From: a virus
IMG/VR virus record: IMGVR_UViG_3300025853_000273
Coordinates: 1 to 36,404 of that record
Reading direction: 5' to 3' (one strand)
Length of the DNA: 36,404 bases
How positions within the stretch are numbered: the first letter of the stretch is position 1; each line of letters starts with the position of its first letter. Of this stretch, positions 1-36,404 are shown piece after piece. The notes under the pieces were generated by a model that did not search any database, had not been told where the DNA came from, and saw only the letters and a list, made by a program, of their open reading frames with translations. The position numbers and the translations under genes are program-made.

Positions 1-193
1 TAAAGATTTGCACAAAAATTTTCGTTTCCGTCAAATTGCGAACAATATAACCTAACAAAATCAATACGTTAGCCCAAAATATTTCCCTAAGCCCATAAAT
101 ATCCCGGGTTTTTTAAGACACCCCCCACCCCTTTTCGGCGCGCTAAGTACCCCCACCCCCTTCATATTCAAAAATTGGCATAGGAGTCCCAGA
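1..193. other. Non-coding left leader upstream of the terminase genes
   Basis: I see no convincing gene here. The stretch is AT-rich at first (1-115), then has two C-rich blocks described separately, and ends at the terminase promoter. A short minus-strand frame (61-249) has no recognisable content and overlaps the promoter, so I do not call it. Lying directly before the small terminase gene, this is a natural place for a packaging or genome-end signal, but nothing proves that. Confidence 0.5.
119..162. repeat. Paired C-tracts (G-runs on the minus strand)
   Basis: Four cytosine runs occur in 40 bases: C6-A-C4 at 121-131 and C5-A-C5 at 150-160, separated by an 18-base GC-richer spacer containing CGGCGCGC. 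On the minus strand this gives four G-runs of at least four, arranged as two pairs with single-base loops. It is compositionally unlike its surroundings. It may form a folded structure or be a recognition site for packaging; both are inferences. Confidence 0.55.
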
Positions 194-221
194 TTGATAT
201 ATGCGAAAAATTTTTTATAAT
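194..221 (+). promoter_or_regulatory. Sigma70-type promoter for terminase genes
   Basis: TTGATA at 194-199 and a perfect TATAAT at 216-221 are separated by 16 bases. Transcription would start near 228, giving a leader of about 15 bases with the ribosome site AAGGTGG at 231-237 before the ATG at 243. This arrangement supports 243 rather than the upstream in-frame ATG at 201 as the start of the first gene, since 201 lies inside the promoter. Confidence 0.65.
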
Positions 222-242
222 AAGACAAACAAGGTGGGTAAC

Positions 243-833
243 ATGGCAATACACATAGAACCGGAGAAAGGGGTCAAGATGCGCCCCGCTCCAAAGATCA
301 AAGACCTTGCCGTAAAGGCTGGTGCCGCTGCAGAGACCGCGAGATATCTACATGAGAAGGGCTTGGAGATAGAAGCGAATGCAGAGGACAAAGATGTTGC
401 GGCTGCACTTGCCGTATCTTACGCAGAGAACCCTGACAAAACATCTAAAGCAGCTACACCGAAACGGGTGGCTAACTTGACTCCTGCAACACTGCTGATG
501 ACGGACAGGATACTCAAGGACTTCGGACACTCCGTGGTCAAGTCAGCGACACAGGTGCGACATCTTGTCACTAATAAGCTGATCGAAGAGACTGAGAACC
601 CTGATCCACGGATACGCATACGGGCGTTGGAGCTGCTGGGTAAGATCAGTGACGTGGGTTTGTTCGCAGAGAAGTCAGAGGTGACAATAACACACCAGAC
701 GACAGACGACCTGAAGGATAGACTGCGGGAGAAGCTGACACGGCTTGTAAATCCCGAACCAGTAGAAGAAGCCATCGTGATAGACGGCACATCTATAGAT
801 GTGGATAAAGAATTAGGGTTAGACGATGAGTGA
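243..833 (+). CDS. Terminase small subunit (putative)
   Basis: This probably encodes the DNA-recognition subunit of the packaging motor, which binds the packaging site and hands DNA to the large subunit. The 196-residue product has a basic N-terminus (residues 8-20), a central helical region, and a C-terminal segment (about 119-170) with the RIRALELLGKISDVGLF type of sequence that I associate with phage small terminases. The acidic tail could contact the large subunit. The start at 243 is chosen because AAGGTGG lies six bases upstream and the earlier in-frame ATG (201) falls within the promoter. The gene overlaps the large terminase gene by 8 bases. Position and C-terminal sequence are the main evidence; I see no unambiguous helix-turn-helix by eye. 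Confidence 0.7.
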   Translation: MAIHIEPEKGVKMRPAPKIKDLAVKAGAAAETARYLHEKGLEIEANAEDKDVAAALAVSYAENPDKTSKAATPKRVANLTPATLLMTDRILKDFGHSVVKSATQVRHLVTNKLIEETENPDPRIRIRALELLGKISDVGLFAEKSEVTITHQTTDDLKDRLREKLTRLVNPEPVEEAIVIDGTSIDVDKELGLDDE

Positions 834-2388
834 CTTGGCTGTCCTCGCTAAGGACATGGATTTCTCAGAGGCTGACATCCAGCACATGCTGGACAACTTG
901 GACTCATTCAGCCCTGAAGAGCTGGACGAGATCGACAAGATTGTCGGAGAACTCTCCACGAGAAATGCTAACAAGTCTGCGCATGATGACCTGATAGAGT
1001 TCTGTAAGCGGATGCAGCCTGACTACAAGGTGGGTAGGCACCACCGGATACTAGCAAACAAGTTGATGGCGCTAGAGGACGGGTCAGCAGACCGTGTGTG
1101 CGTCAACATACCCCCACGTCACGGCAAATCGCAGCTCGTGTCTATATTCTACCCAGCGTGGTTCCTTGGGAGAAACCCGACAAAGAAGGTGATGATGGTG
1201 TCCCACACCACAGACCTCGCGGTAGACTTCGGACGGAAGGTGCGTAACCTGATAGACGTGGATGACTATAAGGAGATATTTCCAGATGTATCACTCGCGG
1301 TGGACAGTAAATCGGCTGGTAGATGGAATACGAACTTTGGGGGTGAATACTTCGCATGTGGTGTCGGCTCTGCACTGGCTGGGCGTGGTGCTGATTTGCT
1401 TCTTGTGGATGACCCACACTCCGAGCAAGATATCATCAACGGCAACTTTTCAGTTTTTGAAAAAGCATATGAATGGTTCACATTCGGAGCGCGTACTCGA
1501 CTAATGCCCGGTGGGCGTGTGGCTATCGTGCAGACCAGATGGCACATGGACGACCTGACAGGGCGCGTAACTAACGACATGGTCAAGAACGAGCTGGCTG
1601 ACCAGTACGAGATCGTGGAGTTCCCTGCGATTCTCGACGCAGATGACGAGAATGGGAAGCCAATAAAGAAGCCCTTGTGGCCTGAGTTCTTTGATTTGGC
1701 TGCTCTAGAGCGTACAAAAGCCTCTATGCCTGCGTTTCAGTGGAATGCGCAGTACCAACAGCAGCCTACAGCCGAAGAAGCGTCCATAATCAAGCGAGAA
1801 TGGTGGGGAATATGGCCCCACGACAACCCTCCGCCCGTAGAATACGTAATTATGTCCCTCGACGCAGCCGCAGAGAAGCATAACCGTGCCGATTTCACCG
1901 CACTTACCACGTGGGGCGTGTATTTTAACGAGGATGAGAACGCTCATCACCTAATTTTGCTGGATTCTATCAAAGAACGCCTAGAATTTCCCGAATTAAA
2001 GGCAATGTGTATGGACGAGTACCGCAAATGGGAGCCAGATGCGTTCATTGTGGAGAAAAAGTCCGCCGGAACGGCTATATATCAGGAAATGCGGCGTATG
2101 GGGCTACCCGTACAGGAGTATACACCCCACCGTGGGACAGGTGACAAGCTCGCAAGGCTTAATTCTGTGGCAGATATCATTGCATCGGGCATGGCGTGGG
2201 TGCCAGCTACCCGCTGGGCAGACGAGCTAGTTGAGGAGATCGCTGGGTTTCCGTTCATGTCTAACGATGACTTGGTTGATAGCACTGTGATGGCACTACT
2301 GAGGTTCCGTCAGGGCGGGTTTATTCGTCTTCCGACTGACGAGTGGGACGACGAGGCTCCTTACTACCGGAAGAGAGAATACTATTAA
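826..2388 (+). CDS. terL: Terminase large subunit (ATPase/nuclease)
   Basis: This is the packaging motor that pumps DNA into the capsid and cuts it. The 520-residue length is typical of the family. The ATPase domain has a Walker A-type motif PPRHGKS (96-102), a Walker B motif LLLVDDP (191-197) and a coupling-type motif VQTRWHMDDLTG (235-246). The C-terminal nuclease of RNase H fold has acidic residues in SLDAA (D345), FIVEKKSAG (E410) and NDDLVDS (D481/D482/D485), which fit the metal-binding triad. It overlaps the preceding gene by 8 bases (ATGAGTGA), implying coupled translation. The ends look complete. The identification as terminase is secure; which packaging type (headful, cos or terminal repeats) cannot be told from the sequence. 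Confidence 0.96.
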   Translation: MSDLAVLAKDMDFSEADIQHMLDNLDSFSPEELDEIDKIVGELSTRNANKSAHDDLIEFCKRMQPDYKVGRHHRILANKLMALEDGSADRVCVNIPPRHGKSQLVSIFYPAWFLGRNPTKKVMMVSHTTDLAVDFGRKVRNLIDVDDYKEIFPDVSLAVDSKSAGRWNTNFGGEYFACGVGSALAGRGADLLLVDDPHSEQDIINGNFSVFEKAYEWFTFGARTRLMPGGRVAIVQTRWHMDDLTGRVTNDMVKNELADQYEIVEFPAILDADDENGKPIKKPLWPEFFDLAALERTKASMPAFQWNAQYQQQPTAEEASIIKREWWGIWPHDNPPPVEYVIMSLDAAAEKHNRADFTALTTWGVYFNEDENAHHLILLDSIKERLEFPELKAMCMDEYRKWEPDAFIVEKKSAGTAIYQEMRRMGLPVQEYTPHRGTGDKLARLNSVADIIASGMAWVPATRWADELVEEIAGFPFMSNDDLVDSTVMALLRFRQGGFIRLPTDEWDDEAPYYRKREYY

Positions 2389-2418
2389 CGTAGGCTTCGC
2401 ATATTCGTCTATCGCTAC

Positions 2419-2440
2419 ACAGGATAAGAAGTTGTCCTGT
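2419..2440. other. Hairpin between convergent genes
   Basis: ACAGGATAA (2419-2427) pairs with TTGTCCTGT (2432-2440) to give a 9-bp stem with one G-T wobble and the tetraloop GAAG. It lies in the 74-base gap between the end of the large terminase gene and the end of the inverted gene pair. Neither strand has a U-tract after it, so it is not a classical intrinsic terminator. It could protect transcript ends or block converging polymerases. Confidence 0.5.
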
Positions 2441-2462
2441 ATCACTGTACGCAGCCCAACGG

Positions 2463-2930
2463 TTACCATTTTCCAAGATACGAACCAAGGTAGTAGATTC
2501 CTAGCACAACGATAAGCACAGCCATGCCTATACCCGCCGCAGTCGCTAGTGCTTCCATCTGTTCTTCGCGTTTTTGCTCTGCAGCGCGTCTTGCAGCGGC
2601 TCTTTGCTTCCTAGCTTCGGCTTGCCACTGTATCCACCTATCCCATTGGCCAGGTCTTCCATACAAACGGATATAAGATTCGAGTTCTTTGCGCTGTTCT
2701 CTGATTTTTTCGAGCTGTTGAAACTCTTCCCAGTCGCCTTCAGAGCCACCAGCGATAGCTGTGAAAGGACTGTTCTTCTTTTTCTGTACGGCTTCCTTGA
2801 GGTCTTCCTCTGCTGTGAGGAATTTACCAACATTAGACATAAGGTCTGCAGTCTCTTTGCCGTTAGAGATGCAAGTTTTTATCACCGAGTAGGCCGCGTT
2901 GGCGGCGGCAATAGTCTCTAAGATAGCCAT
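2463..2930 (-). CDS. Unknown phage protein with C-terminal membrane segment
   Basis: The 155-residue product has an Ala-rich N-terminal helix (1-20), a central charged helical region, and a strongly basic stretch rich in Arg, Ala and Lys (about 105-125). It ends with a single hydrophobic segment (about 130-152, containing GIGMAVLIVVLGIYYLG) and a short GKW tail. This is a tail-anchored topology with a helical head. Similar architectures occur in small inverted genes of marine phages as far as I recall, without known function. It lies on the opposite strand to all neighbours, three bases behind the 77-residue gene, and both probably share the promoter near 3200. A lysis or membrane role is possible but not shown. 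Confidence 0.7.
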   Translation of the reverse strand: MAILETIAAANAAYSVIKTCISNGKETADLMSNVGKFLTAEEDLKEAVQKKKNSPFTAIAGGSEGDWEEFQQLEKIREQRKELESYIRLYGRPGQWDRWIQWQAEARKQRAAARRAAEQKREEQMEALATAAGIGMAVLIVVLGIYYLGSYLGKW

Positions 2931-2933
2931 AAC

Positions 2934-3167
2934 CTATCTTTCTATGAGTCTATCCAGTTTCCCTTCTAAACGGTCAAGACGGTCAATGACACGATCCATG
3001 TCGGATTGTTGTCGGGCTACAGATACATACTCTTTGGCAACTTCCTCACGAGTACGGTTTAGTAGAACAGTCACACGTTTTAATTCGTCGTGTTGTTGCT
3101 TACACCACCACCCACCTATGGCGATTATAAGACCGATAAGCAAATCTATATAACTTGCCATTTCCAT
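2934..3167 (-). CDS. Small membrane-anchored coiled-coil protein
   Basis: The 77-residue product has an N-terminal hydrophobic segment (about residues 6-22, LLIGLIIAIGGWW) and then a charged amphipathic helix with heptad-like spacing, ending in a DRLDRLEGKLDRLIER-type coil. This is the shape of inner-membrane spanins and of small phage membrane proteins with a free coiled coil. A ribosome site GAGGTG (complement of 3173-3178) precedes the ATG. It is the first gene of the two-gene minus-strand unit. The real lysis cassette lies at 28.7-30.3 kb and has its own spanin-like gene, so this may have a different task such as a host-membrane effect during infection. Function unknown. Confidence 0.7.
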   Translation of the reverse strand: MEMASYIDLLIGLIIAIGGWWCKQQHDELKRVTVLLNRTREEVAKEYVSVARQQSDMDRVIDRLDRLEGKLDRLIER

Positions 3168-3192
3168 GAATACACCTCACTGCTCTCAGACA

Positions 3193-3221
3193 ACTTTACA
3201 CAAAATAGCGTTTTGATTCAA
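3193..3221 (-). promoter_or_regulatory. Candidate promoter for the inverted gene pair
   Basis: Read on the minus strand, TTGAAT (complement of 3216-3221) is followed after 17 bases by TAAAGT (complement of 3193-3198). Transcription would begin near 3186 and give a ~19-base leader carrying GAGGTG. Each hexamer matches consensus at four of six positions, so this is moderate evidence. Its -35 box overlaps the 10-bp palindrome at 3220-3229. Confidence 0.4.
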
Positions 3222-3229
3222 CACGTGTT
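3220..3229. promoter_or_regulatory. Palindrome AACACGTGTT, possible operator
   Basis: This is a perfect 10-bp inverted repeat lying over the -35 box of the minus-strand promoter candidate. It is also within the spacer of a weak plus-strand promoter candidate (TTGATT 3213-3218, TACGAT 3235-3240, 16-base spacer). A dimeric regulator bound here would affect both directions. The site is short, so chance occurrence cannot be excluded. Confidence 0.35.
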
Positions 3230-3288
3230 TGTGGTACGATGGGGCATGTAAGATGGATTCGTTTCATTTTTATGCTCCTCCCTGAACT

Positions 3289-3313
3289 AAGAGGTCTTTA
3301 TGACCTCTTTTTT
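3289..3313 (+). terminator. Intrinsic terminator
   Basis: AAGAGGTC (3289-3296) and GACCTCTT (3302-3309) form an 8-bp perfect stem with a 5-base loop, followed by TTTT and a T-rich stretch. The orientation suits plus-strand transcripts. It would end transcripts coming from the terminase promoter, which would run antisense through the inverted pair, or a short transcript starting near 3247. Confidence 0.8.
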
Positions 3314-3330
3314 CTCGTTATACTACGGGA

Positions 3331-3400
3331 TGAGGCGCAACTCTCCCTTTAGCGTCTCAAGGCGAGGCAGCTCCTCCCCACCAAATGGGTCTGCCTCGCC
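3331..3400 (+). other. Two adjacent hairpins in the portal upstream region
   Basis: TGAGGCGC (3331-3338) pairs with GCGTCTCA (3352-3359), 8 bp with one G-U. One base later GGCGAGGCAG (3361-3370) pairs perfectly with CTGCCTCGCC (3391-3400), 10 bp. The 20-base loop of the second can itself pair CCCA (3377-3380) with TGGG (3386-3389). No U-tract follows, so these are not terminators. They may be a structured RNA, a protein-binding site or a DNA cruciform; no known RNA family is recognised. Confidence 0.55.
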
Positions 3401-3402
3401 AC

Positions 3403-3432
3403 TAGACGTGCTGTAGTACTTTCTGCTACTAT
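3403..3432 (+). promoter_or_regulatory. Candidate promoter for the head-gene operon
   Basis: TAGACG (3403-3408) lies 18 bases upstream of TACTAT (3427-3432), which is preceded directly by TGC, an extended -10 element. Transcription would start near 3439 and the portal ribosome site AGGAG follows at 3451-3455. It lies after the terminator at 3289-3313, so the head operon would need such a promoter. Confidence 0.45.
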
Positions 3433-3461
3433 GGCTTTGTGTACACATTTAGGAGACTGTA

Positions 3462-5873
3462 ATGGCTGTCGAGAAACAGATGGAGCCATCAGACTTAGAC
3501 ATCGAAGGCACAGACGCACAAGAGATTGAAGTAGAGATTGTCAATCCCGATGCCGTGTCCATTGGTACTGACGACGGTGGGATGATAATTGACTTTGAAG
3601 GTAGCTTGACTGAAGAGCTTATTGGCCCTGAACACGATGCTAACCTAGCCGATTTCATCGATGAAGCTATTCTGCAGTCTATGGCATCTGAGCTTGTAGG
3701 TGATTTTGAGTCTGATCGTGAATCTCGACAGGATTGGGCGAGAGCCTACGTCAAAGGTCTTGATCTGCTGGGTATGAAGATTGAAGAGCGCAGCCAGCCG
3801 TGGCAGGGTGCTTCTGGTGTATTCCATCCAGTCCTAACCGAAGCAGTTGTTCGATTCCAAGCGCAGGCAATGGGAGAGTTGTTTCCTGCATCTGGCCCTG
3901 TACGCACGAAGATCATGGGTAAATTGACTCCTGAAAAGATGGATCAGGCTGACAGAATCCAGACAGAGATGAACTATCTTCTGACTGAAGAAATGACAGA
4001 ATACCGCGACGAGACTGAGCAGATGTTGTTCAAGCTACCTCTTGCGGGTTCAGCGTTTAAGAAAGTTTACTATGATCCACTAGAAGATCGCCCTGTGGCT
4101 ATGTTTGTCCCAGCGGAAGACTTCGTTGCGTCCTATGGTGCGTCAGACCTTGCGTCTTGCCCACGGTACACGCACATAATGAAGAAGACCTCTAACGAGA
4201 TACTAGAGCTACAGGTTGCAGGGTTCTACCGTGACGTGGACTTACCAGACCCAGAACCAGATTTCTCAGACATCCAAGAAAAATATGACGAGCTTGATGG
4301 GGAGCATGCAGTCATAGAAGATGATGATCGGCATACAATCCTTGAGATGCATGTCACCATGAACATGCCAGAAGAGTTTGACGATCCAGACGGTATTGCA
4401 CGTCCTTACGTCATCACTATCGACAAGACTTCCCGTGAGATTTTAGCAATCAGACGGAATTGGTATGAAGATGACGCAAAGAAAAAGAAACGACTCCACT
4501 TCGTTCATTACAAATATTTGCCGGGACTTGGCTTCTATGGAACGGGACTTATCCACCTTATCGGGGGATTGGCTAAGTCTGCGACTTCAATACTGCGTCA
4601 GCTCATTGATGCTGGTACATTATCTAATTTGCCAGCAGGTCTTAAAGCTCGTGGTCTCCGCATCAAGGGTGATGACACGCCTCTTATGCCGGGCGAGTTC
4701 AGGGATGTGGATGTTCCGGGTGGGGCTATACGTGATTCGATTACGTTCATCCCTTATAAGGAGCCGTCAGGCGTACTCTACTCGTTACTTGGAAACATTG
4801 TCGAAGAGGGCAGACGTATTGGCTCAGTTGCGGACATCCAAGTAGGCGACATGAACTCACAGGCACCTGTGGGTACGACTTTAGCCCTAATGGAGCGATC
4901 TATGAAGGTGATGAGTGGTGTGCAGGCACGTATGCATGCATCCATGAAAAACGAGTTACGATTACTAGCACGTATCATCCGTGACTATATGCCAGCCGAA
5001 TACGCATACGAGATGGACGGTGACTTTGATCGTCAACGTGATTTTGACGCTCGTGTGGACGTAATTCCTGTTTCCGATCCTAATGCTGCAACCATGTCCC
5101 AAAGAATCATGCAGTATCAAGCGGCGTTGCAGCTATCCCAACAAGCCCCCCAGTTGTATGATATGGGTAAGCTGCATCGTCAAATGCTAGAAGTTCTTGG
5201 TATTCAAGACGCAGATGACATCATCAAACTACCAGAAGATATCAAACCTGCTGATCCTGTGACTGAGAACATGATGCTCTTGAAACAAGAGCCAGTCAAA
5301 GCCTTCAAGTACCAAGACCACGAGGCGCATATCGCAGTCCATATGGCTGCAATGCAAGACCCGAAGATGCGAGAGCTGGTTGGTCAATCACCGTTCGCAC
5401 AAGCGATTGGTCAGGCTATGGCAGCACACGTTACAGAACACGTTGCGTTCCAGTACCGCCGTGAGATTGAGAAGATGCTTGGCGTAGAAATGCCAAATGA
5501 AGATCAACCGCTACCAGAAGATATTGAAATAGAAGTCTCTCGCTTGGCAAAAGATGCCGCAGAAAAGCTACTTCAGAAAGACCAGATGGAAGCGCAACAG
5601 CAGCAAATCCAACAACAGCAGCAAGACCCAGTTGTCCAAATGCAGCAGATGGAATTGCAGATGAAACAGCAAGAGTTGCAGCATAAAATCCAAATGGATA
5701 CAGCTAAACTACAGCTTGATGCAGAACGTATTTCCGCCGAGAACCAACGCGAAGGGGCGCGTCTTGGTGTGAAACTTGCCACCGATCTGGACAAATCACA
5801 ACGTGAAGACCAGAAAGAAGGCGCAAGACTTGGTATTGAAATAGCGAAGGAGTTGACGAAGGGAGATGGATGA
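3462..5873 (+). CDS. Portal protein
   Basis: This forms the ring at one capsid vertex through which DNA enters and leaves. The 803-residue product lies directly after the terminase genes and before scaffold and capsid genes, the standard place. The N-terminus is acidic (to about residue 70), followed by the portal-like core with conserved-looking stretches such as QPWQGASGVFHPV and GFYGTGLIHLIGG. The C-terminus (about 709-803) is a long helical region beginning with a Gln-rich tract and ending in two related heptad units, REGARLGVKLATDL and KEGARLGIEIAKEL. It is larger than most siphovirus portals and nearer to P22-type portals (about 725 residues), whose C-terminus forms a helical barrel. 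AGGAG lies six bases before the ATG. The last 8 bases overlap the next gene. Confidence 0.88.
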   Translation: MAVEKQMEPSDLDIEGTDAQEIEVEIVNPDAVSIGTDDGGMIIDFEGSLTEELIGPEHDANLADFIDEAILQSMASELVGDFESDRESRQDWARAYVKGLDLLGMKIEERSQPWQGASGVFHPVLTEAVVRFQAQAMGELFPASGPVRTKIMGKLTPEKMDQADRIQTEMNYLLTEEMTEYRDETEQMLFKLPLAGSAFKKVYYDPLEDRPVAMFVPAEDFVASYGASDLASCPRYTHIMKKTSNEILELQVAGFYRDVDLPDPEPDFSDIQEKYDELDGEHAVIEDDDRHTILEMHVTMNMPEEFDDPDGIARPYVITIDKTSREILAIRRNWYEDDAKKKKRLHFVHYKYLPGLGFYGTGLIHLIGGLAKSATSILRQLIDAGTLSNLPAGLKARGLRIKGDDTPLMPGEFRDVDVPGGAIRDSITFIPYKEPSGVLYSLLGNIVEEGRRIGSVADIQVGDMNSQAPVGTTLALMERSMKVMSGVQARMHASMKNELRLLARIIRDYMPAEYAYEMDGDFDRQRDFDARVDVIPVSDPNAATMSQRIMQYQAALQLSQQAPQLYDMGKLHRQMLEVLGIQDADDIIKLPEDIKPADPVTENMMLLKQEPVKAFKYQDHEAHIAVHMAAMQDPKMRELVGQSPFAQAIGQAMAAHVTEHVAFQYRREIEKMLGVEMPNEDQPLPEDIEIEVSRLAKDAAEKLLQKDQMEAQQQQIQQQQQDPVVQMQQMELQMKQQELQHKIQMDTAKLQLDAERISAENQREGARLGVKLATDLDKSQREDQKEGARLGIEIAKELTKGDG

Positions 5874-6051
5874 CATTTTCACGCTGTTAAAGCGGAAGAT
5901 CGATGAGTATGAGGAAGATATAAAGAACTTTCTCGCGTCAGGGCAAGCTGAAGACATGGCGATGTATAATCGTATCGTAGGGAGAAACGAGGCACTTCAG
6001 TTTGTAAAACAAGACCTAAGCGAACTTGAGAAGAGATATATTGAACAATAA
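5866..6051 (+). CDS. Small helical protein coupled to portal
   Basis: The 61-residue product is almost entirely predicted helix and charged, with a pattern DEYEEDIKNFLASGQ in its first half and LSELEKRYIEQ at its end. It starts 8 bases inside the portal gene, so it is translated by coupling with portal. Small genes at this position are common in related marine phages, and the product is probably a head-assembly or portal-associated factor. I do not recognise a family. Although short, the overlap, reading-frame integrity and the lack of any other gene in the stretch support it being real. Confidence 0.75.
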   Translation: MDDIFTLLKRKIDEYEEDIKNFLASGQAEDMAMYNRIVGRNEALQFVKQDLSELEKRYIEQ

Positions 6052-6086
6052 CATCTTTTCAGGTAATCTCTAACTTGGGAGAACTT

Positions 6087-6101
6087 CGTGGATAGTCCAC
6101 G
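6087..6101 (+). other. Hairpin in the leader of the GroES-like gene
   Basis: CGTGGA (6087-6092) and TCCACG (6096-6101) form a 6-bp stem with a 3-base loop in the 89-base gap before the co-chaperonin gene. A perfect TATAAT follows at 6119-6124 but I cannot find a matching -35 box at normal spacing. Together they suggest that this gene may have its own control within the head operon, but the evidence is thin. Confidence 0.35.
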
Positions 6102-6140
6102 CAAGGTATCTGTGAACCTATAATCACTGCAAGGTAAAGT

Positions 6141-6509
6141 ATGTATACTGCAAACAAGGAAACAGAGGACAAGGTAGCCTCTAAACTACCTAAACCACAA
6201 GGATACAAAATCCTTATTGGCGTACCAGAAATGAGTGACAAGACCGAAGGTGGGGTTATTATGCCAGACGGTCTTAAATCTGCAGAAGAAACAGCATCTA
6301 TTATTGGTTTTGTAATGGCATTAGGCCCAGATGCGTATGCAGATGAATCAAAATTTCCAAATGGGGCTTTCTGTAAAGAAGGTGACTTTGTAATCTTTCG
6401 ATCCTATTCAGGCACTCGATTCAAGATTCATGGAAAAGAGTTCAGACTTATTAACGACGACACTGTAGAAGCAGTAGTCGATGATCCACGGGGGTACGCA
6501 AGAGCATGA
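6141..6509 (+). CDS. GroES-like co-chaperonin
   Basis: The 122-residue product resembles the lid of the GroEL folding chamber. Phage versions, such as T4 Gp31, replace host GroES and let GroEL fold the large capsid protein. Features visible are the N-terminal strand KPQGYKILIGVP (18-29), a mobile-loop region with GGVIMPDG (37-44) that would dock on GroEL, a GFVMALGPDAY strand and turn (56-66), and the barrel strand GDFVIFRSYSGTRF (81-94). The length is about 25 residues more than bacterial GroES (about 97). It sits between portal and scaffold, consistent with a role in capsid protein folding. AAGG precedes the ATG. The stop overlaps the scaffold start as ATGA. Confidence 0.85.
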   Translation: MYTANKETEDKVASKLPKPQGYKILIGVPEMSDKTEGGVIMPDGLKSAEETASIIGFVMALGPDAYADESKFPNGAFCKEGDFVIFRSYSGTRFKIHGKEFRLINDDTVEAVVDDPRGYARA

Positions 6510-7480
6510 ATAATTTAGCAGAAGAACAAGAGTTCGAAGAAGAAACAGTCGCAGAAGCTATTGAAAAGGCTCAAGGAAGTCCGATAGCCACTGAAGACGA
6601 TGATGACGGTTTCGAGATTGAAGTTGTAGACGACACGCCTGACGAAGACAAAGGTAAGCCTCGCCGTGCCGAAAACGCTGAACCACAAGTTCCTAGTGAT
6701 GATGAAGTTGAGAAGTATAGCGAGGGTGTACAAAAGCGCATCAAACAACTTAAATTTGAGTACCATGAAGAACGCCGTGCGAAAGAAGAAGCAGCGCGTC
6801 TTCAGGAAGAAGCCTTAAAGTACGCACAGCAGATACAGCAAGAAAACGAGAAACTTCGTAAGACCTTGGAAGAAGGCGAAGGTGTTCTTGTTAATCAAGC
6901 CAAAGGTCGCGTAGCTGCAGAGCTTGATAAGGCAAAGGCTGCGTACAAAGCTGCTTACGAGTCTGGCGATCCTGATGCTTTGATTGAGGCACAGGAAAAG
7001 CTAACAATACTGCAAAACGAAAAGATTCGATACGAAAACTACAAGCCGCAGCCTCGCCGAGAGCAGCCTGTAGCACAGCCGCAGTATCAGCAGCAAACAC
7101 CACAGCCACCAAAGCCAGATCAACGTGCGTTGGACTGGGCTGCAAAGAACGATTGGTTCGAGAAAGACCCTGAAATGACAGGGTACGCTTACGGACTACA
7201 CGAGAAGCTCGTTAGAAACGGTGTTGATCCGAGAAGCGAAGAGTATTACAATCAAATTGACAACGCGGTTCGCCGCGTGTTCCCAGATAAGTTTGATGAT
7301 GGGCCTGTAATTGAGGAATCTGCACCCCAACGTCAAGCTGGCAACGTGGTTGCCCCTGCCGCTCGAAGTGGCAAAAAACCACGCAAAGTGCAACTGACCT
7401 CAACGCAGGTCGCTCTCGCCAAGCGGCTTGGTCTGTCAAATGAACAATATGCGGCGCAATTAATGAAGGATATGAAATAA
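6506..7480 (+). CDS. Scaffolding protein (putative)
   Basis: This would guide capsid protein into a procapsid and then leave. The 324-residue product has the usual composition: a very acidic N-terminus (residues 1-70), a long charged coiled coil (about 70-180, Glu/Lys/Gln-rich), a Pro/Gln-rich linker (about 180-210), and a C-terminal basic segment around AARSGKKPRKVQLTSTQ that may bind the capsid protein. The C-terminal motif LAKRLGLSNEQYAAQL is similar to ends of other phage scaffold proteins as I remember them. Position between portal and major capsid protein supports the call. It overlaps the gene before by 4 bases and the one after by 1 base (TAATG). Confidence 0.75.
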   Translation: MNNLAEEQEFEEETVAEAIEKAQGSPIATEDDDDGFEIEVVDDTPDEDKGKPRRAENAEPQVPSDDEVEKYSEGVQKRIKQLKFEYHEERRAKEEAARLQEEALKYAQQIQQENEKLRKTLEEGEGVLVNQAKGRVAAELDKAKAAYKAAYESGDPDALIEAQEKLTILQNEKIRYENYKPQPRREQPVAQPQYQQQTPQPPKPDQRALDWAAKNDWFEKDPEMTGYAYGLHEKLVRNGVDPRSEEYYNQIDNAVRRVFPDKFDDGPVIEESAPQRQAGNVVAPAARSGKKPRKVQLTSTQVALAKRLGLSNEQYAAQLMKDMK

Positions 7481-7923
7481 TGTCGAACCGAAACTCACGC
7501 ACTACAGAGACCCGCGAAGCGGATCAACGCAAGGTGTCATGGTCGAGACCTTCGATGTTACCTGTCCCCGAACCCAGACCCGGTATTGAATATCGTTGGA
7601 TTCGCACATCAACACTTGGACAGAGTGACAACACGAATGTTTCTTCTAGATTTCGTGAGGGATGGACACCTGTTCGTGCAGAAGATCATCCAAACCTTCA
7701 AGTTGTGTCTGATATCGATTCTCGATTTACAGACAATATTGAGGTCGGTGGGTTATTGCTTTGTCAGAACTCAACCGAAAACGTGCAAGCTAGACGTGAT
7801 GAACAGAATCGTCAGGCCAAAAGCCAGATGCAGGCTGTTGATAACAGCTACTTGCGCAACTCAGACCCTCGTATGCCCGTTCTGAATCCAGAGCGAAGCA
7901 CACGATCATCGTTTGGCAAGTAA
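7480..7923 (+). CDS. Unknown head-region protein
   Basis: The 147-residue product is polar and rich in Arg, Asn and Ser, with no membrane segment. It has a structured-looking middle (about 35-95) containing EYRWIRTSTLGQSDN and WTPVRAEDHP, and a disordered-looking C-terminus. It starts with a TAATG overlap behind the scaffold gene and precedes the decoration-like gene, so it is probably made with head proteins. I recognise no family. It could be a minor capsid or assembly protein. Confidence 0.7.
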   Translation: MSNRNSRTTETREADQRKVSWSRPSMLPVPEPRPGIEYRWIRTSTLGQSDNTNVSSRFREGWTPVRAEDHPNLQVVSDIDSRFTDNIEVGGLLLCQNSTENVQARRDEQNRQAKSQMQAVDNSYLRNSDPRMPVLNPERSTRSSFGK

Positions 7924-7976
7924 CCTTTCGGGGGAGCTTGCTTTGGTTGAAACTCAGATTGTGAGGAAATAGAGCT

Positions 7977-8588
7977 ATGGCTACTACAGCAGCTCCTTAT
8001 GGCCTACGTCCAGTCCGCAGTGCGGATGGTAAGCCATACGCTGGGGCAACGTCCCAGTATCTCATCGATCCTGCAGGTGAAGCAACTAACCTATTTTATG
8101 GGCAAGCTGTCATCATCGGGGCCGATGGGTATATCGCGCTGGCAACTGGTACAGGTGCAGACCTGACCACGAACAGCATTTCAGGCACAACAGGCGTTGG
8201 CGCAATTGGCGTTTTCGTAGGTTGTGAATATGTAAACTCTTCAGGCCAAACAGTTCAGGCTCAGTACTATCCATCAGGCACATCTAATGGTGGTGCGATT
8301 AAAGCCTACGTGGTTGACGATCCAAACGTACTATTCCAAGCGCAGCTTGATGGTGCAGGAGCGCAAACCGTAATTGGTGCAAACACATTCTTTGCAGCGG
8401 CACAGACTACCTCAACAGGCGACACAGCCTATGGTAACTCTACATCTGCATTGGATGCGACTGTAAAAACAGCAGCGGCTGCATTCCGCATCGTTGCTCA
8501 TGTGTCACCTGCAAGTGATGCGTTCCCAGATGTACTTGTTAAGTTCAATCCGGGCGCACACCAGATGACAAACAATACTGGCTTATAA
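7977..8588 (+). CDS. Head decoration-like protein
   Basis: The 203-residue product is rich in Gly, Ala, Thr and Ser with beta-type alternation, and lacks charged coils. Near its start it has GLRPVRSADGKPYAGATSQY and later stretches such as LFYGQAVIIGADGYIALATG (about 40-59). Proteins with this start commonly precede the capsid gene in marine phages, where I would expect a capsid-stabilising decoration protein. It lies 12 bases before the capsid gene with a clear ribosome site for that gene between them (AAGGAG). No enzymatic motif is visible. The assignment rests on composition and position. Confidence 0.6.
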   Translation: MATTAAPYGLRPVRSADGKPYAGATSQYLIDPAGEATNLFYGQAVIIGADGYIALATGTGADLTTNSISGTTGVGAIGVFVGCEYVNSSGQTVQAQYYPSGTSNGGAIKAYVVDDPNVLFQAQLDGAGAQTVIGANTFFAAAQTTSTGDTAYGNSTSALDATVKTAAAAFRIVAHVSPASDAFPDVLVKFNPGAHQMTNNTGL

Positions 8589-8600
8589 GGAGATTAGACT

Positions 8601-9509
8601 ATGGCTATTTCACGCGCCCAGCTCCTTAAAGAGCTACTACCCGGTCTGAATGCTCTATTCGGTCTTGAGTACGACAAGTACGAGAACGAGCATGCAGAGA
8701 TTTACGAAACTGAAAACTCAGAGCGTAGCTTTGAGGAAGAAGTCAAATTGTCAGGATTTGGCGCAGCCCCAGTGAAAGCTGAAGGCCAAGCTATTTCATA
8801 CGACAATGCACAAGAATCGTTCACAGCTCGCTACAACCACGAAACGGTTGCAATGGGCTTCTCTATCACTGAAGAAGCGATGGAAGACAACTTGTACGAT
8901 TCACTATCTGCTCGCTACACCAAAGCACTAGCTCGTGCTATGGCGTACACAAAGCAGGTAAAAGCGGCTTCTTTGTTGAACACAGGTTTTGACACTTTCA
9001 CTTCAGGTGACGGTTCATTCTTGTTTGCAACAGATCACCCAACTACTGAAGGCGGTACAAACTCTAACCGTCCAGCAGTCGCAGCCGACTTGAACGAAAC
9101 ATCGCTTGAGCAAGCGGTTATCGATATCGCAGCGTTCACTGACGAACGTGGCCTATTGATTGCAGCTCGCCCACGCAAGTTGATCGTTCCACCTGCGCTT
9201 ATGTTCGTGGCGACTCGTTTGCTACAAACAGAACTACGCACAGGTACAGCGGATAACGACATCAACGCATTGCGTTCGAATGGTTCGATCCCTGAAGGCT
9301 ACCGTGTCAACCACTACCTAACTGACACAGATGCGTTCTTCATCACTACAGATGTTCCAAACGGCATGAAGCACTTTGTGCGTACAGCTATGGCGACATC
9401 TATGGACGGTGACTTCGACACAGGTAACGTGCGCTACAAAGCGCGTGAGCGTTACTCATTCGGCGTATCTGACCCACTAGGTATCTACGGTTCACCGGGT
9501 GCTGCATAA
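8601..9509 (+). CDS. Major capsid protein
   Basis: This is the shell subunit, expected to have the HK97 fold. The 302-residue product resembles the Mu gpT-like head-subunit group: an N-terminal helical region, then VAMGFSITEEAMEDNLYDSL (about 92-111), a middle with FLFATDHPTTEGG (about 140-152), a helix-rich stretch RKLIVPPALMFVATRLLQTE (about 191-210), and a C-terminus with RYKARERYSFGVSDPLGIYG. No long N-terminal propeptide is seen, in keeping with a separate scaffold gene. AAGGAGATTAG precedes the ATG. A palindrome starts at its stop codon, and a strong terminator follows. Confidence 0.88.
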   Translation: MAISRAQLLKELLPGLNALFGLEYDKYENEHAEIYETENSERSFEEEVKLSGFGAAPVKAEGQAISYDNAQESFTARYNHETVAMGFSITEEAMEDNLYDSLSARYTKALARAMAYTKQVKAASLLNTGFDTFTSGDGSFLFATDHPTTEGGTNSNRPAVAADLNETSLEQAVIDIAAFTDERGLLIAARPRKLIVPPALMFVATRLLQTELRTGTADNDINALRSNGSIPEGYRVNHYLTDTDAFFITTDVPNGMKHFVRTAMATSMDGDFDTGNVRYKARERYSFGVSDPLGIYGSPGAA

Positions 9510-9523
9510 GTTCAATTGAACTT
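9508..9523. repeat. Perfect 16-bp palindrome, copy 1
   Basis: AAGTTCAATTGAACTT begins within the stop codon of the capsid gene. An identical copy is found at 30317-30332, and the five bases before each copy are nearly alike as well. As RNA it could form a 6-bp stem with an AATT loop; as DNA it suits a dimeric binding protein. It lies just before a terminator and a promoter candidate. Confidence 0.7.
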
Positions 9524-9530
9524 TTAGAGG

Positions 9531-9559
9531 GGGCTGTTAACGCAGCCCTTTCTTTTTTT
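9531..9559 (+). terminator. Intrinsic terminator after the capsid gene
   Basis: GGGCTG (9531-9536) pairs with CAGCCC (9543-9548) around a 6-base loop, followed by TTTCTTTTTTT-type sequence to 9559. It is oriented to end the head-gene transcript and would separate capsid expression from the genes that follow. Confidence 0.85.
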
Positions 9560-9567
9560 CTGGAGTA

Positions 9568-9576
9568 TGCTATTCT
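9568..9576 (+). promoter_or_regulatory. Candidate extended -10 promoter after the terminator
   Basis: TGC followed directly by TATTCT (9571-9576) looks like an extended -10 element, like TGC-TACTAT before the portal gene. No good -35 box is visible because the upstream region is the terminator U-tract. A new promoter is expected here, but the signal itself is weak. Confidence 0.35.
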
Positions 9577-9581
9577 GCGTT

Positions 9582-9658
9582 TGGGGCAACATTAGCCTTG
9601 CAGACAGGATTCCGCCCCACCTGACGTTGCACAGACTGCTAGGCAAAACCTTGTGCAA
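9582..9658 (+). other. Structured leader with two inverted repeats
   Basis: TGGGGC (9582-9587) can pair with GCCCCA (9614-9619), and TTGCACA (9627-9633) with TGTGCAA (9652-9658). The second right arm touches the ribosome-site region AAAGGG (9657-9662) of the next gene, so folding could affect its translation. I recognise no known riboswitch. Confidence 0.4.
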
Positions 9659-9669
9659 AGGGTATTAAT

Positions 9670-9894
9670 ATGGCTTCAACTACATTCTCAGGCCCAGTGA
9701 CATCTACTAATGGTTTCGTTGGCGACATCAAAGTTCCTACATACACTGTTGCGAGCGCACCATCTGCTTCTGATGCAGGCGCAGGCACATTGATCTATGT
9801 ATCAAACGGTGCAGCAGGTTCAGCAATTTTGGCTTTCTCTGACGGAACAAACTGGAAGCGTTCTGACACAGGCGGCACAATCGCAGCAGCATAA
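9670..9894 (+). CDS. Small fibre/decoration-like protein
   Basis: The 74-residue product reads as a short beta domain: TYTVASAPSASDAGAGTLIY, then YVSNGAAGSAILAFSDGTNWKRSDTG. This segment is familiar to me from the ends of phage fibre and decoration proteins, where it often occurs as a small C-terminal domain. Here it stands alone as a separate gene with AAAGGG seven bases before the ATG. It is the first gene after the terminator, so it may be highly expressed. It is likely a virion surface protein; the exact position on the particle is unknown. Confidence 0.65.
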   Translation: MASTTFSGPVTSTNGFVGDIKVPTYTVASAPSASDAGAGTLIYVSNGAAGSAILAFSDGTNWKRSDTGGTIAAA

Positions 9895-9905
9895 GGGGGT
9901 GACCG

Positions 9906-10115
9906 ATGAGTAGGTTTAAGCCTCCCAGTGTTGAAGAGTTAGCAGCTCGTGGTCTTGATCCAGATGGCAATCCACTAAAGACTACAAAGGTTCGCGCTCG
10001 TAATGAAGACGGTACGCTGAAAGCAGATGATCCTTCTACTCCTGATGTAAATGAGGCATGGGAAGAAAAGCCTGTTAAAAAGAAGCGTGGTCGTCCGCCA
10101 AAGAAAAAGGACTAA
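9906..10115 (+). CDS. Small charged protein with AT-hook-like C-terminus
   Basis: The 69-residue product has no hydrophobic core. It ends in KKKRGRPPKKKD, which contains the RGRP core of AT-hook DNA-binding motifs flanked by lysines. The middle is acidic (DGTLKADDPSTPDVNEAWEE). Such a protein could bind AT-rich DNA in the minor groove or simply coat packaged DNA. GGGGTGACCG precedes the ATG. It sits in a block of short genes with virion-like products, so a DNA-associated virion protein is a reasonable guess. Function unproved. Confidence 0.65.
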   Translation: MSRFKPPSVEELAARGLDPDGNPLKTTKVRARNEDGTLKADDPSTPDVNEAWEEKPVKKKRGRPPKKKD

Positions 10116-10118
10116 CGT

Positions 10119-10388
10119 ATGCGCTCTGATGTACAATCCAAACGCTTAACGGCTACGGGGTCAGCGGGTGTTGGCCCTGCGCGTATTCGTCAGATACAGG
10201 TTCTAACAACAACTGGTGCGCCTCGCTTAACTATCAAAGATGGGAATGGCGGTGCTACAGTTCTTGATTTGGACTTTATCGCGTCTGACTCTCACTCAGT
10301 AAACATTCCGTCTGACGGCATTCGTGTCAGCGACATCTATGTTTCTGCATTCACAAACATCACCGCTATGACGGTGTTCTATAATTAA
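10119..10388 (+). CDS. Small beta-rich unknown protein
   Basis: The 89-residue product looks like a single small beta-sandwich, with alternating strands such as RIRQIQVLTTTGAPRLTIKDG and GIRVSDIYVSAFTNITAMTVFY. It lacks Cys pairs, membrane segments or catalytic motifs. It follows the AT-hook-like gene after three bases with AAAAGGACTAACGT as ribosome site, and precedes a larger beta-rich gene. It is most likely a minor structural protein of the particle. I do not recognise a named family. Confidence 0.65.
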   Translation: MRSDVQSKRLTATGSAGVGPARIRQIQVLTTTGAPRLTIKDGNGGATVLDLDFIASDSHSVNIPSDGIRVSDIYVSAFTNITAMTVFYN

Positions 10389-10397
10389 GAGGTTCTC

Positions 10398-11198
10398 ATG
10401 GCTCGTGAAGTAAGTTCTATATCTAGGGTCGGTACTAGCGAGCCGTTTGAGCTTCAAGTTGCTCGTGGGCAGGTTGCTTATCACGAGTCAGTTTACAAGT
10501 TTGGTAACAATGCGGTAGTTGCAAATGTAACAGAAACCATATGGCAACAAGGCGGTTTATACTCATACTTGTCTGCGGCCTCTGTTTTAAAGGTTTCAAG
10601 TAGTTCTGCCAATGATACATCGGCAGGGACAGGGGCCAGAACTGTTGAATTGTTTGGCTTGGATGGTGACTACAATGAAATCAATGAGGTGGTTACCTTA
10701 AACGGACAAACTGCGGTAAATAGCACACAGTCTTATCTTCGTATAAATCGGATGATTGTGCGATCCGCAGGTTCTGGCGGTTCTAACGCTGGTATAATAT
10801 ATGCAGGCACGGGAACTGTAACTACGGGTGTCCCTGCCAACATTTACGCCACCATTAACGGTGACGGTACAAACCAGACTTTAATGGCGTTGTGGACTGT
10901 ACCCGCAGGCTATACAGGTTATCTGATGCAGTACGATGTTTCCAACGGTACGACATCTAATACACCTGCCGTGTGTAAATTGACATTGGTAGCTAGACCG
11001 TTTGGAGAGGTGTTTCAGAGTAAAGATGTTAAGTCTCTTACAACGGGGATGCACATCGAAAACACCTTGATTGTTCCGGTAAAATTTACTGAAAAAACGG
11101 ACATAGAAGTACGGGCTGTTTCGTCTTCAGCAAGTGTTACCTTTGACATATCTGCGGCTTTTGAGATCATCTACATTAAAAATGGGGATACTCTGTAA
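10398..11198 (+). CDS. Beta-rich structural protein, unknown
   Basis: The 266-residue product starts with an ordered segment SEPFELQVARGQVAYHESVYKFG and continues with Thr/Ser/Gly-rich strands, including ARTVELFGLDGDYNEINEVV (about 79-98) and the C-terminal SSASVTFDISAAFEIIYIK. Repeated beta strands with little helix suggest a jelly-roll or similar virion protein. AAGAGG precedes the ATG, and the stop overlaps the next start as TAATG. Related proteins lie after the capsid gene in other marine phages as I recall, with unknown place in the particle. Candidates are head fibre, vertex or neck decoration. Confidence 0.65.
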   Translation: MAREVSSISRVGTSEPFELQVARGQVAYHESVYKFGNNAVVANVTETIWQQGGLYSYLSAASVLKVSSSSANDTSAGTGARTVELFGLDGDYNEINEVVTLNGQTAVNSTQSYLRINRMIVRSAGSGGSNAGIIYAGTGTVTTGVPANIYATINGDGTNQTLMALWTVPAGYTGYLMQYDVSNGTTSNTPAVCKLTLVARPFGEVFQSKDVKSLTTGMHIENTLIVPVKFTEKTDIEVRAVSSSASVTFDISAAFEIIYIKNGDTL

Positions 11199-11515
11199 TG
11201 CCTGAAAAGAAAAAGAAAGATAGTCGCTTAGAACGTGCAGGGGTTAGTGGATACAACAAACCCAAACGCACACCGAATCACCCCACCAAGTCACACATCG
11301 TTGTGGCTAAACAAGGTGATAAGGTTAAGACTATCCGCTTTGGACAACAAGGTGTGAAGACAAATCAGACTGTAGGGCAGCGCAAAGCCTTTAAATCTCG
11401 TCACGCAAAGAACATCAGCAAGGGCAAGATGTCTGCAGCTTATTGGGCCGATAAAGTTAAGTGGTCGCCAAGTAAGACAAAGTCTAGCTCAACTAAGTGG
11501 AAGAAGGGTTCATGA
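11198..11515 (+). CDS. Strongly basic small protein with IRFG-RH motif
   Basis: The 105-residue product is very basic (Lys/Arg throughout) with a start MPEKKKKDSRLERAGVSGYN, then KVKTIRFGQQGV (about 43-54), and later FKSRHAKNISKGKMSAAYWA (about 66-85). The combination of IRFG, RH and AYW is a motif that I know from short proteins in many phages and large viruses, of unknown function. Positive charge suggests DNA contact. It is coupled to its neighbours on both sides (TAATG before, ATGA after). It forms the first of three consecutive basic genes. Confidence 0.7.
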   Translation: MPEKKKKDSRLERAGVSGYNKPKRTPNHPTKSHIVVAKQGDKVKTIRFGQQGVKTNQTVGQRKAFKSRHAKNISKGKMSAAYWADKVKWSPSKTKSSSTKWKKGS

Positions 11516-12006
11516 CCATCTCTCGCGCACAGATGGGTAGTCAGCTAACGGGAAACAGAATGCCAGTTAAAAAAGTAAAAGGTGGTTATAAGTTCGGAAG
11601 CTCAGGTAAGGTTTACCCTACCCGTGCAGGTGCGGAGCGTCAGCAACGTGCGGCTTACGCCAACGGATACAGAGGTATGGCTGCTGGCGGCAAGGTTCCA
11701 TCAGGGTATCATCGTATGCCTGACGGTAGCATTATGAAAAATTCTGCCCACAAGATGGGTCATGGTGGTAAAGTTCCTACTGGGAACGATGCGAAAGACC
11801 TTGAACTATGCCGCATGGGAAAAGGCGGCAAGACCAAGAGTAAGGTCAATGAAGCAGGTAATTATACTAAACCCAGTATGCGTAAGCGTCTGTTTAATAA
11901 GATTAAAGCTGGCGGCAAAGGTGGCAAACCGGGACAGTGGTCAGCTCGTAAGGCTCAAATGTTGGCGAAGCAATACAAGGCAGCAGGGGGTGGTTATAAA
12001 GATTAA
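11512..12006 (+). CDS. Gly/Lys-rich basic protein, unknown
   Basis: The 164-residue product is basic and rich in GGK units. It has three visible blocks: VKGGYKFGSSGKVYPTRAGA (near the N-terminus), SGYHRMPDGSIMKNSAHKMG (middle) and GKPGQWSARKAQMLAKQYKA (near the end). Each block is a short motif that I recall from marine phage proteins, so this gene resembles a string of small modules. The ATG at 11512 is preferred to one 15 bases upstream because it has AAGAAGGG at proper spacing and the ATGA overlap with the gene before. A role in binding packaged DNA or as a minor head protein is possible. Confidence 0.7.
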   Translation: MTISRAQMGSQLTGNRMPVKKVKGGYKFGSSGKVYPTRAGAERQQRAAYANGYRGMAAGGKVPSGYHRMPDGSIMKNSAHKMGHGGKVPTGNDAKDLELCRMGKGGKTKSKVNEAGNYTKPSMRKRLFNKIKAGGKGGKPGQWSARKAQMLAKQYKAAGGGYKD

Positions 12007-12269
12007 TGGCACTGAAGAAGTCACAGAAAAGCCTCAAGTCTTGGACAAAGCAGAAATGGCGTACTAAAAGTGGCAAACCGTCTACCCAAGGTGCTAATGC
12101 TACTGGTGAACGGTATCTACCTTCTTCGGCTATTAAGTCTCTTAGCAGCAGTGAGTATGCAGCTACCACAAGAGCAAAACGACAAGGCACTAAGGCAGGT
12201 AAGCAGCATGTGGCTCAACCTAAAAAGATTGCAAAGAAAACCAAACGACACAGAAGTGTAGTTACATAG
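12006..12269 (+). CDS. Basic small protein (SLKSWTKQKWRT type)
   Basis: The 87-residue product starts ALKKSQKSLKSWTKQKWRTK and contains GERYLPSSAIKSLSSSEYAA and KIAKKTKRHR. This belongs to a short basic phage protein type that I know from cyanophages and other marine phages (I believe annotated as DUF5872, not verified). The function is unknown. The TAATG overlap couples it to the preceding basic protein. With 11198-11515 and 11512-12006 it forms a run of three genes with very high predicted charge, possibly for packing or protecting DNA in the head. Confidence 0.7.
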   Translation: MALKKSQKSLKSWTKQKWRTKSGKPSTQGANATGERYLPSSAIKSLSSSEYAATTRAKRQGTKAGKQHVAQPKKIAKKTKRHRSVVT

Positions 12270-12278
12270 GACAAGATC

Positions 12279-12965
12279 ATGGCAGTAGTAACACCAGACC
12301 TACCAGAACTTTTCGAGGAAGCCTATGAACGGGCGGGTCTTGAGATGCGCTCTGGCTATGACCTTAAAACGGCTCGTCGGAGCCTTAACCTTTTAACATT
12401 GGAGTGGCAAAACCGTGGCCTTAATCTCTTCACTATTGAAGCTGGTACGTTATCCATTACGGCTGGCACAGCGACTTACACATTACCTGCGGACACGATT
12501 GATCTCATCGAACACCAAGTCCGAACAGGTACAGGTACAAGTCAAACCGACACCGCCCTCGAAAGGATCAGTGTCTCAACCTACGCGCAGCAAACAAACA
12601 AAAACACGCAAGGTAGGCCGACCCAAATCTACGTCCAAAGGCTCCCAACGGAAGTCAAAGTAACTCTGTGGCCTGTGCCTGATGCGTCAACTACATACAC
12701 TTTGTTTTACTATAGATTGAAGGGTATTGATGGATTGTCTTCTGGCATTGGTGGTGATGTATCTACTGTTCCTCCTCGTTTCGTTCCGGCTCTAGTTTCT
12801 GGCATGGCTTACTATCTTTCTATGAAGAAGCCTGAAGCTGCAGGCCGCTCACAGGCACTGAAGCAAGAATACGAGTTCCAGTTCCAGCTTGCGTCTGGTG
12901 AGGATGAAGAGACAGCATCAATCAAGTTTGTTCCATATGATACTTTTGTGATGGGTGGCGGATGA
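12279..12965 (+). CDS. Head-tail adaptor-like protein (gp4-type, putative)
   Basis: The 228-residue product begins with a helical domain PDLPELFEEAYERAG and LKTARRSLNLLTLEWQNRGLN (about 30-50), then a beta insertion with TLSITAGTATYTLPADTIDL. A C-terminal helical part contains RFVPALVSGMAYYLSMKKPE (about 168-187) and ends with FVPYDTFVMGGG. Helix bundle, inserted beta sheet and C-terminal arm fit the adaptor ring that binds below the portal in P22-like and related podoviruses. A second protein of similar layout is encoded at 13611. Overlap ATGA with the following gene. The name is inferred from layout and position, not from a clear signature. Confidence 0.6.
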   Translation: MAVVTPDLPELFEEAYERAGLEMRSGYDLKTARRSLNLLTLEWQNRGLNLFTIEAGTLSITAGTATYTLPADTIDLIEHQVRTGTGTSQTDTALERISVSTYAQQTNKNTQGRPTQIYVQRLPTEVKVTLWPVPDASTTYTLFYYRLKGIDGLSSGIGGDVSTVPPRFVPALVSGMAYYLSMKKPEAAGRSQALKQEYEFQFQLASGEDEETASIKFVPYDTFVMGGG

Positions 12966-13285
12966 GTTACGCGAGAGGCAAATACGCTTATGGTTTCTGT
13001 GATAGGACTGGCTTTCGCTATCCTTTGAAAGACCTCGTGCCTGAGTTTCGAAACGGGCATAAGACTGGTTTTTTGATTGGCAGAGATGTTGTAGACCCAG
13101 ATCAACCACAGAACTTCTTGGGACGTATTAAGATCAATGACCCACAGTCGTTGTTGAATCCAAGACCTGATACATCCCAAGATGAAAGCAGAGAGTTGTT
13201 CGGTTGGAATCCTGTTGGGAATCCAGCGCAATATATGGTAGGCTCTGTAGGAAGAGTTACCGTCACCACAACGGAAGGATCGTAA
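12962..13285 (+). CDS. Unknown neck-region protein
   Basis: The 107-residue product starts with YARGKYAYGFCDRTGFRYPL, followed by LVPEFRNGHKTGFLIGRDVVD, DPDQPQNFLGRIKINDPQSL, LNPRPDTSQDESR and WNPVG. The YGFCDRTGFRYPL segment recalls a short zinc-ribbon-like start, but only one Cys is seen, so metal binding is unlikely. I remember similar proteins in marine phage genomes at the same place between adaptor genes. It begins inside the preceding stop (ATGA). A minor neck or head-completion role is an inference from position. Confidence 0.65.
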   Translation: MSYARGKYAYGFCDRTGFRYPLKDLVPEFRNGHKTGFLIGRDVVDPDQPQNFLGRIKINDPQSLLNPRPDTSQDESRELFGWNPVGNPAQYMVGSVGRVTVTTTEGS

Positions 13286-13286
13286 T

Positions 13287-13604
13287 ATGGCTGGCCCTAG
13301 CAAAAGACTTGGTAAAGGTAAGAACCGCTTGAAGTTTGAGGATGTCTCTCCACGAGCGGAAAAAGAAGAGCAAGAGATGCTCGACAAGAAGATGTATGGC
13401 GGCAAGATGAAGAAACCTGTCGCTATGAAGGCTGGCGGTAGCCTTAAAATGGTAGAGAAGAACGGAGAAAAGGTTCCTTTCTATGCGGCAGACGGCGTTG
13501 GCAAAATGGGCTACGGTGGGAAAGCTAAGAAGATGAAATACGGGGGCAAGTGCCGTGGTATGGGTGCAGCAACTCGTGGCGGTAACTTTATGAGAGATGG
13601 ATAA
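13287..13604 (+). CDS. Gly/Lys/Met-rich basic protein, unknown
   Basis: The 105-residue product is basic with repeated YGGK units: MYGGKMKKP (37-45), MGYGGKAKK and MKYGGKCRGMG (about 73-93), and ends GGNFMRDG. The C-terminal CRGMGAATRGG stretch is a motif I recall at the ends of many marine phage proteins. Low complexity suggests an extended, perhaps DNA-bound, chain. It lies between two adaptor-like genes. Composition is like the basic proteins at 11198-12269, so it may belong to the same functional group. Confidence 0.65.
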   Translation: MAGPSKRLGKGKNRLKFEDVSPRAEKEEQEMLDKKMYGGKMKKPVAMKAGGSLKMVEKNGEKVPFYAADGVGKMGYGGKAKKMKYGGKCRGMGAATRGGNFMRDG

Positions 13605-13618
13605 GTTCAAATGAACTA
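13603..13618. repeat. Imperfect relative of the 16-bp palindrome
   Basis: AAGTTCAAATGAACTA spans the start codon of the next gene and differs from the 16-bp palindrome at 9508 and 30317 by a central T to A change and its last base. The arms AGTTCA/TGAACT are kept. It could be a weaker site for the same factor, or a chance match. Confidence 0.3.
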
Positions 13619-14267
13619 TTCTGAGTTAGTACAGGCGATCAAGGACTACACTGAGAATAACGAGACTACATTCGTTTCTCAGATTCCTACGTTTGTTCAG
13701 CAGTCTGAAGAAAAGATACACCGCACTGTGCTAATCCCAGAGCTGCGGAAGAACGTCACCGCCAACATGACGGCTAGTAACAGGTTCCTTGCAAGACCCT
13801 CAGACTTCCTGTCTCCGTTTTCTATTGCTGTAATTGATGGTGATGGAGACTATACATACCTTCTGCCGAAGGATGTTAACTTTGTTCGTGAGGCATATCC
13901 GAACAAGACGACGACTGGTCTTCCAAAGTATTATGCAGAGTTTGATGGAGATGTTCAGTCAACATCATCTCCGGGTCACTTCATCCTTGGCCCTACGCCA
14001 GACGCTGCGTATGAAGTTCAATTGCACTATTACTTTGATCCACCCTCTATTGTCACCTCAAGTACTTCTTGGCTTGGTCAAAACGCAGAAGAAGCATTGC
14101 TGTATGGCTCATTAGTCGAGGCGTATATCTTTATGAAGGGCGAGCCTGATGTTCTTGGCATGTATCAGCAGAGGTACAGCGAAGCCATGCAGCGTCTAAT
14201 GGTTCTTGGCGAAGGGCGACTAAAGCGAGATGACTATCGTGATGGTCAGCCACGAGTGGAGATGTAA
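13611..14267 (+). CDS. Phage adaptor protein (SU10-type, putative)
   Basis: The 218-residue product starts YSELVQAIKDYTENNETTFV, then IPTFVQQSEEKIHRTVLIPE, then a beta-rich insertion (about 50-145), and a C-terminal helical part (about 150-205) with EEALLYGSLVEAYIFMKGEP and a final arm. The first 40 residues are of the type I know as phage adaptor proteins related to that of the podovirus SU10, which form a ring between portal and nozzle. The position upstream of fibre and nozzle genes agrees. The start overlaps the imperfect palindrome. Confidence 0.7.
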   Translation: MNYSELVQAIKDYTENNETTFVSQIPTFVQQSEEKIHRTVLIPELRKNVTANMTASNRFLARPSDFLSPFSIAVIDGDGDYTYLLPKDVNFVREAYPNKTTTGLPKYYAEFDGDVQSTSSPGHFILGPTPDAAYEVQLHYYFDPPSIVTSSTSWLGQNAEEALLYGSLVEAYIFMKGEPDVLGMYQQRYSEAMQRLMVLGEGRLKRDDYRDGQPRVEM

Positions 14268-14564
14268 ATGTTTAAGATAAACCTAGACGTACCTCAACAT
14301 GAGAACTTGGTGGACATCAGAACCACTGAGGGTCGTGGGTTTACCCCAGATGAACTTGCGGAACAGTGTGTCCAAAAGATCATATCGGTCTCCGATAATG
14401 CCCATCCGGGTGTTAGAGACCAAGCCCGTGCTTTCTCAAAGCACATTGAAAAGCTGATTGCATATTATATGCGACAAGCTATTCGCAGTGACCGCACAAC
14501 TGTGTATAATGCACTTAATGATGCGGGGCATCCCGAACTGGCTGAACTCATAAGGAGACTTTAA
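14268..14564 (+). CDS. Small helical unknown protein
   Basis: The 98-residue product is mostly helical. It has a short start (NLDVPQHENLVDIRTTEG), a stretch FTPDELAEQCVQKIISVSDN, then ARAFSKHIEKLIAYYMRQAI and a tail AGHPELAELIRRL. Its ATG directly follows the stop of the adaptor gene, with GGAG inside that gene's end. Similar small proteins occur in neck regions of marine phages as I recall, with no known role. No DNA-binding or catalytic motif stands out. Confidence 0.65.
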   Translation: MFKINLDVPQHENLVDIRTTEGRGFTPDELAEQCVQKIISVSDNAHPGVRDQARAFSKHIEKLIAYYMRQAIRSDRTTVYNALNDAGHPELAELIRRL

Positions 14565-14565
14565 T

Positions 14566-15015
14566 ATGGCCTTTACTGGAAACTACATGTGTACTTCTTT
14601 CAAGAAAGAGCTTCTTGAAGGTGGACATAACTTTTTGAACTCAGGTGGCGACACCTTTAAACTAGCACTGTATGACAACAATGCGTCATTTACGGCGGCT
14701 ACAACCGATTATACGGCGACTGACGAAGTAGGTGATTCAGGTTCTTATGCTGCTGGTGGTGGTACATTGACTCGTGTTGACCCTGCAACATCTGGTACGA
14801 CAGCTTACACAGACTTTGATGACCTGACCTTCACGTCAGCGACAATCACTGCGCGTGGTGCGTTGATCTACAATACAACTGAAGGTGCTGGCACAGGCAC
14901 AACAAACACCGTTGTTGTTCTTGACTTTGGTGCAGACAAAACTTCTACATCTGGGGATTTCCAAATTGCGTTTCCAACGGCTGATGCCTCAAACGCAATC
15001 ATCCGTATCGCCTAA
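14566..15015 (+). CDS. Beta-rich virion protein, unknown
   Basis: The 149-residue product starts with a short helix (YMCTSFKKELLEGGHNFLNS) and then changes to Thr/Ala/Gly-rich beta sequence: DTFKLALYDNNASFTAATTD, GGGTLTRVDP, FDDLTFTSATITARGALIYN, and a C-terminal TADASNAIIRIA. This pattern is common in small structural proteins just before fibre genes in marine phages, perhaps linking fibres to the tail. AAGGAGACTTTAAT precedes the ATG. No enzymatic motif is seen. Confidence 0.65.
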   Translation: MAFTGNYMCTSFKKELLEGGHNFLNSGGDTFKLALYDNNASFTAATTDYTATDEVGDSGSYAAGGGTLTRVDPATSGTTAYTDFDDLTFTSATITARGALIYNTTEGAGTGTTNTVVVLDFGADKTSTSGDFQIAFPTADASNAIIRIA

Positions 15016-15041
15016 GTTGTAGCTATTAGGAGATTGTTGCG

Positions 15042-17921
15042 ATGGCTCTAGTTGTAAAAGATCGTGTAAAAGAAACCACTGCGACGACAGGCACGGGAAC
15101 CTTAACTTTGGCAGGTGCCGTCACAGGGTTTCAGTCCTTTTCGTCTGCACTGTCTGATGGAGACACAACATACTATGCCATCTTTGAAAGTAGCACAGGT
15201 GAGTGGGAAGTTGGGCTTGGTACATTTACCGCGTCAGGTACAACGCTTGCTAGAACAACAGTCTTAGCCAGTTCAAACTCAGGATCAGCGGTAAACCTTA
15301 CTGCTGGTTCTGCCGAAGTATTTATCACGCAGCCTGCCACAAAGGCCGCATATTTCGATGGGTCTGGTGATTTGGTTCTTAATCAAGACCCAACATCTAA
15401 TTTGCAAGCCGCGACGAAGCAGTATGTAGACACGATTGCAGCAGCAGGTTTGCACTACCATGATCCTGTTCGTGTTGAGCAGGAAGGCAACCTCAACGCT
15501 ACTTATGACAACGGTACAAGCGGTGTAGGTGCTACGCTTACCAACGCAGGGACTCAAGCTGCACTTGTTATTGATGGCGTGACAATGGTCTTGAATGACC
15601 GTGTTCTTATCTATGAACAAACAAACGCAGCGCATAACGGCGTATACACAGTCACCAACGTAGGTTCTGCAAGCACAAACTGGGTTCTTACTCGTGCGAC
15701 TGATGCGGACAGCTATGGCCCATCAGACCCTGATGCTTTGGGTCAAGGGGATGCATTCTTTGTTCAAGAAGGTGCAGCAGGTGCTGGTGAAACCTATGTG
15801 ATGACAACCGAAGGTACGATTACCTTTGGGACAACGGACATTACGTTCTCACAGATTTCTGCCACGCAGATTTACTCAGCAGGTAACGGCCTTACTCTTA
15901 CAGGCACAACCTTTGCAGCGGGTGCAGGCACAGGTGTTACGGTCAATGCTAATGACATTGCGATTGGTCAGGACGTTGCAACAACCGCTTCACCGACTTT
16001 TGCTGGTCTGACAACAACAGCAGATATCAACTTCGGCGACAACGACAAAGCCATCTTCGGCGCAGGGTCTGACCTACAGATTTACCATGATGGGTCTAAT
16101 AGTTATATTTCAGATCAAGGCACTGGCGATTTAAGAATACTTGCAGGAGAGTTCAGTGTTAAATCTGCAAGTGGTAATACTGACATGATTTATGCCGTTA
16201 ACGGCGGCGCAGTAACCTTATATAACAACGGCAACACCAAACTCGCCACCACCAGCACAGGCGTAGACATCACGGGTAATATCGCTGTGTCTGGCACTGT
16301 TGATGGTCGTGACGTTGCAACGGATGGTACAAAGCTAGACGGAATTGAAGCGAGTGCGGATGTCACGGATACCGCGAATGTAGTTGCTGCTCTTACGGCA
16401 GGTACTAACATAACAATCGCAGGTGACGGTACAATTAGTTCCACTGACACCAACACTACCTACAGCGCAGGCACAGCACTCGATCTATCTGGTACGACTT
16501 TCAACGTAGATTTAAGCGAACTCACAACGTCAACAGCAGATGGTGACGGAGATTTCTTTGTAGTCGTTGACTCAGTAAACGCTCAGAAAAAGCTGACCAA
16601 GGGCAATATCAACATCAGCGGATTTAATAATGATGCTGGATATACAACAAACGTAGGTGACATTACTGGCGTTACAGCAGGGTCGTTTCTTACAGGTGGT
16701 GGAACCTCTGGTACGGTTACAGTTAACGTCGATGCAACATCTGCAAACACAGCATCTAAAGTTGTTGCAAGGGACAGCTCTGGGAACTTTAGTGCAGGTA
16801 CGATTACTGCGACATTAAACGGGAACGCAAGCACTGCAACGTCTGCAACGTCTGCGACAAACGCCGACACAGTAGACAGTCTTCATGCCTCACAGTTCTT
16901 GCGTAGTGATACGGCAGACACAACAAGTGGAAACTTGACGATTGCAACAAGTGGTAGCCCCACATTTACGGTCGAAACAACTGCTTCACAGGCACAAGAT
17001 GCACTCATAAAAATCGCTGGTGCAAGGACAGCTTCAAGCACATCAAACATTGGTATGGTTGAGTTTGTCAATGACACTACATCATCGTACACACTTGCCC
17101 AAATTGCCGCTCAAGACCCTTCAGCCGCACATGCTAATGGTAACGGTAGGTTAATATTTAGAACATCATCAGGCGGCACACTGTCAGATAAGCTAGTTAT
17201 TCCGCATACTGGCGATTTAACTTACGACGGGAACGAAGTCTGGACATCAGGTAATGACGGCTCTGGGAGTGGCCTAGACGCAGATACCGTTGATGGCATT
17301 CAAGCAAGCAGCTTCTTGCGTAGTGATGCAGCGGATACAGCTACAGGTAATCTTACCCTCAACGGGACTGTGACATTTGGTTCAGCTTTAGATATTAATG
17401 GCCAGTATTTAGACAATGTTGAAGACATCTATCTGCGTGACAAACTATTCCACGATGGTGACGTAGATACTTATCTTGGGTTCGGCACAAACACCATTAC
17501 TCTTGCCACAGGCGGCTCATCTGAAATCACAGTTAACACCACAGGTGTACGTCTAGGCGACACAGGCAACGGCTACTTCCAACCTGTCACTGGCACCTAC
17601 GGCTCTATCCAGATTGATGGTGGTGCGCATACTGGATGGGAAGGCTACAGTATTGGTGGTCGTGCTGTGTTTATGCATAATAATAGCACTACTACTGGCA
17701 TTTATAACGACGTAGATAATGAATGGTTACTCAATTGTACTCACAACGGCGAGACTTATCTTTATTACAATGGGTCAACCAGATTTAATACCACCAGCAC
17801 TGGAGTGAACGTAACAGGTACGGCGGAAGTCGATACTCTACAATTTTCTGATGGCTCTACACAAACGTCCGCAGGGGCATCTACGGGCAAGGCAATCGCA
17901 ATGGCAATCGTGTTTGGATAG
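15042..17921 (+). CDS. Tail fibre protein, large
   Basis: The 959-residue product is a long beta-rich fibre. Residues 1-110 look like the particle-binding N-terminus (ALVVKDRVKETTATTGTGTL). The rest holds fibre modules familiar from marine phages: DLQIYHDGSNSYISDQG (343-359), GRDVATDGTKLDGIEASADV (from about 421), a triplet-like ATSATSATNADTVD segment, and a pair of related units LHASQFLRSDTADT (about 613) and IQASSFLRSDAADT (about 752). It ends with TGKAIAMAIVFG, a tail shared in form with the 208-residue fibre gene at 19440. AGGAGA precedes the ATG. No self-cleaving chaperone domain is seen at its end. It likely binds host surface structures. Confidence 0.8.
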   Translation: MALVVKDRVKETTATTGTGTLTLAGAVTGFQSFSSALSDGDTTYYAIFESSTGEWEVGLGTFTASGTTLARTTVLASSNSGSAVNLTAGSAEVFITQPATKAAYFDGSGDLVLNQDPTSNLQAATKQYVDTIAAAGLHYHDPVRVEQEGNLNATYDNGTSGVGATLTNAGTQAALVIDGVTMVLNDRVLIYEQTNAAHNGVYTVTNVGSASTNWVLTRATDADSYGPSDPDALGQGDAFFVQEGAAGAGETYVMTTEGTITFGTTDITFSQISATQIYSAGNGLTLTGTTFAAGAGTGVTVNANDIAIGQDVATTASPTFAGLTTTADINFGDNDKAIFGAGSDLQIYHDGSNSYISDQGTGDLRILAGEFSVKSASGNTDMIYAVNGGAVTLYNNGNTKLATTSTGVDITGNIAVSGTVDGRDVATDGTKLDGIEASADVTDTANVVAALTAGTNITIAGDGTISSTDTNTTYSAGTALDLSGTTFNVDLSELTTSTADGDGDFFVVVDSVNAQKKLTKGNINISGFNNDAGYTTNVGDITGVTAGSFLTGGGTSGTVTVNVDATSANTASKVVARDSSGNFSAGTITATLNGNASTATSATSATNADTVDSLHASQFLRSDTADTTSGNLTIATSGSPTFTVETTASQAQDALIKIAGARTASSTSNIGMVEFVNDTTSSYTLAQIAAQDPSAAHANGNGRLIFRTSSGGTLSDKLVIPHTGDLTYDGNEVWTSGNDGSGSGLDADTVDGIQASSFLRSDAADTATGNLTLNGTVTFGSALDINGQYLDNVEDIYLRDKLFHDGDVDTYLGFGTNTITLATGGSSEITVNTTGVRLGDTGNGYFQPVTGTYGSIQIDGGAHTGWEGYSIGGRAVFMHNNSTTTGIYNDVDNEWLLNCTHNGETYLYYNGSTRFNTTSTGVNVTGTAEVDTLQFSDGSTQTSAGASTGKAIAMAIVFG

Positions 17922-17925
17922 GTAG

Positions 17926-19428
17926 ATGTTTGGCTTCACCCCATATTCACAGGCTGCATTTAGCGACGATGGTGTCGTAAATGTAGCAGTGAGTCTAACG
18001 GGTGTAGCTGCAACAGGCGAAGTCGGTGACGCGGAAGGCAAAATTATTGCGCTTGTTGCTGTTACTGGTCTTGAGGCAACAGGGGCCGTAGGTCAGATTG
18101 AGGCACCGAACACTGGTGTTATACCAACAGGTGTTGAGGCCACTGGCGGCATTGGCGATTTGTCCATTGTTGGTGACTCTACGCTTACTCCAATTGAACC
18201 ATTAGGTTTTGCTACGGGTAATATTGGTAGTCTGTCAATTACGGGTACGGCTAACATTGTTCTTACAGGTGTTGGAGCCACTGGCGAAGTTGGCGATGCA
18301 ACCGCTAGGATAAATGTATCGGTTATTCCAACGGGTGTTGAGGCAACAGGTGAAGTTGATGATGTAACTGTATCTGCTGACGCAATTGTAAGTCCAACGG
18401 GTGTTTCAGCAAATGCTCTTCTTGGGCCAGAAATTGTTTTCTCTGGCGTTGGCGATGCGCAGATATCTACTGCTCAATATAAGTTTGGTGGATCAAGTCT
18501 TCTACTTGATGGCACTGGCGATTCTGTTGTATCCGATGGGACTTATAACTTTGGTGGCGATCCGTTCACTGTTGATATGTGGGTGCGTCCGACAAGTGGA
18601 ACTCAAGACGGCATCTTTTTTGATAGCAGAGATTCAACATCCAATAATGCAATAGCTCTTCGTCAGTCTTCGGATAACTTACTGGTTCTTCGTGGCAACA
18701 CTACTTTATTCAACATTAATGCTGTGTTCTCTGTTGATACTTGGGTTCACATAGCGGTCACAAGAGGTGATCCTTTTGGAAACACTTATTCTGTTTTTGT
18801 AGACGGAGTAAAACAAGACAGCACCCTCTTTGGCGTAACAGCTACCGCAGCAGACATACACATTGGCTCTGACTTTAACGGTTCTAATAACTGGGAAGGT
18901 TATATTGACGAGCTTCGTGTATCTACAGTTGATCGTTATGATGGCTCTGACTTCACGCCAGAAACGAGTGAATATACGAGCAGTGCGAACAGTCCTGTTT
19001 TATTACATTTCGACGGCACTAATGGTTCAACCGACTTTGTAAACAGCGGTAGTGTAAATGCCGTTACCGTAACGGCTGGTGCTATTATCCCAGCAACTGG
19101 TCTGGAAGCTACGGGCAGCGTTGGCTCCGTTACCGTATTTGCTGACGCAGTTGTATCTCCGACAGGAGTAGAGGCCACTGGTGAAATCGGTGATGTAACC
19201 GTTACTGGTGGAACGGGGATAACGGTTGTTGTTACTGGCCTTCAGGCTACAGGATCAGTAGGTGAAGTGACCGTTACAGGTTCAGCAGTCGTATCTCCGA
19301 CAGGTGTTGCGGCAACTGGTGAGGTGACACCGCCGATAGTTTGGGGTAGAATCATTCCAGACCCGGAAACAACATGGTCTGAAGTAAACCCTTCAAGCTC
19401 CACAACGTGGACGGATATTGCAGCGTAA
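17926..19428 (+). CDS. LamG-like fibre protein embedded in 22-residue repeats
   Basis: The 500-residue product has a LamG/concanavalin-like beta-sandwich at about 170-380: YKFGGSSLLLDGTGDSV, FTVDMWVRPTS, WVHIAVTR, YSVFVDG, and WEGYIDELRVS. This type of domain often binds sugars. It is flanked by repeats of about 22 residues with the core TG(V/L)xATGxVGxVxV: cores at 25, 47, 68, 94 (degenerate), 114, 136, 158, then after the domain at 391, 413, 437 and 459. The C-terminus WGRIIPDPETTWSEVNPSSS is Trp-rich. GGATAGG precedes the ATG. Probably an adhesin-like receptor-binding protein with the domain held out on a repeat stalk. The repeats recur in the protein at 25261. Confidence 0.8.
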   Translation: MFGFTPYSQAAFSDDGVVNVAVSLTGVAATGEVGDAEGKIIALVAVTGLEATGAVGQIEAPNTGVIPTGVEATGGIGDLSIVGDSTLTPIEPLGFATGNIGSLSITGTANIVLTGVGATGEVGDATARINVSVIPTGVEATGEVDDVTVSADAIVSPTGVSANALLGPEIVFSGVGDAQISTAQYKFGGSSLLLDGTGDSVVSDGTYNFGGDPFTVDMWVRPTSGTQDGIFFDSRDSTSNNAIALRQSSDNLLVLRGNTTLFNINAVFSVDTWVHIAVTRGDPFGNTYSVFVDGVKQDSTLFGVTATAADIHIGSDFNGSNNWEGYIDELRVSTVDRYDGSDFTPETSEYTSSANSPVLLHFDGTNGSTDFVNSGSVNAVTVTAGAIIPATGLEATGSVGSVTVFADAVVSPTGVEATGEIGDVTVTGGTGITVVVTGLQATGSVGEVTVTGSAVVSPTGVAATGEVTPPIVWGRIIPDPETTWSEVNPSSSTTWTDIAA

Positions 19429-19439
19429 AGGTGAGGTGA

Positions 19440-20066
19440 ATGCCAAGTACATATACAACAAACGGTGGCATAGAAAAGATCGCATCCGGCGAACAGTCGG
19501 GTACATGGGGTCAAACCACCAACGATAACTTTGATATCATTGACCGTATCACAAACGGTGTAGGTTCTATAACTTTATCAGGTACAAGCTCAAATCTGCA
19601 AACAGCGGACGGTGTTTTGTCGGATGGACAGTATAAAGTTCTTGTTCTTGGTGGCACACCTAGCGGAACGCACACGATTACGGTACTACCTAATAATGCG
19701 CAGAAACTTTACTTTGTCGTAAACAACTCAGGGCAAAGTGTGATCTTTGACCAAGGCTCTGGCAGTAACGTAACGATTGCTAATAACGACAGTGCAATCA
19801 TTTACTGTGATGGCGGCGGTGGCTCTGCGGCTGTTAAAAAAGTTCTATTGAACTATCTTGAGGATTCAGACATTGGCTCAACTGTTTTGGCTTATGACTC
19901 TAATCTTCAGGGTTTTGTCGATGCGTTTACTTTACCAACATCTGATGGTACAAGTAATTATGTGTTGGCGACAAATGGGTCTGGCACAATCTCCTTTTCT
20001 GAACGGGCAACCCCCGCACAGGCAAGAGGATACGCCATATCGTTTTCACTTGTTTTCGGAGCTTAA
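19440..20066 (+). CDS. Short tail fibre protein
   Basis: The 208-residue product starts TTNGGIEKIASGEQSGTWG and TNDNFDIIDRITNG, a fibre N-terminal module that I know from marine phage fibres. It then continues with beta strands (LSDGQYKVLVLGGTPSGTHT, KLYFVVNNSGQSVIFDQGSG) and a collagen-free C-terminus ending ARGYAISFSLVFGA. This end resembles that of the 959-residue fibre (TGKAIAMAIVFG), so both may share an assembly or partner-binding tail. AAAGGTGAGGTGA lies before the ATG. Likely a trimeric fibre or fibre adaptor. Confidence 0.75.
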   Translation: MPSTYTTNGGIEKIASGEQSGTWGQTTNDNFDIIDRITNGVGSITLSGTSSNLQTADGVLSDGQYKVLVLGGTPSGTHTITVLPNNAQKLYFVVNNSGQSVIFDQGSGSNVTIANNDSAIIYCDGGGGSAAVKKVLLNYLEDSDIGSTVLAYDSNLQGFVDAFTLPTSDGTSNYVLATNGSGTISFSERATPAQARGYAISFSLVFGA

Positions 20067-20079
20067 AGGAGATTAACAC

Positions 20080-20454
20080 ATGGCTGCACCGAATATCGTA
20101 AATGTCTCCACCATTACGGGGAAGACAGCAAAGGTTGCTTTAACAAGCACCTCTCAAACAACCCTCGTGAGCAACGCTGCTTCGAGTAACCAAGTCTTTA
20201 AGATTAACATGATTCAAGTTGCTAACGTGGATGGCAGTAACGCATGTGATGTTACTGTGGATGTACACAGCGCAGCGTCTGGTGGTGGTACAGCATACTC
20301 ACTTGCAAGTACAATATCTGTACCTGCGGATGCATCGCTTGTTGTTTTGGATAAGAACACTGCGCTATACTTGGAAGAGAATACATCCATAACTGCAACA
20401 GCAGGCACAGCAAGTGACCTTGAGGTTTTGGTGAGCTACGAAGAAATCTCGTAA
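20080..20454 (+). CDS. Small beta-rich virion protein
   Basis: The 124-residue product looks like one beta-sandwich: TAKVALTSTSQTTLVSNAAS, QVFKINMIQVANVDGSNACD, VTVDVHSAASGGGTAYSLAS, VLDKNTALYLEENTSITATA and DLEVLVSYEEIS. The alternation of strands and short turns resembles small capsid- or fibre-associated proteins in marine phages. AAAGGAGATTAACAC precedes the ATG. It is set between fibre genes, so fibre attachment is a fair guess. No catalytic motif. Confidence 0.65.
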   Translation: MAAPNIVNVSTITGKTAKVALTSTSQTTLVSNAASSNQVFKINMIQVANVDGSNACDVTVDVHSAASGGGTAYSLASTISVPADASLVVLDKNTALYLEENTSITATAGTASDLEVLVSYEEIS

Positions 20455-20465
20455 GGGGATAAAAA

Positions 20466-22424
20466 ATGGCTAAAGGCAAAGGCGGTTTTCTAGGTCAAGA
20501 CGGCCTTAACGCTCCAGATGAACCAACAGGTGTAAGCGCAAGCGCAGGTAGCACGCAGGCCACCGTAAGTTTTACTGCTCCTGAAAATACTGGTGCGTCA
20601 GCAATTACTGGTTATAGGGTGCAGTCTGATAATGGTGATGGTTACACGAATAACCTTTTTAACTTATCGGTTGCGAGTTATGACAATATCAGCTTTAGTG
20701 TAAATAGCCAAGATTTAGTCCCAATGGATGTTCGTTTTAAGTCAGATGGCACTAAAATGTACGTTTTGGGCAGAGGTAATGATCGCGTCTACCAATATTC
20801 TCTAAGTACAGCATTTGACATTTCAACTGCGTCTTATGATTCCGTATCATTTTATGTCGGCTCACAAGACGCTAATCCTTACGCTTTTGAGTTTAAGCCT
20901 GATGGCTCAAAGTTTTACATGGTAGGAAATTCTAATGATACGGTGTATCAATATAGTCTTTCTACTGCTTGGGATATGTCAACTGCTTCCTACGATAGCG
21001 TCAGTTTTAGTGTATCTTCTCAAGACACAGCACCATACGGGGTGACGTTTAACGATGACGGAACCAAAATGTATATTTTGGGTTTAATAAACGATAGCGT
21101 TTTTCAGTATACTTTATCTACAGCTTATGATTTATCTACAGCTTCTTATGACAGTGTTAGCTTTTCGTTCACCAGTCAAGATAATGCCCCTCTAGGTTTT
21201 GTTTTCAATAATGACGGAACAAAAGCCTTTATGAGCGGAAATACGGGGGATTCTGTATATCAATATACTTTAAGTACCGCATATGACATATCTACTTTGT
21301 CCTATGATAGTGTGTCTTTCTCTGTTTCGCAGGAAACTAACCCACAAGGCATAACTTTTAACAATGACGGCTCCAAAATGTATATTTTGGGGTCTACTTC
21401 CGATACGGTTTATCAATATACATCAGGTGCGGGTGGCAGTTACCCTACGGAATCACCTATTACTGTCTATGGTCTAACCAACGGCACAAGCTACACGTTT
21501 AACGTCTGGGCAATCAATGCGTCTGGTTGGTCTGCTCCTAGTGAGGCGAGTGATGCGGTTACTCCACAAGCCACTCGTGCGCTCTGGAGTATGTACGGCA
21601 ATAGCGTTACTGAAATAGAGTATGTCATCGTGGAAACGCTTGGCGATACAACTGATTTTGGTGATTCTACACAGGGTCGATACGGTGGTGGTTCAGTGTC
21701 TTCTTCTACCAGAGGCGTTTGGGCAGCGGGGTATACCAATACATATGTAAACACTATGGATTATGTGACCATAGCAACTACTGGTAACGCATCTGATTTT
21801 GGTGATTACGGGTATAGCGCTAGATGGGTAGGCGGTGGAGTTTCTAACGGAACAAGAGGAATTTTTACTGGAGGGTATAACGGCTCCACAATAACACAAA
21901 ACAATTACATAACTATTGCCTCTACTGGAAACGCAACTGGCTTTGGCAGCACGGATAGCAACGCAAGTATGTATTCTTGTGGCGCAGCTTCGCCAACTCG
22001 TGGCGTTTGGGCGGGATACCAAAACACAAGTTTTTCTAACATAAATAACATTAACTACGTAACTATCGCTACTACTGGAAACGCCAGTGATTTTGGTGAT
22101 CTAAGCGTTACCCGTGCGAGAATCGGTGCTTTTGGTAGTGATACAAGGGCAGTGTTCGGTGGCGGTGATGGTGGTACAAACGTGATTGACTACATCACAA
22201 CAGCATCCACAGGAAATGCTACGGACTTTGGTGATTTGCTTACCGCTGGATATGGTGGTTCTGGAACAAGCAGTAACGTGCGAGGCATTTTTGGCGGATA
22301 TGACACCGCGCAATTACAATATGTAACTATCGCAACCACTGGTAATGCGGCTGATTTTGGTGATCAAACGCAGGCAGATCGGTATACCGCAGCTTGTTCT
22401 AGCAATCACGGAGGACTTCAATAA
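20466..22424 (+). CDS. Fibre with split Fn3-like domain, 52-residue and propeller-like repeats
   Basis: The 652-residue product has two parts. The first is a fibronectin type III-like domain starting at about 16 (APDEPTGVSASAGSTQATVS) that is interrupted near residue 60 and resumes near 326 (TESPITVYGLTNGTSYTFNV to SEASDAVTPQ). The interruption is five repeats of exactly 52 residues, with Tyr of the SYDSVSFSV core at 72, 124, 176, 228 and 280, and FNDDGTKMYILG-type strands. The second part (about 385-652) has six repeats of about 43-51 residues with TGNATDFGDL and TRGVFGGG-type cores. It ends SSNHGGLQ. These repeats recur in the next two genes. AAGGGG precedes the ATG. A receptor-binding or host-surface role is inferred. 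Confidence 0.8.
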   Translation: MAKGKGGFLGQDGLNAPDEPTGVSASAGSTQATVSFTAPENTGASAITGYRVQSDNGDGYTNNLFNLSVASYDNISFSVNSQDLVPMDVRFKSDGTKMYVLGRGNDRVYQYSLSTAFDISTASYDSVSFYVGSQDANPYAFEFKPDGSKFYMVGNSNDTVYQYSLSTAWDMSTASYDSVSFSVSSQDTAPYGVTFNDDGTKMYILGLINDSVFQYTLSTAYDLSTASYDSVSFSFTSQDNAPLGFVFNNDGTKAFMSGNTGDSVYQYTLSTAYDISTLSYDSVSFSVSQETNPQGITFNNDGSKMYILGSTSDTVYQYTSGAGGSYPTESPITVYGLTNGTSYTFNVWAINASGWSAPSEASDAVTPQATRALWSMYGNSVTEIEYVIVETLGDTTDFGDSTQGRYGGGSVSSSTRGVWAAGYTNTYVNTMDYVTIATTGNASDFGDYGYSARWVGGGVSNGTRGIFTGGYNGSTITQNNYITIASTGNATGFGSTDSNASMYSCGAASPTRGVWAGYQNTSFSNINNINYVTIATTGNASDFGDLSVTRARIGAFGSDTRAVFGGGDGGTNVIDYITTASTGNATDFGDLLTAGYGGSGTSSNVRGIFGGYDTAQLQYVTIATTGNAADFGDQTQADRYTAACSSNHGGLQ

Positions 22425-23371
22425 TGCCCAATTATCAAGGTGTATGGAACCTCTCCACGCAGTATCAGAATGCTAGTGGTTGGCCTCTTCCGCCTTTGGG
22501 CGGCGATGCCGCATACTTTCAACGAACACAAGCTACTACGAATGCCATGCAGTATGTATTTATTTCCACAACGGGAAATACAAGTGTTTTTGGAAACCTA
22601 ACATATAATTCTTATGGTAGCGCAGGGTGTGGTTCTGCGACAAGAGGAATAATACGACACGGAAACACTCAAAATACAAGCTACAAGTATATTGAATATT
22701 TCACTCTATCCATACTAGGGTCAAATGGCGCAAACTTCGGTGACGCTACTGTTGCTATTCGTGAAATGGGGGCTTTAAGCAACAGCACAAGAGCGGTTTT
22801 TGGGGGCGGTACTGAGCCAAGCCCTACAAACGTAATGGACTACATTACAATAGCCACAACCGGAAACGCAACGGATTATGGGGATTTATGGGGAACTGTA
22901 GACGGCGTATCGGGTACAGCTTCTTCGACAAGAGGGTTGTTTGCTGGTGGGCGAATCGTAAACACAAAGCAGAATGTGATAAATTACATTACTATAGCAT
23001 CTACAGGAAACAGTACGGACTTTGGTGATCTAACTTTATCAAGATATGGTGTTGGCGCTTTATGTAATGGAACGAGAGCCGTTTTTGGTGGTGGAGCAAT
23101 AGATTCTGGTTTGACCGCTAATAATACAATAGATTATGTGACGATTGCCTCAACAGGTAATGCTTCCAATTTTGGTGATTTAACCGTAGCACGATATTCA
23201 ACATCAGGTACGTGCAATGCTACAAGAGGATTGTTTGCTGGCGGCTGGGGCAGCAATGTAATAGACTATATCACAATTGCGTCCGTAGGAAACGCTACTG
23301 ATTTTGGTGACTTGACTTCTAATGTTTTTTCTAATGCCGCTACTTCAGGTTCTCACGGAGGACTTTCATAA
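22424..23371 (+). CDS. Kelch-like repeat fibre protein, paralogue 2
   Basis: The 315-residue product consists of a short N-terminus (YQGVWNLSTQYQNASGWPLP) and six repeats of about 48 residues. Each has the form YITIASTGNATDFGDL followed by a TRGVFGGG-type strand, with the FG/YG core near residues 56, 105, 152, 200, 250 and 294. It ends with SGSHGGLS. The repeats look like blades of a beta-propeller. The start overlaps the preceding stop (TAATG), and both junctions share GGAGGACTT. It appears to have arisen by duplication with its neighbours. Probably an exposed fibre tip or adhesin; ligand unknown. Confidence 0.78.
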   Translation: MPNYQGVWNLSTQYQNASGWPLPPLGGDAAYFQRTQATTNAMQYVFISTTGNTSVFGNLTYNSYGSAGCGSATRGIIRHGNTQNTSYKYIEYFTLSILGSNGANFGDATVAIREMGALSNSTRAVFGGGTEPSPTNVMDYITIATTGNATDYGDLWGTVDGVSGTASSTRGLFAGGRIVNTKQNVINYITIASTGNSTDFGDLTLSRYGVGALCNGTRAVFGGGAIDSGLTANNTIDYVTIASTGNASNFGDLTVARYSTSGTCNATRGLFAGGWGSNVIDYITIASVGNATDFGDLTSNVFSNAATSGSHGGLS

Positions 23372-24408
23372 TGCCTAAACGTTACCAAGGAAACATTATT
23401 ACCGATACTCCGACTGATCCTGATGGAAATTATGAGAACAGCGTAGCAAGCGGCGTGTGGTCACTAGGGGAAGCATTAGCCTTTGGTAAGCAAGGACTTT
23501 GGCCCACAGCGGGTAATGCCGCGCCGAAAGCCTTATTTATGGGAGGAGAATACTCTGGCGGCATACGAGTAAATACTGTTGACTCTATAGATATAACAAC
23601 TCTTGGCAATGCAACAGATTTCGGAGACTTACTAAGTATTGGTTCGTTTGCTGCTTGCAATATTGCATCTTCTACGCGTGGCATAAATTATGGCGGTGGT
23701 CAAAACGGCACTAACGTAATTCAGTATTTCACAATAGCAACTGCGGGTAACGCTACAGACTTTGGTGATGCCACTCAAAACATAAATGAAAACGCAGGCA
23801 TTAGTAATGAAACACGAGGCATATCAGCTTGTGAGGGTACTTCAAACCGCATTGAGTATATAACAATAGCTTCTACGGGAAATGCGACAACCTTTGGTAA
23901 TGATTTGACATTGTACCGCGTTAGGCTTGCAGGGGCTAGTAGTTCAACAAGAGGTTTAATTGCAGGGGGATTTGGTCAGTCACAATACAGGAACCAAATA
24001 GCTTACATCACAATAGCAACTACAGGTAATGCTACAGATTTTGGGGATTTAGCTTATGCACGTTCTGATTTAAATGGCATGTCTACTGATACAAGAGCTG
24101 TGTTTTCAGGCGGTTACAACGGCAGTTATCAGAGCTATATGGATTATGTGACAATAGCTTCAACAGGTAATGCGACAGGATTTGGTAATCTTTCTGACTA
24201 TTACTCTAGTTGGGGCTGTACTTCTGGGGGTACAAGAGGCGTGGCAGCGGGGCCAAGTAAGGCACCTACTGGGGAGTCTCCTCTTAATACAACTATAATT
24301 GATTACATCACAATCCCGACCGCTGGCAACGCGGCTGACTTTGGGGATTTGACGGTTTCACGAACAAGAGTAGCTGCATGCTCAAATTCACATGGTGGTT
24401 TACAATAG
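23371..24408 (+). CDS. Kelch-like repeat fibre protein, paralogue 3
   Basis: The 345-residue product has an N-terminal module KRYQGNIITDTPTDPDGN and ASGVWSLGEALAFGKQGLWP (to about 48), then six repeats of the same type as the two preceding genes, with cores LGNATDFGDL, AGNATDFGDA, TGNATTFGND, TGNATDFGDL, TGNATGFGNL and AGNAADFGDL. It ends NSHGGLQ, like paralogue 1. The TAATG overlap couples it to paralogue 2. The N-terminal module differs from paralogue 2, so the three proteins may attach differently but present the same kind of head. Receptor-binding is inferred. Confidence 0.78.
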   Translation: MPKRYQGNIITDTPTDPDGNYENSVASGVWSLGEALAFGKQGLWPTAGNAAPKALFMGGEYSGGIRVNTVDSIDITTLGNATDFGDLLSIGSFAACNIASSTRGINYGGGQNGTNVIQYFTIATAGNATDFGDATQNINENAGISNETRGISACEGTSNRIEYITIASTGNATTFGNDLTLYRVRLAGASSSTRGLIAGGFGQSQYRNQIAYITIATTGNATDFGDLAYARSDLNGMSTDTRAVFSGGYNGSYQSYMDYVTIASTGNATGFGNLSDYYSSWGCTSGGTRGVAAGPSKAPTGESPLNTTIIDYITIPTAGNAADFGDLTVSRTRVAACSNSHGGLQ

Positions 24409-24413
24409 GGAGA

Positions 24414-25301
24414 ATGAAATTGCCAAAAGACACAAATAGTTCAATTGCACTAACTACACCAGACATCAATATTCAGCTTCCACAAGCAAAGCCTGAATAT
24501 AAGTCTATGCTGGCTAACATTGCCGACAAAGCCCCTGCGATCGCACAGGCATCTAGTAACTTCTACAAGTCACACTCACAGATGATGTCGGTGACGCTCG
24601 ACGTTACGGCAATCACGCCGATCCGTTCTGTTAAGCACAGCCTCGCAGAGATTGAAAAGACTAAGTCGGCTTTGCAAGAGGGCTACTTCCGAATGAAGAA
24701 GGAAGAGGTCAAGCTCAAGAAGCTAGAGCGTAAGCTGGAAGAAGAAACAGACGATCTTGAGCGCGAGATGCTTGAGATTAAGATCAATGAAAAGCAGGCG
24801 CAAGCGGCGTCTTCTCGTGGCTACGTTGAAGCGGCAGTCCGCAAGCTAAACTTCTTTACCAATCAGTATGAAAACCTGATGAAGAAGATCGGCAAGGATG
24901 AGCTTACTGAGGCTGATTATGAGCTTGAGGAAGTTAAATATCACATTATGACCTGTATGAAGCAGGCACTAAACGCAGCGCGTAGTCGCAATGGTATGAT
25001 TGACGAAGGAAATCTAATCTATGTGTTTGACTTGGGGATCAACGCAGCGCAGGCACAAGCAGAAGTTTATTCTTACCTGCAATGGGAAAACGAAATAATC
25101 AAGCAAGGTAAGGCACCAGAGCATCACCACACGGTTCAGTGGCTAGAGGCGTGTGCAGAAAAGTGGGCGCATTGTCCTGCGGCCTTTGCAAATAGCCGTG
25201 GATTTGATATCTTTGATCCAACGTCTTTGACGAACACCCCTCAACTAGAGGATAATTCAGATGCCGCTCCAGAAGCTACAGTTCCAACCGGGGATAAATA
25301 G
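24414..25301 (+). CDS. Coiled-coil protein, unknown
   Basis: The 295-residue product has a mixed N-terminus, a strong charged coiled coil (about 75-135 of this start, with KKEEVKLKKLERKLEEETDD), and a helical C-terminal half including NQYENLMKKIGKDELTEADY and LQWENEIIKQGKAPEHHHTV. It lies between fibre and nozzle-like genes, so a tail or assembly function is likely, but I recognise no family. The start is uncertain: 24414 follows GGGAGA very closely, TTG at 24420 has better spacing, and an ATG at 24378 lies inside the previous gene. The end overlaps the next gene by 41 bases, the largest overlap in the window. Confidence 0.7.
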   Translation: MKLPKDTNSSIALTTPDINIQLPQAKPEYKSMLANIADKAPAIAQASSNFYKSHSQMMSVTLDVTAITPIRSVKHSLAEIEKTKSALQEGYFRMKKEEVKLKKLERKLEEETDDLEREMLEIKINEKQAQAASSRGYVEAAVRKLNFFTNQYENLMKKIGKDELTEADYELEEVKYHIMTCMKQALNAARSRNGMIDEGNLIYVFDLGINAAQAQAEVYSYLQWENEIIKQGKAPEHHHTVQWLEACAEKWAHCPAAFANSRGFDIFDPTSLTNTPQLEDNSDAAPEATVPTGDK

Positions 25302-27492
25302 AGAGTCTACCTCATACAGCAATGAGGGCGGCTGGTACGACTGTGACAAAGTTCGCTTTCGTATGGGATACCCTGAAAAGATAGGTGGCTGGACAAAGAT
25401 AGGTAACAACTCTTTTTTGGGTTCTTGTCGTGCGCTGCATTCGTGGCGCACTATTGCTTTGGACAATTATCTTGGGCTTGGCACAAGCGACAAATATTAT
25501 ATTGAAAGCGGTCAAGGTTATTATGACATCACCCCTATACGTTTGAATGCACCGCCCAATGAGAACATTGAAGTAACCCCGTCAGGTGTAGCGGCTTCAG
25601 GTGGTGTGGGAGACATTACTGCTAACACTGATATTGGAATTATTACAGACCCACCTTCAGGCACAGGTCAGGTCGGTCAGGTTTCTGTAAACACTGACGG
25701 CGCAGATGTTATGGTGGTTGTACCAGCAAGCGATAGCTTGTCAGCCACTGGGTTAGTTGGCTCAGTAACAATAGGTGGCAATCTTGACACATCTGTGACA
25801 CTGACAGGCGTTGAGGCGAGTGCAGGTGTTACAGCCCCCGCGACAGTATCCGTAAGTGAAGGTGTTCCAATTATCACTTTTGCTGCTGTTGATGGATCAT
25901 CTACGATTACAGTAACTCACTCTGAACATGGCGCAGTCACTGGAGACTTTGTTACCTTCACTAATGTTGAGAGCCTTGGCGGGAATATAACGGCGGATAT
26001 TCTCAACCAAGAGTATAAGATTGATGAGGTTTTGACTGGCGGTACTTACCAAATCACGGCAAGAGAAGTTAATTCTGTAGCTGATATTACTGTTGATGGC
26101 GTATATACACCTGTAGCAGTCACAGCAAATTCTTCTGACACAGGTGGTGACGGTGGTGATTATACGGTAGGTGATTATCAAATAAATGTGGGCTTAAACA
26201 CCTCTGTCTTTGGCAATGGTTGGGGCGCAGGTACTTGGTCTCGCGGTGCGTGGGACTCTGCTGCATCTATTGATGTGTTGACCGATACATTGAGACTTTG
26301 GTCTCACGATAACTTTGGTGAAGATTTACTCATTAACATTAATAATGGAAACATATATTACTGGGACGCATCTGCCGTTAATCCTCTTGAAACAAGAGCG
26401 ACAGCAATTAGCGATCTTACTGGGTCTATCGACGCACCTATTGTAGCAAACAAAGTTATTGTTTCGGATGTTGACAGACACGTAATTGCTTTTGGTGCAA
26501 ACCCATTAGGTAGCACGACACAAGACCCTCTGCTTATTCGCTTCTCTGATCAGGAAAACGTACTAGACTGGAGGCCGACTACCACAAATACAGCAGGTGA
26601 TTTGCTTGTGGGTTCTGGTTCTCGCATTGTAACAGCAGTAGAAACACGGCAGCAGATTATTGTTTTTACTGACGTATCTGTCCATACAATGCAGTATCTT
26701 GGGCCACCCTTTACATTTGGAATCAATATGATCTCTGAAAACGTAACGATAGCGAGTCCTAACTCTGCCATATCTATTGAAGACAATGTGTACTGGATGG
26801 GTAAGAACGAGTTTTATGTATACACGGGTGCGGTTCAAAAACTACCTTGTACTGTGAGAGATTATGTATTCAGTGATTACAACGAAGATCAGGCAGAAAA
26901 AATATTTGCAGGTTCAAATACTGCGTTCTCTGAGGTGTGGTGGTTCTACCCATCTGCGGACAGTGATACGGTAGACCGATACGTTGTTTTTAATTATCAA
27001 CAGAACATCTGGTATTACGGCACATTGGATCGGGGTGCTTGGATTGATCGTGGTGTTCAGGACTATCCGATTGCTGCGGGGGTAGACGGCTATTTATATT
27101 ATCAAGAGAATGGCTTTGATGATGGCAGCACGTCACCCTCCACAGCAATAACCGCACACATAGAATCTAGTCAGTTTGATTTAGGGGACGGTAATAACTT
27201 CTCATTTGTAAGCAGAATTATTCCCGACATAACCTTCAGAAGCTCTAGTGTTAACAATCCATCCGTTGTTTTTACAATGAAAGCGAGGAACTTTCCGGGC
27301 GGCGACTACCTTCAAGACGACGACAGCACAGTAACAAAAACTTCTTCCGTACCAGTAGAGCAGTTTACCAATCAGGCATATGTTAGATTGCGGGGTAGGT
27401 CGATGGCACTTCGTGTAGAGTCTACCGAAACGGGTGTTGCATGGAGACTGGGTTCTCCACGTATGGATGTCAGGCAGGATGGGCGTAGATAA
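25261..27492 (+). CDS. Tail nozzle/hub-like protein with repeat insertion
   Basis: The 743-residue product starts LQKLQFQPGINRESTSYSNE and GGWYDCDKVRFRMGYPEKIG, and ends FTNQAYVRLRGRSMALRVES with GVAWRLGSPRMDVRQDGRR. This pair of ends is familiar from marine podovirus tail proteins that I associate with P22 gp10-type hubs or SU10-type nozzles, whose body is a beta-propeller-like barrel closing the tail. The body has many beta strands (FSEVWWFYPSADSDTVDRYV, VVFNYQQNIWYYGTLDRGAW). At about 104-200 it carries an insertion of 22-residue-type repeats (SGVAASGGVGDIT, SATGLVGSVTI, TGVEASAGV) like those in the LamG-like protein. Ribosome site AGAGGAT lies inside the preceding gene. Confidence 0.7.
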   Translation: MPLQKLQFQPGINRESTSYSNEGGWYDCDKVRFRMGYPEKIGGWTKIGNNSFLGSCRALHSWRTIALDNYLGLGTSDKYYIESGQGYYDITPIRLNAPPNENIEVTPSGVAASGGVGDITANTDIGIITDPPSGTGQVGQVSVNTDGADVMVVVPASDSLSATGLVGSVTIGGNLDTSVTLTGVEASAGVTAPATVSVSEGVPIITFAAVDGSSTITVTHSEHGAVTGDFVTFTNVESLGGNITADILNQEYKIDEVLTGGTYQITAREVNSVADITVDGVYTPVAVTANSSDTGGDGGDYTVGDYQINVGLNTSVFGNGWGAGTWSRGAWDSAASIDVLTDTLRLWSHDNFGEDLLININNGNIYYWDASAVNPLETRATAISDLTGSIDAPIVANKVIVSDVDRHVIAFGANPLGSTTQDPLLIRFSDQENVLDWRPTTTNTAGDLLVGSGSRIVTAVETRQQIIVFTDVSVHTMQYLGPPFTFGINMISENVTIASPNSAISIEDNVYWMGKNEFYVYTGAVQKLPCTVRDYVFSDYNEDQAEKIFAGSNTAFSEVWWFYPSADSDTVDRYVVFNYQQNIWYYGTLDRGAWIDRGVQDYPIAAGVDGYLYYQENGFDDGSTSPSTAITAHIESSQFDLGDGNNFSFVSRIIPDITFRSSSVNNPSVVFTMKARNFPGGDYLQDDDSTVTKTSSVPVEQFTNQAYVRLRGRSMALRVESTETGVAWRLGSPRMDVRQDGRR

Positions 27493-27746
27493 TGGCAACC
27501 AGAGAAGCACCAGTCCCATACTTCCCAAATGCACCGCATGCGTATGATCATCGGTATATGACAGAAGTGGTGCGGGCATTCTCTTTGTACCTTGCTCAAG
27601 CGCAGAACCCCGGAACTGCTGTATTTAATACTCTTAATCTGTTAAACTTGCCAACATACGAAGATAACTCTGCCGCTATAGCTGGTGGCTTGTCAGTAAA
27701 TGACGTGTATAAAACTGCCACTGGCGAACTGAGGATAGTGATATGA
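27492..27746 (+). CDS. Small tail-associated protein, unknown
   Basis: The 84-residue product starts REAPVPYFPNAPHAYDHRYM and TEVVRAFSLYLAQAQNPGTA, then TLNLLNLPTYEDNSAAIAGG and LSVNDVYKTATGELRIVI. It overlaps the nozzle-like gene by one base (TAATG) and the next tiny gene by four (ATGA). I recall this short protein from other marine podovirus genomes, always after the same large tail gene, which suggests a partner of the nozzle. The C-terminal GELRIVI is a beta-hairpin type that also ends some fibre-attachment domains. Function unknown. Confidence 0.7.
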   Translation: MATREAPVPYFPNAPHAYDHRYMTEVVRAFSLYLAQAQNPGTAVFNTLNLLNLPTYEDNSAAIAGGLSVNDVYKTATGELRIVI

Positions 27747-27850
27747 CTGAGAAAAAAGTTATACCTTTGAAGAAGGAAACAAAGGAAGAAAGTAAAAGTG
27801 TTACGGTCTTTGCAACAGGGCCGAAGCCAGCAGGCGGGAGTACTTTGTAA
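27743..27850 (+). CDS. Very short gene, 35 residues
   Basis: The frame encodes 35 residues starting MTEKKVIPLKKETKEESKSV and ending KPAGGSTL. It starts inside the stop of the preceding gene (ATGA) and its own stop overlaps the next start (TAATG), so it is fitted exactly between two genes that otherwise would leave a gap of about 100 bases. It is Lys/Glu/Ser-rich, without membrane segment or Cys. The seamless overlaps on both sides are the main evidence that it is translated. Role unknown; it may act as a small assembly factor or simply as a coupling peptide. Confidence 0.65.
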   Translation: MTEKKVIPLKKETKEESKSVTVFATGPKPAGGSTL

Positions 27851-28731
27851 TGGGATTTTTAGATGACGTAAAAATGGGACTTGGGCTGAAAGAGAAAACC
27901 CAAGACTACAAGGATAGAACAGAAAAAACTAAGTCTATAAATAAAGCAATCTCTAGTGGGGATACCTCTGCGTTTAAAGACGACCCAGCTATGATGTCTC
28001 GTTATAAACGTGAATCCATGATGGACAGAATGGGTGGTGCAAGCGACAACTCTGGGATTAAATCTATTAGTGGCGGGAATACCCCTGCAGAAGAAGACAT
28101 GTCATCTATATATGATGAGAATCGTCGTCGCTACGAAGAGTTCATGAAGAATCAACAGCCACAACAGCCATCGGTAACACCAGAGATGCGTCAAGCTGCA
28201 CTACAAACCTTTGAATCTCAACAGGGTGCAGGTCAAGTTCCTTATTATATGGCAGCAGCGCGTAACCAGTATAATCCAAACATGAGTCCAGCATTCCAAT
28301 ACGCGGCACAGAACTATGATGTTCTTGGTGGATCGCAGCGTCTTGCCCCACGCCCTATGGAGATGATGAGCGTAGCAGAACGCGGTCAGATCAATGACAT
28401 GGCACAAGCTATGGCAGATCAAGAAGCGAAGCAACGACAGGCTGAAACTGATTACCAAGCTGGCATGGACATGGTTATGCGCGGCGGTATGGGTAAGGGT
28501 GGCCCTCGAACTGGCCCTCAGTTCCCAGAAAATAGAATGCCCGGCTATGGTGGCATGGGTACACCTCCTACAAATATGCCTCGTTTTGGGGGAAAAGGCG
28601 GTGGTGGGGTTGAGCCTCAGATTCCACCGATGAGACAACCACCAAGCAGACAACCAGTCATGCACGGTGGTAGACCTATACCATTTGCATCTATACTCGC
28701 TTCTAGATTTGGTGGATTTGGAGGTCAATAA
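27850..28731 (+). CDS. Unknown virion-associated protein, Gly/Met/Pro-rich end
   Basis: The 293-residue product has a charged N-terminal part (DDVKMGLGLKEKTQDYKDRT), a central helical part with YDENRRRYEEFMKNQQPQQP and TPEMRQAALQTFESQQGAGQ, and a low-complexity C-terminus rich in Gly, Met and Pro (from about 210, MVMRGGMGKGGPRTGPQFPE to the end). No membrane segment is seen. It lies between tail genes and the lysis cassette, where many podoviruses keep small virion or ejection proteins. Overlaps TAATG on both ends. I recognise no family. Confidence 0.65.
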   Translation: MGFLDDVKMGLGLKEKTQDYKDRTEKTKSINKAISSGDTSAFKDDPAMMSRYKRESMMDRMGGASDNSGIKSISGGNTPAEEDMSSIYDENRRRYEEFMKNQQPQQPSVTPEMRQAALQTFESQQGAGQVPYYMAAARNQYNPNMSPAFQYAAQNYDVLGGSQRLAPRPMEMMSVAERGQINDMAQAMADQEAKQRQAETDYQAGMDMVMRGGMGKGGPRTGPQFPENRMPGYGGMGTPPTNMPRFGGKGGGGVEPQIPPMRQPPSRQPVMHGGRPIPFASILASRFGGFGGQ

Positions 28732-28982
28732 TGGCACACACTATTCTTGATGACTGGAAAATACTGCCACGCCTCATGATGCTGGCTGTGACTGTCCTTA
28801 CCTATAAGGCGGTTCTTTGGTTTATGACACTGCCCGATCCCACAGTTGCTCAGTCAGGTTTGGTCAGCGTCTGCATGGGCGCACTCACTGGCTGTTTCGG
28901 CATCTGGATGGGTAAGGAAGCTAAGACGACTGTGACGCAAACACAGACAAGCTCTAAGGTGGAGTACGATGTGGACAAGTGA
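28731..28982 (+). CDS. Holin-like protein, two membrane segments
   Basis: The 83-residue product has hydrophobic segments at about 14-33 (LPRLMMLAVTVLTYKAVLWF) and about 44-62 (LVSVCMGALTGCFGIWMG), and a charged C-terminus with KTTVTQTQTSSKVEYDVDK. Two membrane helices, a short length, and a charged tail fit class II holins, which make pores in the inner membrane to time lysis. The gene heads a group that includes an endolysin about 1 kb downstream. It overlaps the preceding gene by one base. A second holin-like gene is at 29064. Confidence 0.7.
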   Translation: MAHTILDDWKILPRLMMLAVTVLTYKAVLWFMTLPDPTVAQSGLVSVCMGALTGCFGIWMGKEAKTTVTQTQTSSKVEYDVDK

Positions 28983-29067
28983 TGCCATAGTTACTCACTT
29001 GATAGTGAAGCTACTTGAGCTTGTCCTTGGCGTTGAGATGACCATGTATGGGAGTGTAATGGTATGA
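28969..29067 (+). CDS. Hidden 32-residue hydrophobic protein in lysis cassette
   Basis: The frame encodes 32 residues beginning MWTSDAIVTHLIVKLLELVL and ending MTMYGSVMV. The start lies 14 bases inside the holin-like gene, with the strong ribosome site AAGGTGGAG at proper spacing, and the stop overlaps the next start as ATGA. It fills the otherwise empty gap of 81 bases between two lysis genes. The peptide is hydrophobic with an amphipathic helix (one Lys and two Glu within a Leu/Val/Ile run), as in small membrane-active peptides. It could be an antiholin, pinholin-like or regulator of the holin, but this is only inference. Confidence 0.6.
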   Translation: MWTSDAIVTHLIVKLLELVLGVEMTMYGSVMV

Positions 29068-29456
29068 TCCAAGCATTGATAGGGCCGATAGCTGAACTGG
29101 CAGGTGGATGGCTGAAAGGCAAAGCAGATGCACAAGCGGCTGCAGCCAATCTCAAACTTGTAGAGGCGGAAGCGAAAGCGACCATAATGAAAAGTGCCGC
29201 TACGTCAGAAGCCGATTGGGAGCGTCTGATGGCACAGGGTTCGCAGAACTCGTGGAAAGACGAGTGGTTAACAATACTATTCAGCGTACCATTGATCTTA
29301 TGCTTCCTACCATTTGAATGGGCAGAACGTGCTGTCACGAATGGGTTTGCGGCACTAGAGTCTATGCCTGATTGGTATCAATACACGTTAGGTGTTATCG
29401 TGGCTGCATCTTTTGGTGTGCGGTCAGCAACTAAATTCTTTGGCGGGAAGAAGTAG
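29064..29456 (+). CDS. Holin-like protein of 3-segment type
   Basis: The 130-residue product starts with a hydrophobic/Gly segment (IQALIGPIAELAGGWLKG), then an Ala-rich charged helix (AQAAAANLKLVEAEAKATIM), then SEADWERLMAQGSQNSWKDE and two membrane segments: LTILFSVPLILCFLPFEWAE (about 72-91) and YTLGVIVAASFGVRSATKFF (about 107-126). This layout, with the DWERLMA and NSWKDEW pieces, matches what I know as the three-segment holin family related to gene-transfer-agent release. It is coupled to the hidden small gene before it (ATGA) and to the spanin-like gene after it. A second holin-like gene lies upstream, so one may be an antiholin. Confidence 0.72.
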   Translation: MIQALIGPIAELAGGWLKGKADAQAAAANLKLVEAEAKATIMKSAATSEADWERLMAQGSQNSWKDEWLTILFSVPLILCFLPFEWAERAVTNGFAALESMPDWYQYTLGVIVAASFGVRSATKFFGGKK

Positions 29457-29821
29457 TGGAAAACATTAAGCTGCCCATAACTATCATTGGAGTCATCATC
29501 TTGCAGATTGGTGGCTTTATTTGGTGGACTGCGCAGCAAGCAGCAACCATTGCTGATTTAGAGGAAACGGTAAACCAGCTTGGTTCTAAGATGGCTATTG
29601 AAGATAACGTCAATCTCAAGCGCGATGTTAAAGACGCATTTATGGAGATTGAGTATCTGTGGGATGAAACCGAAGAGATTTGGGAAGACCATGAAGGTTT
29701 GGCCCGTACAATTGGTGCAATTACCTCACTGCAGCAGCGTGTAGCGTTGCTTGAAAACGAACTTAAATACATCAATCGTGACCACGAGGGGATGTTGGAT
29801 ATGAAAGGGAGTATGAAATAA
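29456..29821 (+). CDS. Membrane-anchored coiled-coil protein, spanin-like
   Basis: The 121-residue product has one N-terminal membrane segment (about 5-25, LPITIIGVIILQIGGFIWW) and then a long coiled coil (TIADLEETVNQLGSKMAIED and LQQRVALLENELKYINRDHE). The form is that of an inner-membrane spanin, which spans the periplasm to join the outer membrane during the last stage of lysis. No lipoprotein gene (outer spanin) is seen embedded or next to it, so it may act alone or have another role. It starts with GTG inside the TAG stop of the holin-like gene (1-base overlap), and ends as TAATG with the endolysin gene. Confidence 0.65.
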   Translation: MENIKLPITIIGVIILQIGGFIWWTAQQAATIADLEETVNQLGSKMAIEDNVNLKRDVKDAFMEIEYLWDETEEIWEDHEGLARTIGAITSLQQRVALLENELKYINRDHEGMLDMKGSMK

Positions 29822-30303
29822 TGCCATACAAACTAGGAAACCGTAGCGTACAGAAGCTAGAGGGTGTCGATGAGCGCATGCAAGCAGTTGTTCGTGCGGC
29901 TATCGGTCAGTCGAAGCAAGACTTCTCTGTGATTTGTGGACTCAGAACCATCGAAGAGCAACGTGCATTGGTTGCTAAGGGTGCGTCAAAGACTATGAAG
30001 TCCAAGCACCTAGACGGTGTGGCAGTTGACCTAATGGCCTACGATGGATCAATGACCCCTGCAGGACGTTGGGAGTTAAATCTGTATGATGAGATAGCTG
30101 ATGCGATGAAGCGCGGGGCTGAAGAAGTTGGTGTTGGTGTATGTTGGGGCGCGGCTTGGGCTGTCGAAGGTCATGGGTATCCGTTCGATATTCGTGAGTG
30201 GGACGGCACAATGGAAGACGCGATGAATGCATATGTTGACCTACGTCGATCACAAGGTAAGCGTCCATTTATTGATGGGCCTCACTTTGAATTGATCGTT
30301 TAA
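29821..30303 (+). CDS. Endolysin, M15-type peptidase
   Basis: This enzyme cuts peptide cross-links of the cell wall. The 160-residue product shows the zinc peptidase pattern: SKHLDGVAVDL (61-71) supplies His63 and Asp70, and GPHFEL (153-158) supplies His155, the three expected zinc ligands. CGLRT (39-43) and CWGAAW (108-113) correspond to the family's typical neighbouring strands. The size equals a single catalytic domain such as L-alanyl-D-glutamate or D-Ala carboxypeptidase types; which bond it cuts is not clear. No signal peptide is seen, so release depends on the holin. It ends the lysis cassette; the next gene follows after 41 bases and the second palindrome copy. Confidence 0.88.
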   Translation: MPYKLGNRSVQKLEGVDERMQAVVRAAIGQSKQDFSVICGLRTIEEQRALVAKGASKTMKSKHLDGVAVDLMAYDGSMTPAGRWELNLYDEIADAMKRGAEEVGVGVCWGAAWAVEGHGYPFDIREWDGTMEDAMNAYVDLRRSQGKRPFIDGPHFELIV

Positions 30304-30316
30304 AGGATAAGTGCTA

Positions 30317-30332
30317 AAGTTCAATTGAACTT
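30317..30332. repeat. Perfect 16-bp palindrome, copy 2
   Basis: AAGTTCAATTGAACTT lies in the 41-base gap between the endolysin and the first ejection-type gene, identical to copy 1 at 9508-9523. Here TGC plus TAAAGT (30313-30321) reads into the palindrome, which could be an extended -10 promoter element overlapped by the palindrome. Ribosome site GGAG follows at 30335-30338. Confidence 0.7.
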
Positions 30333-30344
30333 CTGGAGATTGTT

Positions 30345-31790
30345 ATGGTTCTGCCTCTGTTATTTAGTATGGGTCTTCCCGCATTAGCTGGTACTGGTGC
30401 GCTTGGTGCTACACTTGGTGCCATGTCAGTACCCGCACTTGCTGGCATCGGGGCAGGATTGGGATCGTTTATACAGACAGGTGATCTTGGTGAGGGCATC
30501 CAGACAGGTCTTACATCTTTCTTGGGTGGAAAGATTCTTGGTGGCCTTTCTGGCTCAACATCTCCTGCGGCAGTAAGCACAGCTCCCGCTGCTCAGGCTC
30601 CTGCTACAGGTGGATTCCTTCAAGCTGGCCCCGCTGCAACAGAAGTGGCAAAGCAGGGTGCCACAGGGTTTGCGGGTAAGTTACTAGGGCCAGACCTTGC
30701 GGGTAAGCAGTTCTTTGACTCCACTATCGGTGGCGCAGTTGGCTTAGGTCAGCAAGCATTCATGCCTGCTTACATTGGTCAGACCATGTCAGATGCGTTT
30801 GCATATAACCGTGCGGCAGAAGATGCAAAGAAGAAGGATGACGAGGAGAAGGAAGCTGGAAGGCCACCTATGCCGAACCCAATGCAGGTAAGCTACAACC
30901 CTGATCCTTATGCATCAGGTGGTGGTGAGGGACTTTACTTCCAATATACACGTCCGCCACGCAGAGATGGCTACGAGCCACAATACCCATACTACTATGC
31001 AGAGGGTGGATTAGTTGAGCTTGGAGAGCAGCAACGCATGCTAAGGGACACGCCTATGCAAGCAATGGGCGGTCATCCAATGTTCTCAAGTCTTGGTCAG
31101 CAACTAGCTAATGCAGTCACAAGTCATTACGGTCAAAAAGTTCCACCCTTCATCAAGAAGATAGAACAGGACGCTCGCTCTGAATTTGGAGATGATATCT
31201 TTGTGCAGCAAGCATCACAGGTTCCAACTCTAGGTGGCAATAAAGGTGCGCAGGTAACAAATCCTACTCAAATAGATCAACGTAAGATGAACCTGTATGA
31301 TCTTTTAGGTCAGCAAAATTCTCCGTTTAGAGATACAGTTGTTGGGATGGCTGAAGGCGGTGAAGTAGATATGGTGATGGAAGAGAATGGCATGAATGAG
31401 AAGGATGTCATTGTTGAGGCCATCGAAGCAATCAAAGGAATGTCTGAGCAGCCAGAGATAGCACTTGCTATGTTTGTTCAGAAGTACGGCGAGGACGCAC
31501 TGCGCGATCTTGTCGGGCGAGTGCAGTCGGGAGAACTAGATGACACTGTCGCTCGTTTTGAGGAAGGTGAGAAGGGAATGGTTCGTGGGCCGGGCGATGG
31601 TTCTGGTGTAGACGATATGGTTCCTGCAACACTTGAGGGTGAGCAAGATGTTCTCTTGTCTGATGGGGAGTTCGTTTTGAGGAAGAAGACTACCGATGCT
31701 TTAGAGAAGGCATATGGCGGTGGATTCCTTGATATTGTTAACCGTGCCGAAGAGGAAGCTCCAGAGAAACTTCAACAAATGGTGGGATAG
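30345..31790 (+). CDS. Internal virion / ejection-type protein
   Basis: The 481-residue product has a hydrophobic Gly/Ala/Leu-rich N-terminus (1-70, e.g. LPALAGTGALGATLGAMSVP and GIGAGLGSFIQTGDLGEGIQ) that could insert in membranes. The middle is Pro/Tyr-rich (about 180-220), and the C-terminus has acidic helices and the motif RGPGDGSGVDDMVPATL followed by GEFVLRKKTTDALEKAYGGG. That last motif I know as a recurrent end of marine phage proteins in this region. Its position after lysis genes, before other large proteins, suits podovirus proteins packed in the head and ejected with DNA. GGAG precedes the ATG. Confidence 0.65.
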   Translation: MVLPLLFSMGLPALAGTGALGATLGAMSVPALAGIGAGLGSFIQTGDLGEGIQTGLTSFLGGKILGGLSGSTSPAAVSTAPAAQAPATGGFLQAGPAATEVAKQGATGFAGKLLGPDLAGKQFFDSTIGGAVGLGQQAFMPAYIGQTMSDAFAYNRAAEDAKKKDDEEKEAGRPPMPNPMQVSYNPDPYASGGGEGLYFQYTRPPRRDGYEPQYPYYYAEGGLVELGEQQRMLRDTPMQAMGGHPMFSSLGQQLANAVTSHYGQKVPPFIKKIEQDARSEFGDDIFVQQASQVPTLGGNKGAQVTNPTQIDQRKMNLYDLLGQQNSPFRDTVVGMAEGGEVDMVMEENGMNEKDVIVEAIEAIKGMSEQPEIALAMFVQKYGEDALRDLVGRVQSGELDDTVARFEEGEKGMVRGPGDGSGVDDMVPATLEGEQDVLLSDGEFVLRKKTTDALEKAYGGGFLDIVNRAEEEAPEKLQQMVG

Positions 31791-32203
31791 TGAGAGTTAG
31801 CTTGGTGCCGACAGAGGCAGTAGGCCATGTATGGAAGGATGTTGATAGAGTACTAAAGAAGGCGGTAGCCACAGTAGATAACAAAGCTGAAATGATAGAC
31901 ATATTAGACGGCATTTACGATGGCACTTACGTTCTTTGGGTTGTGATAGATGAGCAAGATGATGTAATTGCTGCATTCACTACACGGCTTATAGTATATC
32001 CTCAACGGAGAGCCTTGGCTTTAGACTGGGTAGGCGGGACGCGCATGAAAGAATGGGAAGATCAGTTGATCGACACTATGCGCCGATACGCAAATGAGTT
32101 AGACTGTAGTCATCTAGAAGGCTATGGACGGAAAGGTTGGGGTAGAGCTTTGAAGAAATATGGATTCTATCCTGAGTACATAGCCTACCGAATGGAGTTA
32201 TAA
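31790..32203 (+). CDS. GNAT-like fold protein (T7 gp13-like, putative)
   Basis: The 137-residue product has the strand order of a small acetyltransferase-like domain: VLWVVIDEQDDVIAAFTTRL (48-67), then LALDWVGGTRMKEWEDQLID (76-95) and a C-terminal HLEGYGRKGWGRALKKYGFY (108-127). Related proteins, including T7 internal virion protein gp13, have this fold and are thought to lack a proven catalytic role. The usual acetyl-CoA loop (QxxGxG/A) is not evident, so enzymatic activity is doubtful. The start is a GTG sharing a base with the preceding TAG stop. It lies between two ejection-type genes. Confidence 0.65.
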   Translation: MRVSLVPTEAVGHVWKDVDRVLKKAVATVDNKAEMIDILDGIYDGTYVLWVVIDEQDDVIAAFTTRLIVYPQRRALALDWVGGTRMKEWEDQLIDTMRRYANELDCSHLEGYGRKGWGRALKKYGFYPEYIAYRMEL

Positions 32204-32204
32204 G

Positions 32205-33956
32205 ATGGGCAAGGGCGGTTCAAAACAACAGGCACCTACTGATAGCACGGTACGTCAAACAAACCTACCTGAGTACGCTGATCCGTACTTTCGTCGGATG
32301 CTGCAGGGTGCCGAAGAAGCCCTTATGCCATTTCAAGATGATCTGAGTAGCCCGATCTACGATGACGCAGGTAACATCACAGGCTTTGGTCAAAAGTCCA
32401 CTTACATGCCGTATCAAGGTGAGCGCATTGCGCCATCTTCTATGTATGGGGATATCCAAGCATCTCGTGCCATGACACGCGGTATCGCACAGTCTGGTAT
32501 TGCAGGTATGCCAGAAGCTATGGATGCAGCAAGATATGGTATGGGGTATGGGCAAGAAGCACTTGCTGGCCTATCTGGTCTTGCCAATTATCAGACTGGT
32601 GACTTTTCTGCATATGAGCCAACATCAATGCGCGGAACTTTTCAGGCTGCTGATACGGGCAGTTTTGCGGATGAGTTCCAAGCTGTTTCACCCAATAGAT
32701 ATACAGGCTTTAGAGAAGCTGAGTTCACTCCGTTTGGTGGATTTGATGAGTATCAGTTCCGTGGGCCATCAGAGTTTAGTCAGTTTGAGTTCCGCCCAGA
32801 CTATCAATTCCAACAGTTTCAGTTCCAACAGCCTGAGAGATTTACCTCTGGAGCCGCACAGCAATATATGTCTCCTTACATGGATGCAGTTGTTCAAGAG
32901 CAAAAGCGTGGAGCCATTCAGGATTTTGAACGAAGCCAAGCAGGTCGAGATGCAGCGGCAGTACAAGCGGGCGCGTTCGGTGGGTCACGTCAAGCCGTAG
33001 GGCAGTATCTCGCGGAAGAGGGGCTACAAGAACAACTTGGCGGCATCGAAGCGATGGGTCGTCAACAAGCGTTTGAGCAAGCAGCGCAGCAATTTGGCCT
33101 TGATCGTGCGGCTCGTATGGAAGCTGAAGCTCGTCAAGCAGGTGAATTTGGCAGGGTTCAAGCAGGTCAAGCTGGCGAGCAGGCTCGTGTTGACCAAGCT
33201 CGCTACACTGAGTTGGCATCTCGTGAGCAGGCGCAAGCCGCAGAATATGCTCGTGCAGGGGATCAAGAGGCAGCAGAACGCGCTCGTGTACAGGCAGCTA
33301 AATATCAAGACTTGGCGCGTATACAGCAAGGACGCGCAGCAGAGATGGGTCGAGTTCAGGCAGCCCAAGCATCGGAAAATGCTCGTGTGGATGCAATGCT
33401 ACAGCAGGAAGCGGCAAGGACTCAGGCAGGTCGTGTAGCTGAGTTGGGTCGTGCGCAAGGTCTGAGTGCCTCAGAGATTGCAAGAATACAAGCTGCAGAA
33501 GCAGGGGAGCAAGGTCGCCTTGATACCCTTGGTGCATCAGAGTTAGCTCGTATACAGCAAGCAATAGAACAGTCTCGTCAGTTTGGGGCAGGTCAAGGAC
33601 TCGCCGCATATCAAGCAATGATGAGTGGCGCAGGTCAATATGCAGGGCTAGGTGCGGGTCTCGCTAGTCTTGGTGAGCGTCAACGTGCAGCAGATATTCA
33701 GGGCGCACAGCTACTTGAAACAATTGGTCGTGATATCCGTGCAGAGGATCAGGCGCGTCTTGATCTGGCATACGAAGACTTCTTGCGTCAGCGTGACTAC
33801 CCAATCACACAGTATGAACGCATGGCAGGTATCCTACGCGGTGTGCCAGTAACGCCGAATGTGGAGCAGCAACGCTTTGCAAGCTACAACCCAATTCAAC
33901 AGGCACTGGGTGCAGGTATATCGGCTCTAGGTTTGTATAAAGGTCTATCGGCATGA
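32205..33956 (+). CDS. Ejection-type protein with 11-residue repeats
   Basis: The 583-residue product starts LPEYADPYFRRMLQGAEEAL (about 21-40), a type common at the start of marine phage tail/ejection proteins. A middle Phe-rich segment at about 181-211 alternates aromatic residues. It is followed by MSPYMDAVVQEQKRGAIQDF and AGAFGGSRQAV, also typical. Residues 316-458 are 13 continuous 11-residue repeats starting with (G/A)R(V/I)(Q/D). The rest (about 470-583) is Gly/Ala-rich and helical with a Pro-rich tail. The repeats predict a very long helix. Stop overlaps the next start (ATGA). Probably ejected with DNA into the cell; the helical region may span membranes or the periplasm. Confidence 0.7.
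   Translation: MGKGGSKQQAPTDSTVRQTNLPEYADPYFRRMLQGAEEALMPFQDDLSSPIYDDAGNITGFGQKSTYMPYQGERIAPSSMYGDIQASRAMTRGIAQSGIAGMPEAMDAARYGMGYGQEALAGLSGLANYQTGDFSAYEPTSMRGTFQAADTGSFADEFQAVSPNRYTGFREAEFTPFGGFDEYQFRGPSEFSQFEFRPDYQFQQFQFQQPERFTSGAAQQYMSPYMDAVVQEQKRGAIQDFERSQAGRDAAAVQAGAFGGSRQAVGQYLAEEGLQEQLGGIEAMGRQQAFEQAAQQFGLDRAARMEAEARQAGEFGRVQAGQAGEQARVDQARYTELASREQAQAAEYARAGDQEAAERARVQAAKYQDLARIQQGRAAEMGRVQAAQASENARVDAMLQQEAARTQAGRVAELGRAQGLSASEIARIQAAEAGEQGRLDTLGASELARIQQAIEQSRQFGAGQGLAAYQAMMSGAGQYAGLGAGLASLGERQRAADIQGAQLLETIGRDIRAEDQARLDLAYEDFLRQRDYPITQYERMAGILRGVPVTPNVEQQRFASYNPIQQALGAGISALGLYKGLSA
33150..33578 (+). repeat. Thirteen 33-base (11-residue) repeats
   Basis: The encoded residues 316-458 divide without gaps into 13 units of 11 residues. 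Examples are GRVQAGQAGEQ, ARVDQARYTEL, ARIQQGRAAEM, GRVQAAQASEN and GRLDTLGASEL. All but two (ASREQAQAAEY and ARAGDQEAAER) keep R at position 2 with Q or D at position 4. Units 1-2 and 7-8 are almost the same, suggesting duplication of blocks. Confidence 0.85.
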
Positions 33957-36118
33957 ACATAATTGAGTTACAGGACAGCTTAAAAGACTTACCAGACAGC
34001 GCATTGATGAAAGAGATGCAGATGCCTACGGGGACTGCACCACAGTTTCTTGTCCTGAGTGAACTTAAACGCCGCAAACGTATGCGTGATGACTTCCAAC
34101 GCCAGCAAAACTCTAACATGCCGACCGTAGCAGAAGAAGTTGTCACAGCCGCAGGTATGCCACAAGAAGGCATTATGGGCGCAGCACGTGCGATGGCACC
34201 GAATACAAACGTAGCCCAGAATACAGGTATGGACATGGCAGCACCAGTCCCTGCCACACGCGCACCGCAACCACAAATGATGGCAGATGGTGGTACCGTT
34301 AGAATGCAGACTGGCGGTTTTGCTGCTCGTCCCGGCCCTATGCTAGGCGGCACCGCGACAGCTATTGCTATGTTGCGTGAGAATTATCCAGATGTGTACG
34401 AACAGTACAAAGACGATCCAAATGCGTTGGCTTACGCAGCGGCACAACTAGCAGAGTCTGCAAGAACCCCAGAGCTAACAGGTTTAGAAGAACTTGAGGC
34501 TCCAAGAGATTACGACCTTCTCCAGAGTTTGTTTACAGACCCGTCTAACCGCGCCGTTACAGAGAAGCAAAGAGAGATTGCTGCTACCCAAGACGAACGT
34601 GAGATCGCAGCTCAAATAGAAACCGCAAATAAACTACGTGGTATGTCAGAAGATGACCCGATGTTTACTGAAGGTTCTTTGGTTGAAATGCTTGCAGGGA
34701 CACCAGAAGGCGGGTTCCCACGCAAAATACCTGTGACGAGTGTAGAAGGTAGCATGGTCTCTCCTGAGCTAGACGACTACTTACCTCCTAGCGATATAGA
34801 ATTACCACCTCAAGATATGGGCATCCGTTCACTATCTGGTTTTGGTGAGGTTCCACAAGCTCCCACAATGGATGCAGGGTTTACCGCACCAGAGACAGAC
34901 TTCTCTCTCGAACCGGGTAGTCCCGCCGAAACCGATGCAATTCGTGAGTATTTGCGGGGTGAAGGGTCAAGGAAACCGGGCCTAATCGACGATCTTGATC
35001 GCGGGGCAGTTGCTTCAGATAGAATTAGAGAAGATAGTATTGGTGCTAGAGAAAGTTTATATTTCCCTACTAGCAACGATATTATTAGGAGTTTAGACGA
35101 GGAAGACCTTATCCCAGACATGCTAAACAGACGCGCTCAAGAGTATCTGCAGAGCGATATGTACACGCCGCCAGAAGAGATTTATGATCTAGGGCCAAAA
35201 GGACGTATTAAGTACGAAACTGAAGACCCTGCAGAGCGTGACAAGTTGTTTGCAGAAACAGCACAACGTGAGTTCTTAGAACGTCAGGCAGCAGATGCAG
35301 CGGCAGAGCAACGTGCGATAGATTTAGACGCGCAGCTTCAAGCTGAAAGCCGTGCAGCAGAACGTATCGGCGACAAGATTGCATCCGATCAACCAGAAGA
35401 ACCTGTGGGTGTAGGAGAACAATTAGCTGCCTTCATAGCTGGTAAAGTAGGAGAGGCTCAAGACTACCTTGATGAGCGCAAGATAGTTAGAGAAGCTGAT
35501 AAATCTAGCGAAGTAGTTCTTGGCGAAGGCGCAGAGATTACTCCACAAAAAAGCCCAGAAGCAGCGGCTGCACAACAAGAGATTGAAAATCTACGCAAGC
35601 AAATTGCAGAACTATCTAAGTCTGGTAGCGGCGGTACAGCAGGCGAAGCGGCGGTTATGAAAGCCCTATCTGCAAGACAGAAAGCAGCCGAATCAGACAA
35701 GTGGATGGCACTAGCACGTACAGGTGCAGCGATCATGGCATCTAAATCACCCACACTTGGCGGTGCAGTCGGTGAAGGTTTGGGTGTTGGTCTTGAGTCA
35801 CTATCTAAGTCTAAGAAGCAGGCACAGGATTATGAGATTGCTATGGCAAAAGTTAGGGCAGCTATGGCGCGTTCAGGTCGAGCTAAAGCTCTCCCTGCCA
35901 GTGCGCTTACATCTGCTAGAAGTGCAGTAGAAGCTGCACAAGAATTAGTGCTTTCAGCAACAACAGACCCCGAAAGATTAGCCGCGCAAAGAACTCTTGA
36001 CGAAGCAATAGCACGAGAAAATGCTTTAAAACGGATATTCGATGCTTCTTATGGTGTTCCTGTTGCTAACACAAAAGGTGCAGGTGGCGTTAAAAACATC
36101 AACCTAACAGGTAAATAA
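33953..36118 (+). CDS. Large internal virion / ejection-type protein
   Basis: The 721-residue product starts MNIIELQDSLKDLPDSALMK (1-20), then LVLSELKRRKRMRDDFQRQQ (about 32-51), and QMMADGGTVRMQTGGFAARP, a motif like those seen in marine phage ejection proteins. A low-complexity acidic middle (about 240-330) leads to charged helices (AADAAAEQRAIDLDAQLQAE, AAAAQQEIENLRKQIAELSK) and a C-terminus with MALARTGAAIMASKSPTLGG and GEGLGVGLESLSKSKKQAQD. It is mostly helix and disordered segments. The start is within the preceding stop (ATGA). Position and layout fit the large internal proteins of T7/P22-like phages; no transglycosylase motif is seen here. Confidence 0.65.
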   Translation: MNIIELQDSLKDLPDSALMKEMQMPTGTAPQFLVLSELKRRKRMRDDFQRQQNSNMPTVAEEVVTAAGMPQEGIMGAARAMAPNTNVAQNTGMDMAAPVPATRAPQPQMMADGGTVRMQTGGFAARPGPMLGGTATAIAMLRENYPDVYEQYKDDPNALAYAAAQLAESARTPELTGLEELEAPRDYDLLQSLFTDPSNRAVTEKQREIAATQDEREIAAQIETANKLRGMSEDDPMFTEGSLVEMLAGTPEGGFPRKIPVTSVEGSMVSPELDDYLPPSDIELPPQDMGIRSLSGFGEVPQAPTMDAGFTAPETDFSLEPGSPAETDAIREYLRGEGSRKPGLIDDLDRGAVASDRIREDSIGARESLYFPTSNDIIRSLDEEDLIPDMLNRRAQEYLQSDMYTPPEEIYDLGPKGRIKYETEDPAERDKLFAETAQREFLERQAADAAAEQRAIDLDAQLQAESRAAERIGDKIASDQPEEPVGVGEQLAAFIAGKVGEAQDYLDERKIVREADKSSEVVLGEGAEITPQKSPEAAAAQQEIENLRKQIAELSKSGSGGTAGEAAVMKALSARQKAAESDKWMALARTGAAIMASKSPTLGGAVGEGLGVGLESLSKSKKQAQDYEIAMAKVRAAMARSGRAKALPASALTSARSAVEAAQELVLSATTDPERLAAQRTLDEAIARENALKRIFDASYGVPVANTKGAGGVKNINLTGK

Positions 36119-36129
36119 GGTGTATACAT

Positions 36130-36404
36130 ATGGGTGTCTACGAGTACATCGACCCACAAACAGGGCAAGGCTACAACTTTACTATTGCCGGAGATGCACC
36201 TTCAAACACTGAGTTTGCACAGATAAGGCAAATTCTTGACCAAGATAGAGCAGGATTTGCTACTGAGTTTGAAGAGACTTTTGGTGAAACTCCTGAAGAT
36301 GAACGCGAAGGTATAGTTCGTGAGAGCTTACGCCGTGGATACCAAAACATAAAACAAGCTGTCGGCGAGGCAGTTGGCACAGTTGGCGAACAATCTGGGC
36401 TTGG
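36130..36404 (+). CDS. Start of another ejection-type protein (cut by window end)
   Basis: An open frame starts at 36130 and runs to the end of the window, giving 91 residues of a larger protein. It begins MGVYEYIDPQTGQGYNFTIA, continues with GDAPSNTEFAQIRQILDQDR and an acidic stretch (TEFEETFGETPEDEREG), and a Gly-rich start of a helix (QAVGEAVGTVGEQSGLG). Proteins beginning with a small domain of FxIAGDxPxxxEF type are usually large marine phage proteins ejected with DNA, sometimes carrying a cell-wall-cutting domain further on. AAGGTG lies about eight bases before the ATG. The stop is outside the window. Confidence 0.7.
   Translation, partial: MGVYEYIDPQTGQGYNFTIAGDAPSNTEFAQIRQILDQDRAGFATEFEETFGETPEDEREGIVRESLRRGYQNIKQAVGEAVGTVGEQSGL

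Follow-up and report, generated by a model that had tools for sequence, protein, structure and literature searches.

A conserved 32-residue gene in the lysis cassette of marine phages and its possible role as an accessory lysis peptide

Comparison of related viral DNA identifies the frame at positions 28969-29067 of a viral genome as a genuine, conserved gene. The gene, referred to as S32, encodes 32 residues and belongs to the lysis cassette of the window, which is the whole analysed stretch of 36,404 nucleotides (IMG/VR virus record IMGVR_UViG_3300025853_000273, positions 1 to 36,404). The small-protein family it represents is new, but of a general kind already known, the accessory genes of lysis cassettes. 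The best explanation overall, in which we place about even confidence, is that marine tailed phages carry S32 as a real accessory gene, whose product would be a translationally coupled lysis peptide acting at the membrane.

The cassette in the window

The cassette contains the following features.

28731..28982, + strand: G83, upstream membrane gene, 83 aa, last 14 nt overlapping S32; phrog_10198
28956..28964, + strand: AAGGTGGAG, ribosome-binding-like site of S32 within the G83 coding sequence; a purine-rich stretch precedes the ATG in the distinct relatives printed
28969..29067, + strand: S32, small gene, 32 aa, ATG...TGA; conserved frame under purifying selection, 48 distinct DNA sequences
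29050..29057, + strand: GGGAGTGT, ribosome-binding-like site of H130 within the last S32 codons; a YGSV/YQGV exchange tracks the -4/-1 start overlap
29064..29456, + strand: H130, downstream membrane gene, 130 aa, in the holin position, ATGA overlap with S32; phrog_2524
29456..29821, + strand: 121-aa gene, weakly i-spanin-like, N-terminal hydrophobic segment at 4-22; phrog_8909
29821..30303, + strand: M15-type endolysin, 160 aa; phrog_465 endolysin (E 3e-43), PF13539 just below cut-off

The sequence-only reading had drawn attention to a hidden frame of 32 residues that starts inside a holin-like gene, stops in an ATGA overlap with the next one, and fills the only gap in the cassette. The DNA bears out each of these points. 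An open reading frame runs from ATG to TGA at 28969-29067, the TGA of G83 lies at 28980-28982, giving the 14-nt overlap, and the S32 stop and the H130 start share ATGA at 29064-29067. G83, S32, H130, the 121-aa gene, and the endolysin gene overlap end to end on the + strand. If S32 is left aside, only one stretch of 28731-30303, the 81 nt that separate 28982 from 29064, is not covered by a longer forward gene.

G83, H130, and the 121-aa gene matched phrogs annotated as unknown function (E 2.8e-12, 3e-32, and 3e-6, respectively). G83 also resembled PF07332 (holin superfamily III) below the cut-off (E 0.013), and the similarity of the 121-aa gene to the Rz-like spanin phrog_739 reached only E 0.098. 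The holin position is defined by relatives in which holins of PF11351 (formerly DUF3154) occupy the place of H130, although H130 itself falls short of the PF11351 cut-off. PF11351 is the family assigned to TeaA, the holin of Vibrio phage ICP1, which was experimentally tested together with an antiholin of the same locus (PMC7182436). The position after S32 is therefore taken as the holin position.

Two side observations were made in the window. No o-spanin partner of the i-spanin-like 121-aa gene (29456-29821) was evident, and no lipobox was seen by eye in the ORFs overlapping it. A charged ORF of 35 aa at 27743-27850 overlaps both of its neighbours, and a homologue near S32 was found in 0 of 42 distinct loci.

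Conservation of the frame

A search of viral contigs with the 130-aa protein returned 80 loci, six of which carried a homologous frame of 31-32 aa at the same place. The window ORF and five of these relatives made up the first S32 alignment, and a profile-guided scan of viral contigs with it led to 72 loci. In a second scan with a 30-sequence alignment, 80 of 93 confirmed matches were taken in, which added 26 locus ids to the set; 5 of these lay on contigs counted before. Together, the two scans placed S32 homologues on at least 93 viral contigs, several of which possibly represent one virus from different samples. The 99 entries (the window and 98 loci) comprise 48 distinct DNA sequences and 41 distinct proteins, every one of 31 or 32 residues.

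Direct evidence for a gene comes from the pattern of substitutions. The selection test used 18 non-overlapping pairs from the first 36 distinct sequences and was confined to codons 6-25, away from either gene overlap and from the ribosome site of the following gene. Changes at codon positions 1, 2, and 3 numbered 31, 9, and 93, and pN/pS was 0.13. When all pairs were pooled, the ratio was 0.34; the median omega was 0.16, and synonymous sites were close to saturation. Both other forward frames across S32 contained stops in all 36 distinct sequences. The frame was also whole in 13 of 13 relatives with the same layout in an ungapped comparison, in which non-gene mechanical ORFs within the downstream gene were intact in 0-5 of the 13. 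A gapped comparison left non-gene ORFs within the upstream gene intact in 1-6 of 13 relatives and S32 in only 6 of 13, because gaps fell in the overlap and misplaced the S32 start; the ungapped figure was adopted. An antisense ORF at 28991-29338 was rejected as the source of conservation, as it was intact in 0 of 13 relatives and the changes track the third positions of the sense frame.

A hidden gene in the cassette, hydrophobic and coupled in translation to its neighbours, thus has strong support, including purifying selection at the protein level. The sequence-only reading had named synonymous substitutions and identical overlaps in relatives among the checks, and the relatives display both the third-position excess and fixed overlaps. 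Broken frames between intact flanks, which it had named as refuting, were not encountered, since 227 slots without S32 contained no decayed copy. The probability that S32 is a spurious ORF is negligible in our judgment. It has merely 32 codons and is absent from every family library used, but the selection test, the 13 intact frames, and the number of distinct sequences contradict such a view.

Those library searches found no match for S32 in Pfam or NCBIfam and nothing significant in PHROGs or PDB sequences, the best PHROGs hit being E 0.034 to phrog_13448 (2 of 28 members). With a sensitivity that is limited for 32 residues, tblastn with two family members gave no match at E <= 10 in 50,697 GenBank phage records, and no prophage or host copy was confirmed in 84,980 GTDB species genomes. 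Nine stretches in the GTDB genomes fit one short S32 pattern, and none of them was confirmed. A literature search found no description of the gene.

The S32 protein

The consensus is approximately MxTxExxxTHLxVKLLExxLGVEMTLYGSVMV. All 41 proteins share V13, E17, M24, and Y27, and each has K or R at position 14. AlphaFold2 (28 sequences) predicts a helix at residues 4-20 followed by an extended tail, with a mean pLDDT of 82. The best 19-residue Kyte-Doolittle mean reached at least 1.6 in just 15 of the 41 proteins, a marginal result for a membrane-spanning segment, and the charged residues K/R14 and E17 fall midway along the hydrophobic stretch.

The product had been described as hydrophobic and amphipathic. 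The first attribute is supported, at a level marginal for membrane insertion. The second is unsupported and was rejected, because the helical hydrophobic moment of residues 6-25 did not exceed that of shuffled sequences (shuffle fraction 0.27 for the window protein and 0.10-0.77 for the 41 proteins). Likewise, the signal for a single conserved helix face was weak (p 0.02-0.04 at 100 degrees, 0.07-0.13 with nearby angles allowed) and was dropped as a main argument. Given the borderline hydrophobicity and a moment not above shuffled versions, a membrane location is rated as no more than likely. The cysteine of an o-spanin lipobox was absent from all S32 sequences printed.

Overlaps and ribosome-binding sites

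Both ends of S32 follow a strict rule. Its start codon falls within the last codons of the upstream gene, with an overlap of 14 nt in 44 of 73 loci and of 11 nt in the other 29. Its stop overlaps the downstream start as ATGA (-4) in 55 loci and as TAATG (-1) in 18. The same rule held at both ends in all 26 further locus ids. Overlaps of -4 and -1 are reported to be linked to tight translational coupling (PMC10666635).

The ribosome-binding-like site AAGGTGGAG, which had been noted as strong, lies 4 nt 5' of the S32 ATG. Its strength, however, is partly a by-product of the upstream coding sequence, because related phages without S32 carry nearly the same letters there (AAGGTAGAG in L006). At the other end, the C-terminal codons of S32 also serve the next gene as its ribosome-binding-like site. 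The residues encoded there follow the type of overlap: YQGV was present in 17 of the 18 loci with a -1 overlap, the remaining one (L103) having YGSV, versus 0 of the 55 loci with a -4 overlap. This is what would be expected of a leader cistron, that is, a frame that merely couples translation and carries the holin ribosome site while its peptide is inert. Such a reading is very improbable, because codons 6-25, which belong neither to an overlap nor to the ribosome site, are under strong purifying selection too. Furthermore, some variants (L159 and L152, for example) have lost a clear GGAG-like site before the downstream gene and yet keep the S32 amino acids, so the ribosome site alone cannot account for the conservation.

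Changing neighbours of S32

The genes around S32 change while S32 stays. Upstream of it lies a membrane gene of either the 83-aa type or an unrelated type of ~112 aa. The downstream gene belongs to the 130-aa type or its 114-aa relative (41% identical, both phrog_2524), the 134-aa type, or the 153-aa type (phrog_6637, unknown function). The 134-aa type is a PF11351/phrog_3427 holin, the L090 member scoring 73.7 bits against a cut-off of 24.8. The 130-aa and 134-aa families share a 29-residue N-terminal match (prob 91), the 153-aa and 134-aa profiles do not align (prob 2.8), and no full-length similarity is detectable among the three downstream families. S32 was seen in all 7 observed combinations of upstream and downstream types (49 distinct slots), and the distance from the first gene to the holin was fixed at 81 or 84 nt in S32 slots.

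Of 42 distinct S32 loci whose downstream sequence was long enough, 35 had an M15-type endolysin homologue. A 208-aa gene is found in several of the others, and that of L090 displays sub-threshold similarity to GH19 and peptidoglycan-binding domains; at least two endolysin types accompany S32. The window's 121-aa gene was found in only 4 of 45 loci. A constant partner was looked for and rejected: since the upstream, downstream, and endolysin genes all vary and the 121-aa gene is rare, no tested cassette gene fills that role.

Most relatives of the cassette lack S32, which was present in 6, 20, 4, and 5 of 80 loci in four flank-based sets. Among 276 distinct slots (excluding loci with <150 nt upstream and 22 that had no holin match), 227 had no S32 and no remnant of it, the best tblastn matches being at chance level (E 0.19 and above). 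In other words, S32 is cleanly absent from them and never decayed.

These observations bear on the suggestion that S32 is an antiholin. An antiholin role is possible. In its specific form, in which S32 would bind the neighbouring holin in the membrane and delay triggering, we consider it unlikely. S32 is encoded with a holin-position gene, which it overlaps in 73 of 73 loci and in the 26 further locus ids, and a hydrophobic helix is predicted. Antiholin genes often lie beside or overlap holins (PMC7182436). However, no pairing with a particular holin was found. The same core protein stands next to three downstream families (beside H130, H114, H134, and H153 types), the H153 and H134 profiles fail to align, and S32 has no sequence relation to any of the holins. 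With partner families that vary around an unchanged S32, the holin-specific form is the less likely one.

Indifference to holin and endolysin type would also fit other accessory cargo, i.e. a late-expressed membrane peptide directed against a host protein or a superinfecting phage and carried in a part of the lysis operon whose content varies. The slot hosts other short genes as well, including a ~69-aa cysteine-containing family and a 30-aa peptide. On the other hand, S32 is always coupled directly to the holin-position gene, and none of the 99 entries examined had it elsewhere. This reading appears somewhat unlikely.

The 30-aa peptide is an unrelated hydrophobic ORF (...VIEWMKGDQ) in the S32 slot of three contigs (L079, identical to L183; L184 near 2956; L185 near 568). 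It lies between 83-aa-type and 130-aa-type genes with start-stop overlaps on both sides. One speculative reading, which we hold to be rather doubtful, is that the space between membrane gene and holin is a plug-in slot in which marine phages can exchange peptides of ~30 residues, and that S32 and the unrelated peptide are holin-independent lysis regulators. Acting on the membrane as such or on a shared host factor, both would tune lysis and so fit any holin.

Other short genes were observed in this position. An ORF of 29-30 residues (L272:250-342) directly 5' of a 134-aa-type holin has an EGVLV end and an ATGA overlap like S32, with a different upstream gene; it is possibly a distant relative or an analogue of S32. 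The ~69-aa family has an N-terminal hydrophobic stretch and conserved cysteines, and lies directly before the holin, mostly with an ATGA overlap (L031, L074, L209, L210, and others). In Puniceispirillum phage HMO-2011 (GU557055.1), a relative of the 83-aa gene is located downstream, not upstream, of the 130-aa homologue. It extends past an annotated small CDS (46023-46193), whose annotated start may be too late.

Proposed role

The place of S32 between two membrane genes of the lysis cassette suggests, as a guess, that it helps control the timing of cell burst. Position, coupling, and hydrophobicity point to an accessory peptide of lysis whose synthesis would keep pace with that of the holin, and this is the preferred reading. 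Within the lysis operon, S32 is inserted after the small membrane gene and before the gene in the holin position. On completing the upstream gene, ribosomes would reinitiate on S32 and next on the holin, so that peptide and holin would be produced in parallel. The short hydrophobic segment, a predicted helix at residues 4-20, would sit in or on the inner membrane. There, S32 may shift lysis timing by hindering or helping hole formation, independently of any single holin family. Such effects may be exerted on the membrane, by way of a host factor, or as general help to lysis, and the function of S32 may also be unrelated to lysis.

S32 adds an unannotated, strongly conserved family of ~32-residue proteins to marine phage lysis cassettes. 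It illustrates how very short genes escape annotation despite clear selection on the frame. It is also a clean test case for whether a peptide indifferent to holin type can set lysis timing.

Comparison with known systems

CydX and AcrZ are small membrane peptides with a single transmembrane segment that modulate larger membrane proteins. S32 is like them by description alone, with no sequence relation found: ~30-50 residues, a hydrophobic helix, and production beside or with a putative partner. PF11351 (GTA_holin_3TM, phrog_3427) touches S32 as a neighbour. S32 itself has no match to it and the window's H130 is below its cut-off, whereas the 134-aa member of L090 directly follows S32, and genes of this type follow S32 in the loci with a -1 overlap (18 of 73).

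Phage antiholins such as lambda S107 and T4 RI and RIII are small products encoded beside or overlapping the holin gene and made with the holin. For ICP1, ORF138 (151 aa) is taken here to be ArrA. The ICP1 lysis locus was rejected as a homologous system, as similarity of the window genes to TeaA and to this ORF was at chance level. S32 differs from the dual-start type of lambda S107 in that it lies in a different frame, has no BLAST similarity to the holin, and is not a longer start form of it. Although S32 is far shorter (32 aa) than these antiholins and not tied to one holin family, it is like those of lambda, T4, and ICP1 in that it adjoins or overlaps the gene in the holin position.

Follow-up and report, generated by a model that had tools for sequence, protein, structure and literature searches.

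Coupled repeat lengths point to an adjustable antiparallel hairpin rod in a DNA-ejection family of short-tailed phages

A 583-residue protein encoded in the window, the whole stretch of 36,404 nucleotides analysed here (IMG/VR record IMGVR_UViG_3300025853_000273), has conserved ends and a hypervariable middle made of repeat zones that keep strict registers and whose lengths are coupled to one another across homologues. We read it as an adjustable-length antiparallel hairpin rod in a DNA-ejection family of short-tailed phages, an explanation to which, taken as a whole, we assign a probability of about 0.55. The protein belongs to a marine virus of bacteria and is probably among those injected ahead of the viral DNA. 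The coupling is exact enough for the architecture to be read from lengths alone, including which segments are adjacent, in which direction they run and what axial rise the proposed strand has.

Repeat zones and the coupling of their lengths

The sequence-only reading had singled out residues 316-458 (33150-33578) as 13 ungapped units of 11 residues, and on the ORF translation this division is borne out, with (G/A)R at the start of 12 of the 13 units and the full (G/A)R(V/I)(Q/D) motif in 8. In self-comparison of the protein, identity at lag 11 is 0.295 vs. 0.126 ± 0.027 in shuffled sequences, and none of 5000 shuffles reaches this value over lags 2-29; identity at lag 22 is higher still (0.36), and the natural unit is therefore a pair of hendecads. 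The 13-unit run thus stands, but the array is somewhat longer (14 units, about residues 300-456) and the reading was incomplete, since three coupled repeat zones of the same protein, namely two 7-residue arms and a Phe/Tyr-rich array, had been missed. The arrays flank a conserved 79-residue head in mirrored order (Table 1). Mean pairwise identity among 20 length types is 69% in the head and 25-28% in the shaft arrays, with the values for the two bases given in Table 1; the ends of the rod are conserved and the shaft arrays are hypervariable in sequence. The final helix of the C-terminal base is rich in Gly, Ala and Leu (QQALGAGISALGLYKGL). A tandem repeat at the DNA level was rejected, as TRF reports none spanning the array, which argues that the array is old or strongly diversified.

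Table 1. Position and basis of the features of the window considered in the text.
Feature	Coordinates	Strand	Basis
Portal protein	3462..5873	+	phrog_1216, E 6.8e-39
Nozzle homologue, short-tail context	25261..27492	+	PDB 9nwi, E 9.6e-18; 8zkm and 8zkk 'nozzle', E 3e-9
Neighbour, 481 aa, hydrophobic Gly-rich N-terminus, ejection-type context	30345..31790	+	Order as HTVC023P gp79-gp80-gp81
Neighbour, 137 aa, phrog_25629 (unknown function)	31790..32203	+	Conserved position directly before the rod gene in most loci examined
Rod protein, 583 aa, PHROG 4287-like 'DNA ejection protein' family	32205..33956	+	ORF and profile match
N-terminal base, conserved, residues 1-89	32205..32471	+	Mean pairwise identity 62%, 20 length types
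N-terminal 7-residue-step arm, residues 90-128	32472..32588	+	Length matched to C arm in 39/39 homologues; helix 102-127
Phe/Tyr-rich array of 11-residue period, residues 129-220, proposed extended strand	32589..32864	+	Aromatic coincidences, length coupling
Fixed head, residues 221-299 (YMSPYM ... GAFGGSR ... FGLDRAA), two helices with GAFGG turn between	32865..33101	+	
Hendecad array, residues 300-456, 14 units	33102..33572	+	Lag-11 identity and homologue lengths
C-terminal 7-residue-step arm, residues 457-495 (SRQFGAGQ ... to ADIQGAQ)	33573..33689	+	Length matched to N arm in 39/39 homologues
C-terminal base, conserved, residues 496-583	33690..33953	+	87-88 aa in 20/20 length types; pairwise identity 76%
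Next gene, 721 aa, ejection-type context	33953..36118	+	Position

Scanning IMG/VR turned up 11 close relatives and querying with an alignment over 550; further scans led to 138 distinct proteins with the core motif. Distances were measured between landmarks chosen by regular expression, M (MTRGIA-like), T (Y.TG-like, with several variants), Y (YMSPYM), G (GAFGGSR), F (SRQFGAGQ) and Q (ADIQGAQ), and the length rule was derived from the 39 distinct proteins that carry every anchor and represent 20 distinct length combinations. Two distances are fixed: Y-G is 35 in 138/138 proteins, and Q lies 87-88 from the end of the protein in each of the 20 length types that have every anchor. By contrast with these, the arrays vary, and they do so by rule. 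The G-F distance, which covers a head helix and the hendecads, equals 3 mod 11 in all 39 proteins (13 lengths), a register without stutters, and the F-Q distance, or C arm, equals 4 mod 7, again in 39/39 (6 lengths; arms of 32-67 residues). The N arm (M-T), measured between separate anchors, is exactly as long as the C arm in every one of the 39, and the strand array (T-Y) has a length of 24 + (G-F - 69)/2, with residuals of at most 0.5 residue in most types and 4 at the maximum; the type represented by L004 has 4 extra strand residues. Regression of strand array on hendecads over the 20 combinations gives a slope of 0.509 ± 0.003 (r = 0.9996), that is, 11 residues per 22, and none of 100,000 permutations matches the coupling.

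Comparison of unit number among homologues had been proposed together with the 13 units, and the array indeed differs only by whole 11-mers, with 13 lengths and about 0 to 21 extra units in the 39 homologues. The expectation that homologues would share the period holds for the anchored array-bearing ones, all of which keep the 11-residue register, but not for the many homologues of 285-313 aa, in which the array is absent.

Pairs of relatives show the same matched changes. Over 573 aligned residues, L018 and L021 share 97.7% identity, and their sole difference is +33 in the strand array and +66 in the hendecads. In the pairs L012/L013, L014/L025 and L008/L026 each arm is longer by a single 7-mer in one partner (+7/+7), the former two pairs also differing by 1-2 residues near the N-terminus, and L032/L037 and L007/L025 differ by +11/+22. 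In a gap-placement scan at the DNA level the paired inserts lie at a similar distance from the base in four of the five strand/hendecad pairs, while in the fifth, L018/L021, they fall in the same half but about 50 Å apart. Because the insert positions fit the antiparallel order, we rejected a model in which strand array and hendecads run parallel.

It could be argued that the coupling arises from the alignment anchors, chosen as they were by regular expression and with several variants at T, or from shared descent. We regard such an artefact as extremely improbable. The two arms are anchored separately and are still equal in 39/39 proteins, and unanchored pairwise alignment of the near-identical pairs yields the same matched indels. 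Moreover, slope and correlation survive independent contrasts, computed on a tree built from the fixed parts: 0.504 with r = 0.9998 for strand array vs. hendecads (at least 18 changes) and 1.0 with r 1.0 for N arm vs. C arm (at least 9 changes), the 7:7 zone and the 11:22 zone changing independently of each other (r -0.13). The rule is also obeyed by further proteins measured with HMM blocks, 47 of 54 falling within 1 residue of integer solutions, many of them being of the short form that has no hendecad array. L079, L080, L193, L043, L040, L219 and L221 deviate from the rule by 1.5-5 residues, perhaps owing to small loops or misplaced anchors. Separately, nine relatives of 968-1400 aa (L042, L061, L082, L100, L120, L122, L158, L195 and L198) carry long extra N- or C-terminal parts; a fusion of the rod with a neighbour gene was rejected, as blastp of the window's neighbours found no match in them, and the seven that were scanned for Pfam domains contain none.

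A hairpin model of the rod

The hendecad consensus is (A/G)(A/G)x(A)(A/S)E(L/x)(A/G)R(V/T/I)(Q/D), in which Glu (84%) and Arg (85%) recur at set positions, and in long members two hendecad types alternate (GISLDEAARVQ and QAEAAELARTQ), one pair per 11-residue strand unit. Proline is absent from the hendecad arrays (0 in 3296 residues, 39 homologues) and occurs 123 times in the 2102 residues of the strand arrays, where aromatic coincidences peak at lag 11 and then at lag 8. The Ala/Gly/Ser face of the hendecads has a period of 98.25 degrees per residue (11/3). Overall hydropathy of the array peaks at 131 degrees per residue (11/4) instead of the 98 degrees of a simple amphipathic hendecad coil, and for the aliphatics, too, 131 degrees is the strongest period, 98 degrees ranking second or third. 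In the array of the window (33102-33572), which shows this hydropathy peak, polar residues take up 4 of the 11 positions, spread around most of the helix, a pattern not usually seen in a simple amphipathic helix and one that would fit contacts on more than one side.

AlphaFold2, run on an alignment of 55 sequences, places helices at 215-255, 260-350, 354-417 and 422-546, around the GAFG turn, and models the hendecad array as helix with pLDDT up to 96 and short breaks at 351-353 and 418-421. Together with the lack of proline and the small-residue face, this supports a long, nearly continuous helix, in line with the sequence-only reading, although overall confidence in the model is low (pLDDT 64, pTM 0.31) and that of the short homologue L010 is no better (pLDDT 57, pTM 0.25). 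The strand array (residues 129-220) is modelled as coil at a pLDDT of about 40, with no confident structure, as would be expected if the strand packed in a groove of an oligomer; its placement along the hendecad helix is a proposal. Fold comparison of the low-confidence model returned only generic long helices (ESCRT-III, chemoreceptors, F-BAR), and matches in BFVD had meaningless TM-scores, so neither was taken as evidence.

Given a helix rise of 1.5 Å per residue, a slope of 0.509 implies a strand rise of 1.5/0.509 = 2.95 Å per residue, which is that of an extended chain; the hendecads cannot be the extended partner, because the other array would then need more than 6 Å per residue. That the N and C arms are of equal length speaks for an antiparallel pairing, and the nested order of N arm, strand array, fixed head, hendecads and C arm is the order of a hairpin. 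With the arms side by side, a viable indel in one partner would come with a matching one in the other, 7 residues for 7 between the arms and 11 in the strand for 22 in the helix. Cumulatively, we consider it very probable that the protein is a length-matched antiparallel hairpin rod, and both the hairpin and the packing of strand along helix are strongly inferred. In such a rod the chain would leave the conserved base as an outward helix of 7-residue steps, continue outward as an extended Phe/Tyr-rich strand and reverse at the conserved helix-turn-helix head with its GAFGGSR turn; the return leg would be the long, straight hendecad helix packed against the strand, followed by a second helix of 7-residue steps that pairs with the first before the chain ends in the conserved base. 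The 7-residue arms of L006-L008 and L012-L015 are glycine-rich (GMGAQRE; GMNVGRL) and resemble glycine-zipper helix packing.

Family, genome context and possible role

The 'ejection-type' label that the protein had been given from the sequence alone is borne out at the level of annotation only: 30 of 31 family members match the PHROG 4287 'DNA ejection protein' profile (best E 1.5e-20; window protein E 6.8e-4), a name that is an annotation, not an experiment. The PHROG 4287 proteins HTVC023P gp81 (278 aa) and UMO76004.1 of Planktothrix phage Pag-Yong1 (316 aa) match the family profile at E 2.6e-15 and E 2.2e-53, respectively, and share the GAFGG turn; both are short and have no large arrays. 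Searches of PDB sequences with the rod protein and its family (phmmer and profile) returned nothing relevant, the profile matching none beyond E 0.69; known ejection proteins are widely divergent. Pfam gave no match, and hence no C-terminal Peptidase_S74 domain, in the rod protein of the window. A distant homologue in MW202496 does end in an S74 domain, and its neighbours are annotated as a 'phage stabilization protein', a 'DNA injection protein' and a 'putative internal virion protein', the last of which has a transglycosylase domain. The first of these names we take to be that of P22 gp10, which would put the homologue at the position of the P22 needle gene.

In the window the rod gene stands eight genes downstream of the nozzle gene, after the endolysin, in the order endolysin, Gly-rich 481-aa gene, 137-aa gene, rod gene, 721-aa gene. 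The order matches gp79-gp80-gp81 of HTVC023P, where gp81 is a short homologue of the rod, and an arrangement of 338-523 aa, 137 aa, rod and 625-886 aa recurs in most of the related loci examined. The capsid protein is of the Mu gpT/HK97 type, the C-terminal stretch of the portal has a weak likeness to the P22 portal barrel (PDB 3lj5, E 0.04; 9pdp, E 0.011), and the terminase is nearest to those of phage 023Pt_psg01 and pelagiphages HTVC027P and HTVC023P. Several side observations concern other genes. The 137-aa neighbour (31790..32203) looks acetyltransferase-like by eye. A gene for a GroES-like co-chaperonin (6141-6509; phrog_3188, E 3.9e-14) lies between the portal and capsid genes, a position common to HTVC023P and Pag-Yong1. 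A 652-aa tail-region protein (20466-22424) has weak fibronectin III and beta-propeller (lactonase) matches, and neighbours at 22424-24408 have a short phrog_26444 motif in common. Among database records, OQ594354.1, OL906435.1 and PP438419.1 bear different names and hosts (Synechococcus, Planktothrix, Planktothricoides) but have the same length of 65,014 and identical match scores, and look like one genome deposited under three names.

What sets the length of the rod bears on its role. Portals 73-94% identical to that of the window, with full frames of 806-817 aa, accompany rods of 310-682 aa in 8 records, which means that the portal does not determine how long the rod is; by inspection, the lengths of the neighbouring 481-aa and 721-aa genes do not track it either, and a ruler matched to portal or neighbours was rejected. 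Conserved ends together with a portal-independent length suggest that the rod joins two conserved partners across a distance that the portal does not fix, and the known place of variable distance is, we infer, the host envelope. It is there that the ejection proteins gp14/15/16 of T7 and gp72/73 of DEV build extended channels of helices (PMC11784390, PMC10925440), and those of T7, PhiM1 and DEV are found on or around the portal before ejection (PMC11784390, PMC11440229, PMC10925440). We slightly favour a role in genome delivery. Several copies would assemble, perhaps as staves of a tube or bundle, and be ejected with the neighbouring proteins, extending the short tail through the host envelope, and rod length would thereby adapt to an envelope distance. 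That the rods form an actual trans-envelope tube is possible, though we lean against it.

Three other accounts of the rod have to be weighed. Slippage may expand the arrays, with any length tolerated as long as the arms match and length itself being functionless; hypervariable arrays (25-28% identity) between conserved ends, and close relatives that are 99 residues apart in length, fit such neutral drift, which nevertheless leaves the matching of the arms unexplained, so that the hairpin is needed anyway, and sits poorly with two zones that change independently. We consider it rather doubtful. Somewhat less likely still is a tail needle or fibre, in which the hairpin would be a trimeric plug or fibre below the nozzle and vary in length as host-contact appendages do. 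P22-like needle shafts vary by whole heptads (11 vs. 16) and have the N-terminus folded back on the coil (PMC3741392), and the MW202496 homologue both carries at its C-terminus a domain typical of trimeric fibres and follows a 'phage stabilization protein' gene. The distal head of the rod, however, is among its most conserved parts (69% identity, invariant spacing of 35), unlike a receptor-binding tip; the DNA-ejection profile matches 30/31 members, the gene of the window lies behind the endolysin rather than adjoining the nozzle gene, and needle shafts are single parallel helices that have no paired arms.

An internal-core spacer, packed as a rod on the portal inside the capsid and reflecting packing geometry only, appears least likely of the three, and quite improbable. 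The portal association of T7, PhiM1 and DEV ejection proteins before ejection (PMC11784390, PMC11440229, PMC10925440) would suit it, but with a near-constant portal (806-817 aa) and neighbours that do not track the rod, none of the internal virion components seen changes with rod length.

Returning to the hairpin rod of an ejection family, the coupling suggests a component of the virus that evolution is free to lengthen or shorten, both arms changing together. If the rod is an ejection conduit, abundant aquatic phages would alter the reach of that conduit by as much as about 35 nm among close relatives whose portals are almost identical, and what sets ejectosome length would become directly testable. 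The pairing of strand along hendecads, if true, would be a useful natural template for length-programmable protein rods. Tentatively, and with the odds rather against it, we propose a new rod architecture, in which an extended, Phe/Tyr-rich strand runs along a hendecad helix of up to about 35 nm in a strict 11:22 ratio, in tandem with an independently adjustable 7:7 pair, and in which paired insertions reset the reach of the conduit to suit the envelope.

Comparison with known systems

A search of the open-access literature turned up no account of a strand array held at 11:22 to a hendecad helix, of an ejection protein with length-coupled arrays or of coupled-length rulers, although this absence does not prove novelty. 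Paired heptad indels in an antiparallel hairpin, on the other hand, are already known from the cytoplasmic hairpins of bacterial chemoreceptors, which fall into length classes set apart by paired heptads (12-32 pairs; PMC6628036); unlike the rod, these have only helix-helix pairing, with no strand/hendecad zone, and an unrelated function. The P22-like tail needle gp26 is also a thin rod with a shaft that varies by whole heptads between relatives (PMC3741392), but it is a trimeric parallel coiled coil with tips of differing types and has neither matched antiparallel arms nor a strand array.

Among ejection proteins, T7 gp14 can be likened to the rod by description, since after ejection its antiparallel helices, with the turn touching the nozzle, form an outer-membrane channel (PMC11784390); no length-coupled arrays are described for the gp14/gp15-gp16 ejectosome, in contrast to the rod. 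Protein H of phiX174 likewise has long, Gln/Arg-rich helices with hendecads followed by heptads, which make a decameric DNA-translocating tube across the cell wall (PMC7354561). The order of hendecads and heptads is the same as in the rod and the chemistry is similar, H being lined with amide and guanidinium groups, whereas its helices are parallel and single, with a fixed complement of 3 hendecads and 11 heptads and no paired strand. No sequence relation of the rod to phiX174 H was found, and we take the likeness as one of analogy, not homology.
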